Below, piece by piece: positions 1-64,000 of a stretch of DNA of 64,000 nt (the first letter of the stretch is position 1; the number at the start of each line of letters is the position of its first letter). A program made the translations under genes and the position numbers. This stretch comes from Actinomycetes bacterium. Its GTDB lineage: Bacteria > Actinomycetota > Thermoleophilia > BMS3ABIN01. Below the pieces are notes generated by a model. It searched no databases and was not told where the DNA came from. It saw only the letters and a program-made list of their open reading frames with translations. The stretch lies in contig JAJYLW010000004.1 of assembly GCA_021787475.1 (NCBI GenBank), positions 1 to 64,000 of the forward strand, read 5' to 3'.

Positions 1-4
1 ATCC

Positions 5-81
5 GCGGCTGGCTGCGCCAGCCGCGCCCCCTCATTTAATTAATCTTTCTTTCACTCGACGCAAGCGCATGGCATGCCATG
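5..81. repeat. Hairpin and palindrome downstream of pyrD
   Basis: Positions 5-25 form a stem of nine perfect base pairs (GCGGCTGGC, loop TGC, then its complement). A separate 16-bp perfect palindrome, GCATGGCATGCCATGC, lies at about 66-81. Both sit downstream of the last gene of the pyrimidine operon. On the minus strand neither is followed by a T-run, so a Rho-independent terminator is not supported. They may be an mRNA 3'-end stabiliser or a repeat element. Confidence 0.4.
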
Positions 82-104
82 CCCATACATTAAATAAATC
101 GGTT

Positions 105-1034
105 TCACCGCTGCGCCAGTCCGCTCAACTCGGCCACCGAGCCAATCCCCCGCTCCTGCATCAGCTTCCTTAGCTCGTTGGCGATCCCGGCCGCCGCCAG
201 GGGATCGCGGAAACTGGCGGTGCCCACAGCCACGGCCGCCGCGCCCGCCGCCAGAAATTCCAGCGCGTCCTGCCCGTCCGTGACGCCGCCCATGCCAATT
301 ATGGGCAAACTCGCAAATGCCCGGCTGACGAGAAAAACAGCCCTGAGCGCAACCGGCTTGATCGCCGGGCCGGACAGGCCGCCGCTTAAGTGACCGAGTA
401 CAGGCTTTAGGTGATAGCGGTCCAGCGCCATGCCGTGGACGGTGTTGATAAGGGAGAGGGCGTCGGCTCCGGCATCAACGGCGGCGGAGGCAATCTCGAC
501 GATGTCAGTGACGTTGGGGGTCAGTTTGACGATCAGAAACTTTGATGTTGCCTCACGGGCAAGCGCGACAGTCCGGTGAGTGCGCTCGGGGTCCAGACCG
601 AGCGCCCGGCCGCCAAGCTCAAGGTTGGGGCAGGAGACATTAAGCTCGACGGCAGCCACCTCCGGCCGCCCCTCCATCAGCCCGGCGCAGGCGCCGTACT
701 CATCGGTGGATTCGCCGGCGACGCTGGCAATCACCGGCACCGGCAACTGCGCCAGGCGGGGCAGGTCTTCCCTGATAAATGCATCAATTCCCGCGTTGGC
801 AAGACCGATTGAGTTGAGCAGCCCTGCCGCCGTCTCGTAAAGGCGCGGCGGCGGATTTCCCCGGCGCGGCTTCAGCGTTACCGTCTTGGGAACGTAAGCA
901 GAAAATGGAAATCGGTCAAAAAGATCCTCTTCCAGGACAAGGTCGGCGGAAAGAACATCAAACGTGCCTGAGGCATTGATCACCGGATGGCTGAGCTCGA
1001 TGGGACCCAGCCTTGTTTTCAGACTCACCTCCAT
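105..1034 (-). CDS. pyrD: Dihydroorotate dehydrogenase, catalytic subunit (class 1B)
   Basis: PyrD oxidises dihydroorotate to orotate using FMN. The 309-residue protein is an alpha/beta barrel with the family signatures NASGTFD near the N-terminus, ELNVSCPN in the middle (catalytic Cys of the class 1 enzymes), and IGMGGV followed by AAGAAAVAVGTA near the C-terminus, which hold the FMN phosphate. The frame is open further upstream, but homologs begin at the ATG at 1034. That start overlaps the end of pyrK by 10 bases, so translation is probably coupled. The adjacent pyrK marks it as the NAD-dependent 1B heterotetramer. It is the last gene of the pyr operon. Confidence 0.95.
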   Translation of the reverse strand: MEVSLKTRLGPIELSHPVINASGTFDVLSADLVLEEDLFDRFPFSAYVPKTVTLKPRRGNPPPRLYETAAGLLNSIGLANAGIDAFIREDLPRLAQLPVPVIASVAGESTDEYGACAGLMEGRPEVAAVELNVSCPNLELGGRALGLDPERTHRTVALAREATSKFLIVKLTPNVTDIVEIASAAVDAGADALSLINTVHGMALDRYHLKPVLGHLSGGLSGPAIKPVALRAVFLVSRAFASLPIIGMGGVTDGQDALEFLAAGAAAVAVGTASFRDPLAAAGIANELRKLMQERGIGSVAELSGLAQR

Positions 1035-1813
1035 TGAAGATCCTCGGCATCGAAGACCGGGCCATCCGTGCAGGCCTTGACGTAACCGCCGGAGCGGCTG
1101 ACCGCGCATCCCTGGCAGGAGCCGATGCCGCAGGCCATGTGCGCCGCAACCGATACCTGGGCGCGCGCGCCATGCTTCCTTGCCATCCTGGCAACCTCGG
1201 CAAGCATTTCCGCCGGGCCGCAGGCAAAGATCTCGGGCAGTTCCCGGCCGCGTCGTTTTTCCACCAACCCCGGCAACAGGTCGCAAGCCAGGCCGCACCT
1301 CCCTGCGGATCCATCTTCGGTAACCACCTCAACATGGACGTCCCGGTATAGTTCTGACACCATCGCCTGGGAGCGGGTCTTAAAACCCAAAATGCAGGCT
1401 ACTTCCCTTCCCCGCGCAGCCAGCGCCCGCGCCAGCATTGTCAGGGGCGCCGCGCCCATGCCGCCTGCCACCAACACTGCCGGACCGGCGCCTTCCAGGT
1501 CAAAGCCGCAGCCAAGCGGGCCCAGTACGCTGAGGCGGTCGCCGACTGCCGCTCCCGCCAGCGCCACGCTCCCCTTGCCGACCGGATCGATGATCATTTT
1601 TACCAGGTCCGAGTCAACGTCGTGGACTCCCATCGGCCGGGGAAGAAGGGGATCCAGCGACTTTCCCGCCAGCCGCACCATCATGAACTGCCCCGGCTGG
1701 GCCAGGGCCGCAATCTCGGGGGCAACAAAGGATACCTGCCGGTAGGCGCCCACCTGCCGGCTTTCCACCACCGGGCATTCGTACAGATTAGCTGGAATGA
1801 GCCCGGCGTCCAT
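1025..1813 (-). CDS. pyrK: Dihydroorotate dehydrogenase electron transfer subunit
   Basis: PyrK passes electrons from PyrD to NAD+ through FAD and a [2Fe-2S] cluster. The 262-residue protein has a ferredoxin-reductase FAD domain (RPMGVHD, then GPLGCGFD), an NAD-binding domain ([11 protein letters not shown]), and a C-terminal Cys motif CGIGSCQGC...C for the cluster. Its start lies 26 bases inside carB and its end overlaps pyrD by 10 bases, so carB-pyrK-pyrD form a tightly overlapping unit. The length is normal for the family. Confidence 0.94.
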
Positions 1814-4800
1814 GAAGATTCTGAAGATCGTGAAGCTTAAGCCGCGCTCCTCCCGGCGCCAGCCCCGCCTCGATGGCGTCCACTGCCGCGCCTGCTCCGG
1901 CCATGGTCGTGATGCAGGGCGTCCCGGTGCGCAGGGTGGCGCGGCGGATCTCGTAGCCGTCGGCGCGGGCGCCCCGCCCCCGAGGCGTGTTGAAGACGGC
2001 GTTGATTTTGCCCGTCAGGATCAGATCAACCACGTTGGGCTTTTCCTCGGAAAACTTTCGCACCGGCTCGGCGGGCACGCCCGCTTCCGCCAGCGCTTTG
2101 GCCGTGCCCTCGGTCGCAACGAGCCTGAAGCCAAGCAGTTGCAGCCGCCGTCCCAGCTGCACCGCCTGCTTCTTGTCGGCGTCGCAAATGCTCATAAAGA
2201 TGGTTCCCTCCCGGGGCAAAGTCTGACCGGCCGCCTGCTGGGCTTTGGCAAACGCAATTGGAAATGAAGAAGCCACTCCCATTACCTCGCCGGTTGACTT
2301 CATCTCCGGGCCGAGCATGGTGTCGGCGCCCGGCAGGCGCGAGAAAGGCAAAACCGCTTCCTTGACGGCGACGTGATCGTGAAGCGGTTGCCCGGGCAGG
2401 CTCATGTCCGCCAGTTTTTCCCCCAGAATAACGCGGGTGGCTACCTTTGCCAGGGGCACGCCGGTGGCCTTGCTTACAAACGGCACCGTGCGCGAGCCGC
2501 GTGGATTTGCTTCCAGCACGTAAACCTCATCATCCTTGGCGGCAAACTGGATGTTGACCAGGCCGACGACGCCCAGCGCCAGCGCCAGATCAGCTGTGTG
2601 CCGCTTCGTTTTTTCAACCAGGTGATCCGCCAGGGAGAACGCGGGAATGACGCAGGCGCTGTCGCCGGAGTGCACCCCCGCCTCCTCTACGTGCTGCATG
2701 ATGGCGCCGATATAAACCTGCTCTCCATCACAAACGGCGTCCACGTCAATCTCCACCGCGTCTTCCAGGAACTTGTCCAGCAGGATCGGATGCTCGGGCG
2801 ATGCCTCGACAGCGCGCTCAATGTATTGCTCCAGATCTTCACGGCAGTAAACTATCTCCATGGCGCGTCCGCCGAGCACGTAAGACGGCCGCACCAGCAG
2901 CGGGTAGTCAATATCGGCAGCTATGTCAAGCACTTCCTCGAGGCTTGAGGCGGTGCCGTAGGGCGGATGGGCAATGCCGAGCCGGCGGAGGACGTCACCG
3001 AACCGGCCCCGGTTTTCGGCGAGGTCAATTGCCTCCTGGGGGGTGCCCATGATGGCGACGCCCGCCTTGGCCAGGCCGGCGGCAATTTTAAGCGGCGTCT
3101 GGCCGCCAAACTGGACAATCACACCCAGCGGCTGCTCGTTCTCGACCACGCCGAGGACGTCCTCAAGAGTCAGCGGTTCGAAGTAAAGCCGGTCCGAAAT
3201 GTTATAGTCGGTGCTCACCGTCTCTGGATTGCAATTGACCATGATTGCCTCATAGCCGCATTTGCGGACCGTCATCACCGCGTGCACGCAGCAGTAATCA
3301 AACTCGATCCCCTGGCCGATGCGGTTGGGGCCGCTGCCGAGGATGATCACTTTCTCGTGGCCGGACGGAGCCGCCTCGTTCTCATCCTCCCAGCAGGAAT
3401 AATAGTAGGGCGTCTCGGCGGCAAACTCCGCCGCGCAGGTGTCGACCGCCTTGTAAACCGGCAGGATGCTCGACTGGCGCCGGGCCGCCCGCGCTTCCGC
3501 CTCCGTCGAGCCGGTCAGCGCCGCGACGCGGGCGTCGGAGAGGCCGGTCTGCTTGGCCTGGCGCAGTTCCTCCGCCGGCAGCGTTTTTAAGTCCCGCCCG
3601 GCGAGTATGTTTTCCCGCCTGACGATCTCGGCAAACTCCCGGATGAACCAGGCATTGATGCCGGTTGCCGCCCCGATCCGGCCGGGATCGGCGCCGCGCC
3701 GGAGCAGCTCCATGATCATGTCGTAGCGCTCGGCGCTGGGCGAGGCAATCGCCGCCAGCATCTCTTCGGTGCCGCCGGCGCCAATGGGCGTGTCCAGCTC
3801 GCGGGAACGCATCGATTTCAGAAACGCTTCCTTGAAGGTGCGGCCGACAGCCATGTTCTCGCCAACGCTTTTCATGTGCGTCGTCAAAACAGTGTCGGCC
3901 TGGGGAAATTTCTCAAACGCCCAGCGCGGCGTCTTTACCACCACGTAATCAATGGCGGGCTCAAAGCAGGCGGGAGTCATCCTGGTAATGTCGTTGGGAA
4001 TCTCGTCAAGCGTATAGCCCACCGCCAGCCGGGCGGCAATCTTGGCGATCGGGAAGCCGGTTGCCTTGGAGGCGAGGGCGGAGCTGCGCGACACGCGCGG
4101 GTTCATCTCGATGACGACAATCTCCTCATTCTCCGGATTGACCGCAAACTGGATATTTGAGCCGCCTGTCTCGACGCCGATCTCGCGGATGATCGCCAGC
4201 GAGGCGTCGCGGAGGCGCTGGTACTGCACATCGGTGAGCGTTTGCGCCGGCGCCACGGTGACGCTGTCGCCAGTGTGGACCCCCATCGGGTCGACGTTCT
4301 CAATCGAGCAGATAATGACCACGTTGTCAGCCCGGTCGCGCATCACCTCCAGCTCGAACTCCTGCCAGCCGATCACGGACTCTTCCAGAAGGACCTGGCC
4401 GACGGGGCTGGCGCTGACGCCGTCTTCCACCGCCCGGCAGAAAGAGTCGAGATCGCCGGCGACGCCGCCGCCGTGACCGCCAAGCGTAAAGCTGGGGCGG
4501 ACGATGATCGGCAGCTTCAGGCGGTTGAGTTTCTGGCAGGCTTCCTTGACTGACTTGGCCAGGTCGCTGCGGGGCACCCTGAGGCCGATGCGCTCCATGG
4601 CGGAGCGGAACTCTTCCCGCTCTTCGGCGCGGTTGATGGCTTTGGCGTCGGCGCCGATCAGCCTGACGCCGTAGCGGTCAAGCACCCCGCCGCGGAATAG
4701 CTCCATGGCCAGGTTCAGGGCGGTCTGCCCGCCCAGCGTCGGCAGAAGCGCATCCGGCCGCTCTTTATCGATAATGGCCGTCAGCGTGGGCATGTCCAGG

Positions 4801-5003
4801 GGCTCGATATAGGTGCGGGTGGCGAAATCGGGGTCGGTCATGATCGTGGCCGGGTTGGAGTTGACCAGGATCACCTCGTAGCCTTCCTCCAGCAACACCT
4901 GACAGGCCTGCGTGCCGGAATAGTCGAACTCGCAAGCCTGCCCGATGACAATCGGCCCTGAGCCAATCAGCAGAATCTTGTCAATGTCGTCGCGGCGGGG
5001 CAT
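1788..5003 (-). CDS. carB: Carbamoyl-phosphate synthase, large subunit
   Basis: CarB makes carbamoyl phosphate from bicarbonate, two ATP and ammonia delivered from CarA. The 1071 residues show the expected internal duplication. The first synthetase half begins [20 protein letters not shown] near residue 11. The second begins with the parallel motif [18 protein letters not shown] near residue 555. Each half has an ATP-grasp domain with the ...VRPS(F/Y).LGG lid. A C-terminal methylglyoxal-synthase-like allosteric domain follows from about residue 935. The short tail after that domain is encoded in the overlap with pyrK. The start ATG follows carA by 24 bases. Confidence 0.97.
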
Positions 5004-5027
5004 TTCAGGCGTCGGCTGTTGCCTTCA

Positions 5028-6185
5028 TCAGGCCTCCATCAGGCGGACAAACTGGTCAAACAGGTAGCGGGAGTCATGCGGGCCGGGGCTGGCCTCGGGA
5101 TGATACTGCACCGAGAAAGCGGGCGCGTCCAGGCAGCGGACTCCCTCGACAGTGCCGTCATAAAGGTTTATGTGACTCACCCGGGCGGCGCCGGCCTCAG
5201 TTTCCAGCGTCAGTTCACCTACGGGTGGCGCCTGGAAGAAAACGCTGGCGTCCGCCGCCGGCTTCACCCTGGCGCTCAGGCCCGCCGGCAACTGCACGGC
5301 AAAACCGTGGTTTTGCGATGTGATCTCGACGTGGCCGGTGTCAAGATTCTTCACCGGGTGGTTGGCGCCCCTATGGCCAAACTTGAGCTTGAATGTTTTT
5401 AACCCTAAAGCCTGACTTAAGATCTGGTGGCCAAGGCAAATGCCAAAAACCGGCACTTTGCCCAAGAGGCTCCTGACGGTTTCGGTGGCGTACTCAAGCG
5501 GCGCCGGGTCGCCGGGGCCGTTGGAAAGAAAAACGCCGTCCGGCTTCAGCGCCATGATCTCCGCCGCGGACGCCGTGGCCGGAACCACAGTCACGTTGCA
5601 GCCCGCTCCCCCCAGCCGCCTGAGGATGGAGCGCTTGATGCCGTAGTCAACCGCCACCACATGCAGCCTGCCGCCCAGGAACTCAAGCTCGTACGGCGCC
5701 GGGCAGCTCACTTCGGAGGCAAGGTCCAGCCCGGCCATTGACGGGGTATCGGCAAGCCTTGTCTTGATTTCCTCTTCCGTGAACTCCCCCCAGTAAACGG
5801 CGGCCCGCATCGCGCCCCGGCTGCGGATGCGGCGGGTGAGGGCCCGGGTGTCAACGCCGCTTACCGCGGTGACGCCCTCCTCCCAAAGCCACTGGGCAAA
5901 GCCTTTTTCAGCCGCGCAATTGAAGCCGGCATTGTGGCCCTCGCGCACGATCAGGGCGCGGGAATGAACCTGCTCCGACTCGTCCGCTGTGCCATTGACG
6001 CCGTAGTTGCCGATCAGCGGGTAGGTGAAGGTAACCATCTGGCCGTGATAGGAGGGGTCAGTCAGAACCTCCTGGTAACCGGTCATGGCCGTATTAAAGA
6101 CGATCTCGCCAAAGACGGCGCCTGGGGAGCCGAAGCCGTGGCCCCGGTAAACAGTCCCGTCCTCGAGGACAACGGCTGAAGGCAT
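5028..6185 (-). CDS. carA: Carbamoyl-phosphate synthase, small (glutaminase) subunit
   Basis: CarA hydrolyses glutamine and channels ammonia to CarB. With the ATG at 6185 it has 385 residues: an N-terminal CPSase domain (LEDGTVYRGHGFG, NTAMTGYQEVLTDPSY) and a class I amidotransferase domain with catalytic Cys about 250 in FGICLGHQ and His/Glu at about 362/364 in QYHPEASPGPHDS. An upstream in-frame TTG at 6215 is possible, but homologs begin at the ATG. No strong Shine-Dalgarno is visible for either start. The gene follows pyrC with a spacer of about 120 bases containing simple-sequence motifs. Confidence 0.95.
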   Translation of the reverse strand: MPSAVVLEDGTVYRGHGFGSPGAVFGEIVFNTAMTGYQEVLTDPSYHGQMVTFTYPLIGNYGVNGTADESEQVHSRALIVREGHNAGFNCAAEKGFAQWLWEEGVTAVSGVDTRALTRRIRSRGAMRAAVYWGEFTEEEIKTRLADTPSMAGLDLASEVSCPAPYELEFLGGRLHVVAVDYGIKRSILRRLGGAGCNVTVVPATASAAEIMALKPDGVFLSNGPGDPAPLEYATETVRSLLGKVPVFGICLGHQILSQALGLKTFKLKFGHRGANHPVKNLDTGHVEITSQNHGFAVQLPAGLSARVKPAADASVFFQAPPVGELTLETEAGAARVSHINLYDGTVEGVRCLDAPAFSVQYHPEASPGPHDSRYLFDQFVRLMEA

Positions 6186-6306
6186 GTGATTTGTTGGTCT
6201 GTTTGTCAAGTTCAAAGTTCCAAGTTATCAAAAGCCGCGATGGGTTTGCCGGGATTTGGCCGTCGGGAGGCCGAAACGAAGCAAGGATGACGGCGGAGCT
6301 TGAGAA

Positions 6307-7623
6307 TCAAATGACATTATGTGCCACGCGGCCGCCAGAAACCGTCAGAACCACGCGTCCCTTGACGCGCCGGCCGGCGAAAGGGGTGTTGCGGGATTTG
6401 CTCCGAAAGCTTTCCGGGTCAATCTCAAACTCTTCCTTTATGTCAACAAGGCAGAGGTTGGCCTCCTCCCCCACGGCTATTTTCGGCTCCGGCAGCCCGA
6501 TGGCGCGGGCCGGCGACGTTGACATCGCCAGCACCAGTTTTTCGAGCGGCGCCTCCCCTGTCTCGGCCAGGCCGCTGTAAAGAACGGGGAACGCCGTCTC
6601 CAGGCCTACCACACCGAAGGGCGCTTCTTCGAACGGGGTTTCTTTCTCCTGGACAGCATGCGGAGCATGATCAGTGGCAATGCAATTGATGGCGCCAGCG
6701 GCCAGCGCCTCAACCAGCGCCCGGCGATCTGACTCCGTGCGCAGTGGCGGACTCATCTTGAAGCTCGCGTCAAGGTCGCCGGCCACATCGTTCTCGGTCA
6801 GGAGCAGGTGATGCGGCGTCGCCTCGCAGGTTACCTCGGCTCCCGCACGGCGCGCCGCCTCAAGCAGCTCCAGCGAACGCGCGCAGCTTAGGTGGGCGAT
6901 ATGGACGCGGCCGCCCTCGTACGCCGCGATCTCGAGATCCCGGGCGAGCGCCGCCGTTTCTGCCGTGGCCGGAATCCCGGCCAGGCCCAGCCGGGCCGAA
7001 ACTTCGCCCTCGTTCATCACGCCCTGCCCGGCAAGATCGGAATCCTCGCAGTGCAGGCAGAGCGGCAGGCCCACCAGCTTCGCCGCCTGAAAGGCGCTGC
7101 GCAGCAGGCCGCCGTCGGAGACAGGGCGGCCGTCATCAGAAAAAGCAACCGCTCCCGCCGCCGCCATGTCCCACATGTCGCTTAAATGAATCCCCTCCAG
7201 CCGGCGGCTGATCGCGCCCAGAAAAGCCACCCTGACAAAGGCTTCGGCCTCAGCCGCTTCTATCAAAGATGATAATACGGCGGCGTTGTCAACAACCGGA
7301 TCCGTGTTGGCCATCGCGCAGATGCTGGCATAGCCGCCGGCGGCGGCGGCGGCCGTGCCCGAGGCAATGTCTTCCTCATCCTCGCGCCCGGGTGTCCTCA
7401 GATGAGTATGGAGATCAACAAAACCAGGGAGCAGCAGCATGCCGCCGGCTTCGATAACCTGGCCAGCGGCGCTGCCCTTGCCCGCCGGCGCCAGAGAGCT
7501 GATGCGGCCCTTTTCAATCAGCACGTCGCCGTGCCGGTCCAGGCCCCGGGCCGGGTCGAACAGGCGGGCGCCGCGGATGAGAAGCGTTGCCCTGGTTCCT
7601 TTTTTTTGCGTAGCTGTTCCCAT
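6307..7623 (-). CDS. pyrC: Dihydroorotase (class I)
   Basis: PyrC cyclises N-carbamoyl-aspartate to dihydroorotate. The 438-residue amidohydrolase has the metal-binding HxH in DLHTHLRTPG, further histidines in SDDGRPVSD/CLHCED and HIAHLSCARS, and the late TDHAPHA motif with the catalytic Asp. The frame is open to 7701, but the 26 extra codons are encoded by an intergenic simple repeat and overlap pyrB, so the ATG at 7623 is preferred. The family-typical HxHxRxPG loop carries Thr for Glu (LRTPG). Confidence 0.92.
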   Translation of the reverse strand: MGTATQKKGTRATLLIRGARLFDPARGLDRHGDVLIEKGRISSLAPAGKGSAAGQVIEAGGMLLLPGFVDLHTHLRTPGREDEEDIASGTAAAAAGGYASICAMANTDPVVDNAAVLSSLIEAAEAEAFVRVAFLGAISRRLEGIHLSDMWDMAAAGAVAFSDDGRPVSDGGLLRSAFQAAKLVGLPLCLHCEDSDLAGQGVMNEGEVSARLGLAGIPATAETAALARDLEIAAYEGGRVHIAHLSCARSLELLEAARRAGAEVTCEATPHHLLLTENDVAGDLDASFKMSPPLRTESDRRALVEALAAGAINCIATDHAPHAVQEKETPFEEAPFGVVGLETAFPVLYSGLAETGEAPLEKLVLAMSTSPARAIGLPEPKIAVGEEANLCLVDIKEEFEIDPESFRSKSRNTPFAGRRVKGRVVLTVSGGRVAHNVI

Positions 7624-7632
7624 AAAAACTAT

Positions 7633-7689
7633 CGTTTCACGTTTAACATTAAAAAGGCTGAGGCTCCATGAAACGTTAAACGTGAAACG
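7633..7689. repeat. Inverted pair of the CGTTTCACGTTTAAC repeat
   Basis: CGTTTCACGTTTAAC at 7633-7647 and its exact reverse complement at 7675-7689 flank a loop of about 27 bases. The repeat supplies the final codons and the TAA stop of pyrB and lies at the pyrB/pyrC junction. The same 15-mer family recurs near 31.44, 44.22, 60.93 and 61.41-61.46 kb. Confidence 0.7.
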
Positions 7690-8656
7690 TGAAGCGCTCA
7701 TTTGCCGCTTGAGACTTTTCGTCCTTCAATTCAGACGTCGCCGCCGGCACCGCGTTGTCCACAATAATCCGGTACAGGAGGGCCATCCGCACCGCCAGGC
7801 CCGCCTCGACCTGCTCCAAAATCATGTTCTCTTCCGAGTCGGCCAGCCCACTTTCAATCTCGACGCCGCGGTTGATCGGGCCGGGGTGAAGGACACGCTG
7901 GCCGGGCCGCACATGCCGCCGTCCAACGCAATAACGATCTATATACTCGCGCAGCGACGGCATGAAGTTGGCCCCCTGATGTCGCTCTTTTTGCAACCTG
8001 AGCAGGTAAATTACATCGACATTGGCCAGGTCCGCCAAGCTGTGGGAAACATCCGCCCCCAGCGCCTCCACCCCGCGCGGCAACAGCGCCGGCGGCGCTA
8101 TCAGCGTCACCTCCATTCCCATCTTCTGAAAACCAAGCAGGTTCGAGCGCGCCACCCGGCTGTGGAGGATGTCGCCGACAATCGCCACCTTAAGCCCGTC
8201 GAGGCTGCCATATGCTTGCGTGAGTGAGAATATGTCAAGCAGGCACTGGGTGGGATGCTCACCCTTGCCGTCGCCGGCGCTAATGACGTGCGCCCGGGTA
8301 AAACGGGAAATGAAAGCCGCCGCGCCCACATGCGGGTGCCTGATGACAATGATGTCGGGCCGGTAGGCGTTCAAGGTCAGCACCGTATCCTTGAGCGATT
8401 CGCCCTTGCCGGCGGCGCTGTAACCGGATTTGACATTGATGACGTCGGCCGACAGCCGCTTGCCCGCCAGCTCAAACGAGGTGCTGGTGCGGGTGCTCTT
8501 CTCGTAAAACAGGTCTATGATCGTCCGGCCCCTGAGCGTGGGCACCTTCTTGATGTCCCGCTGGGAAAGCTCGAGGAAATCCTTGCGCGCCGTCGCCAGC
8601 ACCGAATCTATGTCCGCCCGGGAGAGGTCGTTGATGGAAAGCAGATGCCTGTTCAT
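7676..8656 (-). CDS. pyrB: Aspartate carbamoyltransferase, catalytic chain
   Basis: PyrB condenses carbamoyl phosphate with aspartate. The 326-residue protein has the carbamoyl-phosphate motif [11 protein letters not shown] near residue 55, HPTQCLLD in the middle and the aspartate-domain motif [13 protein letters not shown] near residue 265. The last five residues and the stop codon are encoded by an intergenic repeat unit, so the extreme C-terminus is probably not conserved. The ATG at 8656 overlaps the end of pyrR by four bases. No regulatory pyrI gene is present, as in Gram-positive operons. Confidence 0.96.
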
Positions 8657-9246
8657 TCTTCCGCTCCCTCCAGCACGATCTCGTCCACGCCATCAACCTC
8701 GGCGAGGCGGACGTTGATGCGCTCGTCTTGGGAGGTGGGCAGATTCTTGCCGACGTAATCGGGCCTGATCGGCAGCTCGCGGTGGCCGCGGTCAACCAGC
8801 ACCGCCAGCTGGATCCGGGCAGGGCGGCCGTAGTCGAACAGGGCGTCGATGGCGGCCCGGATGGTGCGCCCGGTAAAGAGGACGTCGTCGACGAGGACAA
8901 TTGTTTTTTCGTCGATGCTGAAAGGAAGGTTGGTGCCCCGCAGTTCCGGCTGTGGCAGTTTGGGCCTGATCGTGAGGCTGCCGCGCGCCGCCACATCATC
9001 ACGATAAAGAGAAATGTCAAGCTCACCCACAGGGATCTCCCTGCCGGAGAACTGCCCCAGCAGGTCCGCAAGGCGGTGGGCAAGAAAGGCGCCGCGGGTG
9101 TGAATGCCAACGACGGCCGGCTCGTCCCCAGGCTGCTCTTTCTCCAGGATCTCGTGGGCAATGCGGACGACTGTGCGGCCGAGCTGGTCGGCGGAAACGA
9201 CTGTCCTTAAAACGCCGCTCACATGCGTGTCCAATAAGACACGCAC
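8653..9246 (-). CDS. pyrR: PyrR bifunctional regulator / uracil phosphoribosyltransferase
   Basis: PyrR senses UMP/PRPP, binds the pyr mRNA leader and has residual uracil phosphoribosyltransferase activity. The 197-residue protein has the type I PRTase fold with the PRPP loop [16 protein letters not shown] near residues 113-128 and the flexible-loop segment [11 protein letters not shown]. The GTG at 9246 gives an N-terminus somewhat longer than usual, and an internal GTG nine codons on is an alternative. It is the first gene of the operon, about 40 bases downstream of a good PyrR RNA site, which predicts feedback control of the whole pyr operon. Confidence 0.94.
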
Positions 9247-9284
9247 CGGCGGCTCGAAGAGATGTAAGCAAATATTCTGATTTT

Positions 9285-9322
9285 CTCTCCCTTGTCAGCC
9301 TCTCAGGGCGGGATTAAAGGGT
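9285..9322 (-). promoter_or_regulatory. PyrR-binding leader RNA element
   Basis: Read on the minus strand, a CCCTT...AAGGG lower stem encloses an upper GCC/GGC stem capped by the hexaloop CTGAGA. This matches the known PyrR consensus loop CNGNGA, followed by GGCTGACAAGGG as in Bacillus-type anti-antiterminators. No terminator with a U-run is visible between it and pyrR. Control may therefore be on translation initiation of pyrR rather than classical attenuation; that last point is inference. Confidence 0.85.
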
Positions 9323-9355
9323 AACTGCGCGCCGTCATGCGCGGCGCCAATTATT

Positions 9356-9385
9356 AGTTTATCGGAAGCTGCGGGTGGGAGTCAA
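9356..9385 (-). promoter_or_regulatory. Sigma-70-type promoter of the pyr operon
   Basis: On the minus strand the -35 TTGACT (9380-9385) and -10 TAAACT (9356-9361) are separated by 18 bases. Transcription would start near 9349 and give a leader of about 100 bases containing the PyrR element. Confidence 0.65.
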
Positions 9386-9446
9386 ACAGAAAAAAACGGG
9401 GCGGTTTTACGGGCTAACCGCTCACCACGCTCTTTATAAAAGAAGC

Positions 9447-9747
9447 CGATCTTCCAACTCGCTCAGGAATGAACTCGGGACTTGCCTCGATCTGCCTGTG
9501 TCCGGCCGGCTCCGCGGCGTCGGACGGCGATCATCCTTTGACGAAACTCTTCTGCCAGCTCCGCAACTCGGCCCTTTTGAGAGCCTATCCCATTAGGCTC
9601 TGGGCCTCAGACATGCTCGCCGGAAGAAACCCTTGCATGGGCGCTGCCGTACTCCTTGCTCCGCTTCGGCCTTCCTACGACCAGACCTCGTCAAGCCCCT
9701 CGCATCATTGTTTTTTTTCTGATTATCCTGAGTGAAGAAATGATCAG
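9447..9747. mobile_element. MITE-like element, copy 1 (longest)
   Basis: This is a non-coding 301-bp element. Its left end reads CGATCTTCCAACTCGCTCAG, and the reverse complement of its right end reads CTGATCATTTCTTCACTCAG, giving imperfect terminal inverted repeats of about 23 bp. Inside are CTCGGGACTTGCC near the left and AAGCCCCTCGCATCAT plus a T8 run near the right, shared with copies at 15342-15430 and 55596-55727. The middle is longer and specific to this copy. No transposase is encoded. The 9748-10024 flank is AT-rich with only a possible promoter. Confidence 0.65.
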
Positions 9748-9880
9748 TTAAAAGAATGCCGCGCCTGCAACCCAATCGAAAGTCTTTCATTTCATCGCCT
9801 CATCCCAGGTTCGTGACATTTACTGCTATTCAGTTTCGACAAGGAATGTGTTTTTATACTCAAGCCCTGTATCAATGGTT

Positions 9881-9909
9881 TTGAATAGTGACACAAAACT
9901 ATTTATGGT
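9881..9909 (+). promoter_or_regulatory. Possible promoter for the membrane protein gene
   Basis: TTGAAT at 9881-9886 and TATGGT at 9904-9909 are separated by 17 bases. Both boxes match the consensus at four of six positions. The downstream start codon is about 110 bases away. Confidence 0.35.
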
Positions 9910-10024
9910 AGCATTAAGAATAATTCAGAGAACTTCATCGGGGAAGCAGGCAACAATTCCAGGAAATAATCATCAAATAGCGCCGGGAAAAAGGCAGGCT
10001 GAGCCACCCGGCAAAGGGTCCGCA

Positions 10025-10702
10025 GTGGATCGCGGCACGGGCGGCCCGGGGTCTTCCCTCAGATCCAGGGTCCTGATTACCGTGGCGGTCGTCGCGATTG
10101 TCGCCGCGGCGGGGGCAATTTTATTTTTCGCCCGCAGCCGGGGCGGCGAGAACCCGGCGCCGCAGCTGGCGGCCACTCAGACCGTCACCAAAACAGTGAC
10201 CGTGTCGGCCGGCGCAAATACAACCGCTTCCGTTCCCGACCAGGGCCATCAGCGCAGCGACGTGCCGCAAGTTTCAGATATCCACAGTGTGGATTGGGCA
10301 ACGATGCTAGGGGTAGCGCCGGATGCAAATTCGCCCGACGCCCAGCAAAAAGGATTCCTTCAGTCCGTGGATTACCACGATTTTACCGGCAGCGGCCACA
10401 ATGACCAGGCGGTCGTCCAGGTGCGGCAGGTCGGCAGCGACGCCACCCTTGATTACTACGTTTTCACCGTCAGAAATGGCGATCTGAAAGCCTTGCTGCA
10501 AAGAACCGGCATCAGTCACGGCCAGGTGAAGCTGGGGCCCGATGACGCCAGCCTGGTTGAGACTTCGCCTGTTTACGCCGCCGGCGACCCCAACTGCTGC
10601 CCCAGCAATCTCCGGAACATTACTTGGACCTGGGACTCCGGCTCAGGCAGCTTCATCAAGTCGCACACGGAGATTGTGCCGGGGCCGGGTGCGGGGCAGT
10701 AA
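10025..10702 (+). CDS. Hypothetical single-pass membrane/secreted protein with CCPS motif
   Basis: The function is unknown. I chose the GTG at 10025 because AAAGGG lies seven bases upstream and the frame becomes GC-rich only from about 9970. The frame itself is open from 9848. The 225-residue product has one hydrophobic helix at about residues 14-36, a Thr/Ala-rich linker, then a soluble domain of about 130 residues. That domain has the pattern VDYHDFTGSGHNDQAVVQV, ALLQRTGISHGQVKLGP and a GDPNCCPSN motif near the C-terminus. CCPS plus a following Trp-rich strand recalls the actinobacterial LppP/LprE lipoprotein family, but that link is from memory and weak. It stands alone on the plus strand. 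Confidence 0.6.
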   Translation: MDRGTGGPGSSLRSRVLITVAVVAIVAAAGAILFFARSRGGENPAPQLAATQTVTKTVTVSAGANTTASVPDQGHQRSDVPQVSDIHSVDWATMLGVAPDANSPDAQQKGFLQSVDYHDFTGSGHNDQAVVQVRQVGSDATLDYYVFTVRNGDLKALLQRTGISHGQVKLGPDDASLVETSPVYAAGDPNCCPSNLRNITWTWDSGSGSFIKSHTEIVPGPGAGQ

Positions 10703-10750
10703 GGAGAGTTTGGGGGGGCGCCGCCTGATATTGCTTGTGTTAATCATAAT

Positions 10751-10765
10751 CAATCAATATGATTG
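10751..10765. promoter_or_regulatory. Palindromic operator-like site of the toxin-antitoxin locus
   Basis: CAATCA-ATA-TGATTG is a perfect 15-bp palindrome in a locally AT-rich stretch 43 bases upstream of the antitoxin ATG. Ribbon-helix-helix antitoxins usually autoregulate from such sites; assigning it here is inference. Confidence 0.45.
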
Positions 10766-10807
10766 TTATTGATAAAAAATAATACTGATTCGGAAAGTTG
10801 TGGGCAC

Positions 10808-11088
10808 ATGAAAACCAAGGTGCTTACTGCCCATGTCCCGTTGCCTCTGGCGGAAAAGGTAGACCGGGCAGCCGCCCGCCTGGAGCGCTCACGCGGCTGG
10901 GTGGTAAAACAGGCGCTCTCTGCCTGGGTTAGGCGCTCTCTGCCTGGGTTGCGCAGGAAGAAGAGCGAAGCAGGCTGACAAAAGCAGCGCTGGCGGATGT
11001 TGCTGCCGGCCACGTGGTCGACCATCAGGCTGTCCAGGCGTGGGCTGAAAGTTTAAATACCGATAAGCCGCTTAAGCCGCCGCGCTAA
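10808..11088 (+). pseudogene. Ribbon-helix-helix (ParD/CopG-like) antitoxin, frameshifted by a 20-bp tandem duplication
   Basis: From the ATG at 10808 the protein starts KTKVLTAHVPLPLAEKV with an RHH pattern. AGGCGCTCTCTGCCTGGGTT is then present twice in tandem (10911-10930 and 10931-10950). Twenty bases is not a multiple of three, so the present frame ends early at 10978. Removing one copy restores an 86-residue or so frame that continues through AQEEERSRLTKAALADVA and ends in TAA at 11086-11088. That stop overlaps the toxin ATG by one base, the usual coupled arrangement. The intact ancestral frame is therefore clear. Whether the duplication is biological or an assembly error cannot be told here. 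Confidence 0.75.
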
Positions 11089-11363
11089 TGGAGCTAAAAT
11101 GGACGAGCAAATCCCTCTCGGATCTCGTCAGGCTTTATGAGTTTCTTGCCTCAGTGGACTTGCAGGCCACAATTAGCACGGTAAAATTCCTGACAGCGGC
11201 GCCAGAGAGCCTGCTTGCGCATCCCCGCATGGGTGAGAAGCTAGAAGAATTCGAACCGCGCGAGGTGAGCCGCATCCTGGCAGGCCATTACGAGATACGC
11301 TACGAAATTCAGGGGTCCGTTATCTACATGCTGAGGCTCTGGCATACCAGGGAGGAGCGGTAG
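11088..11363 (+). CDS. RelE/ParE-family toxin
   Basis: This 91-residue protein fits the ParE branch: an N-terminal KWTSKSLSDLVRLYEFLA helix, HPRMGEKLEEFEPREVSRIL, and the C-terminal strand block HYEIRYEI...IYMLRLWHTREER. ParE toxins poison gyrase and RelE toxins cleave mRNA; the motifs favour ParE. Its ATG overlaps the ancestral stop of the antitoxin gene. Because the antitoxin frame is broken, either a truncated antitoxin still works, the toxin is silent, or a cognate antitoxin lies elsewhere. No substitution that obviously kills the toxin is visible. Confidence 0.8.
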   Translation: MELKWTSKSLSDLVRLYEFLASVDLQATISTVKFLTAAPESLLAHPRMGEKLEEFEPREVSRILAGHYEIRYEIQGSVIYMLRLWHTREER

Positions 11364-11468
11364 TCTGCTCCAGTTATTGCGCCGGCGGCATGCCTGATCC
11401 GCCCCACAGCGCCGGCGCACGGCATCGCGGCGGCCCGCGGTGCGGGTGGGCGCATATCTTTCAGTTCC

Positions 11469-13520
<2,052 letters not shown>

Positions 13521-14008
13521 TGGGGTCTCCTTGTCAGAATTTGGGGGCCACATAAACGATAACTGTATCCTTTCATCTACCCCGGATAAAGAATAGATAT
13601 CCGCGGCGGCGTGGACGATACTTCGGGTTTTAAGACGAAAGCATTAAAACATATCCCGGCAGATAATTCGCGGCGAGGCCGAGCAAAAAGGGCATTGGCA
13701 AGGACGCAGGAGGAATCCAGTATCTCTTTTTTAGCCTTTGCGGCCGGCCCCGGCAGGGTGCGCTCCTGCTGGGATGGGCTTGCTGGGATAGCTCTTCATG
13801 GCGGACCAGGTCCCGGGCGGCAGTTGGTGCGGCGGATTGAGTTGAGGGGCGGAAATCGTGGAAACCAGCGGCGTGGCGTCGCCACTGGTTTCCGGTGTAG
13901 CGGATCAATTCTTTCAGGCGGCTGTTAGGAGAATCTTATGGAAGCGTAAAAAAGGTGTAAAATCCGTTTGGATGCGGGCTTGAGCGGCGCGGCCGGCCGG
14001 TTTTTTAC
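13521..14008. other. Non-coding region between acs and the BPL-N gene
   Basis: No credible gene is seen. The region holds a segment (about 13664-13711) resembling part of the inverted-repeat element at 54817-54930: both share GCGAGGCCGAG, then AAAAAGG, then GGCAAGGACGCAG. It also holds a strong stem-loop at 13860-13893 (GGAAACCA...TGGTTTCC with an inner GTGGCG-T-CGCCAC stem). A GC palindrome followed by T6 (about 13990-14006) sits just before the next start codon. No clear promoter was recognised. Confidence 0.5.
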
Positions 14009-15337
14009 ATGTTGGAAAGCCTTGCTAAGATAGCGGTTTATTGGGACCAGTCCTTCCTGTGGGGGCTGCTTGCCTATGGTACGCTGCGCCGGCTAGGGGC
14101 CGATTTTGAGCTGCTCACGGCGGCTGATATTCGACTGGGCCGCCTGGAAGATTACGGTGTGGTCTTTGTCCCTGGCGGCTGGGCCAGCGACAAGATGGGG
14201 GCGCTGGGGCAGAAGGGAGCGGCGCGGATTCGCAGCTTCGTTGAGGAGGGCGGCGCCTACCTTGGCGTTTGCGGCGGCGCCGGCCTGGCGCTGACCCATG
14301 CGAGCGGCCTGGGGCTCGCGCCGCTGGGGCGCCTGCCCTCATCCGTAAGGGTCCCCAGCTTCAGCGGCCTGATTCATCTTGACCAGGAGGACCGCGGCCA
14401 TCCGGTATGGCGGGACATCCCCGGCGGCATCGCCTTTTACGCCTGGTGGCCGGGCCAATTTGCTCTTGATGAAGAGGCCGGCGTCAAAGTTCTGGCACGC
14501 TATGGCCAACCGGAAGAGAGCGCCTCGTTTGTCACCGACATTCCAGTGACCGCAGACAGCGACTGGGACAACTGGGAAAAGAGCTACGGCATCAACCTCA
14601 ACCCGGCGCGGCTTTTGGGCGAGCCTGCCGTCATCGAAACCGGCGCCGGCAAAGGCAAGGTTTTGCTCTCATATCTCCATTTTGAAACTCCGGGTGATCT
14701 CCGCGGCCATAAAGTTCTGTTAAATGCGATTGGTTATTTGAGTGGCAAGAGAGCCGCGGGCCGGGCAGGCGCGGAGGGAGTGTGGGCTGGCGCGAAGGGG
14801 GCGGCGGCGGAGCCGCAGCCCCCTTCCCCCGCCGCTGCCGGGGCACAAAAGCGCGACTCCGCGCCGGCCGCCATGCCCGCGGCTGCCCTTGCTTCTGAGA
14901 TCCATCAGGAAATCGCCGGCCTGATTGAGTTTGGCCACCAGAATTTCCTCTTGCGATGGCGGGAGCAGCCAAACCTGCCAATCCTGGTCTGGCGCCGCGG
15001 CGTCAGGGGAATTGAGTACTCAACGCTCTTTGCCATGACCGCTGAAATAAACCGGCTGGCCGGCCGGTTTCCAGAAGTGGCCAGCGCCGGCCTTGATCGT
15101 CTGAAGGCGCTAAAAGAAATGACGCCCTCTTTCTGCGCTGACGCCCGCCGCCTGCTGCTGCTGGAGCGGCTTGCCATCAGCAATGGCCCCTTGAGCCCTC
15201 TTAAAAGCAGCGACCCCGCCATCGAACCGCTCCGGGAAAAACTGTTCTCCACCGCCATGCGCTCCGGCGGCCTGTACCGGCAGATAGTTGACACGGCCGA
15301 CGAGGTGCTGCTGCCGCTTTTAAGAAAAGGAATTTAA
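14009..15337 (+). CDS. BPL-N / class I amidotransferase-like protein with helical C-terminal domain
   Basis: The specific function is unknown. Residues 1-250 of 442 form a ThiJ/glutamine-amidotransferase-like fold of the BPL-N type. The signatures are IAVYWDQSF, VVFVPGGWASDK, the nucleophile-elbow-like GVCGGAGLAL with Cys near residue 90, and a late YLHFETPGD. A Pro/Ala/Gly-rich linker (about 250-290) leads to a helical C-terminal domain of about 150 residues that I do not recognise. The gene converges on dsrH, and a strong terminator follows. Proximity to dsrEFH hints at a sulfur-metabolism link but proves nothing. No clear ribosome binding site precedes the ATG. Confidence 0.75.
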   Translation: MLESLAKIAVYWDQSFLWGLLAYGTLRRLGADFELLTAADIRLGRLEDYGVVFVPGGWASDKMGALGQKGAARIRSFVEEGGAYLGVCGGAGLALTHASGLGLAPLGRLPSSVRVPSFSGLIHLDQEDRGHPVWRDIPGGIAFYAWWPGQFALDEEAGVKVLARYGQPEESASFVTDIPVTADSDWDNWEKSYGINLNPARLLGEPAVIETGAGKGKVLLSYLHFETPGDLRGHKVLLNAIGYLSGKRAAGRAGAEGVWAGAKGAAAEPQPPSPAAAGAQKRDSAPAAMPAAALASEIHQEIAGLIEFGHQNFLLRWREQPNLPILVWRRGVRGIEYSTLFAMTAEINRLAGRFPEVASAGLDRLKALKEMTPSFCADARRLLLLERLAISNGPLSPLKSSDPAIEPLREKLFSTAMRSGGLYRQIVDTADEVLLPLLRKGI

Positions 15338-15341
15338 GAAG

Positions 15342-15430
15342 CTGATCTTCCAGTTCGCTCAGGAATGAACTCGGGGCTTGCCCCGAGTTCATTGTTTTTT
15401 CTGATTGTCCGGAGTGAAACGGATGATCAG
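15342..15430 (+). terminator. MITE-like element, copy 2, forming a Rho-independent terminator
   Basis: This 89-bp element has ends CTGATCTTCCAGTTCGCTC and the imperfect reverse complement of CTGATCATCCGTTTCACTC. Inside, AATGAACTCGGGGC (15364-15377), loop TT, and its perfect complement (15380-15393) are followed by GTTTTTTC. That is a textbook terminator on the plus strand five bases after the stop of the BPL-N gene. It is the shortest of three related copies in the window. Confidence 0.8.
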
Positions 15431-15461
15431 TTTTAAGAAAATCACTTTTAAATTGAATTTT

Positions 15462-15752
15462 TTACCACGATGCCGTTTTGTGCTCTTCCACCAGCCCGAC
15501 AAAGCCGGTACAATCGACTTCCTTCATGCCGTCGATAAGCTGGTCAACACCGCGCATGGCCAGGTCTTCCTTAAGGACATAAATGTCGTGATCCGCCAGT
15601 ATGCCTTTCATCTTCTCCTCCAGCGAAGTCCCTGCCATGGCGCCGTAGATGGCGTCCTCGAACAAAAGAATTGGCGATCCCTTGGCGGCATATTTCAGAC
15701 AATCATCAAGCGACTTTGACTCAAACGGCGATTCATTTATCAGGTGAAGCAT
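15462..15752 (-). CDS. dsrH: Sulfur relay protein DsrH (TusB family)
   Basis: DsrH is the small subunit of the DsrE2F2H2 sulfurtransferase complex, which passes sulfur to DsrC. The 96-residue protein starts MLHLINESPF as in TusB/DsrH and has Cys18 in SLDDCLKYA, equivalent to the conserved DsrH cysteine. The start is supported by GGAGAGGAGG six bases upstream. It is the last gene of dsrEFH, 16 bases after dsrF, and ends convergently with the BPL-N gene. The AT-rich 3' spacer includes the MITE-like terminator. Confidence 0.9.
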   Translation of the reverse strand: MLHLINESPFESKSLDDCLKYAAKGSPILLFEDAIYGAMAGTSLEEKMKGILADHDIYVLKEDLAMRGVDQLIDGMKEVDCTGFVGLVEEHKTASW

Positions 15753-15768
15753 GTTCCTCCTCTCCGGA

Positions 15769-16155
15769 CTAGAACATGAAGAAATTCTTCTGTTCCTCCA
15801 TCATTTTTTCGACGGCCTCCGCCTCGACCACTTCGGGTTCGACAACCAGGTCCTCCAGCTTCAGGCCGCGCTCCTCCATCGAAGTCCGGTCGATAAAGAC
15901 CTTTTCGATGTCATAGGCTTCCATCGCCCTGAAGGTGGGTGAAAAGTTCTTGATGCCGGTGGCGGTTGTGTCCATTCCCTTCTTGATGGCGTAGACGCCG
16001 TCGTCAACAAACAGGACGCTGATGTCCTGGTCGTATGCTGCCATGATGAGGACGTTTTCCAGACCCTCGAAAGCATAGATGGAGCCGTAAGGAGCGGTGC
16101 GGAAAACAATCATCAGCTTGGCCATCTCTTCATTTTCTTCCATTTCTTCATTCAT
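15769..16155 (-). CDS. dsrF: Sulfur relay protein DsrF (TusC family)
   Basis: DsrF is the structural subunit of the DsrEFH hexamer. The 128-residue protein has the DsrE-like fold: MIVFRTAPYGSIYAFEGLENVLIMAAYDQDISVLFVDDGVYAI. It lacks a catalytic cysteine, as expected of DsrF. The N-terminus carries an unusual acidic run (NEEMEENEEM) before the core and the C-terminus an acidic tail ending in FFMF. GGGAG lies nine bases before the ATG. It lies between dsrE and dsrH with 16-base spacers. Confidence 0.9.
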   Translation of the reverse strand: MNEEMEENEEMAKLMIVFRTAPYGSIYAFEGLENVLIMAAYDQDISVLFVDDGVYAIKKGMDTTATGIKNFSPTFRAMEAYDIEKVFIDRTSMEERGLKLEDLVVEPEVVEAEAVEKMMEEQKNFFMF

Positions 16156-16171
16156 GCGGTCTCACTCCCTT

Positions 16172-16531
16172 CTAGGCTCTGAACTCGACAACGCGGTCAG
16201 CTTCAATGGCCAGCTCAGTCAGCATCCCCAGGCCGCCAATCTTGAAGCCGTCCGCGGTGACAGTGTCATTGATGCCACGCCGTTTGGCGGCAGCCACGCA
16301 GACGATAAACTCGATGCCGTTTTCTGTCGCCAGCGCCGACCATTGCTTCTGGATGTGGCGGTCGTCCGCCTGCGGCTCCATCAGCTTAGTCGAGTTGAGC
16401 ACGCCGTCCTGATAAAAGAAAACGCGCAGGATCTCGTGGCCCTTTGCCAGCGCCGCCTTGGTGAACTGGTAGGCGGAATCGGATGCCTCGTGCTGGTAGG
16501 GGCCTTCAGTAATCATAATTCCGAACTTCAA
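16172..16531 (-). CDS. dsrE: Sulfurtransferase DsrE (TusD family)
   Basis: DsrE carries the active-site cysteine of the DsrEFH complex. The 119-residue protein starts KFGIMITEGPYQHEASDSAYQF and has Cys78 in IEFIVCVAAAKRRGI, the same residue number as the catalytic Cys78 of Allochromatium DsrE (from memory). The start is TTG with AAGGAG about nine bases upstream. It is the first gene of dsrEFH and has its own promoter about 110 bases upstream. DsrEFH is classically found in organisms running Dsr in the oxidative direction. Confidence 0.92.
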   Translation of the reverse strand: MKFGIMITEGPYQHEASDSAYQFTKAALAKGHEILRVFFYQDGVLNSTKLMEPQADDRHIQKQWSALATENGIEFIVCVAAAKRRGINDTVTADGFKIGGLGMLTELAIEADRVVEFRA

Positions 16532-16638
16532 AGCGCTTCACTCCTTCCTGAAAAGATTGCCGGGTGGTAACGAGGTGGCAACGTCCTCACTGCATGAAAA
16601 GAGATCGGGAGAAACACCAGCCTCACACCCCGCGCGCT

Positions 16639-16667
16639 ATCGTATAATGGGGCTGAGTTTCTGTCAA
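16639..16667 (-). promoter_or_regulatory. Sigma-70-type promoter of dsrEFH
   Basis: On the minus strand a perfect -35 TTGACA (16662-16667), a 17-base spacer and -10 TACGAT (16639-16644) lie about 100 bases upstream of dsrE. This separates dsrEFH transcription from the dsrA1B1L1 module. Confidence 0.75.
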
Positions 16668-16688
16668 ATGCCAGATGGTAGGCAGGCT

Positions 16689-16776
16689 GGTAGGCACAGG
16701 CTTTTAGCCTGTGCAGCGGAGGGCGTGTGCATAGATTAACCCTCCCAAAGGCAGGCTGAAGCCTGCCGTCTACCGG
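16689..16776 (+). repeat. REP/BIME-type doublet, left copy
   Basis: Two hairpin-forming palindromes: one with GCACAGGCTTTTAGCCTGTG, the other with GGCAGGCTGAAGCCTGCC followed by GTCTACC. They lie between the end of dsrL1 and the dsrE promoter. A partial third unit (TCTGCCGTCTACC) follows at 16780-16794. The pair is repeated in reverse orientation at 20941-21026. Confidence 0.8.
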
Positions 16777-16811
16777 AAAGTCTGCCGTCTACCGAGGTCC
16801 AGCGGCTGCCT

Positions 16812-18512
16812 TCACATCCCCATCTGAATATATCCGCAGGGGCAGCAGTCGGCGCAGACATGGCAGCCGATGCATTTTGTGTAGTCGGTGAACATGATTC
16901 TGCCCACCGGCCGGGACAGGTCGCGGCTGATGGCGTGCGTCGGGCAATAAACCCGGCAGCGGTCACAGGTGAAGCAAAGGCCGCAACTCATGCAGCGGTC
17001 TGTCTCGGAAACGGCATCTTCTGCCGGCAGCGGCAGGTTGACCTCGCGGCTGCCGGTGCGCTCACTTACGGGGAGGGACTTCTCCCGGTGGCGGGGGGCC
17101 GGATCGTAATAATCCAGTTGGAGGCTTTCGGGGCCGATGGGCCGGCGCGCGTACGGAAGCACATATTCATGCCCCTTGAGATAAGCGTCAATGGCGCGGG
17201 CAGCCCGGCGGCCGGCGCCCACCGCCTCGGTGGCGACTCCAGGCGCCACCATGTCTCCTCCGGCGAAGACTCCCTTGAGCGAGGTTGCGCCTGCCGGATT
17301 TGCCTCCACCCGGCCTGAGCTTGCCGCCAGGGCGTCCATCCCGGCAAGATCGGCCTCCTGGCCGATGGCGGGAATGACGGTGTCGGCCTGAAGTTCGAAC
17401 TCCGACCCTTCGATGGGAAGCGGCCGGCGGCGGCCGGAAGCGTCCGCCGCCCCCAGTTGCATGCGAATGAAAGTCATCACCAGACGGCGCTCCGCACCCC
17501 CGCCGGCAGCGGTTATCTTCTCCGGGGCAACCAGAAAAGTGATCCTGACGCCCTCCTCAATGGCCCCGTCGATCTCGGACGTCAGCGCCGGCATCTCCGC
17601 GCGCGTGCGCCGGTAGACCAGCTCCACGCTTGAGCCCAGCCGCAGGCAGGCGCGGGCGACATCGACGGCGGAGTTGCCGCCGCCGACCACAAGCGCGTGC
17701 GAGCCGATGTCAACCTTTTCACCATTGTTCAGACATTTAAGCAAATTAATCGCCGTCATCACCCCGGGCAGATCCTCGCCCTCGATATTCATGGCGGTGC
17801 TGCGGTGCAGCCCGGTAGCGATATAAACCGCGTTGAATTCGTCCCGGAGCCAGCCCAGCGACACGTATGAGCCTACACGCGCATTTAACTTCAAATCAAT
17901 GTCAAGGTCAAAGATCCTGTCCAGCTCGGCTTTGAGGATATTTTTGGGCAGGCGGTAATCAGGAATGCCAAACCTGAGCATGCCGCCCGGTTCGGCGGCG
18001 GCTTCGAAGACGGTCACCCGGTAGCCCCTTCTGGCGAGCTGGTAGGCGCAGGAAAGGCCGGAGGGGCCGGAGCCGACCACGGCAACTTTCTGTTTTTTTT
18101 TCTCATCCGTGATCAGGCGGGGCTTCAGGCCCCGCTCGATGCCGTGGTCGCCGATGTGCCGCTCCAGGTTGTGAATCGCCAGCGGCTCGTCCTTGAAGCC
18201 GCGGTTGCAGGCATCCTCACAGGGATGCGGGCAGACGCGCCCGTGCACCGCCGGGAACGGGTTGTGGTCGGTGAGGACGTACCAGGCATTGTCGAGCGAC
18301 TCCTCAAGGCTGCGGCCAAAAAGGCTGCGCTGGGCGATCTGGGTGAGGTAGCCGCGGGCGTCCTCGCTGCTGGGGCAGGCATTCTTGCAGGGCGGCTCGC
18401 GGCGAACGTAGACAGCGCAATCGAGGTTGTCGTTGTCAATGACGGGGTAGGCCTCGGAGGGGACCGGAGACTTGACCCTGACGATACGCTGAGGCTTGGT
18501 GCTCACGCTCAT
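16812..18512 (-). CDS. dsrL: DsrL-type NAD(P)H:acceptor iron-sulfur flavoprotein (copy 1)
   Basis: DsrL transfers electrons between NAD(P)H and DsrAB. The 566-residue protein has an N-terminal cysteine block (Cys42, 46, 94, 98, 102) that binds [4Fe-4S] as in the glutamate-synthase small subunit. An FAD motif VAVVGSGPSGLSCA follows at about 143-156, then an NAD(P) motif VVGGGNSAVDVARA near 280. A C-terminal two-cluster ferredoxin domain has CMSCGLCFTCDRC and CIGCHVCADCCPC. The start is supported by GGGAG seven bases upstream. It follows dsrB1 by 21 bases. A generic GltD-like oxidoreductase is the alternative, but the C-terminal ferredoxin and the position favour DsrL. Confidence 0.87.
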   Translation of the reverse strand: MSVSTKPQRIVRVKSPVPSEAYPVIDNDNLDCAVYVRREPPCKNACPSSEDARGYLTQIAQRSLFGRSLEESLDNAWYVLTDHNPFPAVHGRVCPHPCEDACNRGFKDEPLAIHNLERHIGDHGIERGLKPRLITDEKKKQKVAVVGSGPSGLSCAYQLARRGYRVTVFEAAAEPGGMLRFGIPDYRLPKNILKAELDRIFDLDIDLKLNARVGSYVSLGWLRDEFNAVYIATGLHRSTAMNIEGEDLPGVMTAINLLKCLNNGEKVDIGSHALVVGGGNSAVDVARACLRLGSSVELVYRRTRAEMPALTSEIDGAIEEGVRITFLVAPEKITAAGGGAERRLVMTFIRMQLGAADASGRRRPLPIEGSEFELQADTVIPAIGQEADLAGMDALAASSGRVEANPAGATSLKGVFAGGDMVAPGVATEAVGAGRRAARAIDAYLKGHEYVLPYARRPIGPESLQLDYYDPAPRHREKSLPVSERTGSREVNLPLPAEDAVSETDRCMSCGLCFTCDRCRVYCPTHAISRDLSRPVGRIMFTDYTKCIGCHVCADCCPCGYIQMGM

Positions 18513-18533
18513 AACGCCGCTCCCGGTCTGCCG

Positions 18534-19616
18534 CTACAGCCGCACGTGCGCCGAGGTATTGAAGGTGGTGCGGGCCCAGCGGTAGCTGTCGATGTGATAC
18601 TTGGTAAACTCAAATCCGGTCTCGGCGAAGAAATTCTTCCAGCCGATCCGCTCGATCCATTCGCCGACGCGCTCGTACGGATTCGCTCCGGCCTGGTAGG
18701 CTTTCAGGATGCGGCGGACAGCGTCGGCCACCTCGGGCCAGCGGGGCGGGTTGTTGGGCAGGCCCCAGGTGGCCAGCTTCATGAACGAGGGGCCGCCGCG
18801 GGTGCTGGCCGACTTGCCTCCCACCCAAATGGAAAGAGTGTCGGTCTCGCCGTCGCGGATCTCCAGCGCCGGGCACTGGGCATGGCAGGCGCCGCAGTAC
18901 ATGCACTTCTCCTCGATCACTTCCACGGTATTGCGGCCATCCAGCCGGTCCGGCCTGATCGCCAGCACCGGGCAGATGCTGATCACCTTGGGCAACTCGC
19001 AGAGCTTTGTATTGTTATGATCGATTACAGGCGGATGATGGTGCTGCAGATTGATGGCAATGTCGGTCTGACCGCCGCAGTTGATCGTGCAGCATGAAGT
19101 TGACACTTTGACGCGCTGGGGAAAATTCTCGTGCGTGAACTCTTCGTAGAACGCGTCCATCAGCGACTTGACGACGCCGGCGGCGTCGGTGCCTGGCAGG
19201 TTGCAGTGCAGCCAGCCCTGCGTATGGATGATGTTGTGAAACGAGTGGCCGGTGCCGCCGACGGGGAACCCCAGCACCCGTCCGATCTCGTCGATCAGCG
19301 GCTGGATGTCTTCTTCTTTCTCCAGCTGGAACTCGATGTTGTTGCGGCTGGTGAAGCGGAGCTTCCCCTGGCAAAATTTGTCGGCAATATCACAGGCACG
19401 GCGAAGCAGCGGCGCGCTCATCATCCGGGGCGAGCCGGCGCGGACGGTGTAGAGCGATTCGCCGCTCTCCGATTCGTGCACGAACACCCCGGGCCTGATG
19501 TCGCGGTGGTATTTCCAGCGGCCGTAGTTGCGCTCCATCGCCGGATGCAGGTATTTCCGGTAATCGGGGGCGCCGTTGTCGCGCGGCGCCAGTTGTTTCT
19601 TTCCTTTTCCGTCCAA
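18534..19616 (-). CDS. dsrB: Dissimilatory sulfite reductase, beta subunit (copy 1)
   Basis: DsrB forms the alpha2beta2 sulfite reductase with DsrA and carries the functional siroheme site. The 360-residue protein has the HTQGWLHCNLPGTDAAG segment, the cluster-ligating TSCCTINCGG, and an inserted ferredoxin domain with CP...CMYCGACHAQCP. The C-terminal block reads [18 protein letters not shown]...FTKYHIDSYR. It differs clearly from copy 2 ([28 protein letters not shown]). From memory it looks more like the Archaeoglobus/Moorella kind of sequence, which is an impression only. The TTG start lies two bases after the dsrA1 stop. Confidence 0.94.
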   Translation of the reverse strand: MDGKGKKQLAPRDNGAPDYRKYLHPAMERNYGRWKYHRDIRPGVFVHESESGESLYTVRAGSPRMMSAPLLRRACDIADKFCQGKLRFTSRNNIEFQLEKEEDIQPLIDEIGRVLGFPVGGTGHSFHNIIHTQGWLHCNLPGTDAAGVVKSLMDAFYEEFTHENFPQRVKVSTSCCTINCGGQTDIAINLQHHHPPVIDHNNTKLCELPKVISICPVLAIRPDRLDGRNTVEVIEEKCMYCGACHAQCPALEIRDGETDTLSIWVGGKSASTRGGPSFMKLATWGLPNNPPRWPEVADAVRRILKAYQAGANPYERVGEWIERIGWKNFFAETGFEFTKYHIDSYRWARTTFNTSAHVRL

Positions 19617-19618
19617 GT

Positions 19619-20890
19619 CTACTTCCCTTCGAAATCCTCTTCCCGGTCGGGCTCATGCTCAAGGACATTGGCCGTCTTGTGCGGTTCGCCTTCCAGGCGC
19701 GGCGCCGCGTACTCTTCGAACTTTATGTAGGGATTGCTGCGCGGATTTGTCACCATCTGCGGGTCAGGCACGATGCCGGCGCCGTCGAGGAAGGCGCCCA
19801 GGCCGATGCGGTCGATGAACTCGCCCACGCGCTCATGCTCGTTGCCGTGCTCGCCCCAAAAATCCCAGATGCGCTCGACAATGGCCGAGAATTCCTCGTA
19901 ATCCCGGTCGCTTTCCAGCTTCTGAAACGGCACCAGCACCGAGGCAAGCATCTCGCCGCTGCGGACGGTGCGCTTGCCGCCGATCAACATGGTGACGCCG
20001 CGGTCGCGGCCGGGCGCCAGCGCCAGATGCATCACATTTATGCAGTGCATGCAACGGACGCAATTGCGGTTGTCAATCTCGATGCGGTCGCCTGACAGAT
20101 GGATGCAGTGGGTGGGGCAGCGGCTGGTGACGTTCCGGACCGCCCAGTCGGGCCCGTTTTCTTTCACGAACTGGGCCACTGCTTCCTGGTCAATCTGGAT
20201 GTCGTCACGCCAGGTGCCGATGACGGGCATGTCGGAGCGGCTGACGGAGTTGGCGCAGTCATTGCCGCAGCCGGACAGTTTGAACTTGTACTTGTAGGGA
20301 AACTCGGGCCGGTGCAGATAGCCAATATACTTATCTGTCAGATATTTGGTCAATTTAAGCGTGTCGTAACAGGCCATCTCGCAGCGCGCCGGGCCGATGC
20401 AGCAGGGAATCGTTCGCATGCCGTTGCCGGAGCCGCCCAGGTCCCAGCCCTTTTCCATCAGCGCCTCGGAGACTTCCATCAGCTTCTCGTTGTCGTAGCC
20501 GAGCATAAGGATGTCGCCCGTCATCCCGTGCAGCTGCATGATGCCGGCGCCGTAATCTTCACTTAGGTCGCACAGTTGCCTCAGCGCGTCGGTGGAGTAG
20601 ACAAAGCCGGGCGGCTCGATCACGCGGATGGTGTGAAACTGAGCCACCTGGGGAAACCTCTCCCCCAGGTCGGAGTAACGGGCAATGACGCCGCCGCCAT
20701 AGCCAGGCACATTGATGGCGGTGCCGCGCCAGTAATCCCAGTGGTCCTCGTACGACTGCTCCAGCTGCTTTAGCAGCTGTCCCACCTGCGGCCGCCGCTT
20801 TGCCTGCTCTTTTAAGTCCTTGACGAAGCTGGGCCACGGCCCTTCCTCAAGCTGATCCAGCAGCGGCAATTTCAGGTCATCGTCCGGCAC
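19619..20890 (-). CDS. dsrA: Dissimilatory sulfite reductase, alpha subunit (copy 1)
   Basis: This is the alpha subunit of the siroheme sulfite reductase. With the GTG at 20890 (AAGGAG five bases upstream) it has 423 residues. Motifs are the GYGGGVIARYSD segment, HGMTGDILMLG, the siroheme-[4Fe-4S] ligands in CCIGPARCEMAC and SGCGNDCANS, and the ferredoxin insert CPTHC...CVRCMHC. The C-terminus is about 25 residues longer than copy 2, with an acidic tail. It heads the copy-1 module A1-B1-L1. The module starts after a REP doublet and a strong hairpin, so it may be transcribed apart from copy 2; I see no convincing promoter for it. Confidence 0.94.
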   Translation of the reverse strand: MPDDDLKLPLLDQLEEGPWPSFVKDLKEQAKRRPQVGQLLKQLEQSYEDHWDYWRGTAINVPGYGGGVIARYSDLGERFPQVAQFHTIRVIEPPGFVYSTDALRQLCDLSEDYGAGIMQLHGMTGDILMLGYDNEKLMEVSEALMEKGWDLGGSGNGMRTIPCCIGPARCEMACYDTLKLTKYLTDKYIGYLHRPEFPYKYKFKLSGCGNDCANSVSRSDMPVIGTWRDDIQIDQEAVAQFVKENGPDWAVRNVTSRCPTHCIHLSGDRIEIDNRNCVRCMHCINVMHLALAPGRDRGVTMLIGGKRTVRSGEMLASVLVPFQKLESDRDYEEFSAIVERIWDFWGEHGNEHERVGEFIDRIGLGAFLDGAGIVPDPQMVTNPRSNPYIKFEEYAAPRLEGEPHKTANVLEHEPDREEDFEGK

Positions 20891-20940
20891 AAATGCTCCT
20901 TTTTGCAATCGATGGCAAGCTTTCGCCCGATGGCAGCCCT

Positions 20941-21026
20941 GGTAGACGGCAGGCTTTCAGCCTGCCGTTGGACGCTCCATTTAAGCACCGGCCCCTCTGC
21001 ACAGGCTAAAAGCCTGTGCCTACCGG
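20941..21026 (-). repeat. REP/BIME-type doublet, right copy (inverted)
   Basis: The same two palindromes as at 16689-16776 occur here in reverse order and orientation: GGTAGACGGCAGGCTTTCAG...GCC and GCACAGGCTAAAAGCCTGTG followed by CCTACCGG. The spacer between the palindromes is slightly different. It lies 50 bases upstream of dsrA1, so the inverted pair brackets the copy-1 dsr module. Confidence 0.8.
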
Positions 21027-21127
21027 CCACGGACAAATTGAATGATCGTCTTAATTTATCCACACCGGGGAGATTTGAAACAGGACCCCGTTGACTGCGC
21101 ATGCGAAAAGCCTGGCTGGCACACAAC

Positions 21128-21151
21128 GGGGCCGCCCGCAAGGGCGGCCCC
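21128..21151. terminator. Strong GC hairpin after dsrL2
   Basis: GGGGCCGCCC, loop GCAA, and its perfect 10-bp complement lie about 30 bases past the dsrL2 stop. There is no T-run on the minus-strand exit side, so it may terminate weakly, stabilise the 3' end, or be a repeat. It is the natural boundary between the copy-2 and copy-1 dsr modules. Confidence 0.5.
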
Positions 21152-21180
21152 GCAAAAACAGCACATATATGGCAAAGAAA

Positions 21181-22875
21181 CTAGCTCATGTCAATGTACG
21201 CGCAGGGGCACTCTTCGGCGCACTTGGCGCAGCCCACGCATGTGTCGAGGTAGAACTTGTAGAACTCATGATCGTGGTGGCGGTTTTCCGGAGTCACTTT
21301 CTTGATGGCGTTGTAGGAGCAGAAGGAATAGCAGTTGCCGCAGTCAAAGCACATGCCGCAGCTCATGCAGCGCTTGGTCTCCTCCAGCGCCACCTCCGCC
21401 TGCAGCGTCGAGACGATCTCATTGAAGTTCGTTTTGCGCTCATCGCCCGGCTGCATGACCTTCTGGGCCCGGTCGGCGGGAGAATAATAGCTGGCCGCCA
21501 TCTTGTCGAACTTGACCACCGGCGGCGGATACTCTTTCGGCATCTCCTCGCCGCGGATGTAATAATCAATCGCTTCGGCCGCCTTGCGGCCCAGGCCGAT
21601 CGCCTCGGTGACGGTTCCCAGCCGGTTGGTGACGTCGCCGCCGGCGTAGACGCCTTTCTCCGCCGTCTGGCCAGTGGCCTCATCCACGGTTATCCAGCCT
21701 TTCTCGTCCTTGAAGGCCTCGATGCCGCCGAACCGGGGGCCCTGGCCGATGGCGGGCAGCACCATGTCGGCGTCGATGACAAACTCTGACCCCTCAACTG
21801 GCACCGGCCGGCGGCGGCCGCTGTCGTCGGGCTCGCCCAGCTCCATCTTTTGCACTTTCAGGCCGGTTACCTTGCCGCCTTCGCGGATTACCTCCACCGG
21901 AGCCGCCAGGAACTCGATATGAATCCCCTCCGCCTCAGTGTCCTCGATCTCCTCGACCTCGGCCGGCATCTCGTCCCGGGTGCGGCGGTAAACGATCTGT
22001 GGCTCGGCCCCCATCCTCAGGGAGACGCGCGCCGCGTCAACGGCGCTGTTGCCGCCGCCGATAATCAGGACCTTCTTGCCCTTGACGTCAACGTCCTCGC
22101 CCGAATTGACCTTGTTCAGGAACTCGACGGCGTTCATGACGCCCTCGCCTTCCTCGCCGGGAATGCCCAGGTTCCAGCCCTCATGGGCGCCGATGCCCAG
22201 GAAGACGGCGTCGTAGTCCTTCTTGATGTCCTCAATCGAGACGTCCGCGCCAATGCGGGTCTCGTACCTGATCTCAACGCCCAGCGCCTCCAGCGCCGCC
22301 ACTTCGGCGTCAAGGATATCTTCCGGCAGCCGGTAGCTGGGGATGCCGTAGCGGAGCATCCCGCCGGATTTGGGGAACGCCTCAAAAATAGTGACCGGAT
22401 AGCCGCGCCTGGCCAGCTGGAAAGCGCATGACAGGCCCGCCGGACCAGAGCCGACGACGGCCACCCTCTCGCTGTGGCTGTCATCCCCCAGCTTCTCGTG
22501 GGCCAGCTTGTTGCTGATGCCAAAATCGCCGATGAAGCGCTCGATCTGGTTGATCGAGACCGCCTCATCCTTGTACTGCCGGTTGCAGTCAGTCTCGCAG
22601 AAATGCGGGCATACCCGGCCCAGCACCGCCGGCAGCGGGTTTGTCTCGGTCAGCAACCGCCAGGCCTTCTCGGCCGCCGCCTCCATCGCGAGGCCGTTGT
22701 CATCGCCCTGGGCGATGGTCGTCAGAAAGCCGCGGATGTCGTTGCTGCTCGGACATGCATTCTGGCAGGGCGGAGTCTTGGCGACGTAGCTCGGCCTGAG
22801 GTGTGAGCCCTCGCGGCCGCGGCTGTAGGTTGCAGCGCCAATCTCCCTTTTTCTTGTTTTCAATACTACCGCCAT
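21181..22875 (-). CDS. dsrL: DsrL-type NAD(P)H:acceptor iron-sulfur flavoprotein (copy 2)
   Basis: This is the second DsrL-like electron carrier, 564 residues from the ATG at 22875 (AAAGGAG six bases upstream). The layout matches copy 1: N-terminal cysteines (PCQNACPSS, RVCPHFCETDC), FAD motif VAVVGSGPAGLSCAFQLA, NAD(P) motif IIGGGNSAVDAARVSL, and GVYAGGDVTNRLGTVTEA. A two-cluster ferredoxin tail follows (CMSCGMCFDCGNC, CVGCAKCAEECPC). It lies 93 bases downstream of dsrD, so this module reads A2-B2-D-L2. The two DsrL proteins are clearly divergent paralogs, not a recent duplication. DsrL beside dsrD is the arrangement reported for DsrL-2-type proteins. Confidence 0.87.
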   Translation of the reverse strand: MAVVLKTRKREIGAATYSRGREGSHLRPSYVAKTPPCQNACPSSNDIRGFLTTIAQGDDNGLAMEAAAEKAWRLLTETNPLPAVLGRVCPHFCETDCNRQYKDEAVSINQIERFIGDFGISNKLAHEKLGDDSHSERVAVVGSGPAGLSCAFQLARRGYPVTIFEAFPKSGGMLRYGIPSYRLPEDILDAEVAALEALGVEIRYETRIGADVSIEDIKKDYDAVFLGIGAHEGWNLGIPGEEGEGVMNAVEFLNKVNSGEDVDVKGKKVLIIGGGNSAVDAARVSLRMGAEPQIVYRRTRDEMPAEVEEIEDTEAEGIHIEFLAAPVEVIREGGKVTGLKVQKMELGEPDDSGRRRPVPVEGSEFVIDADMVLPAIGQGPRFGGIEAFKDEKGWITVDEATGQTAEKGVYAGGDVTNRLGTVTEAIGLGRKAAEAIDYYIRGEEMPKEYPPPVVKFDKMAASYYSPADRAQKVMQPGDERKTNFNEIVSTLQAEVALEETKRCMSCGMCFDCGNCYSFCSYNAIKKVTPENRHHDHEFYKFYLDTCVGCAKCAEECPCAYIDMS

Positions 22876-22968
22876 GTGTGTCTCCTTTGGATCCCAAGCC
22901 CTGCGCACAGCGCCGGCCTTCAGGCCGGCCGCCGCGGGCCTCAGAGCCGGGCGTCGCAGGCGCCCGGA

Positions 22969-23214
22969 TTACTTGTTCTCTGCAGCTTCCGAGTGCGGCA
23001 GCTCAATCGAGCTTCCACCAAAATAACCGTAGACGCAACGGCCGGAATCAATCAGCATCCTGATCGCAGCCTTGGCGTCTGCGCGGGAGACCTCATCGCC
23101 GTACTTGGCCACCATCGCCTTGGTGAGATCGCCGCCTTTCAGCTTCTTGACGCCGGCGCTCTCCTTGATGATCTCATACATCTCGTCCGCCAGCTGCTCC
23201 ACCGGAATTGCCAT
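22969..23214 (-). CDS. dsrD: DsrD, sulfite reductase activator
   Basis: DsrD is a small winged-helix protein that stimulates DsrAB and is a marker of sulfate/sulfite reducers. The 81-residue protein has the pattern of helix, KGGDLTKAMVAKYGDEVSRADAKAAIRMLIDSGR, then a beta wing ending YFGGSSIELP, comparable with the SGSTTMYGL wing of Desulfovibrio DsrD. The start is firm: AGGAGG eight bases before the ATG. It lies 19 bases after dsrB2. Its presence argues that copy-2 DsrAB works in the reductive direction. Confidence 0.85.
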   Translation of the reverse strand: MAIPVEQLADEMYEIIKESAGVKKLKGGDLTKAMVAKYGDEVSRADAKAAIRMLIDSGRCVYGYFGGSSIELPHSEAAENK

Positions 23215-23233
23215 TTAAAGAACCTCCTCGTTC

Positions 23234-24310
23234 CTAATACCTGTTGTGTAGAGACCTTCTGTAGGTCGTGCCGGCATGCCGGAAGTCATCGAGGTGATAC
23301 TTGGTGAACTCGATCCCGGTCAGATCAAAGAACTTCGGCCAGCCAATGCGGTTGATCCACTCGCCCACGCGCTCGTAGGGCTTGGCATTCGCGGCGTAGA
23401 TCTCGACAATGTTCTTGACTGCGCCGGTAACCTCCGGCCACCGTGGCGGATTGTTCGGCAGGTAGGGAATTGCCAGCTTCGTGAACATCGGCTCGCTTCT
23501 GGCGTTGCAGATCTTGCCGCCGACCCAGATGGAGACGCCGTCGTTCAGGGGGTCGGCCAGCGGCATGGCCGGGCAGACCGTGTAACAGTTGCCGCAGTAC
23601 ATGCACTTGTCCTCGTCCACCTTGACCGTCGTCTTGCCCTCGATGGAAGTCGGCCGGATGGCGTTGTTGGGGCAGGACGCCACAGTAGTGGGAATCTCAC
23701 ACAGGTTGGGTAGTGTCGCATTGTCGATCTTGGGTGGAGTCCGGTGGACGCCCAGGATGGCGATATCGGAGGCGTGCACGGCGCCGCACATGTTCAGGCA
23801 GCAGGCCACGGCAATGCGCAGCTTGGCCGGCAGCTTCTGGGAGGTGAAGTACTCCGCCAACTCGTCCATCACCGACTTGACCAGGCCCGAGGCGTCGGTG
23901 GCCGCCGAGTGGCAGTGCACCCAGCCCTGGGTGTGGACGATGTTGGAGATGGCGTTGTTGGTGCCGCCGACAAGCAACCCCAGTTCACTGATTTCCTTCT
24001 TGAGCGGCTCGATGTTGTCCTTGTTGGCCAGCAGAAACTCGACATTGTTGCGGCTGGTGAACCGCAGGTAGCCGTCGGCATACTTGTCCGCCAGGTCCAG
24101 GATATTGTTGAGGAAATTGATGGACACCAGCCGCGGCGATGACACCCTGACGGTGTAAAGGTCGCCGGCAGGGCCGTGATGCATCAGCACGCCGGGGGCC
24201 AGCGTCTCGTGGTACTCCCACTTGCCGTAGTTCTCCTTCACCAGCGGATGCAGGAATTTCTCATAATGTGGCGGGCCTATATCTGTTTTTCTTTCAACTT
24301 CGGTTGCCAT
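23234..24310 (-). CDS. dsrB: Dissimilatory sulfite reductase, beta subunit (copy 2)
   Basis: The 358-residue beta subunit (ATG at 24310 with GGAGG six bases upstream) has [17 protein letters not shown], the siroheme/cluster block [19 protein letters not shown], and the ferredoxin insert CP...[16 protein letters not shown]. The C-terminus reads [40 protein letters not shown] is the peptide targeted by the classic DSR4R dsrB primer, so this copy resembles the Desulfovibrio-type sequence, unlike copy 1 (CGACHA). It lies between dsrA2 and dsrD. Confidence 0.95.
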
Positions 24311-24391
24311 TACATCCCTCCTGTAAAGTCTGAAGTTCAAACCATGGCCGCCCGCGCCGGACCGGCGCCGGGCCGCCTCAATCCCGGACTG

Positions 24392-25591
24392 TTATTTCTC
24401 GCCTTCACCTTCTTCCGCATAATACTCTTCGTAGAAGACGTAGGGGTTGTCACGCGGAGCCTTGATCATCTGCGGCAGCGGCTTCTCGCCGATGCCTTCC
24501 AGGAATGTCGCCAGGCTGACGCGCTCGATGAACTCGCCGATGCGCTCACGGTTGGTGCCGTGCTCATCCCAAAATTCCCAGATCCTCTCAATGAGGTCGT
24601 GCACTTCCTCGAAAGGTTCCTCGAGCTTCATAAAAGGAATAATGACTGACCCGAACAGCGCCCCCTCGACAATCGGGGCCTTGGCGCCCAGGGTAATGGC
24701 GGCGCCGCGCTCCTTGCCGGGACTGAGGGCCTTCGGCATCACGTTGATGCAGTGCATGCACTTGACGCAGTTGCTGTTGTCGATCTTGATCTCATTGCCG
24801 TCCAGCTCGATGCAGCCGGTGGGGCAGTTCTCCACCACCAGACCCTGGACGTCGAGGCCGCTATCGACGTACTCGGCAACGGCATCCGGCTTCACCTGGA
24901 TGTCGTCCTTCCAAATGCCGATGATGCCCATGTCCGACCGGGCGATGGCGGCGGTGCAGTCATTGGGGCAACCGGACATCTTGATCTTGTACTTGTAGTT
25001 GAACATGGGGCGGTGCAATTCATCCTGGTAGGCATGAGTCAGGTTGTACGCCAGGCTGAGGGTATCGTAGCAGGCGTACTCGCAGCGCCCCGGCCCGACG
25101 CAGCAGCTCGGGGTTCTTAAGTCGGAGCCGGAACCGCCCAGGTCCCAGCCTTTCTCAGTCAGGGCCCGGAAGGTGGGTTCCAGCTCCTCGGTGCGCGTTC
25201 CCAGCAACACCAGGTCGCCGGTGGAGCCGTGCACATTCAGGAGGCCCGAGCCGTGCTCCTCCCAGATGTTCAGGATCTCCCGCAGGGCATCGGCGGTATA
25301 GAACCATCCCGACGTCTGATTGATGCGCAGGGTGTGGAAATGCGAGACGCCGGGAAATTCCTCCGGCAAGGCGGAGTAGCGCCCGATGACGCCGCCGCCA
25401 TAACCCATTACGCCGACTAGGCCGCCATGCTTCCAGTAGCCGCGTTTGTCTTCGTAAGACTTCTCCAGTTGCCGCAGGAGGTCCTTGGCCATCTCCTTCT
25501 TTCCCGCCAGGCTCTTGATGTCCTTAACGAAGCTGGGCCAGGGCCCCTTTTCCAGCTCGTCGAGGAGTGGGGTTTTTAAATCGTCTGCCAT
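24392..25591 (-). CDS. dsrA: Dissimilatory sulfite reductase, alpha subunit (copy 2)
   Basis: This alpha subunit has 399 residues from the ATG at 25591, which follows AAGGAGG. It has [37 protein letters not shown], the siroheme-[4Fe-4S] cysteines in [12 protein letters not shown] and SGCPNDC, and the ferredoxin insert CPTGC...CVKCMHC. The N-terminal [19 protein letters not shown] is shared with copy 1, whereas the core motifs differ (SGCGNDCANS and HGMTGD there). It follows the dsrJ-like gene by about 140 bases and opens the A2-B2-D-L2 set. Confidence 0.95.
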
Positions 25592-25733
25592 TTGTCCTCC
25601 TTTTTGTTTGGTCCGCAACAGCATCCGGTCATTTTGCCGCCGGGTGCAGAGTCTACGGGGCTGGCACGAGTTTTGACTTCGGAGCGCTTGACTGATTGCG
25701 ACCGGCTACAGCGAATCCGCCGCTCAATCCTTC

Positions 25734-26081
25734 CTAACTAATCGACGGATTGGCCCCCACGTAACCGTGACATTTATCGCAGAAATTCGCCCTGTCGGTG
25801 TGGCACAATAAACAATTCTTCGGAGTCAGCCCCTCTTGAATAAAAGCATCAAAATGGTTCATGTGGTCAAACATGTCCGGCAGCGGCGGGGTCTGCCGGT
25901 ACTGCGCCGACGCCGCGACGCTGCAGTCAAGCGCCTGCGGCTGATTGTACTGAGCCAGCGCGGCGGCGCAGCCTGGCCCTCCCGAGCCCTGAAACATACG
26001 CCCGCCGGAAGCGTTAATAATGAACGGAAGCATCAGGATAACCAGAAAAATAATGAAAGCAACCGCCGCCCTCGTTTTCAT
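25734..26081 (-). CDS. dsrJ: DsrJ-like cytochrome c, truncated to two hemes
   Basis: DsrJ is the periplasmic triheme cytochrome of DsrMKJOP. This 115-residue protein has an N-terminal membrane anchor/signal (about residues 5-25), DMFDHMNHFDAFIQEGLTP, then two heme sites, Cys90-x2-Cys93-His94 and Cys101-x2-Cys104-His105. It stops at GYVGANPSIS. In family members, as I recall them, a third C-x2-CH follows directly after that CDKCHxYxGVxP stretch. Here it is missing and no such motif is found beyond the stop. Cys38 and Cys53 could include the unusual His/Cys heme ligand. The ATG overlaps the dsrK stop (ATGA). dsrO and dsrP are absent. Confidence 0.8.
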   Translation of the reverse strand: MKTRAAVAFIIFLVILMLPFIINASGGRMFQGSGGPGCAAALAQYNQPQALDCSVAASAQYRQTPPLPDMFDHMNHFDAFIQEGLTPKNCLLCHTDRANFCDKCHGYVGANPSIS

Positions 26082-27640
26082 TCTTTCGCCCCCAGTTCTA
26101 TCGCCCTACCCACCAGTTGGTGGACGCCACCGGCTACTTCCATAGGAACGCCGTACTTGGGCATGATTTTCGTGAACTGAGCCTTGCAGATGGCGCAGAT
26201 CAGCGCCATAAAGTTGACGCCGTCACTCTCCATCACCGCGTGCAGCGTTTGCATTCTGGGCATGGCGCCGGCGATGCGGGTCTCCATGATCTCGTCGGTA
26301 AGCAGGCCGCCGCCGCCGCCGCAGCAGAACGTCTTTTCCATGGTAGTGGCGGGGTCCATCTCCACGTACTTGTTGCAGGACGCCTTGATCAGCTCCCGCG
26401 GGATCGTGAACTGGCCGCCGGGGCGGCTGCCCATCCGCGAGGCGCGGGCGACGTTGCAGGAGTCGTGGAATGTCACCGTGAACTCGTCGTTGGCCTCCTT
26501 GTTCAGCTTGATGGCCCCCCGCTTGACCAGATCGAGGGTATATTCACAGATATGCTGTGGCGCCGGATAGTTTGGATCCAGTGAATCAAAGGGGCCGATG
26601 AGGGTGTTCCAGAACGAGTATGCAATTCTCCAGGCATGGCCGCATTCGCCCACGATCAGCCGCTTGGGCTTGATCTGCTCGATGGCGTTGCGGATGCGCA
26701 TCGCCGCCTTTTGCATCAGGGTGTAATTGCCGACAAACATGCCGAAGTTTCCGGCCTCAGAGGCCAGCGAACTCATCGTCCAGCTGACGCCCGCCTGGTG
26801 AAAGACCTTGGCGTAGCCGATCAGGGACTCCACATGAGGGCTGGCGAAGAAGTCGGCAGACGGCGTCACCAGCAGGATGTCCGCCCCCTCGACGTCCAGG
26901 GGCAGTTTCACCGGCACCCCGTCCTCCTCCTCGATATCCTCCTCGATTGACTCGAGCGTATTGGTCAGGGCCTTGGGATTCATGCCGAGGTTGTTGCCGA
27001 TTTCCAGCAGCTTGCCGATTGTCATGTCGCAATATTTCTGCCCCAGGCCGATGGAGTCCATGATCTCCCGGGCCGCCATCGAAATCTCGGCCGTATCGAT
27101 GCCGTAGGGGCAGAACACCGAGCAGCGGCGGCACTGCGAGCACTGGTGAAAATAGGCGTACCAGTCGCCCAGCAGCTTTAGGTCTAGCTTGCGGGCGCCG
27201 GCCAGCTTGCCAAACAGCTTTCCTTCCGTGGTGAAGTATTTCTTGTAGACGCGCCGGAGCAGCTCCGCCCGGGCGACCGGCATGTTGTTCGGGTCGCCGG
27301 AGCCGAGGAAGAACTGGCACTTGTCCGTGCAGGAGCCGCAGCGGACGCAGATATCAAGGTAAACCTGGAGTGATTTGTACTTCTCCAGAAGTTCGCCCAG
27401 CCGCTTTACTGCCGCCTCTTCCCAGTTGTCAACGAGGGTGTCCGGGAAGCCGAGCGCCGTCATTATCTCGGGCTTGGCCGCGTGAGGTTTGGCCCCCGAA
27501 AGTTTTCCCTTGACGATTCGGCCCTCTTCGACGCGGGGAACATTGATCTCCCCGGTCAGCTCCGGTCCCTTGGCGTTCTTGTCTGTGTCTGCTTCTGTAA
27601 CTACGTCAAGCAGCGTTTTCTCAGCAGCTGGTTCCGCCAT
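26078..27640 (-). CDS. dsrK: DsrK, HdrD-like iron-sulfur subunit of DsrMK
   Basis: DsrK reduces or oxidises the DsrC disulfide/trisulfide on the cytoplasmic face, using electrons from DsrM. The 520-residue protein has two [4Fe-4S] motifs (Cys98, 101, 104, 108 and Cys167, 170, 173, 177). Two CCG-type domains carry the noncubane cluster, seen as GECGHAWR, HDSCNVARASRMG and FCCGGGGGLLTDE. AAAGGAT lies about nine bases before the ATG. It is 60 bases downstream of dsrC and overlaps dsrJ by four bases. The length is usual for the family. Confidence 0.94.
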   Translation of the reverse strand: MAEPAAEKTLLDVVTEADTDKNAKGPELTGEINVPRVEEGRIVKGKLSGAKPHAAKPEIMTALGFPDTLVDNWEEAAVKRLGELLEKYKSLQVYLDICVRCGSCTDKCQFFLGSGDPNNMPVARAELLRRVYKKYFTTEGKLFGKLAGARKLDLKLLGDWYAYFHQCSQCRRCSVFCPYGIDTAEISMAAREIMDSIGLGQKYCDMTIGKLLEIGNNLGMNPKALTNTLESIEEDIEEEDGVPVKLPLDVEGADILLVTPSADFFASPHVESLIGYAKVFHQAGVSWTMSSLASEAGNFGMFVGNYTLMQKAAMRIRNAIEQIKPKRLIVGECGHAWRIAYSFWNTLIGPFDSLDPNYPAPQHICEYTLDLVKRGAIKLNKEANDEFTVTFHDSCNVARASRMGSRPGGQFTIPRELIKASCNKYVEMDPATTMEKTFCCGGGGGLLTDEIMETRIAGAMPRMQTLHAVMESDGVNFMALICAICKAQFTKIMPKYGVPMEVAGGVHQLVGRAIELGAKE

Positions 27641-27700
27641 GTCATATTATCCTTTCACTGCCCCCTGTCATGATCCTGGCTCTGAGCTTGCCTCTGGCGC

Positions 27701-28033
27701 CTAGACGCAGCCGGTCGGCTTCGGCAGGCCGGCGATCTTGCAGGCCTGGAGCGCCGGGCCGGCCGGATAAAGGTTGTACAGGTAAGCGCTATTGCCCTTT
27801 TCCGGGCCGAACATCTTCTTCATCTCCTTTATCAGGATCTTGATGGCCGGCGCGATGCTGTATTCCTTGTAGTAGGTCCTGAGAAAGTTGACGACCTCCC
27901 AGTGAGCGTCGGTCATCTCGACGCCTTCCTGCTCGGCGATGTAGGCGGCCACATCCTGGTTCCAGTCATCGAGGTTAATAAGGTAGCCATCGTCGTCAGT
28001 TTCATATGTCTTGCCGCTGAACTCGAAACTCAT
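27701..28033 (-). CDS. dsrC: DsrC sulfur carrier protein
   Basis: DsrC carries sulfite-derived sulfur as a trisulfide between DsrAB and DsrMK, and accepts sulfur from DsrEFH in oxidisers. The 110-residue protein has the complete C-terminal arm with CysB at 98 and CysA at 109 (C-KIAGLPKPTG-C-V), the exact x10 spacing of true DsrC rather than TusE. The helix WEVVNFLRTYYKEY is also typical. AAGGAGG lies about six bases upstream of the ATG. It lies between dsrM and dsrK, which is an unusual position. Confidence 0.97.
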   Translation of the reverse strand: MSFEFSGKTYETDDDGYLINLDDWNQDVAAYIAEQEGVEMTDAHWEVVNFLRTYYKEYSIAPAIKILIKEMKKMFGPEKGNSAYLYNLYPAGPALQACKIAGLPKPTGCV

Positions 28034-28140
28034 TTTTTCCTCCTTGTCTTTGTGTCCGAGGTTTCGCAGTTATCGCAACCTCGCGAGTTTCCATCCGAGC
28101 TTTGTCCTGAAAGCTTCGGGTTACAACCTTGGCCCCGCCG

Positions 28141-28962
28141 CTAGCCTTCGGCGGCAGGCTCCTGCACCGGCGCCGCCGCCGGAGCCTGCTGCTGTTGCAT
28201 TTCCAGCGCCGGCAGGGTGGCGGTGGGCCGCGTCTTTACCCACGGGGTCGCCCAGCGCTTCTCCCGGGGATTGTCAACCTGGTTGCGCGTCGGGCTGAAG
28301 AAAAGGCCGCCGGCGTGCATCAGCTTGCTGAACGGGAAGTAAATTAACAATATCAGCACGAGGCTGAAGTGGATCAGGAAGAGCTTGTTCGTGGGCACCG
28401 AGCCGATGTTGTTAAAGGTGACGAGCCCGGCAATAAAAGCTTTGACCTGGGGAAGATTCATCCTGATATGGCCGCCGTCCCAGAACCGGGAAAGCAGACC
28501 CGAGGACGCGACTGCCATCAGCAGCAGCAGCAGGGCGTAGTCGCTGGCGAGGGAAATATAAAGGTGCCTGTCAATTGCCACCCTCAAAATCAAAAGAAAA
28601 GTCAGCGCCCCCAGCAGAACGAAGCCGGAATAAAGATCGTAGGTTACGAGGGTGTTTAAGACAGAGGAAGTGGGAGCAATAATGAAGCGCAGGTGCTCAA
28701 CGAGAATGAAGAGAAGGCCGAGATGAAACAGATAGCCGCCAATCCAGAGGAGCTTGTTGCCCCGGAACAGGCTCTTGAAAAAAACCACTTCCTGAAACAT
28801 TCGCACCGGCACGCCGGCAGCGTGCACCGGTGCGGGCGTCTGTGGAATCCGGAGCGGCGCCGGGGTGAACGCATACTTCCAGATTTTTCCCAGGAATCCA
28901 ACAAGAAAGATCGCGAGCGCCAGATAGAAAAACAGCCCGAAAAACAATGTAAGACCGCTCAT
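28141..28962 (-). CDS. dsrM: DsrM, NarI-like membrane cytochrome b subunit
   Basis: DsrM takes electrons from menaquinol through b hemes and hands them to DsrK. The 273-residue protein has about six predicted membrane helices: LFFGLFFYLALAIFLVGFL at the start, the HLGLLFILVEHLRF segment, and HFSLVLILLIYFPFSKLMH, with paired histidines as heme ligand candidates. NPREKRW...PWVKTRP follows the last helix. The C-terminal tail is a low-complexity Pro/Ala/Gln stretch. It is at the short end of the family. It is the first gene after a two-promoter region and probably starts the dsrMCKJ-A2B2DL2 transcript. Confidence 0.88.
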   Translation of the reverse strand: MSGLTLFFGLFFYLALAIFLVGFLGKIWKYAFTPAPLRIPQTPAPVHAAGVPVRMFQEVVFFKSLFRGNKLLWIGGYLFHLGLLFILVEHLRFIIAPTSSVLNTLVTYDLYSGFVLLGALTFLLILRVAIDRHLYISLASDYALLLLLMAVASSGLLSRFWDGGHIRMNLPQVKAFIAGLVTFNNIGSVPTNKLFLIHFSLVLILLIYFPFSKLMHAGGLFFSPTRNQVDNPREKRWATPWVKTRPTATLPALEMQQQQAPAAAPVQEPAAEG

Positions 28963-29049
28963 TCTTCCTTCCCTTTCATAAGGTAGCTCGAACTATCATC
29001 CCGATTTTGGAAAGGCTTGCCACTGCAATACCCCCGAAAGTATCTGGAA

Positions 29050-29078
29050 AAATAACACGCCGGCTCCAAACGTGTCAA
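29050..29078 (-). promoter_or_regulatory. Proximal sigma-70-type promoter of the dsrM operon
   Basis: Minus strand: perfect -35 TTGACA (29073-29078), a 17-base spacer and -10 TTATTT (29050-29055). The start point would be near 29043, about 80 bases before dsrM. Confidence 0.65.
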
Positions 29079-29140
29079 TACACGTCCCCCGCTGCGACGA
29101 ATGCTTGCAAACGGCGTTCTGATTCACACGGCAGGGACTC

Positions 29141-29158
29141 TATACCTTGCAAGGTATA
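29141..29158. promoter_or_regulatory. 18-bp perfect palindrome, likely operator of the dsr operon
   Basis: TATACCTTGCAAGGTATA is a perfect palindrome. It lies about 15-30 bases downstream of the distal -10 box and about 60 bases upstream of the proximal -35 box. It could block the distal promoter and/or activate the proximal one. I do not recognise the cognate regulator with confidence. Confidence 0.65.
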
Positions 29159-29171
29159 AGGCACAAGAGGT

Positions 29172-29200
29172 AATTTATACCCGCCGGCTTCCCTTGTCAA
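29172..29200 (-). promoter_or_regulatory. Distal sigma-70-type promoter of the dsrM operon
   Basis: Minus strand: -35 TTGACA (29195-29200). The -10 is either TATAAA with a 15-base spacer (29174-29179) or TAAATT with a 17-base spacer (29172-29177). It lies immediately downstream of the HEAT-like gene. Confidence 0.5.
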
Positions 29201-29218
29201 TAGGGCCCGCCACCGGTT

Positions 29219-29917
29219 TTATGGTGAGGCTGTTAATTTTCCCGCCGGCGGGCCTGGCGGTTGTTTTGCCTGCAAACCGAGGGAAACTTCACCCGCCAGA
29301 TCCCCGATGCCGGTGTTGACAAGCTCATGGCCCCTGTACAACATGAACCGGCCGGGGTCGGTGGTTAAGGAACTTATCGCCGCCAGCATTTCCTTCAGCC
29401 CGAGGCAACCAACCGCCCAGACGGCCATCCCCCTGGCGGCGGGGTCGCGGGCTTTAAGACCGGCGGCAACAATCTGCCCCGCCCCGGCGGGCAGGATGAC
29501 GCCGGCGGCGGCGAGCCGTCCCAGCGCCCAGAGCACCCCGGGCCTCAGCGGTGGCTCTTCAAAAAAAGAGGGGATGATCGGCACAACATCTTGAAAGCTG
29601 CCGGGGCTGCCGGCAACGATCTCCGCCAGCATCTCCGGCGCGCTCCAGCCGATCGCGCCCGATTCCTCCGTTACCGACCAGAGCAGGCGGTGAACGATGT
29701 CGCGCGCGGCGCCGGGATCGCTGCCGGCCAGGGCGCCGACTGCCGGCCCGATCGCCTCGATGCCGCGCCAGGTGATGAGGCTTTCCTTGTCGTAGGCCAG
29801 CGAAATGAGAATGGTAAAAACACGCCGGCTGGCCGCCGCCAGCTGCGCGACGCGGTCAAAATCGGCTGCCAGCAGCGCCTCAACAACCTCAGCTTTCAAA
29901 GAGGAAAAGCGGGACAT
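29219..29917 (-). CDS. HEAT-like repeat protein of the Dsr locus (DVU0298-like)
   Basis: The function is unknown. The 232-residue protein is all-helical with HEAT-like character: ITWRGIEAIGPAVGALA, VHRLLWSVTEESGAIGWSAPEMLAEIVA, RPGVLWALGRLAA, AVWAVGCLGL. The late motif TTDPGRFMLYRGHELVNTGIGDLA looks conserved. It resembles, from memory, the DVU0298 family found near dsr genes in sulfate reducers; a profile search would settle this. It lies between dsrN and the dsrM promoters. No cysteine cluster or signal peptide is seen. Confidence 0.65.
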   Translation of the reverse strand: MSRFSSLKAEVVEALLAADFDRVAQLAAASRRVFTILISLAYDKESLITWRGIEAIGPAVGALAGSDPGAARDIVHRLLWSVTEESGAIGWSAPEMLAEIVAGSPGSFQDVVPIIPSFFEEPPLRPGVLWALGRLAAAGVILPAGAGQIVAAGLKARDPAARGMAVWAVGCLGLKEMLAAISSLTTDPGRFMLYRGHELVNTGIGDLAGEVSLGLQAKQPPGPPAGKLTASP

Positions 29918-30008
29918 GGTTTTAGTTCAAAGTTCCAAGTTCAGAGTACGCTGATTCCGGATTTCGGAATTAAAAACCAAATTGGTCCTGCAATTTGCCC
30001 AGGAACGC

Positions 30009-30037
30009 TGTCATCCTGAGCCGAAGGCGAAGATCTC
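30009..30037. repeat. Dispersed TGTCATCCTGAGC-type motif
   Basis: TGTCATCCTGAGCCGAAGGC followed by GAAGATCTC resembles a short motif dispersed through many bacterial genomes. It overlaps the last codon region and stop of dsrN. Only one clear copy is in this window. Confidence 0.5.
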
Positions 30038-31397
30038 AGCGCATTGCTTTCCCAATGAACCCTTCGGCCCAGCCTGGCGACCCCAGCGCGTGCAGGTGCG
30101 CATAAGACGCCAGGATGTTGTTGTGGATGATGCCGTCATTCCCCCCGGACAGACCCGTTCCCCTGACAACGTCATAGGCAAACTCCCCGCCATCGAAGTT
30201 CACGACCTCCGAATAGTGAAATTCATGTCCCTTAAGCAGGGCGCCGGGGGCAAACCATCCTCCCGCTCCGGTTGTCCTGAGACTGATGTAGCCATGGCCG
30301 CGGGGCTTGTCGTGCATAACGATGTCGCCCGGGAGGGCGCCCACCATCTCGCCGGTTCTTTCCTTCCAGGTGATCTTTCTGGACAGATACATGAGACCGC
30401 CGCACTCAGCGTAAATGGGCATGCCGGCGGCGGCGGCGGCACGGATCTCATGGCGCAGCGCTGAGTTGCCTTCCAGCTGACTTATAAATACCTCCGGGAA
30501 GCCGCCGCCGATATAGAGCCCATTTAAGCCGGGCGGCAGCGTGGAGTCATTCAGAGGGCTGAAGGGAACCAGCTCGGCTCCCGCCGCGCGCAGCGCCGCA
30601 AGATTTTCAGGATAATAAAATGTGAAGGCCCGGTCCTGCGCCAGGCCCAGGCGCACCGATGGCGCCGAGAATTCCGGGGCGGGGATGCTCATGCCGGGCA
30701 GATCGGGCGCCGATGCGGCAACCTGTTGCAGCCGGGCCAGATCGACGCAGCCGGCGATTGTCTTTTCAATCCTGGCGATAACCTCGGCCGAAGCCAACGC
30801 CTCCCGGGCCGGCTCGAGCCCCAGGTGACGCATGGCGATTCCCATCTCGGGCCGGCGCCGGACAGCGCCGGCTACCTCGACGTTGCAGTAGCGCTCGATC
30901 ACCCGGCGCAGCTTCTCCTCGTGGCGCGGGCCCGAGACTTTGTTGAGAATGACGCCGGCTATGTTGACATCTGGTTCAAATCTGGTAAAGCCCTGGATCA
31001 GTGGCGCCACCGAGCGCGTCATGTTGCGGCAGTTGATGACCAGCAGCACCGGAGCGTCAAGTGTGCGGGCCATATCGGCGGTACTGCCCGCTCCGTCAAT
31101 ATCGATGCTGTCAAACAGCCCCATGTTGCCCTCGATGATTGCCAGGTCTGCGCCCGGGCTGTTTGCGTAGAAAGACTGGCGGATCCGGTCTTCGCCCATC
31201 ATGAACAGGTCGAGATTGTGGCAGGCACGGCCGGCGGCGGCGCTCAGCCACATGGGGTCGATGAAGTCCGGCCCCTTCTTGAACGGCCTGACGTCAAGGC
31301 CAGCCTGCGCCAGAGCGGCGCAGATCCCGATGCTGAGCGTGGTTTTACCGGAGCTCCGGTGGGGAGCCGAGATTACCAGCCGCGGCAGTTTCAGGAT
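30036..31397 (-). CDS. dsrN: DsrN / cobyrinate a,c-diamide synthase-like amidase, with non-canonical start
   Basis: DsrN is a CobB homolog thought to amidate siroheme to the siroamide form used by DsrAB. In frame the protein reads LKLPRLVISAPHRSSGKTT (P-loop), PFKKGPDFIDPMWLS, later CGGLMYLS (amidotransferase Cys) and GHGYISL. That gives about 450 residues, the normal length. No ATG, GTG or TTG exists between the upstream in-frame stop (about 31460) and the internal ATG at 31253, which would delete the P-loop. GGGAGG at 31399-31404 points to a start at ATC 31397 or CTG 31394/31388. Cobalamin biosynthesis CobB is the alternative; no cob genes are near. Confidence 0.85.
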   Translation of the reverse strand: MLKLPRLVISAPHRSSGKTTLSIGICAALAQAGLDVRPFKKGPDFIDPMWLSAAAGRACHNLDLFMMGEDRIRQSFYANSPGADLAIIEGNMGLFDSIDIDGAGSTADMARTLDAPVLLVINCRNMTRSVAPLIQGFTRFEPDVNIAGVILNKVSGPRHEEKLRRVIERYCNVEVAGAVRRRPEMGIAMRHLGLEPAREALASAEVIARIEKTIAGCVDLARLQQVAASAPDLPGMSIPAPEFSAPSVRLGLAQDRAFTFYYPENLAALRAAGAELVPFSPLNDSTLPPGLNGLYIGGGFPEVFISQLEGNSALRHEIRAAAAAGMPIYAECGGLMYLSRKITWKERTGEMVGALPGDIVMHDKPRGHGYISLRTTGAGGWFAPGALLKGHEFHYSEVVNFDGGEFAYDVVRGTGLSGGNDGIIHNNILASYAHLHALGSPGWAEGFIGKAMR

Positions 31398-31425
31398 GCC
31401 TCCCGGCCGGGATGAGTTCCGAGTT

Positions 31426-31470
31426 TTCGAGTTCCGAGTTCCACGTTTAACGGTTAACGTTTAACAAAAT
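31426..31470. repeat. Simple-sequence spacer between rluD and dsrN
   Basis: This holds two repeat families end to end: GAGTTTTCGAGTTCCGAGTT (family AACTCGGAAC on the minus strand) and CACGTTTAACGGTTAACGTT (family GTTTAACGTTTCAC). Both recur at many other junctions in the window. Confidence 0.6.
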
Positions 31471-31504
31471 CTATTTTACATGACTGCCCGTTTTATTTAT
31501 CGGG

Positions 31505-32512
31505 CTACTGTGCCCCGGGTTCCTGCCGCAGCTTGTTCAGCGTCGATTGCAGATCCGGCGGCAGCGGCGCGCTGACCTTTACGGCGTTTCCGGTGACGGG
31601 ATGCGTGAACTCGAGCCGGGCGGAATGGAGGAACTGGTGCCCGGCTCCCACGGGGTCGCCGTGGTCCCGGCCACCGCGGCGGCCATAAACCCTGTCGCCG
31701 GCGACAGGGTGGCCGATGGCCGCCAGATGAACGCGGATCTGGTGGGTGCGGCCCGTCTCCAGCGTTACCTCCAGCAGGGAAAAACCCCCGGTTTCCTCTT
31801 TTCCGGCTGTGCCCGGCGCAATCCCGCCAACCTGGACGCCGCCCCTGCCGCCGGGTGTTTCCGGCCAGCTTTCCAGCACCTTGAAGTGTGTAATTGCGCT
31901 GCGGCCGCGGCTCGGGGCCACCGCCATCCGCTTGCGGTTGCGAATATCGCGGGCAATGGACGCCTCGACGGTGCCGGACCCCGCCTGGAAGCGGCCGTGC
32001 ACAAGCGCCAGGTAGGTGCGGCTGATCTCGTGGGCCGCCATCATCCGCGCCAGCCGCCGGTGCGTCTCCTCGTCCTTGGCGACTATCAGAAGGCCGGAGG
32101 TATCCTTGTCAAGCCGGTGCACGATGCCGGGGCGGCCCGGATAACCGCCGCTAATCCGGTGACTGAGAAGGCCGTGCACAAGCGTCCCGGTCTGATGGCC
32201 CTTTGCCGGATGGACAACCAAGCCGGCCGGCTTGTCAACGACGAGCAGGAAGTCGTCTTCGAAGGAAACGTGTAAATCCATCGGCTCAGGGGTAAGCCGC
32301 TCGTCAGCCTGCGGCGGCAGGAGAACGCTTATCGCCTGACCGGCATGGACGCGAAAGTTCTTGCTCTGGCGCCTGCCGTCCACCAGCACCTGCCCCGCGG
32401 CGATCAGTTTTTGCCCGGCGGCGCGCGAGCCTATTCGGGGCTCGCGGGAGAGCAGCCGGTCGAGGCGCTCATTGTCCTCGGCGGCGGTAATGGTTATTCG
32501 AAAGGAGTTCAA
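31505..32512 (-). CDS. rluD: RluA-family 23S rRNA pseudouridine synthase
   Basis: The 335-residue protein modifies uridines in 23S rRNA. It has an N-terminal S4 RNA-binding domain (ERLDRLLSREP...GQVLVDGR) and the catalytic motif HRLDKDTSGLLIVAK with Asp near residue 138, then the late GRTHQIRVHLAAIGHPVAGD. Between them is a Gly-rich insertion (PGGRGGVQVGGIAPGTAGKE). The TTG start at 32512 is part of an intergenic simple repeat, so the exact start is uncertain. The paralog (RluD versus RluB/YlyB-like) cannot be fixed; position after lspA is the usual Gram-positive order. Confidence 0.9.
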   Translation of the reverse strand: MNSFRITITAAEDNERLDRLLSREPRIGSRAAGQKLIAAGQVLVDGRRQSKNFRVHAGQAISVLLPPQADERLTPEPMDLHVSFEDDFLLVVDKPAGLVVHPAKGHQTGTLVHGLLSHRISGGYPGRPGIVHRLDKDTSGLLIVAKDEETHRRLARMMAAHEISRTYLALVHGRFQAGSGTVEASIARDIRNRKRMAVAPSRGRSAITHFKVLESWPETPGGRGGVQVGGIAPGTAGKEETGGFSLLEVTLETGRTHQIRVHLAAIGHPVAGDRVYGRRGGRDHGDPVGAGHQFLHSARLEFTHPVTGNAVKVSAPLPPDLQSTLNKLRQEPGAQ

Positions 32513-32703
32513 AGTTCCGAGTTTTGAATTACGCTTTTTCGCGTCTCGAAAAAAACTGCGGTTATTATTTGCAACCTGTCAAGTGATTTTTTAGGTATTG
32601 TTCTGAACGAGTTGTATGATCGGTTTTTGGTTTTTCATTCCTCATTCCAGAATCCGCATTCCGCATTTGAATCATCCAGAGTCCAGCATCCGGTATCTGC
32701 TCC

Positions 32704-33141
32704 CTACTGCCAGAGCAGTGTTTTGACCAGCAATAAGACACCGGCCACAATGAAGACATCGGCAAGATTGAATGCGGGCCAGTATGGAAGGCGGATAAAG
32801 TCTGTCACGCTGCCCATCCAAAGGCGGTCAGCCAAGTTGCCGATGCTGCCTGCCCCCAGCAAGGCAAAAGCCCAGGTCCAGCGGTTGTCGCGGCGAAGTG
32901 TGACCGCGGCCAGCGCCAGCAATACCACCACCACCGAGCTGGCAAAGATAATTGCAGCCGTATGGCCCTCGAGGATGCCGAAGGCGATGCCCTGGTTGCG
33001 CACGTACTCCATCCGAAAAAAGGGGAGGACGTGGATGGACTGTTCGGGTGACATGAACTCGCGCACGAGCAGCTTGGAGACAAGGTCAGCCCCCAGCAGG
33101 AGAAACAGGCGCGAAAACAGCTTAACTGGGACAGTTTTCAA
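32704..33141 (-). CDS. lspA: Lipoprotein signal peptidase (signal peptidase II)
   Basis: LspA cleaves signal peptides of prolipoproteins in the membrane. The 145-residue protein has four hydrophobic segments, DLVSKLLV in helix 1, VRNQGIAFGI, and the catalytic aspartates in GSIGNLADRLWMGSVTDF and FNLADVFIV. It lies between yggU and rluD, with spacers rich in simple-sequence repeats on both sides. Confidence 0.93.
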   Translation of the reverse strand: MKTVPVKLFSRLFLLLGADLVSKLLVREFMSPEQSIHVLPFFRMEYVRNQGIAFGILEGHTAAIIFASSVVVVLLALAAVTLRRDNRWTWAFALLGAGSIGNLADRLWMGSVTDFIRLPYWPAFNLADVFIVAGVLLLVKTLLWQ

Positions 33142-33170
33142 GAAAAATTAGTTCCGAGTTCCGAGTTCCA

Positions 33171-33494
33171 TCATCCAGCATCCGGCATCCGGCTTTTCAG
33201 CGCCTTTTTTATCATCGCTTGCGCCTGTGCGGGCTTGATTCTACAAAGAAGCACGGTTTTATTGCGGGAGCGCTCCCCGGAGATAAGCCTGAGGCGGTTC
33301 TTTTTCATGCCCAGCTCACCAGCAAGCAGTTTGAGCAGGGCCTGGTTGGCCTTGCCCTCGACCGGAGGGGCCTGGACCTTCACCCGCAGGCGGCCGCCCG
33401 CTGTCCCTGTGATCTCCGACTTCCTCGCGCCCGGGAAGACGCGTACCTCCAGCAAAGCCCAGTCTCCAAAACCCCGAACAAGCTTAAAGGTCAA
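33171..33494 (-). CDS. yggU: DUF167 / YggU-family protein
   Basis: The 107-residue protein belongs to the small YggU/UPF0235 family of unknown function: VRVFPGARKSEITGTAGGRLRVKVQAPPVEGKANQALLKLLAGELG...RLISGERSRNKTV. The final residues RMPDAG and the stop are encoded by an ATCCGGCATCCGG-type intergenic repeat, so the true ancestral C-terminus was probably just before. It lies between divIVA and lspA. Confidence 0.88.
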   Translation of the reverse strand: MTFKLVRGFGDWALLEVRVFPGARKSEITGTAGGRLRVKVQAPPVEGKANQALLKLLAGELGMKKNRLRLISGERSRNKTVLLCRIKPAQAQAMIKKALKSRMPDAG

Positions 33495-33550
33495 AGTTTC
33501 CGGTTTCTGGCTTCTGGTTTCCGGTCATCCAGAATCCGGCATCCGTTTAA

Positions 33551-34333
33551 TCACCATTTAAATTCGTCTTCATCGGCAGTCACCTCGGCATCGGCAAAAG
33601 GATCGGCCTCGTCCCCGGAAGACGGGGCCTTTTTTCCCGCCTCAACAGAAGGCGGGCCGGCCTCACCGGCAGGCGGCTCAATCGCGGGCGCCGACGTTTC
33701 CAGGCTGCCGTTGTCATGCAACTGCGCCGGTTCAGTCTCCCCTTCCGCGGCTGCGTCCGAATCGTTCAGGGCTGCGGCAAAATCAGCCGCGGAGACAAAA
33801 TCTTTCGTCCTGACAACTTCGGTCTCAAAGTCGGCGGCGGCCGCCGGCATGGCGGTGGCCGCTTCTTCCAGGCCGTCTTCGCCGTCAAGCTCACCTTCCT
33901 GGTCAAGCATGTTCATATAGCTCTCTAGCACAGACCGCATTTGATATCGCAGATCTTCGTTCTTTTGCTTCAGCGCCTGGACCGAGCGCTGGATCTTCTG
34001 CCGCTCGGCGTACGAGTCGTTGAGGATACTGCGCGCTTTTAGCTCGGCGTCCCGGAGGATCAGGTCCGCCTCCTTCTTGGCGTTCTGCTTCATCTCCTCG
34101 GCCTGCTGCTGGGCCGAGACCAGCGTTTTCTTCAGCGTCTCCTCAATGTTGCGGTACTGCTCCACCTTGTCTTCCATTGACTCAGCTTTTTCCTTGTAGT
34201 CAATGTTTTCGTTGAAAACGCGCTCAAACTCGTCGGCGATGTCATCGAGGAACTCATCCACCTCGATGTCCTTGTAGCCCCGCATCGCGCGTGCGAATTC
34301 CTTATGCCTGATGTCCAGCGGTGTCAATCTCAT
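33551..34333 (-). CDS. divIVA: DivIVA-family cell pole/division protein
   Basis: DivIVA recognises curved membrane and organises division or polar growth. The 260-residue protein begins MRLTPLDIRHKEFARAMRGY, the conserved lipid-binding N-terminal domain, followed by a long coiled coil (about residues 35-150: EEMKQNAKKEADLILRDAE, RQKIQRSVQALKQKNEDLR). A disordered Ala/Glu/Asp/Pro-rich C-terminal half ends in DEDEFKW. The ATG at 34333 follows AAGGAGG by seven bases, better than the ATG two codons upstream. The acidic tail is longer than in Bacillus. Confidence 0.93.
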   Translation of the reverse strand: MRLTPLDIRHKEFARAMRGYKDIEVDEFLDDIADEFERVFNENIDYKEKAESMEDKVEQYRNIEETLKKTLVSAQQQAEEMKQNAKKEADLILRDAELKARSILNDSYAERQKIQRSVQALKQKNEDLRYQMRSVLESYMNMLDQEGELDGEDGLEEAATAMPAAAADFETEVVRTKDFVSAADFAAALNDSDAAAEGETEPAQLHDNGSLETSAPAIEPPAGEAGPPSVEAGKKAPSSGDEADPFADAEVTADEDEFKW

Positions 34334-34352
34334 AACCATTCCTCCTTGTCAA

Positions 34353-34631
34353 TTAAAAATTGCCGGTCAAGATCAAACTGCGGACAATGCTCTGGATGAT
34401 CCCCAACACGATCAGGCCGACAAAAGGACTGAAGTCAATTGACCCCGCCAGGGGGATTATCCGGCGAAACAAGCCCAGATATGGCTCGGTGACGTCGTAG
34501 ACAAAACGGTAGATCATCAGCAAGGTCCCCGATGGTGCCCGGAGCCAGCTGAACAAAACCCTGGCGATGATCAGAATATAATAAACGTAAAACAGCGCAT
34601 CAACGAAATTGGCAATCGTGGCATTGCCCAT
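34353..34631 (-). CDS. yggT: YggT-family membrane protein
   Basis: This 92-residue protein has two hydrophobic segments around the signature RVLFSWL...YDVTEPYLGLFRRIIP....IDFSPFVGLIVLGI. YggT proteins are conserved next to division genes; the exact function is unknown. It starts five bases after the proC stop and ends 20 bases before divIVA. Confidence 0.92.
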   Translation of the reverse strand: MGNATIANFVDALFYVYYILIIARVLFSWLRAPSGTLLMIYRFVYDVTEPYLGLFRRIIPLAGSIDFSPFVGLIVLGIIQSIVRSLILTGNF

Positions 34632-34635
34632 GACT

Positions 34636-35442
34636 TTAGCCCATTTCGCGGGCGCGCCCGGCGGCCGCCTGCACCGCTTCGATTATCGCCGCGCGGGCGC
34701 CGTGCCTCTCCAGCACCGCCAGCCCGGCCGCAGTGGTTCCCGCCGGCGAGGTGATGCGGCGCCGCAGCGCCGCCGGCCCGAGGCCGGCCCCGCCGATCAG
34801 CTCTGCCGTGCCGGCGAGCATGGATCCAGACAGCTCGCGGGCGGCGGCGGCGGGAAGGCCGGCAAGAACGCCGGCGTCGATGAAAGACTCCATTATCAGC
34901 GCCAGGAAGCCGGGCCCGCTGCCGCCAATGGCGGTGGCGGCGGCAAAAAATTTCTCCTCAAGCGGGACCACCCGGCCCAGCATCGAGATCAAGCCGGCCA
35001 CCTCATCTTTAAACTCCTTATCAACGTTGTGCCCGGCGGCAAATGCAATCGTGCCGGCGCCAACCTCAATTGCCAGATTCGGCATCAGCCGGAAAACAGG
35101 AACCTCTTGCGGGAACAGCGCCTCCAGAAAAGCGATTGTCCGGCCGGCGGCAACGGAGACGAGTGCTTTCTCCCGGCTAAACCGGGGCAGTGTGTCTTTT
35201 AAAGCCGCCTCCACGTCGCCCGGCTTCACCGCCAGCAGCACCAGGTCCGATTTTTCCACCAGTTCCTGATTTGAGCCGGCAACCGCCGTCCCGGTCTCGC
35301 CGGCCAGCTTCTCCGCAGCCTCCGGGCGGGCGTCGGCAACCGTTATCCGTCCGGACATCGCGGGGGCGGATCTAATCCAGCCCTTCACGAATGCGGCGCC
35401 AATATTGCCCGAGCCTATCAACCCGATGCCGGCCACGGTCAT
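34636..35442 (-). CDS. proC: Pyrroline-5-carboxylate reductase
   Basis: ProC reduces P5C to proline. The 268-residue protein has the N-terminal NAD(P) motif GIGLIGSGNIGAAFVKGW, VLLAVKPGDVEAAL, RLMPNLAIEVGAGTIAF, and the C-terminal SGPGFLALIMESFIDAGVLAGL...SPAGTTAAGLAVLE. It overlaps sepF by four bases. proC is a common passenger between sepF and yggT in Gram-positive division clusters. Confidence 0.94.
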   Translation of the reverse strand: MTVAGIGLIGSGNIGAAFVKGWIRSAPAMSGRITVADARPEAAEKLAGETGTAVAGSNQELVEKSDLVLLAVKPGDVEAALKDTLPRFSREKALVSVAAGRTIAFLEALFPQEVPVFRLMPNLAIEVGAGTIAFAAGHNVDKEFKDEVAGLISMLGRVVPLEEKFFAAATAIGGSGPGFLALIMESFIDAGVLAGLPAAAARELSGSMLAGTAELIGGAGLGPAALRRRITSPAGTTAAGLAVLERHGARAAIIEAVQAAAGRAREMG

Positions 35443-35981
35443 GACTGATTAAAGAATCCTTTCTCCATCAGGCGCGCCCTCTCTTCGGCGGAGACGTCAA
35501 CGTTGCGCGGCGTCAGCATGAATACCTTGTCCGCCACCCTTTGCATGCCGCCGTCGAGGGCGTAGGTCAGGCCGCTGGAAAAATCAATCAGCCGCTTGGC
35601 CAGTTCCCGGTCGACACTCTGTAAATTAAGGATGACGGGCACATCCCCCTTCAGCTTGTCGGCCACCTGCTGGGCGTCGTTGAAGCTCTTGGGCAGGATC
35701 AGATGCACGCGCACTTTGGCCGGAGAAGCCGCCGCCCTGAGCGGCCGCACCCGGGCGACCTTTTTTTCCTCGGGATAGATGTCATCGTAATCGATCCGGC
35801 GCTTTCTGCGATTGATCTTGCGGACGTTAGGCCGCTCCCGGTACGATTCCTCCAGCTCGCGGTGCGCCGCCAGATGCTCTTCTTCCTCGTCAAATTCCCG
35901 CTCATTGTCAAGATCGTCCTCGGCGAGACCGAAATAGACAAGCGCTTTGTTCCACATATTGCCGTTGGCTATCGCAATCAC
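35439..35981 (-). CDS. sepF: SepF cell division protein
   Basis: SepF bundles FtsZ and anchors it to the membrane. With the ATG at 35957 the protein begins MWNKALVYFGL, an amphipathic membrane-binding helix. An acidic/basic linker follows, then the SepF core (VRVHLILPKSFNDAQQVADKLKGDVPVILNLQSVD...RLIDFSSGLTYALDGGMQRVADKVFMLTP). The ribosome binding site GGAGGTG lies 23 bases before that ATG and overlaps an in-frame GTG at 35981, so the start is uncertain. An unusual start near 35972 is possible. Confidence 0.92.
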   Translation of the reverse strand: MIAIANGNMWNKALVYFGLAEDDLDNEREFDEEEEHLAAHRELEESYRERPNVRKINRRKRRIDYDDIYPEEKKVARVRPLRAAASPAKVRVHLILPKSFNDAQQVADKLKGDVPVILNLQSVDRELAKRLIDFSSGLTYALDGGMQRVADKVFMLTPRNVDVSAEERARLMEKGFFNQS

Positions 35982-36104
35982 CTCCAGTGCTCGTTGCGAC
36001 TTGAAAACTGTCTCGGCAGCAGAGAGTCAAGGGCGCTTCACTCTCTTTCCGTTTTTGTTCTACCTTGGTCTCTTTAACCCTTGTTCATACGTGCTCCATC
36101 CGGA

Positions 36105-36818
36105 TTACTCGTAAAGCACGCTGCCAACCCTGATGATCGTTGCGCCTTCCTCGACCGCGACGGCGAAATCCTGGCTTGTCCCCATGGAAAGTCTCTCGAA
36201 GCTGTACTTGCCATGCCATTTTTGGGAGAGATCGGAAGCCAGGCGGCGCAGGGCCGCAAAGGCGGGCCGGACAACCTCGGGGTTGGCCGCCAGGGGAGGC
36301 ATTGTCATGAGGCCGGTGAAGTTCACCTTTGGAAATTTTGCAGCCTCCTCAAGGAAGCGGTCAACTTCGGATGGAATGATACCACACTTGCCCGCCTCCT
36401 GGCCAACGTTGACTTCAAGGAGCACATTTGTCCGGGTCCGGGCGTGGCGGTTGATTTCCGCGGTCACGCTCAGGGAATCCAGCGAATGGATCAGCCGCAT
36501 CAGCGGCAGCACCCGCCGCACCTTGTTGCTCTGCAGGTGGCCGATGAAATCCCAGGTGAAACGGGGGCCATAAAGACGGTGCTTGGCAACAAGATCCTGG
36601 GCCCGGTTCTCGCCGATGAGGACAATGCCGGCGTCGGCAAGGACGGCGAGGCCGTCAGCGGAGACATACTTGGTGGCGACCAGGATTTCTACTTCAGAGG
36701 CGCCGCGTCCGGCGCGGGAGCAAGCAGCCGCAACTTCCTCGCGCACGCGGGCAAGATTATCGCGGATGCGGCGGGCGTCAAGGTCGGCGGCGGTTTTAAG
36801 GCGGCGCTTCATCGTCAA
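36105..36818 (-). CDS. yggS: YggS-family PLP-binding protein (PLP homeostasis)
   Basis: The 237-residue protein binds pyridoxal phosphate and buffers PLP. It has ILVATKYVSADGLAVLADAGI with the PLP lysine, GENRAQDLVAKHRLYGPRFTWDFIGHLQSNKVR, and the C-terminal SMGTSQDFAVAVEEGATIIRVGS. It lies upstream of sepF, as usual in Gram-positive clusters. The 36819 end overlaps ykgJ by four bases. Confidence 0.94.
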   Translation of the reverse strand: MTMKRRLKTAADLDARRIRDNLARVREEVAAACSRAGRGASEVEILVATKYVSADGLAVLADAGIVLIGENRAQDLVAKHRLYGPRFTWDFIGHLQSNKVRRVLPLMRLIHSLDSLSVTAEINRHARTRTNVLLEVNVGQEAGKCGIIPSEVDRFLEEAAKFPKVNFTGLMTMPPLAANPEVVRPAFAALRRLASDLSQKWHGKYSFERLSMGTSQDFAVAVEEGATIIRVGSVLYE

Positions 36819-37444
36819 CCCGCTTTTTCTTTCTGCGAAATGTTGGCGGCCAGCTTCTTCCAGTCGAAAGTTTGAAGATTAAAAATCTGGGCCCGAATGT
36901 CGCGGACGGCTGCCGCCGCATTCTTTTCATTTGTATCGTAGAAGGAAATGACGGCGGCGAAGGCCCGGTCGGTATATTCAACAAGAGGAGTGAGGACGCC
37001 GCCTCTTCGTGTGAAGAAGGGGTCTTCGTCCGGCAGGCAGCGGCTGCCAAAGACATTGAACTGCCTGCAGCCAAGCGGCCGGAGCGGATGAATGACGCAT
37101 GACCCCCGGATCAGGAACGGGCAGGGGAGGCCGGCCGCATGACTTGCAAGCCGGCTCTTCAGCCCTTCCCTTTCCGGCGTGGCCATTTTTTCCATAACGT
37201 ACCAGTAGATTCCGACCAGCTCGTGCGGGTAAAGGGGGACATCCTTTTGGGTTTCGCAGCAGCTTCCGCATCCTTTGCCGCACGCCAGACGTTTTTTCCG
37301 TCTCTTGATCTCATTTGCGATGGCAATGGCAACGCCGGCGTCCGCGATCGCATAACCGTCCAGAAGCGCGGCCAGCCAAGGAAGATGCTTTTCATCGTCC
37401 GGGTAGTGAAGCCTCTGTGGCAAGGCTGATTGAGGTTTTTTCAT
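36815..37444 (-). CDS. YkgJ-family Cys-rich metal-binding protein
   Basis: This 209-residue protein has the CxxxCxxCC metal-chelating motif CGKGCGSCCETQKDVPLYPHE and the downstream CPFLIRGSCVIHPLRPLGCRQFNVFGS, typical of the YkgJ/Fe-S or zinc cluster family of unknown role. The ATG at 37444 was chosen because upstream codons are intergenic repeat (TTTTCGAAACGCG and ACTCTTGGAAACTC). It is an unusual insertion between yggS and pgeF. Confidence 0.85.
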   Translation of the reverse strand: MKKPQSALPQRLHYPDDEKHLPWLAALLDGYAIADAGVAIAIANEIKRRKKRLACGKGCGSCCETQKDVPLYPHELVGIYWYVMEKMATPEREGLKSRLASHAAGLPCPFLIRGSCVIHPLRPLGCRQFNVFGSRCLPDEDPFFTRRGGVLTPLVEYTDRAFAAVISFYDTNEKNAAAAVRDIRAQIFNLQTFDWKKLAANISQKEKAG

Positions 37445-37543
37445 CTGTGTGGTTCCGTGTTTTGAGTTTCCAAGAGTTTCGCGTTTTCGCGTTTCGAAAA
37501 AGCTGGTCATGCAGCTTTCCAAAATCCGTATCCCGAATTTGAA

Positions 37544-38396
37544 TCATTCGCCATCTAGTTTTTCGATCCAGGCGATGGCGCCGTGGCGGCCGGTCACGCC
37601 GTCGCGGCGAAAGGAATAGTAATTCATGGTTGCAGCAGGTGCAAGCATCCAGCAGATGGATGTTCTCTGGCGGTATGCCGGCGCTTTTCAGATCGATGAT
37701 AGCCGCGGCGGCAAGATCGACGTTGGCGCCGGCAACCGCCTCCGGGCCGAACCTCGCCTCAAACTCACGCGCGATCCCGGAGCCGACCTCGTAGCAGCAG
37801 GGCCCGATCGCCGGGCCCAGCGCCGCCGTGATCGCGACCGGCCTGACTCCGAATTGATCAGTCATCATGGCGACTCCGTTCCTGACAACCCCGTCAACGA
37901 TACCTCTGCGCCCAGCGTGCAGCACGCAGGCGGCGAGCCGCGGGCCGCCGGCCATGAGCGCAACCGGCAGGCAGTCGGCAAACTGAAGCAGGATCGGGGC
38001 CGCCGGCAGCGCGGTGGCAAGCCCGTCGCAGGGGTCGAAAAACGATTCCTCGCCATAAGCTCCCGCGCCAACCTGCTCGTCGTGCTCGAGGAGCATCACT
38101 CGTGAGGTGTGCCGCTGCCGCGGCGAAGTTATGCCGGCCGGGGCAATCCCAAGCGCCTCCGAGAGGGCGCGCCGGTTCTGGATGACATGCTCGTGATCGT
38201 CGCCGACGTGAAATCCCAGGTTCAGCGACTCGTAGGGAGGCTCGCTGACGCCGCCGTGCCGCATCGTAAAAAAGACTTTAACGCCTGCGGGCGCCTTGGT
38301 GAATTTCCATCCGTACGGCAGCCTCAGAACCGGATTGACCCTGGCGAATGATCCATGGCTGTTCACACCATCATAAACTGACTGATTTCTGTTCAT
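37544..38396 (-). CDS. pgeF: Polyphenol-oxidase-fold protein (PgeF/YfiH), with apparent frameshift near the 3' end
   Basis: PgeF-family enzymes act on peptidoglycan-derived or purine substrates. The frame shows FTMRHGGVSEPPYESLNLGFHVGDD, SPRQRHTSRV, LLQFADCLPVALM, HAGRRGIVDG (usually HAGWRG) and GPAIGPCCYEVG. It then reads LDACTCCNHELLF and runs on into ykgJ to 37392. A one-base shift near 37630 restores YYSFRRDGVTGRHGAIAWIEKLDGE and a stop at 37544, the expected family end. The shift may be a real mutation or a consensus error. It lies directly downstream of ftsZ with its own promoter. Confidence 0.85.
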
Positions 38397-38441
38397 GCAA
38401 CATCAGCCCAGAAAAAAACAGGCCTATGCCTGCCTAAAGAT

Positions 38442-38470
38442 AGTTCCGAGTTCCGAGTTCCGAGTTCCGA
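38442..38470. repeat. Tandem TTCCGAGT octamers
   Basis: Three to four tandem copies of TTCCGAGT lie between the pgeF promoter and the pgeF start. The same family appears upstream of rluD, dsrN and yggU/lspA. Confidence 0.7.
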
Positions 38471-38474
38471 AAAG

Positions 38475-38502
38475 ATTATAGCGATTAACTACTATTTATC
38501 AA
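38475..38502 (-). promoter_or_regulatory. Sigma-70-type promoter upstream of pgeF
   Basis: Minus strand: -35 TTGATA (38497-38502), 16-base spacer, perfect -10 TATAAT (38475-38480). It lies in the ftsZ-pgeF spacer and suggests that pgeF-ykgJ-yggS-sepF can be transcribed independently of ftsZ. Confidence 0.7.
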
Positions 38503-38570
38503 CAACAGCTTTGTTTTTTAGGGTTTTGGGTTCTGGCCAATATCCAAAATCCAGTATCCGGCCTCCGGGT

Positions 38571-39662
38571 TTATTCTTTCTCCCTCAAGAAGGTAGGAAT
38601 ATCAAGGATGTCGTCGTTGAGCTCGAAGCCGGGGGCGTCCTCACGGCCGCGCTCGCCGGCGGCGCTCTTGAACATCGGTTCGCCGGCGGCCTCGCGACGG
38701 CCCATGCGACCGGGCCGTTTGTCGAAGCCGGTGGCGATGACGGTGACCTTGACCTCATCCTTGACGCTGTCATCGATAACGGCGCCAAAGATGATGTTGC
38801 AATTGGCGTCGGCGGCGCTGGAGATGACTTCGGCCGACTCGTTGACCTCAAACAGGCCCAGGTCCTGACCGCCGGTGATGTTGAGCAGAATGCCGGTTGC
38901 GCCTTCAACCGATGCCTCCAGCAGCGGTGAGGAGATTGCCGCCTTGGCGGCCTCGGCGGCGCGGTTCTCGCCGCTGGCGATGCCGATACCCATCAGCGCC
39001 GAGCCAGCGTCCTTCATGATCGCCTTGACATCGGCAAAGTCTAGGTTGATAAGCCCCGGAACTGTGATAAGGTCGGTGATGCCCTGGACGCCCTGCCTGA
39101 GAACGTCGTCGGCGACCTTGAAAGCGTCGATGATGGAAGTGCGCTTCTCGACCACCTGGAGCAGGCGGTCATTGGGAATAATGATGACCGTATCGACTTT
39201 TTCCCGCAGAGTGCGGATGCCTTCCTCGGCCTGGTCGCTGCGACGCTTCCCTTCAAAAGAGAACGGCCTGGTTACTACGCCTACGGTAAGCGCTCCCAGC
39301 TCTTTCGCTATCTCGGCGATGACGGGGGCGGCGCCGGTGCCGGTGCCGCCGCCCTTGCCGGCAGTCACGAACACCATGTCGGAGCCCTTGATCGCCTCGC
39401 GGATCTCATCGCGGCTTTCCTCGGCGGCCTCGCGCCCAACTTCAGGATCGGCCCCGGCTCCCAGCCCCTGGGTGATCTTGCCGCCGATGTGCAACTTGAC
39501 ATCGGCGTCGCACATTAGCAGCGCCTGGGCATCCGTGTTGACGGCAATAAACTCGACGCCTTTCAGGCCTGCGTCTACCATTCGGTTGACGGCGTTAGTG
39601 CCGCCGCCGCCGACGCCCACCACTCTGATTACTGCCAGGTAACTGCTACCAGGATCCAACAT
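38571..39662 (-). CDS. ftsZ: Cell division protein FtsZ
   Basis: FtsZ is the tubulin-like GTPase of the division ring. The 363-residue protein has [14 protein letters not shown], the GTP loop [13 protein letters not shown] near residue 105, and the T7 loop [11 protein letters not shown] with the catalytic Asp. A short variable linker leads to the C-terminal peptide [12 protein letters not shown], which binds FtsA/SepF. The ATG at 39662 has GGAGG ten bases upstream. Confidence 0.97.
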
Positions 39663-39683
39663 AATGGTCAAAACCTCCAGGGT

Positions 39684-40994
39684 CTAGGTTTTGCTCTGAC
39701 GCCCAAACCAACCCTTAACCTTGGCTAGAACCTCTTCCCATAACCCTAAAGAATGGGTTGAACCTTCTGCCGGCCGGCCCGGCCCCCGCTTAAAAATACG
39801 CTCGCTGCCGTATAAAATCAAGCCTACCGCGGTAGCATAGACGGGATTGCTGGGGATGTCAACAACTGTAGCGGCGTTGCTTGGGGTTCCCTGACGGCAC
39901 GGCAGGGACATCGCCTGCTCGGCCAGCCCGCAGATACCCTCAAGCTGGCTCGACCCGCCCGTGAGGACAATCCCTGCAGCGATGCTTGAGAGATAACCGC
40001 TTTCCCTGGCTTGCTTGTGAACGAGCGAAAAAATCTCGGTCACCCTCGCCTCGATGACGCGGGCCAGGAATTTTTTTGAGAACGTGACCGTCCGCTCGGA
40101 GCCGGCCGCCGCCGTAGCAACCGGGAATCTTGCCATCTCAATGTCCTCGACCAGGTGGCTCTGCGCATGGCCGTGGTTGATTTTTATCTCTTCAGCGGCG
40201 TCAAGAGGAACCTTGAGCGCCACCGAGATATCCCTGGTAATATGGTTTCCACCCACCGGCAGCACTGCCGAATGGACAAGCCTGCCGCCGGAAAAGATAA
40301 CCGCGTCCGTCGTGCCGCCGCCGATGTCCGCCAGCATGACGCCCGATTCAAGCTCCTCCTTCTCCAGGCAGGCCCGGGCCGACGCCAGCGGCTCCAGTAC
40401 TATATCCTCGACTTCAAGCCCGGCACCTTCCACCGCCGCCACCAGATTCTGAATCGAGCTGATTGCTCCGAACACCAGATGGCCCTCCATCTCAATATGC
40501 GTTGCCCACATGCCGACAGGCCGGGTGACGGCGTCCTGGCCGTCGAGGATGTACTGGCGCGGCAGCGCATGAATCAGCGTCAGATCTGGCGACACATCAA
40601 CACGTTTCAATTTTTCCAGGAGCGCCTGGCGTTCCGCCTTGGTGACGCGCCCGTCCGGATTGGGATTGTCGAGGGAAACGCGCCTGTTCATGGAAACGAT
40701 GTGAGCGCCGGCCACCCCGGCAAAGACGCCGCCGGCGCCCTCCGTGGCTCCGGCTGCCGCCGCCGATGCCCGTATAGACTCTGACGCATCTTTAATGTCA
40801 ACAACCACCCCCTTGTGCATTCCCCGGGCGGGGGCGTTGCCGGTGCCGGTAATCTTGCCCAGTTTTCCCTTTTCGTCAAGCTCGCCGGCAAGGCAGGCAA
40901 TCTTGGTGGTGCCGACGTCCAAGGCGACCACCGGAGGGAAGGGAGAGGCGGCCACTTCCCTGCCGCCCCGTTTTTTATTGTTCCGGTTATTCAT
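39684..40994 (-). CDS. ftsA: Cell division protein FtsA
   Basis: FtsA is an actin-like ATPase that ties FtsZ to the membrane. The 436 residues show VVALDVGTTKIACLAGEL, the SHS2 segment (AGAHIVSMNRRVS), LADIGGGTTDAVIFSGG, and TGGSSQLEGICGLAE. The C-terminal amphipathic tail ends VKGWFGRQS. The N-terminal 18 residues are a basic/polar extension. FtsA presence argues against typical high-GC Actinomycetes, which lack it. Its own promoter and repeat-filled leader lie upstream. Confidence 0.96.
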   Translation of the reverse strand: MNNRNNKKRGGREVAASPFPPVVALDVGTTKIACLAGELDEKGKLGKITGTGNAPARGMHKGVVVDIKDASESIRASAAAAGATEGAGGVFAGVAGAHIVSMNRRVSLDNPNPDGRVTKAERQALLEKLKRVDVSPDLTLIHALPRQYILDGQDAVTRPVGMWATHIEMEGHLVFGAISSIQNLVAAVEGAGLEVEDIVLEPLASARACLEKEELESGVMLADIGGGTTDAVIFSGGRLVHSAVLPVGGNHITRDISVALKVPLDAAEEIKINHGHAQSHLVEDIEMARFPVATAAAGSERTVTFSKKFLARVIEARVTEIFSLVHKQARESGYLSSIAAGIVLTGGSSQLEGICGLAEQAMSLPCRQGTPSNAATVVDIPSNPVYATAVGLILYGSERIFKRGPGRPAEGSTHSLGLWEEVLAKVKGWFGRQSKT

Positions 40995-41005
40995 ATAAAG
41001 TGAGT

Positions 41006-41045
41006 TTCGCGTTTCGCGTTTCGCGTTTCGCGTTTCGCGTTTCGA
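41006..41045. repeat. Tandem TTTCGCG heptamers in the ftsA leader
   Basis: Five consecutive TTTCGCG units end in TTTCGAAAA. On the minus strand they form the 5' untranslated region of ftsA. Related TTTTCGAAACGCGAAA blocks precede ykgJ (about 37485-37505) and rluD (about 32532-32552). Confidence 0.85.
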
Positions 41046-41048
41046 AAA

Positions 41049-41078
41049 TAAATATGGTGATTATTTTCTATTTGTCAA
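41049..41078 (-). promoter_or_regulatory. Sigma-70-type promoter upstream of ftsA
   Basis: Minus strand: perfect -35 TTGACA (41073-41078), 18-base spacer, -10 TATTTA (41049-41054), followed by the heptamer repeat and then ftsA at 40994. It would drive ftsAZ separately from the upstream mur genes. Confidence 0.65.
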
Positions 41079-41142
41079 GTCAGGTATTGTTTTTTAGTTT
41101 TTTATTTTTTGGTTTTTGGTTTTATCCACCATCCATCACCCA

Positions 41143-41868
41143 TCATCCGCCATCCGCTTTTGTCACCGGCCGCTCGGGAACGGAGACGTCAACTGAAACC
41201 GCCTTGCCTGCTACCGCCGTCCTGGCAATCAACTGCTTGAGCACCTCGAACTTGAGAATGTAATTGTCGAGCGAGCCAAAGTGGATGTTCACATTTGTTT
41301 TCGTCCTGGCGCTAATGTCGCCGCTAATCACACTGACGTTCGTGAATTCCTGGTCAAAATTTTCAGGCACGTCGGCGAGGAAATTGATGCCGGTGCTGAC
41401 ATCGCCGCAACTGGCCCGCTGGCCGACCGCGTCGCTGCAGGGATCCTTTGTTGTCAGGAGCGGCAGGTTCTCGCTCGGCGCCGGTGCGGCGACGAGCAGG
41501 TAGCCGTCGCTCGACAGCAGAAGGTAACCATTGGCTGACTTCAGCCAGGCAACCGGCTGGCGCTCATGGATGTGCAGGTGAATTGTGTGGGGAAAATCCC
41601 GGTCAATATCAACACCGGCAATGAACGGCATCTGCTTCAGGGCGACATCGACACCATCAAAAGAAAAGCTGAGCAAGCTGCGGCCGTCAAGCAGGGGGGC
41701 GGCTCTTGCCAGAATCTGATCCGTTGGCGTGGCCGTATTGCCGTCAACGTCAATGTGCTCAACTGCCAGCAGCGACGACTGGCTTAACCAGAAAAAGGCG
41801 GCAAGGCAGGCCGCCAGAAAAAGCAGCAGGAAACCCAGCCGCCACGGCCGGCGAGAGCCGCCGCTCAC
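41143..41868 (-). CDS. ftsQ: Cell division protein FtsQ/DivIB
   Basis: FtsQ links early and late divisome proteins. The 241-residue protein has a short basic cytoplasmic N-terminus, one membrane helix (about residues 10-28, LGFLLLFLAACLAAFFWL) and a POTRA domain starting SLLAVEHIDVDGNTATPTDQILA. FPHTIHLHIHERQPVAWLKS is the conserved beta segment. It overlaps murB by four bases. Confidence 0.88.
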   Translation of the reverse strand: MSGGSRRPWRLGFLLLFLAACLAAFFWLSQSSLLAVEHIDVDGNTATPTDQILARAAPLLDGRSLLSFSFDGVDVALKQMPFIAGVDIDRDFPHTIHLHIHERQPVAWLKSANGYLLLSSDGYLLVAAPAPSENLPLLTTKDPCSDAVGQRASCGDVSTGINFLADVPENFDQEFTNVSVISGDISARTKTNVNIHFGSLDNYILKFEVLKQLIARTAVAGKAVSVDVSVPERPVTKADGG

Positions 41869-42806
41869 GGCAAAGGATCCAGGTAGATGCCGCCCAGCAG
41901 CCTGACTTCGGGTTCGAGAACGACGCCGAAACTGTCTCGCACGCGGCGGCGGCAGCTGTTCATTAGATCAAGGACATCGGCGGCGCTGGCGCCGCCCTTG
42001 TTGACAATGAAGTTGGCATGCGCCGCAGAAACGGCGGCGGCGCCGCTGCGCATTCCCTTGCAACCGGCCAGATCCAGCAGCTCGCCGGCGCTTTTTCCGC
42101 CGGGAGGGTTTTTAAACACGCTGCCGAACGTCCGGCCGACAGCCGGCTGGGTCGACGCCCTTTGCCTGCCATAGTCGCGCAGCGAATTCTCAATGTCACG
42201 CTCCGGCGCCTGTCTCAGCAAGAGAACGACCCTACCAACCACCCCCCCGGCCGGAAGCCGCGCGCTCCGGTAGGCAAATTCCAGCTCTTCATGGTCAAGC
42301 AAGACAGTTTCACCCGGTAGACAAATTTTCACACTTACAACAAGGTCGCCAATGGCGGCGCCAAAAGCGCCGGCATTCATTGCCACGGCGCCGCCAACCG
42401 TGCCCGGGATGCCGGCCAGCGGCTCCAGGCCCGAGAGGCCTGCCGCCCGGGCAGCGGCCGCTGCCCGGGGAAGCAAGGCGCCGCCGCCGCAGTCGAGCCG
42501 CTCTCCATCAGGGCGGCATTTCTTCAAATCGCCGGTCAACCGGATAACAACCCCAGGCCAGCCCGCGTCCGCCGCCAGCAGGTTCGAACCGCCGCCCAGC
42601 AGTAACCAGGGCAGATCCAGCTCCGCTGTCGCCGCCAGAATTGCCGCCAGGTGGGCAATGCTGGCCGCCTCAATGAAAAAGGCGGCCGGGCCGCCGCAGC
42701 CAATCGTTGTCAGCCTGCTTAACCTTAACCCGACTTTGCCCCTGCGCCCGGCGGCCGCCTCCAGCCTGGCGCGGACAGCGCCATCCAGCAAGTTCACCTC
42801 AGACAA
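41865..42806 (-). CDS. murB: UDP-N-acetylenolpyruvoylglucosamine reductase
   Basis: MurB makes UDP-MurNAc with NADPH and FAD. The 313-residue protein has RLTTIGCGGPAAFFIEA, LLGGGSNLLAADAGWPGVVIRL, the FAD-binding GIPGTVGGAVAMNAGAFG, GSVFKNPPGGKSAGELLDLAGCKGMR and the C-terminal Glu in VVLEPEVRLLG. It overlaps murC by eight bases and ftsQ by four. Confidence 0.95.
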   Translation of the reverse strand: MSEVNLLDGAVRARLEAAAGRRGKVGLRLSRLTTIGCGGPAAFFIEAASIAHLAAILAATAELDLPWLLLGGGSNLLAADAGWPGVVIRLTGDLKKCRPDGERLDCGGGALLPRAAAAARAAGLSGLEPLAGIPGTVGGAVAMNAGAFGAAIGDLVVSVKICLPGETVLLDHEELEFAYRSARLPAGGVVGRVVLLLRQAPERDIENSLRDYGRQRASTQPAVGRTFGSVFKNPPGGKSAGELLDLAGCKGMRSGAAAVSAAHANFIVNKGGASAADVLDLMNSCRRRVRDSFGVVLEPEVRLLGGIYLDPLP

Positions 42807-44193
42807 GGTTCTCCTGCCGTCTCAGCGCCGCCAGCAAGTCATCGCCAACCTTGAAGATGTCGCCCGCGCCCAGAGTGACCACCAGATCCCCTGGTTTTAT
42901 CTCCCCGAGCAGCAGCGGCACGATGTCACGGGGGCGCGGAATATAGGCGACGTTCGCGCCCGGCTCCCATTTAAGCGCCGAGTCGACAATCAGTTTGCCG
43001 CTGATGCCGGGCTCCGGCTCCTCCCGGGCGCCAAACACGTCGGTGACGATGGCGAGATCGCACAGGTTGAGCACTTGCCCGAGCTCGTCGTGAAGGTAGC
43101 GGGTGCGGGAGAAAAGATGGGGCTGAAAAGCTCCGATCACCCGCTGCCAGCCGGCCGCCCGCGCCGCCTCGAGTGTCGCTTTTACCTCGGTGGGGTGATG
43201 GGCATAATCATCGACGATGGTGACGCCGCCGGCTTCGCCCTTGATCTGAAAGCGGCGGGCGGCGCCGCTGAACTTCGACAGTGTCGGCGCGGCCTCCGCA
43301 GGTTTCTGGCCGACCCGGTCCAGGACCGTCAGCGCCGCCAGCGCGTTCAACACATTGTGCTCACCCCGCACGGCAAGCTCCACCCGGCGGCTTCCGGTTT
43401 CACTGCCGCAGGTGAGGTCGAAACTGGTCCCTTCCCGGGTGACGACAATGTTGCCGGCGTGATAATCTGCGTCCTCGTTTAAACTATAAGTTATGACTGC
43501 GGCCTTTGTAGCAGAAGCCAACTCCCTGAGCAGCGGCGTATCCCAGATCACCAGGGCGCCTGTCTCGGGCAGCGCGGCTGCGAATGCTTCAAACACCTGC
43601 ATCAACTGGTCCATGGAAGTGTAATGGGAATGATGGTCCAGTTCGACGTTTGTGATCGCGGCGATCTCAGGACGCAGGTGAAGGAGGGAGCCGTCACTTT
43701 CGTCGGCTTCGGCGACGAGCCAGCTGCCGGAGCCGGCGCGAGCGTTGCTGCCAACGTCGTTAAGCTCTCCCCCGACAATGTACGACGGCTCCAGGCTCAG
43801 CTGCTCCATGGCGTGGGCGACCATCGAAGTTGTTGTTGTCTTACCGTGAGTGCCGGCGATGGCGACGCCCCGCTTCATACCCATCAGCTCGGCAAGCATC
43901 TGGGCGCGGTGATAGACCGGAATTTTCCGCTCCAGGGCGGCCTTGAGCTCGACATTCCCGGAAGGGATGGCGGTGGAGACAATTACGGCGTCGGCGTCTC
44001 CCAGATGGGCCGGATCGTGACCGAAAAAGACCGGAATGCCGCTGGCGCCAAGCATGCGCGTAAAGCGGGAGCGTTTCAGGTCGGACCCGCTGACCTGGTA
44101 GCCGAGGCTGTGAGAAACCTGGGCAATGCCGCTCATGCCGGCGCCGCCGATGCCAATAAAGTGTAATTTTTTCCCGGCAGATTCAGGGTTCAT
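42799..44193 (-). CDS. murC: UDP-N-acetylmuramate-L-alanine ligase
   Basis: MurC adds L-Ala to UDP-MurNAc using ATP. The 464-residue protein has HFIGIGGAGMSGIAQVSHSLGYQVSGSDL, the P-loop AIAGTHGKTTTTSMVAH near residue 110, EADESDGSLLHLRPEIAAITNVELDHH, and HHPTEVKATLEAAR. It precedes murB. The spacer to murG carries a GTTTAACGTT-type repeat. Confidence 0.96.
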   Translation of the reverse strand: MNPESAGKKLHFIGIGGAGMSGIAQVSHSLGYQVSGSDLKRSRFTRMLGASGIPVFFGHDPAHLGDADAVIVSTAIPSGNVELKAALERKIPVYHRAQMLAELMGMKRGVAIAGTHGKTTTTSMVAHAMEQLSLEPSYIVGGELNDVGSNARAGSGSWLVAEADESDGSLLHLRPEIAAITNVELDHHSHYTSMDQLMQVFEAFAAALPETGALVIWDTPLLRELASATKAAVITYSLNEDADYHAGNIVVTREGTSFDLTCGSETGSRRVELAVRGEHNVLNALAALTVLDRVGQKPAEAAPTLSKFSGAARRFQIKGEAGGVTIVDDYAHHPTEVKATLEAARAAGWQRVIGAFQPHLFSRTRYLHDELGQVLNLCDLAIVTDVFGAREEPEPGISGKLIVDSALKWEPGANVAYIPRPRDIVPLLLGEIKPGDLVVTLGAGDIFKVGDDLLAALRRQENLV

Positions 44194-44234
44194 TTTTTAG
44201 CAATATACTTTTTTTCCGTTAAAACGTTAAACGT

Positions 44235-45350
44235 TTAATGTTTAACGTCTCCAAGCCTTAGCACTTCATCAGCGATGCGCACGGCGCCGTCGCGGCTCCC
44301 CAGGCCGGCGCTGGCCACCGCCATCCGCCGCAGGCGACCGGGGTCATCCAGCAGGGACATCACCCGAGCCCGCAGCACTTCGCCGCTCAGCTCCTCATCT
44401 CTTATGACTTCAGCCGCGCCGGCCGCCGCCATCCACTCGGCATTTTGAAGCTGGTGGCCGCCGGTCGCGTGCGGATAGGGAACAAGCAGCGCCGGCTTTC
44501 CCAGCGCCGCCACTTCCAGTACTGACGCTCCCGCCCGGCCCACCACCAGGTCTGCCGCCGCCATCGCCTGCGGAAAATCATTCGTATAGTCTAGCAAATG
44601 ATAATTCTCCAGGTCCGCGCCCTGCTCCTGCAAGACGCGCCTTGCAGATTCAAAATCCCTCCTGCCGGTTACGTGCACGAGTTGAAGCCGCAGACCGCCA
44701 TGCCCGAAGGCAGCGGCGCAGGCCATGTTAATCGATCTCGCCCCGAGGCTGCCGCCGCTCACCAAAACGACGGGTAAATCCCCGCTTAAGTTAAATCGCT
44801 TTCTTCCTTCTTCCGGCGCCGCTGCCAGAAGCCTCCGGGAAAGCGGCCGGCCGGTCAAAACGTACTTGCCTCCTGTCTTTCCCCGGATGGGAAAACTTAA
44901 GCAGACCCGCCGCGCGAAGGGCGCGATGGCGCGGTTGGCCAGGCCCATATGCGAATCCAGCTCGATGATCAGCGCCGGCCGGCGCATTATTGCCGCGACG
45001 AAAACCGGCACGGCGCTGACATAGCCGCCGCCGCCCACCACGACGCCGGGCCGGCGCCGCCTGAGAATCATCAGGCTGTCAAAACCGCCCTTAAACAGAG
45101 ACCAAAGAAAGATGAAAAACCGGGGGGAAAGCCGCCGTTCGAGACCCCGCAAGCCGGCGCGGTCGAGTTCGTATCCCGCCTCCGGCACCAGGCCGGCCTC
45201 CAGCCCCCGGGCGGTGCCGAGAAAAGAAACCCTGACGCCCCTAGCCGTGAGCGCGTCGGCGAGAGCCAGCGCGGGCACGAGGTGCCCGGCTGTTCCTCCG
45301 GCCGCGATTACCACCTTCAATTGCTTTGAGGTTTCTCTTGACCGGGGCAA
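44235..45350 (-). CDS. murG: UDP-GlcNAc:undecaprenyl-PP-MurNAc-pentapeptide transferase
   Basis: MurG makes lipid II. The 371-residue GT-B protein has VVIAAGGTAGHLVPALALADAL, LRGLERRLSPRF, VVVGGGGYVSAVP, SGGSLGARSIN and the acceptor/donor motif GRAGASVLEVAALGKPALLVPYPHATGGHQLQNAEWM. The TTG start at 45350 is supported by GGAG five bases upstream and lies 110 bases inside the end of ftsW in another frame. The last codons and stop (GDVKH) are encoded by a GTTAAACATTAAACG repeat. Confidence 0.95.
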   Translation of the reverse strand: MPRSRETSKQLKVVIAAGGTAGHLVPALALADALTARGVRVSFLGTARGLEAGLVPEAGYELDRAGLRGLERRLSPRFFIFLWSLFKGGFDSLMILRRRRPGVVVGGGGYVSAVPVFVAAIMRRPALIIELDSHMGLANRAIAPFARRVCLSFPIRGKTGGKYVLTGRPLSRRLLAAAPEEGRKRFNLSGDLPVVLVSGGSLGARSINMACAAAFGHGGLRLQLVHVTGRRDFESARRVLQEQGADLENYHLLDYTNDFPQAMAAADLVVGRAGASVLEVAALGKPALLVPYPHATGGHQLQNAEWMAAAGAAEVIRDEELSGEVLRARVMSLLDDPGRLRRMAVASAGLGSRDGAVRIADEVLRLGDVKH

Positions 45351-46530
45351 TTTTACTCCGTGGATTGATGGCTATATTGAGCAAGATGCCAATGCTTGCC
45401 AAAATGACGACAAGGCTGCTGCCGCCATAGCTGATAATCGGCAGCGGCACGCCGGTGAGCGGCAGCATGCCTGTTACGGCGCAGAAGTTGACGGCGGCCT
45501 GGCTGATCATCAATGTCGTAACGCCGGCGGCCAGGTGCTTGCCAAACGGATCGCGGCATTTAAGCGCAATCCGGTAGCCGATAAAGGCGAAGACGGCAAA
45601 GCCGAGCAGCACCGCCAGAACCCCGATCAGGCCCAGCTCCTCGCCGATGATCGACAGGATCATATCAGTGTGATTTTCCGGCAGCCAGTCGAACTTCTGG
45701 ACGCCGTTGCCGATGCCGACGCCGAACAGGCCGCCGGAAGCAAGGCCGACCAGGGACTGGATAATCTGGTAGCCGGAACCCTGGGCGTCTTTCCATGGAT
45801 CGAGGAACACGGTTATTCGCGACGCCTGGTGCGGGGAAATCAGCACCGAGAGCGCCGTCACCGCCGCCCCGCCCAGCGCCGGCAGCGCCAGCAGGCGCAG
45901 GCGCACGCCGCCAATGATCAGCATTGATGCAAAGATTATGCTTATAGTCAAAGCTGTGCCCAGGTCAGGCTCGACCAGCACCAGGCCGCAAGCCAGCGCC
46001 GGCATAATCAGCAGGGGCAGGGCCATGTCTCTGAGGCTGGTCAGCAGCCGCCGCCGGGCAGACATCACGGCGGCCAAATAGAGAATGACCGCCAGCTTGG
46101 CAAATTCCGCCGGCTGCGGTTGAAAACCGCCCAGCCCGAAGCCGATCCAGCGGCGGGCTCCGTTTGTTTTGTGGCCGATTCCTGGTATGAGCACCAGGGC
46201 CAGCAAAGCCAGGGAAGCCACCATCAGAACAGGAGCCAGCTTCCGCAGGCGGGTGTAGTCAAAACGGGCCATGATGAACATCAGTGCCAGTCCGGCGGCG
46301 GCGAAGATGAGCTCCCGCTTCAGGTAGTAAAAGCTGTCATGGGCCGCGCCCAGGTAAGAGTTTGCCCAACTGGCGCTAAATACCATCACGACGCCAAAGG
46401 CCAGCAGCATCATCGTCAGGACGGTAAGGATGATGTACTCGGTTGCGCCGGTCGGCCGCCTCCTTCGACTGCGGCCGCCCGGCCCGCCGCCCCGTTTGCT
46501 CCCCGGCGCCTTCCCGGTTTTGCTTCTCAA
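45241..46530 (-). CDS. ftsW: Lipid II polymerase FtsW (SEDS family)
   Basis: FtsW is the septal glycosyltransferase. The 429-residue protein has about ten membrane helices, YLKRELIFAAAGLALMFIM, LQPAEFAKL-like QPQPAEFAKLAVILYLA, PDLGTALTISIIF, ENHTDMILSIIGEELGLIGV, and the late SYGGSSLVVILASIGILLNIA. Both ends carry basic, Gly/Arg-rich tails. The C-terminal tail (about 35 residues) overlaps murG by 110 bases. The TTG start overlaps the murD stop by four bases. Confidence 0.94.
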   Translation of the reverse strand: MRSKTGKAPGSKRGGGPGGRSRRRRPTGATEYIILTVLTMMLLAFGVVMVFSASWANSYLGAAHDSFYYLKRELIFAAAGLALMFIMARFDYTRLRKLAPVLMVASLALLALVLIPGIGHKTNGARRWIGFGLGGFQPQPAEFAKLAVILYLAAVMSARRRLLTSLRDMALPLLIMPALACGLVLVEPDLGTALTISIIFASMLIIGGVRLRLLALPALGGAAVTALSVLISPHQASRITVFLDPWKDAQGSGYQIIQSLVGLASGGLFGVGIGNGVQKFDWLPENHTDMILSIIGEELGLIGVLAVLLGFAVFAFIGYRIALKCRDPFGKHLAAGVTTLMISQAAVNFCAVTGMLPLTGVPLPIISYGGSSLVVILASIGILLNIAINPRSKIAPVKRNLKAIEGGNRGRRNSRAPRARAGSRRRAHG

Positions 46531-48068
46531 CCTGCCTCCGCCTCCATTTGTTTAACGAGCGAGATGAAATGCTCACCCCGCTGTTCGAAGTTGTCATACT
46601 GGTCAAAACTGGCGCAGGCTGGCGCCAGCAGAACGACATCGCCTGGGGCAGCGGACTCGGCCGCGGCCCTGACCGCGTCTTCCAGGCCATCAACCACCAG
46701 GACCGCCCGGCCTGCCTGGCGGAAACTGGCGGCAATCTCGGCAGCCGCCTCCCCGATGGCGACTACCTCCTTAACCTTGCCGCCGGCGGCTGCCTGCGCC
46801 AGCGCGGCAAAAGAGCATCCCTTCAAGCTGCCGCCCAAAATCAGATGGACGCCGTTGTCAAAGGCGGTAAGCGCTTTTACTGCGGCGGCGACATTAGTGG
46901 CCTTGGAGTCATTGACGTAAGTGACGCCGCCGACCTCCGCCACGCGCTCAAGCCGGTGCGGCACTCCCGGAAAACTCTTCAGGCCCGCTCTCACCTGGGC
47001 CGGGGAAAGCCCGGCAGAAAGGCAAACGGCCGTGGCCGCCAGCGAGTTTTCCAGGTTATGCTCGCCCCTGATCGAAGCCTCTCGCCAGAAAATGATCTTT
47101 TTGTACAGCTCCTGCGAGTCTTCGCCGCTGGCCCCCTCTTTCCTGCCCGGCGGCGCCGCTTGGGGTGAAGGAGCGGCGGCCGCGAACCCAGCTCTGATTT
47201 TGCCGCCGGCCGCGGCAAGCAGGTCCGCATCCGCGGCGATGGCGCCGTCCTGAGAAAACACCGCCGGCGCCGGCCGGCCGCGACTGCCGGCGGCGTTGCC
47301 GCCAGAGCCAAACCAGATCCTGACGGCCGCGCCGGGAATGCGCGCCCCCAGCACGGCGGGGTCATCCGCGTTGAGAACGGCCAGGTCCCCCTCCCGCTGA
47401 TGCGCAAAAATCCTCATCTTGGCGGAATAATAATCTTCGACAGTGGCATGGCGGTCCAGGTGATCTTCGCTCAGGTTGAGCAGGACGGCAATGCGCGGGC
47501 TAAAGTCAACAATGTCCAGGAGCTGGAAGCTGGACAGCTCCACGACAAGAATATCGCTTTTGTCAACGACGCCTCCGAGCGACGACAGCGCCGTGCCGAC
47601 ATTGCCGGCCACGCGGCAGCGCCATCCGGCCGACCTGAAAATGTGGCCAACAAGCTCGCAAGCGGTTGTCTTCCCGTTCGTGCCGGTAATGCCGATAACG
47701 GGATTCGGCAAGAAACGGCCGGCAAACTCGACTTCGCCCCATACCGGCAGGCCACGCCGGCGCGCTTCCTTAAGCAGGCGAATCTCTGCCGGCACACCGG
47801 GGCTTTTCACCAGCAGGCCGCAGCCGTCAAGGAGGCTGATGTCCTCATTGCCAAGCTCAAGCCTGACCCCCGCCGCTTTCAGGGCGGCCAACTCCGGGGC
47901 CGGCCCGGCGCTGGCGTCAGAAAGCACGACCTTGACCTGCGGCAGCAGCCGGCGCGCCATCAGCGCCGCCGCCCGCCCGGACCGGGCGGCGCCGACAATC
48001 AACAAATGACCCGAAAACCGGATTTTGGATTTTGGATTTTGGATTTTGGGCACAGAATTAAGTCCCAT
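46527..48068 (-). CDS. murD: UDP-N-acetylmuramoylalanine-D-glutamate ligase
   Basis: MurD adds D-Glu. The 513 residues include LLIVGAARSGRAAALMA, the P-loop GITGTNGKTTACELVGHIF, LNLSEDHLDRHATVEDYYSAK, and HRLERVAEVGGVTYVNDSKATN. A low-complexity Ala/Pro/Gly insertion (about residues 285-330) makes it longer than usual. The first 17 or so codons (NSVPKIQNPKSKIRF) are encoded by a GGATTTTGG tandem repeat, so the ancestral start is probably a little downstream. No good ribosome site marks the ATG at 48068. Confidence 0.94.
   Translation of the reverse strand: MGLNSVPKIQNPKSKIRFSGHLLIVGAARSGRAAALMARRLLPQVKVVLSDASAGPAPELAALKAAGVRLELGNEDISLLDGCGLLVKSPGVPAEIRLLKEARRRGLPVWGEVEFAGRFLPNPVIGITGTNGKTTACELVGHIFRSAGWRCRVAGNVGTALSSLGGVVDKSDILVVELSSFQLLDIVDFSPRIAVLLNLSEDHLDRHATVEDYYSAKMRIFAHQREGDLAVLNADDPAVLGARIPGAAVRIWFGSGGNAAGSRGRPAPAVFSQDGAIAADADLLAAAGGKIRAGFAAAAPSPQAAPPGRKEGASGEDSQELYKKIIFWREASIRGEHNLENSLAATAVCLSAGLSPAQVRAGLKSFPGVPHRLERVAEVGGVTYVNDSKATNVAAAVKALTAFDNGVHLILGGSLKGCSFAALAQAAAGGKVKEVVAIGEAAAEIAASFRQAGRAVLVVDGLEDAVRAAAESAAPGDVVLLAPACASFDQYDNFEQRGEHFISLVKQMEAEAG
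48020..48048. repeat. Tandem GGATTTT heptamers at the murD 5' end
   Basis: Four tandem GGATTTT units (plus strand) are read on the minus strand as CAAAATC repeats inside the annotated murD N-terminus. Related ATCC/GGAT units lie at 32640-32700, 33172-33195, 33525-33545, 38530-38565 and 63437-63600. Confidence 0.75.
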
Positions 48069-48173
48069 TTGAATCTGTTTGCTTACTCAAGGCGCAATAT
48101 CCAATGTCCAATATCCGCTTTATATTCTTTTTGTTTTCATCCAAAGTACAATGTTCAATTCCCAGCATCGCTT

Positions 48174-49142
48174 TTAGTGCACCGACAGGTAGAACATCGT
48201 AAATCCCGTGGAAGCGAAAATGGCGCCGATGATCCAGAAACGCATGATGATCTTGGTCTCAGACCAGTTAAGCAGCTCGAAATGATGATGAATCGGCGTC
48301 ATCAGGAAGACGCGCTTCTTCAAAAGCTTGAAGCTTAGCACCTGGATTATCACCGACAGAGCCTCGGCCGCGAACAGGCCGCCGATGACAAGTAAAAGGA
48401 TTTCCGTGCGCGTCATAACGGCCAGGGCGGCAATCGCGCCGCCCAGCGCCAGCGAGCCGGTGTCGCCCATAAACACCTCCGCCGGGAAAGAGTTGAACCA
48501 GAGAAAGCCGACGCAGGCGCCGCCGATGCAGGCGGAGATAATCCCAAGGTCCATCTGGTTGGTAAGAAAAGCGATGGCCGTGTAAGTGAGCATGGTCACC
48601 GTCACCGCTCCCGCCGCCAGACCGTCGAGGCCGTCGGTAAGATTGACAGCGTTCGATGTTCCCACCACAACCAGGAATATGATCAGGTAATAGGCAAAAC
48701 CGACGCCAATGACGCGGCCGCTGAGCGGCAGCCGGATCGACTCGTGCATGCCGCCGTAATCAACTGCCACCAGCCCGATGGCCACCGCCAGCACCAGCTG
48801 CAGGCCCACCTTGCCCCGCGCCCGCAGTCCCAGTGAGCGCTTCATCCTCAGCTTGGCAAGGTCGTCGGCGAAGCCGATCGCGGCGCAGCCAACCGTCGTG
48901 GCCAGCACCAGCATGCCGGCGACGCTGTGCTTGCTCAGAATCAGGAAGGGTACGGCTATGCCGATGACGATCAGCAGCCCGCCCAGGGTGGGAATGCCCC
49001 GCTTCGTCCGGTGATGCTCCTCGGGCCCCTCTTCGCGGATCTGCTGGCCGAATTCGTTGTCCCTGACAAAAGCGATGAATTTTGGCCCCAGAAAGAGGGT
49101 AATAAGCATCGAGGCCAAGCCGGCAGCCAGTATCTGAAACAT
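48174..49142 (-). CDS. mraY: Phospho-MurNAc-pentapeptide translocase
   Basis: MraY makes lipid I from UDP-MurNAc-pentapeptide and undecaprenyl phosphate. The 322-residue protein has about ten helices and the motifs EEHHRTKRGIPTLGGLLI, GFADDLAKLRMKRSLGLRARGK, NLTDGLDGLAAG, FMGDTGSLALGG and FLMTPIHHHFELLNWSE. Catalytic aspartates are present. It starts three bases after the murF stop. Confidence 0.97.
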   Translation of the reverse strand: MFQILAAGLASMLITLFLGPKFIAFVRDNEFGQQIREEGPEEHHRTKRGIPTLGGLLIVIGIAVPFLILSKHSVAGMLVLATTVGCAAIGFADDLAKLRMKRSLGLRARGKVGLQLVLAVAIGLVAVDYGGMHESIRLPLSGRVIGVGFAYYLIIFLVVVGTSNAVNLTDGLDGLAAGAVTVTMLTYTAIAFLTNQMDLGIISACIGGACVGFLWFNSFPAEVFMGDTGSLALGGAIAALAVMTRTEILLLVIGGLFAAEALSVIIQVLSFKLLKKRVFLMTPIHHHFELLNWSETKIIMRFWIIGAIFASTGFTMFYLSVH

Positions 49143-49145
49143 GCT

Positions 49146-50642
49146 TTAGCGGCTCTTTCTCCGCCCGCCAGTTTCTCCGCCGCCCCCGCTGCCCCCGGCC
49201 AGAAGGTCGCTTACCTTCTCCAGCCCCATGAACCGCGAGCCCTTGACCAGCACCGCGTCTCCCGGCCGGATCAGGTCCGTCAGGCCCAACCGGATCGCCG
49301 CCTCGCGGCTGGAAAAATAAACTGGCTCTTCCCGGGCGCCGGCTGCGCGCGCCCCCTCGATAAACCCGTTAGCCCGCCCGCCCACGGCGACAATGAGGTC
49401 GATGCCAAGCGCTGCGGCGGCGGCGCCCACCTGCCGGTGAAGCTGCCCGGACCGGTCGCCCAGCTCGGCCATCTCGCCAAGCACGGCCACGCGGCGGCGG
49501 TCCCCGGCGGCAGCCGTAAGGTGCTCGAGGGCGGCGTTCATTGACATTGGGTTGGCGTTGTAACAGTCATTAATGAGGATGCCACCGCCCGCCAGGGGAA
49601 GAATCTCGCCCCGCATCGCCGGAAGGCGGATATTTCCGGCGGCGGCCGCCACCCCTGCGAGCGGCAGCTCGAGCAGCATACAGGCGCCGATGGCGGCCAT
49701 CGCGTTTAGCAGCTGATGCCGGGCATTAAAGTTAAAACAAATGTCAACTTCTTCGCCGCCGCAGGAAAAGGTGGCGCAGAGGCGGCCGTCCTGCTGCCGC
49801 ACTGGCCCGGCCTGATGGATGTCGGCGCCGGGGTCAAAACCGAATGTCAGCTGGCGCACGTCCAGATCCTCCAGGAGGGGCTCAAGCAGCCGTTCTCCGT
49901 AGGGAGTCACAAGGCCGCCCCCCGGTGGCAGTCGCCGGGCGATCTCAGCCTTGCCCCTGGCGATGTTCTCAAGGCTGCCGGCGTACTCAAGGTGAGCCGG
50001 CCCGATGTTGGTAATCACAGCAATATCCGGCGCGGCAACCCGGCAAAGCGCCCCAACCTCCCCCCGGGACTGCATCCCCATCTCGACGACCGCCACCTGG
50101 GTGCCGGCGTTGATCTCAAGCAGGGTGAGCGGCACCCCGACTTCATTGTTGAAGCTCGCCCGGCTGGCGATGACTTTCACCTGCGGCTCAAGCAGGCAAG
50201 TGAGAATATCCTTCGTGGAAGTCTTGCCAGCGCTGCCAGTGATGCCCACCACCCGCGCCCGGCTGCGGCCGCGGGCCAGCGCAGCAACCTGCGCCAGCGC
50301 CTCCAAGGTATCCGGCACGGCGATAACAACCGGCTGCGAAGCCGCTGCCATTTGATCCGGCCCGGGCGCCGCCTCCGCCAGCCGCCGGGCGGCGCCGCTC
50401 TCCGCGACCGTGCCGACCGCGCCTTTCCGAAGCGCCTCGCCGGCAAACCGGTTGCCATCAAAGTGCTCACCCTTCAGGGCGACAAAAAGACTATCTTTGA
50501 GCGAAACACGGGTGTCGGTTGACACGCGCCTGATGGGCGTGTCGCCGGCGCCCGCCAGCAGCTGCCCGGCGCAGGCGCGGCATATCTCTTGTGCCGTGAG
50601 CGTTATCACTTCTTCTGTCTGTCTTGCAACTGAAACGGCCAT
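49146..50642 (-). CDS. murF: UDP-MurNAc-tripeptide-D-Ala-D-Ala ligase
   Basis: MurF completes the pentapeptide. The 498-residue protein has an N-terminal substrate domain (TAQEICRACAGQLL), the P-loop GITGSAGKTSTKDILTCLL near residue 130, TNIGPAHLEYAGSLENIARGKAEI, NDCYNANPMSMNAALEHL, and AVLGEMAELGDRSGQLHRQVG. A Gly-rich C-terminal tail ends in GGRRKSR. Its ATG overlaps the stop of the upstream small gene by one base. Confidence 0.96.
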   Translation of the reverse strand: MAVSVARQTEEVITLTAQEICRACAGQLLAGAGDTPIRRVSTDTRVSLKDSLFVALKGEHFDGNRFAGEALRKGAVGTVAESGAARRLAEAAPGPDQMAAASQPVVIAVPDTLEALAQVAALARGRSRARVVGITGSAGKTSTKDILTCLLEPQVKVIASRASFNNEVGVPLTLLEINAGTQVAVVEMGMQSRGEVGALCRVAAPDIAVITNIGPAHLEYAGSLENIARGKAEIARRLPPGGGLVTPYGERLLEPLLEDLDVRQLTFGFDPGADIHQAGPVRQQDGRLCATFSCGGEEVDICFNFNARHQLLNAMAAIGACMLLELPLAGVAAAAGNIRLPAMRGEILPLAGGGILINDCYNANPMSMNAALEHLTAAAGDRRRVAVLGEMAELGDRSGQLHRQVGAAAAALGIDLIVAVGGRANGFIEGARAAGAREEPVYFSSREAAIRLGLTDLIRPGDAVLVKGSRFMGLEKVSDLLAGGSGGGGETGGRRKSR

Positions 50643-50920
50643 CAGCCCGCGAAGTCCGGCGACGACATTCTATCTACACTTACCCGCGTCGCCGTGGTTC
50701 GCATCCCGTTTTCATGTGAAATTCCGAGGCGGCGCTCCGGCGGCAAAAACCAGGTCACCGTCGCGCCGGGCGCGGCGCCGCTCAGGACCGGCTGCGCCCT
50801 CGCGCTTGCCGCCGCGGGCCACGCCGGACGCGCAAGCATCCAGGGCCGGGGGATTTGGGAATCGTAGACTGCGGTGGCCAGCAGGCCATCCTGAAGGATT
50901 AAATGGTATTCCACCTTCAT
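50642..50920 (-). CDS. Small hypothetical protein in the murE position
   Basis: I do not recognise this 92-residue product. It reads KVEYHLILQDGLLATAVYDS, a Pro/Ala-rich middle, then TWFLPPERRLGISHENGM and SPDFAG. It has no signal peptide or membrane helix. Its stop overlaps the murF ATG by one base (TGATG), the coupled arrangement seen between real genes here, and it fills most of the ftsI-murF gap where murE normally lies. No Shine-Dalgarno is visible. It could instead be a fortuitous frame. Confidence 0.5.
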   Translation of the reverse strand: MKVEYHLILQDGLLATAVYDSQIPRPWMLARPAWPAAASARAQPVLSGAAPGATVTWFLPPERRLGISHENGMRTTATRVSVDRMSSPDFAG

Positions 50921-51005
50921 CGGATTGTTATTTTAAGCGAGCGCAGGCGCAATTGCCAGCCGCAGCGTTTTGCTGGCGTCCCCTCCGCCATTTTCCCGGC
51001 GCTCA

Positions 51006-52679
51006 TCAGGGTGAGATCCCGAGCTTTTGCAGGGCGAACTGGGTAATCTTTTGAAAGGCCGGCGCCGCCACGGTCATCCCGCCACCGAACGGATGCGGCT
51101 CAACCACTTTGACAAGCACCAGCAGCTTCGGATCAGCTGCTGGCACAAAACCGACAAATGAACCAATGTAATTCTCGTTCGAATAGCGGCCATCGGGGTC
51201 GACCATCTGGGCGGTGCCAGTCTTCCCGGCAATGCTGTAACCGTCGATCTGGGCTGCCGGGGCACCGCCGTCATCAACAACGCCCACCAGATACCTGGTC
51301 AACTGGCTGGCTGTGGCAGCGGACATGACCGGTTTGCCGGGCGGCGCCGGCTCATCCTTGCCGCCAACGCTGCGCACCAGATAAGGTTTTGGCTCCACGC
51401 CGCCGTTGGCGATGGCGGAATAAGCGACCGCCATCTGCAGGGGCGTCACCGAGATTCCCTGGCCAATGGGCACGTTGCCGATTGTCGACGCCGACCACTG
51501 GGAAGTGGGCAAGACGATGCCCGTTGCTTCGCCGGGGAAATCAATGCCGGTGCCAGAGCCGAAGCCAAACCGGCGAATCCAGTTGTTCAGCTTCCCGGCC
51601 CCGACCGACATGCCGATCTTGACAGCTCCGATGTTGCTGGAATGGATGAGGATCTTTCCCATGTCCCAGTTGACCGGGCCGCGGCTGAAAGCGTCCTGGA
51701 TCGTGTAGCCGCCCAGCTCCAGCGACGTGGGCAGATACAGCGTCTGTCCGGGCGTATACGTATGCTCTTCCAGCGCCGCCGTCGCGGTGACGGCCTTGAA
51801 AACTGAGCCGGGCTCATAGGCGTCGACGACAGGATGGTTGCGTTTCTGCTCATCCGTGAGGTTTGGGAACTGGTTGGCGTCCACGGTGGGCACGCTGGCC
51901 ATGGCGTAGATCTCGCCGGTCCTCGGGTTCATGACCACCGCCTCAGCCCCGGCCGCTTTCCACTGCTTCACCGTGTCGGTTAGCACTTTTTCTGCCTCGT
52001 ACTGGATGGACTCGTCAATCGTCAGCCAGACGTCGGCGCCGGGAACCCCAGCCTGGAGGCTGACCGTCTTGATCTGGCTGCCATCGCCAGCGGTGATCAC
52101 TCGCTGCCTGCCCGGTTTGCCTCTCAGGACGCCGTCCAGCTCAAGCTCCATCCCGGCCAGCCCCTTGTTGTCCGTGCCCGTGTAGCCGATCACCTGCGCC
52201 GCCAGCTGGTTCTGGGGATAGACCCGTTTTTCCTCCGGCCTGGTCTCAATGCCGGCAAGATGCTCATTTTTGACAAGTTGATCAACGCGGGCGCCGACGG
52301 CAGGGTCAACTTTCCGGGCCAGGTAGACAAAACCGGTATCCTTGTTGGAAAGCTCACCGGAAAGCGTCCCGGCGTCAAGCCCGAGGACAGGCGCCAGCGC
52401 GTCGGCAGCAGCCTGCGGATTGGCGATCAACTTCGGATCGGCGGTGACGGTCTGCGTCTGGATGCCCACCGCCAGCTCGTTGCCGTTGCGGTCAAAGATA
52501 GTGCCGCGGTGCGCGGGGGTGTCTATTTCTTCCACGTGCCTCAGATCGACACGCCGGGAAATTTCCGCGGCGTTAACCGTCTGCAGGAAGGCGGCGCGGC
52601 CGGCAATTGCCAGAAAAACGACAACAAACAGGAGAAGGGTCCAGCGAATCCGCCTGTCCGGGTCACCTAGCGACTTCAT
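51006..52679 (-). CDS. ftsI: Septal peptidoglycan transpeptidase FtsI (PBP2/3 type)
   Basis: FtsI crosslinks septal peptidoglycan. The 557-residue class B PBP has a membrane anchor (about residues 12-30), the dimerisation segment HRGTIFDRNGNELAV, and the penicillin-binding motifs SVFK (in YEPGSVFKAVTA), SSN (HSSNIGAVKIG) and KTG (AGKTGTAQMV). There are no PASTA domains, unlike B. subtilis PBP2b or SpoVD. It overlaps or abuts ftsL by one base. Confidence 0.95.
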   Translation of the reverse strand: MKSLGDPDRRIRWTLLLFVVVFLAIAGRAAFLQTVNAAEISRRVDLRHVEEIDTPAHRGTIFDRNGNELAVGIQTQTVTADPKLIANPQAAADALAPVLGLDAGTLSGELSNKDTGFVYLARKVDPAVGARVDQLVKNEHLAGIETRPEEKRVYPQNQLAAQVIGYTGTDNKGLAGMELELDGVLRGKPGRQRVITAGDGSQIKTVSLQAGVPGADVWLTIDESIQYEAEKVLTDTVKQWKAAGAEAVVMNPRTGEIYAMASVPTVDANQFPNLTDEQKRNHPVVDAYEPGSVFKAVTATAALEEHTYTPGQTLYLPTSLELGGYTIQDAFSRGPVNWDMGKILIHSSNIGAVKIGMSVGAGKLNNWIRRFGFGSGTGIDFPGEATGIVLPTSQWSASTIGNVPIGQGISVTPLQMAVAYSAIANGGVEPKPYLVRSVGGKDEPAPPGKPVMSAATASQLTRYLVGVVDDGGAPAAQIDGYSIAGKTGTAQMVDPDGRYSNENYIGSFVGFVPAADPKLLVLVKVVEPHPFGGGMTVAAPAFQKITQFALQKLGISP

Positions 52680-53135
52680 TTAGGGGGAAGCCGCCCGTGC
52701 GTTTGCGCCCGGCGCCCCGCCGTCCGGCTCAAGGTCGGCATAGAGCCGGTTGTCAACCGGGTTGATGTAAAGGTACTGGACCTTCCCCGCCGGCACCATT
52801 CCCAGGGGGCCTTCGGCGATCTGCTCGATCCGGGCCGGGGATGATAGTGCCGACACGTCGCTGGAGAGCTGGTCATTCTCCACAGCGAGCGCGTTTTTCT
52901 GCCTGATCAGCTCGTTAAACTGGATGTTTTTGTACATCAGGCTGATGCGCAGGCCGACCAGGCCCATAAGCAGCAGGGCGATCACGCCCACCCAGAGGCC
53001 GGCGTGCATGGTTCCGCGGGCCGGCGCCGCCGTCCGGTGGCGCGGCGTTCCGGAGCGCGGCGCTGCGGCCGGCTGCCGTTCAAATTTTCGGACGGTCTCC
53101 GCAAAGCCCCAGTCATTCCGGATGGCGCGCGCCAT
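52680..53135 (-). CDS. ftsL: FtsL-like bitopic division protein
   Basis: This 151-residue protein has a basic cytoplasmic N-terminus of about 48 residues, one membrane helix (LWVGVIALLLMGLVGLRISL) and a short extracytoplasmic coiled coil (NIQFNELIRQKNALAVENDQLSSDVSAL). That is the FtsL/DivIC topology, and it sits in the canonical ftsL place between rsmH and ftsI. Sequence conservation in this family is low, so the call rests on topology and position. Confidence 0.8.
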   Translation of the reverse strand: MARAIRNDWGFAETVRKFERQPAAAPRSGTPRHRTAAPARGTMHAGLWVGVIALLLMGLVGLRISLMYKNIQFNELIRQKNALAVENDQLSSDVSALSSPARIEQIAEGPLGMVPAGKVQYLYINPVDNRLYADLEPDGGAPGANARAASP

Positions 53136-53147
53136 CGACTTGCCTCC

Positions 53148-54113
53148 TTAGCCGAGTCTCTCCGCCACGCGCAGCCTGGCGGCCTGCGAGCGCGGGTTTT
53201 GACCAATTTCCTTATGCGAAGGCCGCACCGGCCTCCTGGTGATGACGCGCAGCTCAGCTCTCGCCCTGCAGACGCACTTGGGAAAATCCGGCGGGCAGGT
53301 GCACTTGCCTGTCTTGGAGGCAAAAAACTTTTTCACGATCCTGTCTTCAAGCGAATGAAAACTGATCACGCCCAGGCGGCCGCCTGGCGCGAGCACAGCC
53401 AGCGCGCTTTCCAATCCCCGCGACAGGGAGCCGAGCTCGTCATTGACTGCAATCCTGAGCGCCTGAAAAATACGGCGGGCCGGATGCCCGGAGCCGAAGC
53501 GGGCCGGCGTTGGAATCGCCGCCTTGATTGTGTCCACCAGCTGCAGCGTCGTTTCAAAGGGCTCTTTCTGCCGCTCCCGGGCGATGCGGCGGGCGATTTG
53601 GCGGGCGTAGCGCTCCTCGCCGTAGTTCCTGAAAATCCGCTCCAGCTCTTCGGGCTCGAGCTCATTGACCAGCTTGCGGGCGGTCACCCGGTTCCCCCGA
53701 TCCATGCGCATGTCCAGGGGAGCATTGTAGCTGTAGGAAAACCCGCGCTCGGGACGGTCCACCTGCATCGAGGAAACTCCCAGATCCAGGTAAACAAGAT
53801 CCGCCGCCAAGCCCTTTTCCCCAAGTTGCCCAAGCGCGTCGGCATAATTTCCGTAAATGAAGCGGCAGCGGAAAGGCTGGCGCTGCGAGAACAACTCAAA
53901 ATAACGGCTTGCGAGCGGGTCAAGGTCGATGCCGATGAAAAGGGCGTCCTTCCCCAGATCGGCAGCGATGCGGCGGGCGTGCCCGCCGGCCCCAAATGTG
54001 CAATCGATGACAGTGTCATCCGGTTGCGGCTCCAGCAGCCCGGCCAGCTCTTCCGCCAGCACCGGCCGGTGCCCGGCTTCTGACAAGTCCTCTATGCGGT
54101 CGTTTAACTGCAT
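53148..54113 (-). CDS. rsmH: 16S rRNA m4C1402 methyltransferase
   Basis: RsmH methylates C1402 of 16S rRNA. The 321-residue protein has GHRPVLAEELAGLLEPQPDDTVIDCTFGAGGHARRIA (SAM site), DLVYLDLGVSSMQVDRPERGFSY, GHPARRIFQALRIAVNDELGSL, and the C-terminal VISFHSLEDRIVK. The ATG at 54113 with AGAAGGGAA upstream is preferred; the open frame continues to 54245 into mraZ. It follows mraZ by about 80 bases. Confidence 0.95.
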   Translation of the reverse strand: MQLNDRIEDLSEAGHRPVLAEELAGLLEPQPDDTVIDCTFGAGGHARRIAADLGKDALFIGIDLDPLASRYFELFSQRQPFRCRFIYGNYADALGQLGEKGLAADLVYLDLGVSSMQVDRPERGFSYSYNAPLDMRMDRGNRVTARKLVNELEPEELERIFRNYGEERYARQIARRIARERQKEPFETTLQLVDTIKAAIPTPARFGSGHPARRIFQALRIAVNDELGSLSRGLESALAVLAPGGRLGVISFHSLEDRIVKKFFASKTGKCTCPPDFPKCVCRARAELRVITRRPVRPSHKEIGQNPRSQAARLRVAERLG

Positions 54114-54193
54114 TTCCCTTCTCCCTTGGGTGGAGTCATGGCCGGCGGCAAGCCGGCTGGCAGGTTGATTACCTGCTGATAACGCTTTCCCGG

Positions 54194-54628
54194 CTACTCC
54201 GATTCCTGCCACTGTTTTTTGTACTGCCTCTTGTAGGCCTCCCATTTGCGGCGGTCCCAGATCTCAAATCTGTCGTGCATCCCTATGAACACCACCTCCT
54301 TGGTGATGCCGGCTGTCCTGACATGCCCCGGGGAGAGGCCAATCCGGCCCTGTTTGTCCAGCTCGCACTCGACCACGGAGCCGGTCATCATCCTTTTGAT
54401 ATCCCGGTCTTTTTTGCTATTAAGATCATCAAGACGGGCCAGCGAGTCCTCGATCTGCCGGGCGAATTCGGCCGCCGGCTGGACGGTGAGGCAGTCCTCA
54501 AAGTTCTCCCTCACGACCACTTTGCCATCGGCAAGCTGCTGCCGGAATTTTGCAGGAATCGCCACCCGGTTCTTAGAATCAAGAGAGTGTGCATACTGAC
54601 CCCAAAATTTGAATGCTGCTTTTGCCAT
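54194..54628 (-). CDS. mraZ: Transcriptional regulator MraZ
   Basis: MraZ is the AbrB-like DNA-binding regulator of the dcw cluster. The 144-residue protein (ATG at 54628) has both SpoVT/AbrB-like repeats: GQYAHSLDSKNRVAIPAKFRQQL and VECELDKQGRIGLSPGHV. The second is followed by VVFIGMHDRFEIWDRRKWEAY. The frame is open to a GTG at 54664, but that codon lies inside the MraZ operator and past the likely -10 box, so it cannot be the start. It is the first gene of the division/cell-wall cluster. Confidence 0.94.
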   Translation of the reverse strand: MAKAAFKFWGQYAHSLDSKNRVAIPAKFRQQLADGKVVVRENFEDCLTVQPAAEFARQIEDSLARLDDLNSKKDRDIKRMMTGSVVECELDKQGRIGLSPGHVRTAGITKEVVFIGMHDRFEIWDRRKWEAYKRQYKKQWQESE

Positions 54629-54658
54629 CTGATCAATAGTCAGTCCGTATATTTCTTT

Positions 54659-54694
54659 CCCCACTTCGTGCTACTTTATACCACTTACTCCCAC
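54659..54694 (-). promoter_or_regulatory. MraZ operator with embedded -10 box
   Basis: Minus strand: GTGGGAGTAA, GTGGTATAAA, GTAGCACGAA, GTGGGGAAAG, four GTGG/GTAG-type boxes at an exact 10-bp period. This is the known MraZ arrangement of TGGGN repeats separated by five bases. A -10-like TATAAA (54675-54680) lies inside the array, so MraZ binding would repress its own promoter. Confidence 0.85.
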
Positions 54695-54816
54695 AAAACA
54701 AGCGTCTGACGGCAAAAAAAATAAGGGCATCCACCCAATTTCAGGGCGGATTACCCCGGAAAAGCCAGGTTTTTAAACTTTAAACGTGAGACATCAAACG
54801 CTCAGTGGGAATTAGA

Positions 54817-54930
54817 ATCTATCTCAAAAAGTTATTCGTGGCGAGGCCGAGAGAAAAAGGACAAGGGCAAGGACGCAGCCCATGGCTCTTTTGCAGCCGG
54901 CCGCAGCAGAATATGCTTTTTGAGATAGAT
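54817..54930. mobile_element. MITE-like element with perfect 15-bp inverted repeats
   Basis: ATCTATCTCAAAAAG (54817-54831) and its exact reverse complement (54916-54930) enclose 84 bases with the core GTGGCGAGGCCGAG, AAAAAGG, GGCAAGGACGCAG. The core recurs without clear ends at 13664-13711. No coding capacity is seen. It ends two bases from the stop of the TPR gene. Confidence 0.65.
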
Positions 54931-54932
54931 CC

Positions 54933-55523
54933 TTAAGGGTGCGGATTTTGGTGCGGATTTTGCAGGCCGGTAGTCGAGCCGGGGGTCTCCATCTGCGCAA
55001 TCAGCTCCTTGGCCGTATGGCCAAGGTCGTTGTTCGAGTTAACGGCGACAGCTTTTTGCCAGTACTGTTTTGCTTGCGCCGGTTTGTTCGTGCTGCTGGA
55101 GATGATGCCCAGATCGACAAGGATGGCCTGGTTGTTGGGATCGATCGCCAGCCCATTGTTAAATTCGGCCAGCGCCCGGTCCGTCTGGCCCAGCTCAAAA
55201 TAAGCTTCGCCCAGGCGGCCACGGTAGACAGCTTCGCCCGGTGAGACCGCTTCCGCTTTCACGTAGACATCCTTGGCGTCCGAGTACCTGCCCATCTGCA
55301 TGTAGACGTCGCCCAGCCCTCCCAGCGCGATGACGTCCTTGGGGTTGGCCTTGATCAGATCCTGGTAAGCCTCGATCATCGGCGTATAATTATATGTCGG
55401 CTGATTCTGGGTAGTCGGCGAGGAGCCGCCGCTGCCGCTAAAGACTCGCGGCAGAACAAGCAGGAACAGCACGACAACCGCGATGGCGGCAAAGATCGCC
55501 CAGTAATACGATTTGAACTTCAA
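54933..55523 (-). CDS. Membrane-anchored TPR protein
   Basis: The function is unknown. The TTG at 55523 was chosen because GGAGG lies six bases upstream, giving 196 residues. There is one N-terminal membrane helix (about residues 6-27, WAIFAAIAVVVLFLLVLP) and a Ser/Gly/Thr-rich linker. Three TPR units follow (AYQDLIKANPKDVIALGGLGDVYMQMGRY; RGRLGEAYFELGQTDRALAEFNNGLAIDP; DLGIISSSTNKPAQAKQYWQKAV). The tail NPHQNPHP is encoded by an intergenic GCGGATTTTG tandem repeat. The MITE-like element follows the stop. It probably serves as an extracytoplasmic scaffold, which is inference. Confidence 0.8.
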   Translation of the reverse strand: MKFKSYYWAIFAAIAVVVLFLLVLPRVFSGSGGSSPTTQNQPTYNYTPMIEAYQDLIKANPKDVIALGGLGDVYMQMGRYSDAKDVYVKAEAVSPGEAVYRGRLGEAYFELGQTDRALAEFNNGLAIDPNNQAILVDLGIISSSTNKPAQAKQYWQKAVAVNSNNDLGHTAKELIAQMETPGSTTGLQNPHQNPHP

Positions 55524-55595
55524 CAAAGTCCTCCGGAGGAAGTTGCACAAACATTATACTGGACCGCGGCCCAAACAGGGAAGATTTTCATCAAG

Positions 55596-55727
55596 CTTAT
55601 TATCCAATTAGCTCAGGAATGGACTCGGGGCTTGCCTCCGATCTCGGCCTTCCTACGGCCAGACCCAGGCAAGCCCCTCGCATCATCATCATTTTTTCTG
55701 ATTAACCTGAGTGAAGCAGATGATCAG
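55596..55727. mobile_element. MITE-like element, copy 3
   Basis: This 132-bp element shares its right end with copies 1 and 2 (TCTGATTAACCTGAGTGAAG...GATGATCAG) and its left end less exactly (TATCCAATTAGCTCAGGAAT). GGGGCTTGCCT and AGGCAAGCCCC form an 11-bp stem, followed by CATCATCATCATTTTTT. It lies in the 336-base divergent gap between the TPR and PAP2 genes. The rest of that gap is AT-rich with no recognised gene. Confidence 0.65.
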
Positions 55728-55859
55728 TTTCAATAGTCTGAATAAAATGTTAATGTACTTGATAACTGAGGTTTTCGGCTCGAAGCGAAAACCTGATTTT
55801 TATGTCCACGATCCTTTATTTTGGTTTCGAAATTCAAAATCCGAATCCCCATTTGAACC

Positions 55860-56417
55860 ATGGACTATACGCTCCTGCATTTGATTAACCAGATGGCGGG
55901 TCACGTTTCCGCCGTGGACAGTTTTTTTAAGCTGGTGGCGAAATACGGGCCGGCGCTTTATGCAGTCCCTCTGCTTTTCATGTGGTTTCGCGGCGGCGAC
56001 AGCGCCAAGAAGGCCGCCCTGCTCAGTCTGGCGACGATGGCCATTGCCCTGCTGGTCTCACAGCTGATCGGTCATGTATACTTCCGCCCCCGTCCCTACG
56101 ACGCGCATCCGGGCGGGGTTAACCTGCTTATCTCCAAGTCCAGCGACCCCTCGTTTCCCTCCGATCACGCCACTTTCTCATTCGCCATTGCCGGAGTGAT
56201 CCTGCTAGAGGACCGCCGCTGGGGCATCGCTTCAATCGCCTTCGGCGCTCTCGTCGCCTTTTCCCGCGTTTTTGTCGGAATCCATTATCCCCTTGACGTT
56301 GCCGGCGGCGCCGTGCTCGGAATGGCGGCAGCGGTGGTGATGTGGCAATTGCGCAAGTTTTTCGATCCGCTGCTTAATCTCCTCATCGGCATCGCCCGGC
56401 GACTCAAACTGGCATAA
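55860..56417 (+). CDS. PAP2-family undecaprenyl-diphosphatase-like phosphatase
   Basis: The 185-residue membrane protein has about five helices and the three PAP2 motifs: RPRPYD (motif 1 ending), PSDH in SFPSDHATFSFA, and SRVFVGIHYPLDVAGG. BcrC-type enzymes of this size recycle undecaprenyl pyrophosphate for cell-wall synthesis, which fits the neighbouring murein genes. The lipid substrate cannot be fixed from sequence. It is the only plus-strand gene between 15.4 and 64 kb. Direct upstream sequence is repeat-like (AATTCAAAATCCGAATCCCC). Confidence 0.88.
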   Translation: MDYTLLHLINQMAGHVSAVDSFFKLVAKYGPALYAVPLLFMWFRGGDSAKKAALLSLATMAIALLVSQLIGHVYFRPRPYDAHPGGVNLLISKSSDPSFPSDHATFSFAIAGVILLEDRRWGIASIAFGALVAFSRVFVGIHYPLDVAGGAVLGMAAAVVMWQLRKFFDPLLNLLIGIARRLKLA

Positions 56418-56446
56418 AACCGGATGGCGGACGTGGATGGTGGACA

Positions 56447-56490
56447 GGGGACATGACCCAATTTCCGAAGGAGATTGGGATCGTGTCCCC
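56447..56490. terminator. Inverted repeat between convergent genes
   Basis: GGGGACATGACCCAAT (56447-56462) pairs with ATTGGGATCGTGTCCCC (56474-56490) with one or two mismatches or wobble pairs, across an 11-base loop. It lies between the convergent PAP2 and prepilin peptidase genes and could end transcription from both sides. No T-run is present. Confidence 0.5.
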
Positions 56491-56509
56491 GAGTTGCTTG
56501 AAATAGCGC

Positions 56510-57262
56510 TTAGGACCCGATCAGGCCCAGATACTTGTCAAGCAGGAAGGGGCCGTAGAACAGGGCGAGGATGGCTCCCACCGCCAGGAACGGGCCGAAC
56601 GGAAGCCGGCTGCTCATTTTTTTCCCGCGGACGGCGATCAACGCCACTCCGGTGAGCGCTCCCAGCAGGAACGCCGCAAACATCGCGACGATCACGGCCT
56701 TGCCCAGAAAGAAACCCAGCGCCAGCGCCAGCTTGACGTCGCCCATGCCCATCCCCCCAGGTTTGATCAGGGCCAGCACCAGAAAGAAGACGCCGCTGAT
56801 TGCCCCGGCGGCCAGCAGCTCCGCCCAGCGGTGCGGATGGACGGCAATCGCCAACCCCAAGCCGACGGCCGCCACCGGCAGGACGATCGCGTTTGGTATA
56901 ATGTAATGTTCCAGGTCAATAAAGAAAATGGCGATCAGGGCGGCGATCAGCAGTAGGGGCGGCAGCAACTCCGCTCCCGAGCCAAATTTCCAGCCGGCCA
57001 GCACAAACAGCACGGCCGTCAACAGCTCCACCACCGGGTACCAGAAGGAGATTGGCTGGCCGCAGCGGCGGCACCTGCCCCGCAGCCAGGCGAAGCTAAG
57101 CAGGGGAATATTGTCATACCAGCTGACCGGCATGTCGCAAGCCGGGCAGCGGGAGCCGGGAGCGACGATGGATTCGTGCCGCGGCAGGCGGTAGATGACA
57201 ACGTTGAGAAAACTGCCGATGGCGGCCCCAACTATGAATAACAGAATTAAGAAAATGATCAT
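56510..57262 (-). CDS. pilD: Type IV prepilin peptidase / N-methyltransferase
   Basis: The 250-residue membrane protein cleaves and methylates type IV prepilins or pseudopilins. It has GSFLNVVIYRLPRHES, the methylase-domain zinc site CPAC...CRRC, and the two catalytic aspartates in DLEHYIIPN and GMGDVKLALALGFFLGK. About seven helices are predicted. No pilin genes are in the window, so the substrate locus lies elsewhere. Confidence 0.93.
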   Translation of the reverse strand: MIIFLILLFIVGAAIGSFLNVVIYRLPRHESIVAPGSRCPACDMPVSWYDNIPLLSFAWLRGRCRRCGQPISFWYPVVELLTAVLFVLAGWKFGSGAELLPPLLLIAALIAIFFIDLEHYIIPNAIVLPVAAVGLGLAIAVHPHRWAELLAAGAISGVFFLVLALIKPGGMGMGDVKLALALGFFLGKAVIVAMFAAFLLGALTGVALIAVRGKKMSSRLPFGPFLAVGAILALFYGPFLLDKYLGLIGS

Positions 57263-57279
57263 CGAAGAGCTAAGGCCGG

Positions 57280-57939
57280 TCAGTTGGCCGGCTCAAGCAC
57301 GACTATCTTCGGGGCGCCGGAAAGATTTTCCTGCATCAGCGCGATCTCGCTTTCGCCCGGCTTGTCCACCCCGCTCTTGCCGGCCAGGAATTTGTCGACT
57401 CCCTCTATCTGAAACAAGCACTTTTCGTTACGGAAATGCATGGGAATGGTTACCGGCGGCGGCCCCAGTTGCTCCCAGACCGCGGTCGCGACGGCGGCGT
57501 CGATAGTGAAATAGCCGCCGACGGGAATGAGCAGCACATCGATGGCGCCGATCGCTTCTGATTGCCGCGCGGAAAGCCGATGGCCGAGATCTCCCAGATG
57601 GCAGACGGAAACGCCATCGACCCGGATAACAAAAACCGTGTTTCCGCCTCGCTGGGCGCCTTCGCTGGCGTCATGGAAGGTGGCGACGCCCCGAATGTCA
57701 AAGCCGTCAATGTCATATTCTCCTTCCGTGTCAATGACATGCGGCGGCCCGCCCAGATACTTGACGGCGGCGTGATCGGGATGGCCATGGCTGATGGCGC
57801 AGATATCCGGGCTCAGATCGACCTGCCGGTAAAGCAAGGTCCCCAGGTAGGCGCGGGAGTCGTAAGGGTCAGTGAGCAGCGTTTTCCCTGAATCGGCGGT
57901 GATGAGAAAGCAGCTATGGCCAATCCATTTAATGTTCAC
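57280..57939 (-). CDS. Metallo-beta-lactamase-fold hydrolase (UPF0173-like)
   Basis: The 219-residue protein has the metal-binding block SHGHPDHAAV and IKWIGHSCFLI at the N-terminus, later HLGDLGHRLS and LLIPVGGYFTIDAAVA, and IPMHFRNEKC. This matches the YtkL/UPF0173 branch of small cytosolic metal hydrolases of unknown substrate. It lies 17 bases upstream of pilD in the transcription direction. Confidence 0.87.
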   Translation of the reverse strand: MNIKWIGHSCFLITADSGKTLLTDPYDSRAYLGTLLYRQVDLSPDICAISHGHPDHAAVKYLGGPPHVIDTEGEYDIDGFDIRGVATFHDASEGAQRGGNTVFVIRVDGVSVCHLGDLGHRLSARQSEAIGAIDVLLIPVGGYFTIDAAVATAVWEQLGPPPVTIPMHFRNEKCLFQIEGVDKFLAGKSGVDKPGESEIALMQENLSGAPKIVVLEPAN

Positions 57940-58105
57940 ATCAAGCCCTCTTTTGTCTCCACGCCCTTCTTTCTATCCAGCGGCTTGAAGCTGAGACTGC
58001 GCCAAGTTCAAAGTGAAAAATACCGCATTGGCTATCTACAAATTGTCAAGTACGCATTTTTTGGTTTTAATGCCGCATGCCCAAATCCTCATTCCCCATT
58101 TTATA

Positions 58106-58954
58106 TTATATTTCATTCCCCAAATCAGCCAGAGAAAATACGGGGCCGTCGGTGCAGACGTATTTGGAGCCCACGTTGCAGCGGCCGCAGAGGCCGATGC
58201 CGCATTTCATCTTCCGCTCCAGCGTCGTGAAAATCTGCCCTTCGGCAAAGCCAAGCCGCGCAAGCGCCGCCAGCGCGTAGCCAATCATCACCGGCGGACC
58301 GCAGATAACCGCAACCGTATTCTCCGCCGGCGGCCGTCCTGCCTCCATCACCCGGGGCAATACGCCGGTGCGGCCGTCCCAGCCCGGCTGCCCGCTGTCA
58401 ATAGTGGCGATAAACGCGATGTCTTCCCGCTCCTCCCAATGCGCCCGGTCGCCGACAAAGCAAAGATCCGCCGGCGTGCGCGCCCCGTAGAAGACGCTGA
58501 TGTCGCCAAACTGGTGACGGTGATCCAGGATATAAAGGAGCAGCGAACGCAACGGCGCCATGCCGATGCCGCCGCCGGCAATCAGGATATTCTTTCCTTT
58601 CCAGTTGTCAACAGGGAAGCCGCAGCCGAGCGGCGCCCGCAGGGCAACCGCGTCTCCGGCCTTAAGCTCGTGGATGGCGCTGGTGACAAAACCGGTCTTC
58701 ATCACCGAGAACTGGATGTAGTCCCGCCGGGAAGGGGGCGAGGAAATGGCAAAGGTGGACTCGCCCACTCCCGGGATTCCCATCAATCCAATCTGCCCCG
58801 GTGCGAACGAAAATTCCTTCATAATGCCGGGGTCGTCAAAAACAAGCCGGAAGCTGCGGATCGAAGGCGTTTCCACGATCACGTCAATGATTGTTGCCGG
58901 CTCCGGGACCAGCGGCTTTGTTGCCTTGATGCCTTTCCTTGGCACAGTGCTCAT
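58106..58954 (-). CDS. flxA: FlxA-like NAD(P)H/FAD-binding oxidoreductase subunit
   Basis: FlxA is the NADH-oxidising subunit of the FlxABCD-HdrABC flavin-based complex. The 282-residue protein has a ferredoxin-reductase FAD domain (TFAISSPPS, APLGCGFPV), an NAD domain (ILIAGGGIGMAPLRSLL, CGPPVMIGYALA), and a C-terminal [2Fe-2S]-type motif CGIGLCGRCNVGSKYVC. It resembles PyrK and anaerobic sulfite reductase subunit B; context with flxBCD and hdrA decides. The ATG at 58954 overlaps flxB by four bases. Confidence 0.85.
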   Translation of the reverse strand: MSTVPRKGIKATKPLVPEPATIIDVIVETPSIRSFRLVFDDPGIMKEFSFAPGQIGLMGIPGVGESTFAISSPPSRRDYIQFSVMKTGFVTSAIHELKAGDAVALRAPLGCGFPVDNWKGKNILIAGGGIGMAPLRSLLLYILDHRHQFGDISVFYGARTPADLCFVGDRAHWEEREDIAFIATIDSGQPGWDGRTGVLPRVMEAGRPPAENTVAVICGPPVMIGYALAALARLGFAEGQIFTTLERKMKCGIGLCGRCNVGSKYVCTDGPVFSLADLGNEI

Positions 58955-59964
58955 CCGGCCCCCAGCGCCTTGATGACATCCCTGACATCCCGCCCTGCCG
59001 GGCAGCCGCGGATGCAGCGGCCGCAGCCGGTGCAAAGAAACTCGCCCCGGTTGAGCGGGAAGTAACTGAACTTGTGCGCCAGGCGGTTTCGGTAGCGATG
59101 CGCCGCCTCCGGCCGCGGGTTATGGCCGGAGCTCTCCAGCGTGTAAGCGTAAAACATGCAAGCGTCCCAACAGCGGTAGCGTCCGCCGGCGCGGTCCGAC
59201 TCCATCTCGTCAAAGATGTTAAAACAGTGGCAGGCAGGGCAGGCGTAGCTGCAGTAGCCGCAGGAGAGGCAGCCTTCCGCCGTCCGGCGCCAGAAATCAA
59301 TATCGTCAAATTTGTCAAGCAGCCGCTGCCCAAGCCGGGCCAGCTCGACCTTGGCGGTCTCGGCCAGCGGCGGCTTTTCCAGGTTCGATTCCTGGAAAAG
59401 GTCAAGGGCGGCCAGCTCCCGTCCCGTGGCGCTGACTGCCTCGGCAAGAAAGCCGCCGGAAACCGGATAGAAGATCAAGTCGGAGCCGGCCGTCGCGGCG
59501 GCGCCATCTTCAAACGACGAGCAAAAGCAAGCGCTGTCGCAGGAGGTGCAGGCGAGCGTTATTACGGTAAGCGCCCCGCGGCGGGCCCGGTAATGCTGAT
59601 CGTTGTACGAGCGCCCAGAACCATCAAGAAAGAGGGCGTCAAGGGTGACGAGCGCTTTGGCGTCACAGGCTCGCGCCGCGAAGACGGCCGCCCGTTCCCG
59701 CAGTTCGTCCACCTCGATCTCGATTTTCTCCCTCTCGCCGGCACGGTGGTAGCGGAAGGAAAACAGACGCTCAGTCGCCGGCAGGACCAGCCCCTTCACC
59801 GGCAGCGCGCTGTAAAGGCCGGTCTCGATCTCGGCGCCCTCGCGCCAGGGCGCAAAAAGAACAGTGTTAACAGTATCCCTGACAACCTGCGGCGCCCATA
59901 CCGTTGCGTTTTCGGAAAGCCTGAGCAGCAACGCGGTAATATTTTCCTCCGGAATGAATCTCAC
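58951..59964 (-). CDS. flxB: FlxB-like iron-sulfur protein (AsrA-like)
   Basis: The 337-residue protein resembles the AsrA/hydrogenase-subunit type of the Flx complex. It has a beta-rich N-terminal domain (residues 1-210, with CTSCDSACFCSSFEDG in the middle), and a C-terminal pair of [4Fe-4S] motifs (CLSCGYCSYACPACHCF and CTGCGRCIRGCPAG). It should shuttle electrons between FlxA and FlxC/HdrA. It overlaps both flxC and flxA by four bases, so the set is strongly coupled. Confidence 0.82.
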   Translation of the reverse strand: MRFIPEENITALLLRLSENATVWAPQVVRDTVNTVLFAPWREGAEIETGLYSALPVKGLVLPATERLFSFRYHRAGEREKIEIEVDELRERAAVFAARACDAKALVTLDALFLDGSGRSYNDQHYRARRGALTVITLACTSCDSACFCSSFEDGAAATAGSDLIFYPVSGGFLAEAVSATGRELAALDLFQESNLEKPPLAETAKVELARLGQRLLDKFDDIDFWRRTAEGCLSCGYCSYACPACHCFNIFDEMESDRAGGRYRCWDACMFYAYTLESSGHNPRPEAAHRYRNRLAHKFSYFPLNRGEFLCTGCGRCIRGCPAGRDVRDVIKALGAG

Positions 59965-60884
59965 CGCTCTTCATCCCAGGTATCATTTTTGATGTCAAAC
60001 GTGAGAAACGGCGGTTTGGCCTCGCCGCCGGCGCGGTAGCCGAACAACTCCTCGACGACATCATTCTGCTCCTCCAGCAGCAGCATCAGTGGGATGCCAA
60101 CGGGGCAGGCGCGCTCACACTCTTCACAGCCGGTGCAGCGGCCGGCCAAGTGGTTGACGCGGATCAGCTGCGCCATCCATGACTGTGGCGAATCAACCGC
60201 GGCGCCGGCCCAACCGGGCTCGTGCGCCTGGATCGTGCAGACATCGCGGCAGACACAAAGAGGACAGGCCTCACGGCAGGCGTAACAGCGGATGCAGCGC
60301 GAAAACTGATCCTGCCAGAACTGCCGCCGCTCGGCCACGGTCATAGCGGCGAACCGCTTGCGAATCCCCGCGGGCTCGGCCGGCGGCGCCGGCGCTTCAC
60401 TGCTTGCCTCACCCACCGTCACATCGCAGATCACCGGCTCCGGGTCGCGGCAACCGCGGCACTTCCAGAGCAGGATCTCCTCGCGGGCAACCGTCTTTCC
60501 CTCCATCGCCACCTTGCCAGCGGCGTCACAGACCTGCTTGCCAAACCCGAAACAGCGCCAAGCTTTCTTGACATCGATCATGCCGGGGCAGCTGGCGCCG
60601 ATGACGAAGACGCCGCTCCGCTTGACGGCGCCCTCGGCAATCAGCTGGGCTATGCTCCTGGCGTCGCAACCTTTGGCCACGATCCCCACTTTTTTGTCAG
60701 CAAGCCGTGGCAGGTATACGGCCAGGTTATGCGCGCAGGTCGAGTCGAAAACAGCAGCGTCTGCTTCTGCCGGTGTGTGAAAGAACGCCGGCACAGCCAC
60801 GCCCGCGGCCGGCGACTGCGCCCAGCCCAGCACAACGTCCACTTGCTCAAGCGCCTTTTTTATTATCGGGATTAATTCTTCCAT
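59961..60884 (-). CDS. flxC: FlxC-like ferredoxin / FrhB-type iron-sulfur protein
   Basis: The 307-residue protein starts with a domain like the F420 hydrogenase beta N-terminal region (VFDSTCAHNLAVYLPRLADKKVGIVAKGCDARSI, CRGCRDPEPVICD). It ends with two [4Fe-4S] motifs, CIRCYACREACPLCVC and CTGCEECERACPVG. It fits FlxC of the Flx-Hdr cluster. The gap to flxD (about 90 bases) carries CACGTTAAACGTGAAACG repeats. Confidence 0.8.
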   Translation of the reverse strand: MEELIPIIKKALEQVDVVLGWAQSPAAGVAVPAFFHTPAEADAAVFDSTCAHNLAVYLPRLADKKVGIVAKGCDARSIAQLIAEGAVKRSGVFVIGASCPGMIDVKKAWRCFGFGKQVCDAAGKVAMEGKTVAREEILLWKCRGCRDPEPVICDVTVGEASSEAPAPPAEPAGIRKRFAAMTVAERRQFWQDQFSRCIRCYACREACPLCVCRDVCTIQAHEPGWAGAAVDSPQSWMAQLIRVNHLAGRCTGCEECERACPVGIPLMLLLEEQNDVVEELFGYRAGGEAKPPFLTFDIKNDTWDEER

Positions 60885-60974
60885 CAGTTCTTCGTTAACG
60901 TTTCATATTTAAAGCTACACGTCTTTTCGGGCCACGTTAAACGTGAAACGTTGAGCATAAAACGAAAAATATTT

Positions 60975-61376
60975 CTAACTGCCTTCATCCACGTCTTTGA
61001 TAGCCTCAGTAAAAGTGTTTACAATCTCCGCCCAGCGAGCCCCTTCCGAGGCGCTCACCCAGGTGTAATGAAACCGCTCCGGCTCAATGCCCAGGGCGGG
61101 CAGCATCCTTCCCAGCAGCTCCAGCCGCCGGCGGGCAAGGTAATTGCCGCTGCCGTAATGGCAGTCTCCCGGATGGCAGCCGCTTACAAGGACGCCGTCC
61201 GCGCCTTCCTGAAAAGCCTTAAGCACGAGCAGGGGATCAACCCGGCCAGAGCAGGGAACCCTGATGATGCGCATGCCGGCCGGCTGCTCCATCCTGGCCA
61301 TGCCGGCCATGTCGGCGCCGGCATAAGCACACCAATTACACAAAAACCCGACTATTTTCACGTCTTTTCCAGGCAT
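60975..61376 (-). CDS. flxD: FlxD / MvhD-like [2Fe-2S] protein
   Basis: This MvhD-type protein of 133 residues hands electrons from the Flx module to HdrA. It has FLCNWCAYAGADMAGMARM, VPCSGRVDPLLVLKAFQEGADGVLVSGCHPGDCHYGSGNYLARRR, the diagnostic five-Cys pattern of the family. It lies about 100 bases downstream of hdrA, with a 16-bp inverted repeat between. Confidence 0.93.
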   Translation of the reverse strand: MPGKDVKIVGFLCNWCAYAGADMAGMARMEQPAGMRIIRVPCSGRVDPLLVLKAFQEGADGVLVSGCHPGDCHYGSGNYLARRRLELLGRMLPALGIEPERFHYTWVSASEGARWAEIVNTFTEAIKDVDEGS

Positions 61377-61409
61377 CCTGGTAATTCAATAAAGGCGTTT
61401 TCGTTTCAT

Positions 61410-61464
61410 GTTTAACGTTTCACGTTTAACATCCAGGGAGGATGATTTACGTGAAACGTTAAAC
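61410..61464. repeat. 16-bp inverted repeat hairpin between hdrA and flxD
   Basis: GTTTAACGTTTCACGT (61410-61425) and its exact reverse complement (61449-61464) are separated by 23 bases. It is the best-formed member of the GTTTAACGTTTCAC repeat family. It could form a stem in the hdrA-flxD spacer and modulate read-through. Confidence 0.75.
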
Positions 61465-61480
61465 GTTCAAAATTATACGT

Positions 61481-63436
61481 TCATCTTAAAACTTCAACCA
61501 ACTCGGCTAAAAGTTGTTTGTCAGTATAACCATTAAGTGATATTGCGCCGGGCGGGCAGGCGGCGTTGCAGATGCCGCAGCCGCGGCAAAGCGATTCAAT
61601 CACCCGCGCCGTCACCAGCCCATCCGCGAGGCGGTCTTTGTCGATGGCGCCGAATGGACAGACGTCGCGGCACTTGAAGCAGCCGGCGCATCTGGACGGA
61701 TTTACCGCCGATACCATCGGGCTGGTCTCAAGCTCGCCGCGCGAAAGCAGCCCGATCACCTTGGCGGCGGCGGCCCCGGCCTGGGCCACCGTGGCGGGAA
61801 TGTCTTTCGGCCCCTGGCAGGCGCCCGCCAGAAAAACGCCGGCCGCCGCAGCTTCCACCGGCCTCAGCTTGGGATGCTCCTCGGCCATGAAGCCGGTCTC
61901 ATCACAGGCAATGTTAAGCTTCCGGGCCAGCTCGCCGGCGCCGGGGGCAGCGGTGAGGCCGGCGGCCAGCACCACCAGGTCCGCCTCGATCTCCACCTGG
62001 TCGCCGGCGAGTGTATCCGTTCCCATTACCACCAGCTTGCCGCGGCGGGGAAAAATCCTGCCGACGCGGCCGCGGATGAAAATGGCGCCGTACCGCGTCT
62101 GGGCGCGGCGGACGAATTCTTCATAATTCTTGCCGCCGGCGCGCATGTCAATGTAAAAAATATAAGACTGCGAATCAGGAATATGCTCTTTGGTAAGTAT
62201 TGCCTGCTTTGCGGTATACATGCAGCCGACGCTGCAGCACTGGGGCCGGCCCGCTGACTCATCCCGCGAGCCAACGCAGGAGACAAACGCCACCTGCCGC
62301 GGCTCGGCGCCGTCCGACGGGCGCCGGATGAGGCCGCCCGTGGGTCCGGAAGCGGACAGGAGCCGCTCGTACTGCGCCGAAGTAATCACATCCGGGTAAA
62401 GTCCTTTGCCAAAAGTGGGATAGGAGCCGGTCCAGTCGTAATGCCCGTAACCGGTGGCCGCGACAACGGCGCCGAAACTGCGGCTGACAACTTCATCCTC
62501 CTGCCCGTAATCAACGGCGCCGGCCGGGCAGAGCTTCTGGCAGAGCCGGCATTTGCCGCCATTAAAGCGGCGGCAGTACTGCTTGCGCAGGCTGGCCACC
62601 AGCGGCACCGCCTGGGGAAAGGCAACCGAGATCGCTTTTGACTGGCAGAGCCCGGCATTGAAATCATCCGGCGCTGGAGCAGGGCATTTCTCCTGGCAGA
62701 TCATGCAGCCGGTGCATTTTTCTTCGTCAACACAAGTGGATCTCCGCCGGATGTCAATCTGGAAATCTCCGACAAGCCCGCGAACGTCGTCAACTTCCGC
62801 ATTTGTCATCAGTTCGATATGATCGTGCTGCTTTATCTCAACCATCAGCGGCGTCAAGATGCACGAGGAACAATCCAGCGTTGGAAATGTCTTATCCAGG
62901 CGCGCCATATTCCCGCCGATGCTGGGGCTCTTCTCTACCAGGGTCACCGGGATGCCGGCGGCGGAAATATCCAGCGCCGCCCTGATGCCGGCAATGCCGC
63001 CACCAATAACGAGCGCCCGTCTGACCGCCGCTGTTTTTCCTCCCTGGAGCGGCACGTGGGCGCGGATGCGGGCAACCGCCTTGCGCACGAGGTCAACGGC
63101 CTTCATCGTCGCCTCGCCGGTATCGGCGTGGATCCAGGAGCACTGCTCGCGGATATTGACCATCTCCATCATGTAGGGGTTGAGGCCGGCGCGCTCAAGC
63201 GCGCGCCTGAATGTGGCCTCATGCATCCGCGGCGAGCAGGCGGCGATGACGATGCGGTCCAGGCGTTTCTCCCGGACCGCCGCGCCAATGGCGGCCTGGC
63301 CCGGGTCGGAGCAGGTGTACTGAATGCTCTCGGCGTGTGCGACGCCGCGCATGCCCGCGGCCGCCGCCGCCACCGCGCCGGTGTCAACGGTGGCGCTGAT
63401 ATTGGTGCCGCACTGGCAGATGAAAACGCCTAACAC
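61481..63436 (-). CDS. hdrA: Heterodisulfide reductase-like subunit A (HdrA)
   Basis: HdrA is the FAD-containing core where electron bifurcation takes place. The 651-residue protein has an N-terminal GVFICQCGTNIS domain, the FAD motif ALVIGGGIAGIRAALDIS near residue 145, and the HdrA cysteine region (LDCSSCILTP, CTGCMICQEKCP, CRLCQKLCPAG). CCSVGCMYTAKQA follows, then a C-terminal double ferredoxin (CAGCFKCRDVCPFG, CRGCGICNAACPPG). The start is GTG without a clear ribosome site. It is 195 bases after hdrB, across repeat-filled DNA. Confidence 0.94.
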   Translation of the reverse strand: MLGVFICQCGTNISATVDTGAVAAAAAGMRGVAHAESIQYTCSDPGQAAIGAAVREKRLDRIVIAACSPRMHEATFRRALERAGLNPYMMEMVNIREQCSWIHADTGEATMKAVDLVRKAVARIRAHVPLQGGKTAAVRRALVIGGGIAGIRAALDISAAGIPVTLVEKSPSIGGNMARLDKTFPTLDCSSCILTPLMVEIKQHDHIELMTNAEVDDVRGLVGDFQIDIRRRSTCVDEEKCTGCMICQEKCPAPAPDDFNAGLCQSKAISVAFPQAVPLVASLRKQYCRRFNGGKCRLCQKLCPAGAVDYGQEDEVVSRSFGAVVAATGYGHYDWTGSYPTFGKGLYPDVITSAQYERLLSASGPTGGLIRRPSDGAEPRQVAFVSCVGSRDESAGRPQCCSVGCMYTAKQAILTKEHIPDSQSYIFYIDMRAGGKNYEEFVRRAQTRYGAIFIRGRVGRIFPRRGKLVVMGTDTLAGDQVEIEADLVVLAAGLTAAPGAGELARKLNIACDETGFMAEEHPKLRPVEAAAAGVFLAGACQGPKDIPATVAQAGAAAAKVIGLLSRGELETSPMVSAVNPSRCAGCFKCRDVCPFGAIDKDRLADGLVTARVIESLCRGCGICNAACPPGAISLNGYTDKQLLAELVEVLR

Positions 63437-63600
63437 CGGACTTTGGATTCTGGACTCTGGATTTCGGATAAACCAAAAACCCGGATGCTGGATGCCGGAT
63501 GCCGGATACTGAATAAAACCTGAAACTCCAAACCTGAAACCGGAGCCCGGAGCCTGGATATTTGATTTTGGATTTCGGATAAACCAAAAAAGACTGTGAT
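63437..63600. repeat. Quasi-tandem GGAT/ATCC repeat spacer between hdrB and hdrA
   Basis: The block contains GGACTTTGGATTCTGGACTC, ATGCTGGATGCCGGATGCCG and two copies of GATTTCGGATAAACCAAAAA (about 63461-63480 and 63573-63592). There is no coding potential. It is the densest example of this repeat family in the window. Confidence 0.7.
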
Positions 63601-63630
63601 GTCAAAGCCCAAGTTGATCATTAATTCCCA

Positions 63631-64000
63631 TTATGCTTTTTTTGTGTTGTCAAAGCTCGATGTCCGATGGCTGATGCCCAAACTCAGGTGTGCATCGATG
63701 CCCAACTCTTCCGGCGAAAAGCCCAGCGCCAGGCCGAGCGCCTGGGTCAGATAAAGAACCGGCAGATGGTAGTCGGTGCCGAAAGCATCATTGATCTGCT
63801 GCTGACGCAAGTCCAGGTTTTGATGACAAAGCGGGCAGACGGTCACGAGAGCGTCCACCCCGCATTCCAAAGCAACCTCGATGATGCGCCGGCTCGCCTT
63901 AAGCACGATCTCTTTCCTGGCCAGCCCCATGTAAGAGCCGCAGCACTCGGTTTTAAACGGGAAGTGAGGAATTGTCGCGCCGGCCGCTTTCAGCAGCGGC
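63631..64000 (-). CDS. hdrB: Heterodisulfide reductase-like subunit B (HdrB), partial
   Basis: This gene is cut by the window edge; only the C-terminal 122 or so residues are visible. They contain a complete CCG-type motif, FKTECCGSYMGLARKEIV, and the second-half motif DALVTVCPLCHQNLDLRQ, which bind the noncubane cluster that reduces disulfides. VLYLTQALGLALGFSPEELGID is the typical HdrB tail. The 5' part, and hdrC if present, lie beyond 64000. The stop is followed by the repeat spacer. Confidence 0.92.
   Translation of the reverse strand, partial: PLLKAAGATIPHFPFKTECCGSYMGLARKEIVLKASRRIIEVALECGVDALVTVCPLCHQNLDLRQQQINDAFGTDYHLPVLYLTQALGLALGFSPEELGIDAHLSLGISHRTSSFDNTKKA

Follow-up and report, generated by a model that had tools for sequence, protein, structure and literature searches.

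What does it mean for a dsr operon to carry a dsrJ that stops ahead of its third heme site and is followed directly by dsrA, in the place of dsrO and dsrP? The question is raised by the gene at 25734..26081 on the minus strand of the window, the 64-kb stretch of DNA analyzed here. Its product, a membrane-anchored c-type cytochrome of 115 amino acids, is assigned as a diheme variant of DsrJ based on the open reading frame, the NCBIfam model NF038038 and a profile-profile alignment. An N-terminal hydrophobic segment, likely a signal-anchor (residues 6-24; codons 26010..26066), gives a 19-residue Kyte-Doolittle mean of 2.78 starting at residues 5 and 6, and the AlphaFold2 model has a helix at residues 2-25 (mean pLDDT 66.6, pTM 0.28). 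It is followed by M70-x2-H73-M74 (25860..25874), which on the alignment are candidate distal heme ligands, by heme motif 1, C90-x2-C93-H94 (25800..25814), and by heme motif 2, C101-x2-C104-H105 (25767..25781). There is no CxxCH outside residues 90-94 and 101-105. The protein ends in GYVGANPSIS at a TAG stop codon (25734..25736), the position from which triheme DsrJs extend into the third CxxCH, and none of the three frames of the minus strand between 25760 and 25500 contains C-x(2-9)-CH. An earlier sequence-only reading had described only two heme motifs (Cys90/93 and Cys101/104), an NPSIS end where the family continues to a third C-x2-CH, and no third motif in nearby minus-strand frames; the CxxCH scan, the alignment with triheme DsrJs and the three-frame scan agree with it on each point.

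The operon around dsrJ is read on the minus strand in the order dsrM, dsrC, dsrK, dsrJ, dsrA-dsrB, dsrD-like, dsrL-like, second dsrA-dsrB, second dsrL-like and dsrEFH. DsrK (26078..27640) is recognized by NF045796 with 546 bits (cut-off 400), and its stop codon overlaps the dsrJ ATG by 4 bases; dsrC (27701..28033) matches TIGR03342 (161 bits) and PF04358. The gene at 28141..28962, coding for a NarI-like cytochrome b subunit, is assigned to dsrM. It scores 172 bits with NF038037, under the cut-off of 300, but passes that of Pfam Nitrate_red_gam (PF02665) and lies at the expected position in the operon, and the histidines at YLFH, VEHLRF, IHFS and LMHA are common to its aligned relatives. Directly after dsrJ, where dsrO-dsrP would stand, is the first copy of dsrA (24392..25624; TIGR02064, 556 bits), then the first dsrB (23234..24340; TIGR02066, 490 bits); the second dsrA-dsrB is at 18534-20908, all on the minus strand. 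The absence of dsrO and dsrP between dsrK and dsrA had been read correctly from the sequence, although the neighboring gene was taken for dsrA2 and is the first copy.

From 15462 to 25624 the window holds one cluster with two dsrAB sets, two dsrL-like genes, a dsrD-like ORF and dsrEFH. The dsrL-like and dsrD-like genes are presumed to be such from position. The first dsrL ORF matches a general NAD(P)-binding family in NCBIfam, and the dsrD-like ORF of 81 amino acids (22969-23214, minus strand), between dsrB and dsrL, has neither a Pfam match nor a meaningful NCBIfam match; it recurs in the operons of relatives and is probably a divergent DsrD. The two dsrAB copies of relatives have been described as reductive and oxidative type (PMC9326234).

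Between the dsrJ stop codon and the dsrA ORF there are about 110 bases, while dsrO and dsrP of relatives occupy about 2 kb. No DsrO- or DsrP-like ORF was found in the 64-kb window with reference DsrO and DsrP sequences (E 1e-10). The source genome (G000) is a 1.84-Mb assembly of 36 contigs and 98.71% complete, and a search of all of it with the NCBIfam DsrO and DsrP models found no ortholog of either gene, nor was dsrOP found there beside another dsrJ.

The same short form of DsrJ is found in relatives. The bacterial family was sampled with 19 genomes, and DsrJ was found in 17 of them at E 0.001; an 18th (G001) was recognized via its DsrK and DsrO and in a profile search, while neither DsrJ nor DsrK was found in G016 (88% complete). 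Diheme DsrJ is encoded in 12 of the 19 (G000, G002, G006, G008, G010-G015, G017 and G018) and a longer DsrJ in ten (G001, G003-G009, G017 and G018), so that G006, G008, G017 and G018 encode both. All 12 diheme copies end 10-15 residues past the second CxxCH and none has an internal stop; L039 lacks its last residues in alignments A1, A2 and A5, where its row was cut short, and its full end was read separately.

Three gene orders were seen. Long J lies in dsrM-C-K-J-O-P-A-B. Diheme J lies either in a stand-alone dsrM-K-J set without adjoining dsrAB, as in the four genomes with both forms, which carry a dsrMCKJOP operon as well, or inside the dsr operon as dsrM-C-K-J-A-B with OP gone, as in G015 and the six genomes belonging to the window's genus. 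The G015 operon is spread over two contigs, the G010 stretch begins within dsrK, and in G002 only J is visible, near a contig end. The 4-base dsrK-dsrJ overlap recurs, for example in L031, L032 and L033. Neither dsrO nor dsrP adjoins diheme J at any of the 12 loci in the stretch examined, whereas both are present at 9 of the 10 long-J loci of the family, the tenth (L045) ending 110 bases beyond J. In a genome-wide search with a family DsrO query, true DsrO (at least 274 bits) was found in 9 of the 19 genomes, all with long J, and in none of the eight having diheme J only, among which G002 is 69% complete.

The closest OP-linked DsrJs of the family share 32-37% identity with the window DsrJ. 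In OP-linked DsrJs of the family the third site is widened from C-x2-CH to C-x6-CH (L048:9923-10357, L047:5040-5459, L034, L038, L041, L045, L049 and L205) and once to C-x9-CH (L206:4323-4724). A widened site is also found in other records (L082, L085, L072 and L073), and both cysteines and the histidine are kept throughout. The C-x6-CH site may be an unusual heme c attachment, or the heme may be lost with a disulfide instead; a literature search found no paper on a CX6CH heme site.

The third CxxCH is not the only feature missing from the diheme form. One cysteine ahead of the M/H region is invariant in the aligned triheme DsrJs (39/39) and is also present in the aligned long-J copies of the family (7/7), but that position is free of cysteine in all 12 diheme copies, 10 of which lack any non-heme cysteine. 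In the window DsrJ, C38 and C53 lie within an insert absent from its two closest relatives, and the L043 copy has the extra cysteines C15 and C76. Most other copies read M-x3-H, diheme copies M-x2-H, and a stretch with an invariant arginine (R74 of alignment A4) is missing from the latter; the methionine is not universal, as L118 has neither M of the M/H region. The hemes of DsrJ include ligation types besides His/Cys. A His/Cys heme of DsrJ is on record in print (PMC9562282, PMC8833165) and was proposed in a paper on thiosulfate dehydrogenase as a possible center of sulfur chemistry (PMC9562282). The invariant upstream cysteine may well be the ligand of that heme, in which case one heme and one distal ligand were lost together.

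Because the relatives keep the same short form, it looks more like a stable alternative design than a broken gene. We consider it likely, if some way from certain, that the window encodes a stable and functional Dsr membrane complex without O and P, made up of DsrM, DsrK and a two-heme DsrJ. Counting against such a complex, both DsrJ and DsrM score below their NCBIfam cut-offs. In its favor, M70, H73, M74 and both CxxCH motifs are invariant in the alignment of all 12 diheme copies, which come from several genera. Judged from codon comparisons, close pairs of diheme dsrJ are under purifying selection: dN/dS is 0.24 for the window against both L031 and L032, and the three closest species span 0.21 to 0.24; it is 0.07 for L035/L036 and 0.16 for L033/L037, while distant pairs reach about 0.53 or are saturated. 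The dsrK value for the window against L032 is 0.07, and since the dsrJ values are higher, constraint on dsrJ is weaker than on dsrK.

That weaker constraint could also mean that DsrMK works alone and that the diheme DsrJ, functionless after the loss of dsrOP, is a structural cap or a relaxed, eroding remnant. DsrMK-only sets in other lineages, taken as the minimum of subunits needed (PMC10504309, PMC9326234), would fit this, as would the faster evolution of dsrJ relative to dsrK and a linker rich in indels. However, an eroding gene would not be expected to keep its heme motifs and M/H residues invariant in 12 of 12 copies across genera, to show a close-pair dN/dS of 0.07 to 0.24 without internal stops, or to have a recurring overlap with dsrK, and we regard a remnant as rather unlikely. 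The sequence-only reading had proposed that DsrJ is either decaying or part of a minimal DsrMKJ complex. The minimal complex is favored by the 12 of 19 genomes that keep the two-heme end without OP and by the dN/dS of about 0.24; decay, or a frameshift, finds no support in 12 separate assemblies in which the frame stays open to 10-15 residues past the second CxxCH.

The functions of DsrO and DsrP might instead be provided in trans, with DsrJ docking onto either an unrelated pair of Fe-S and NrfD proteins or a distinct periplasmic cytochrome whose genes lie elsewhere. Across the source genome the NCBIfam DsrO and DsrP models matched, along with weaker Fe-S proteins, a CISM-type Fe-S/NrfD pair beside a dodecaheme protein on contig C16 (94.7-97.8 kb), and in cable bacteria dsrTMKJ is found apart from distal dsrOP homologues (PMC10926707, PMC13047784). 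However, the C16 pair precedes a molybdopterin oxidoreductase gene of its own, its Fe-S protein reads from the ORF without a Tat signal, and the score class of that protein (108 to 129 bits) is represented in 17 of the 19 family genomes, including all nine with true DsrO. Because this class coexists with true DsrO in 9/9 genomes, the C16 Fe-S protein is not a moved DsrO and the pair has its own role; on these grounds the pair was rejected as a relocated DsrOP, and we think it quite improbable that the missing functions are supplied from elsewhere.

The C16 cluster as a whole (L056:9698-15191) encodes a dodecaheme cytochrome with 12 CxxCH, the Fe-S and NrfD-like proteins and the molybdopterin oxidoreductase, and a 7-heme ORF follows. 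On contig C8 of the same genome (L058:4643-6938), ORFs that look cytochrome b-like and Rieske-like from their sequences stand with a 7-CxxCH cytochrome having C-terminal hydrophobic stretches; these genes perhaps encode an unusual bc-type complex.

Could the gene belong to another family of electron carriers that merely adjoins dsrK? The window protein scores 35.8 bits with NF038038 against a cut-off of 100, and no Pfam family is above its own cut-off. However, a long-J relative joined to O and P is likewise under the NF038038 cut-off (50.1 bits), and an hhalign comparison of the 12-copy diheme profile with a 39-row triheme DsrJ profile gave a probability of 99.9 (E 4.9e-31), spanning from the anchor to the last residue ahead of the third site. 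The anchor, the FCDxCHxYVG block and the position after dsrK are all as in DsrJ, making membership in another family very improbable. By the measures that define triheme DsrJ, the window protein shows the homology, the N-terminal anchor and a gene adjoining dsrK, but has two CxxCH sites instead of three; it is thus a homolog of DsrJ without the features that define the triheme family. The model cut-offs used for annotation overlook this diheme form. Solved structures of DsrJ or DsrK were looked for by sequence and none was found; a match to 7aoi_XM (E 0.095) was taken as chance. An AlphaFold2 model of a triheme DsrJ (mean pLDDT 77.5, pTM 0.54) gave a best Foldseek match of only E 2.6. That an assembly or sequencing error removed the third heme is hardly conceivable, as 12 separate assemblies end alike and the motif does not reappear in any frame downstream in the window.

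For a wider sample, loci were collected with a pattern-based scan requiring CD[RKQ]CHxY[VA]G, and occurrence beyond Actinomycetota is judged from 80 of the 182 confirmed loci. Among these 80, 70 are triheme, 2 have C-x6-CH and 8 are diheme. The triheme loci come from many phyla and have dsrO in 69 cases and dsrP in 68, the misses (L101 and L120) being at contig ends; under a strict position test O is counted in 67, with L087 and L141 uncounted yet having O between J and P. Both C-x6-CH loci have O and P, and none of the 8 diheme loci has either. Since all 8 were already among the 12, they add no independent cases. A search of 399 genomes of the class with the diheme profile found DsrJ of either kind in this family only (18 genomes). 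A search of 396 genomes of the phylum used the DsrJ family model, which is nearly blind to diheme copies and missed G010-G013. In the class of G065, a mixed profile gave 11 matches in 36 genomes, and those read are triheme or C-x6-CH.

The diheme form probably has a single origin, or a few at most. Ten of the 11 DsrKs linked to diheme J form one group in a quick tree of 79 rows (SH-aLRT 98) as well as in careful trees of 28 rows (100/98) and 27 rows (94/98). The DsrK of the G015 copy (L044/L239) stands apart or is placed without firm support, and its DsrM lacks the typical insertion; a single origin of all 11 is neither established nor rejected (p-AU 0.19). With probably a single event, or few, to judge from, the data suggest but do not prove that heme, cysteine and OP were lost in a coupled way. 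The third site is already C-x6-CH or C-x9-CH in OP-linked relatives of the family, so its change may predate the loss of OP. The window DsrK is nearest to the OP-linked DsrK of its own family. In the 79-row tree, which contained no JOP-less DsrK, all these DsrKs group with those of Nitrospinales and a handful of others, well away from the larger group, which consists mostly of sulfate-reducer DsrKs, and this placement fits the published position of actinobacterial DsrO basal to the oxidative-type DsrO (PMC10504309).

The insertion in DsrM is short, reads RFWxGG and is found in diheme-J sets (window, 28141-28962; L033:11951; L037:7204; L040:3340; L043:1574) at a site occupied by KHF in the family's OP-linked DsrM. 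It was not seen in long-J DsrM or in the G015 DsrM, and is possibly a change at the quinone site or the DsrJ contact.

In the OP-free complex that we favor, DsrM would exchange electrons with menaquinone, taking or giving them, and connect through its b hemes to DsrK, which would reduce (or oxidize) cytoplasmic DsrC. DsrJ, as a small anchored diheme cytochrome, would sit on the outer face of DsrM as a side wire. We infer that these subunits form a complex, that DsrJ carries electrons and that the flow could run in either direction. With OP gone, DsrJ would have shed the parts that served it, namely the third heme at its C-terminus, the cysteine upstream, and the residues separating the ligand region from heme 1. 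The joint absence of OP, third heme and cysteine suggests, on the strength of one evolutionary event or a few, a role of that heme and that cysteine in serving DsrO, and they would then belong to the O/P-facing side of the protein. AprA and Sat are both encoded in the source genome (931.6 and 411.6 bits, respectively), which makes the sulfate pathway look complete. The relatives ACT_02 and ACT_11, whose isolate names match loci L075 and L081, are described as having dsrAB in two copies and as transcribing dsrTMK and dsrD (PMC9326234), and the dsr operon is therefore probably used in the window's genus.

It is possible, although doubtful, that the diheme DsrMKJ represents a natural removal of the O/P-facing half, in which the Cys-ligated heme, a companion of DsrOP, is not needed for DsrC turnover and the other two hemes link DsrM to periplasmic carriers as a wire of their own. 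If this is true, a cell of any of the four genomes with both versions could operate two Dsr complexes in its membrane, each with its own electron partners. What precisely the DsrJOP part does has been termed unclear (PMC10926707), and a lineage without the cysteine, the third heme and DsrOP but with DsrMK and two hemes makes that question testable. A literature search on DsrJ and DsrMKJ found no description of a diheme DsrJ, which is not proof of its absence in print. DsrMK-only, DsrMKJOP and the dsrTMKJ of cable bacteria being known already, a diheme DsrMKJ without O and P appears to be a new variant.

How the variant compares with known systems can be stated feature by feature. The DsrJ of Allochromatium vinosum, in work by Grein from 2010, is said to be the triheme DsrJ of DsrMKJOP. 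Like triheme DsrJ (NF038038), the window copy has an N-terminal anchor, the M/H region and heme motifs 1 and 2 with FCDxCHxYVG, directly after dsrK; unlike it, the window copy has M-x2-H rather than M-x3-H, a shorter stretch before heme 1, and neither the third CxxCH, the upstream cysteine nor dsrOP. Of the DsrMKJOP set, the source genome has a dsrK above its cut-off while dsrO and dsrP are missing. The OP-linked DsrJs of its own family share the two CxxCH motifs but, in dsrM-C-K-J-O-P-A-B operons, retain both the cysteine and a Cys...CysHis third site. In cable bacteria, as in the window, J adjoins MK without dsrOP alongside; unlike the source genome, cable bacteria have OP homologues elsewhere (PMC10926707, PMC13047784). 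The lack of DsrO and DsrP is shared with the DsrMK sets without JOP in archaea, Clostridia and some others (PMC10504309), but unlike these the window keeps a conserved J, in a reduced form.
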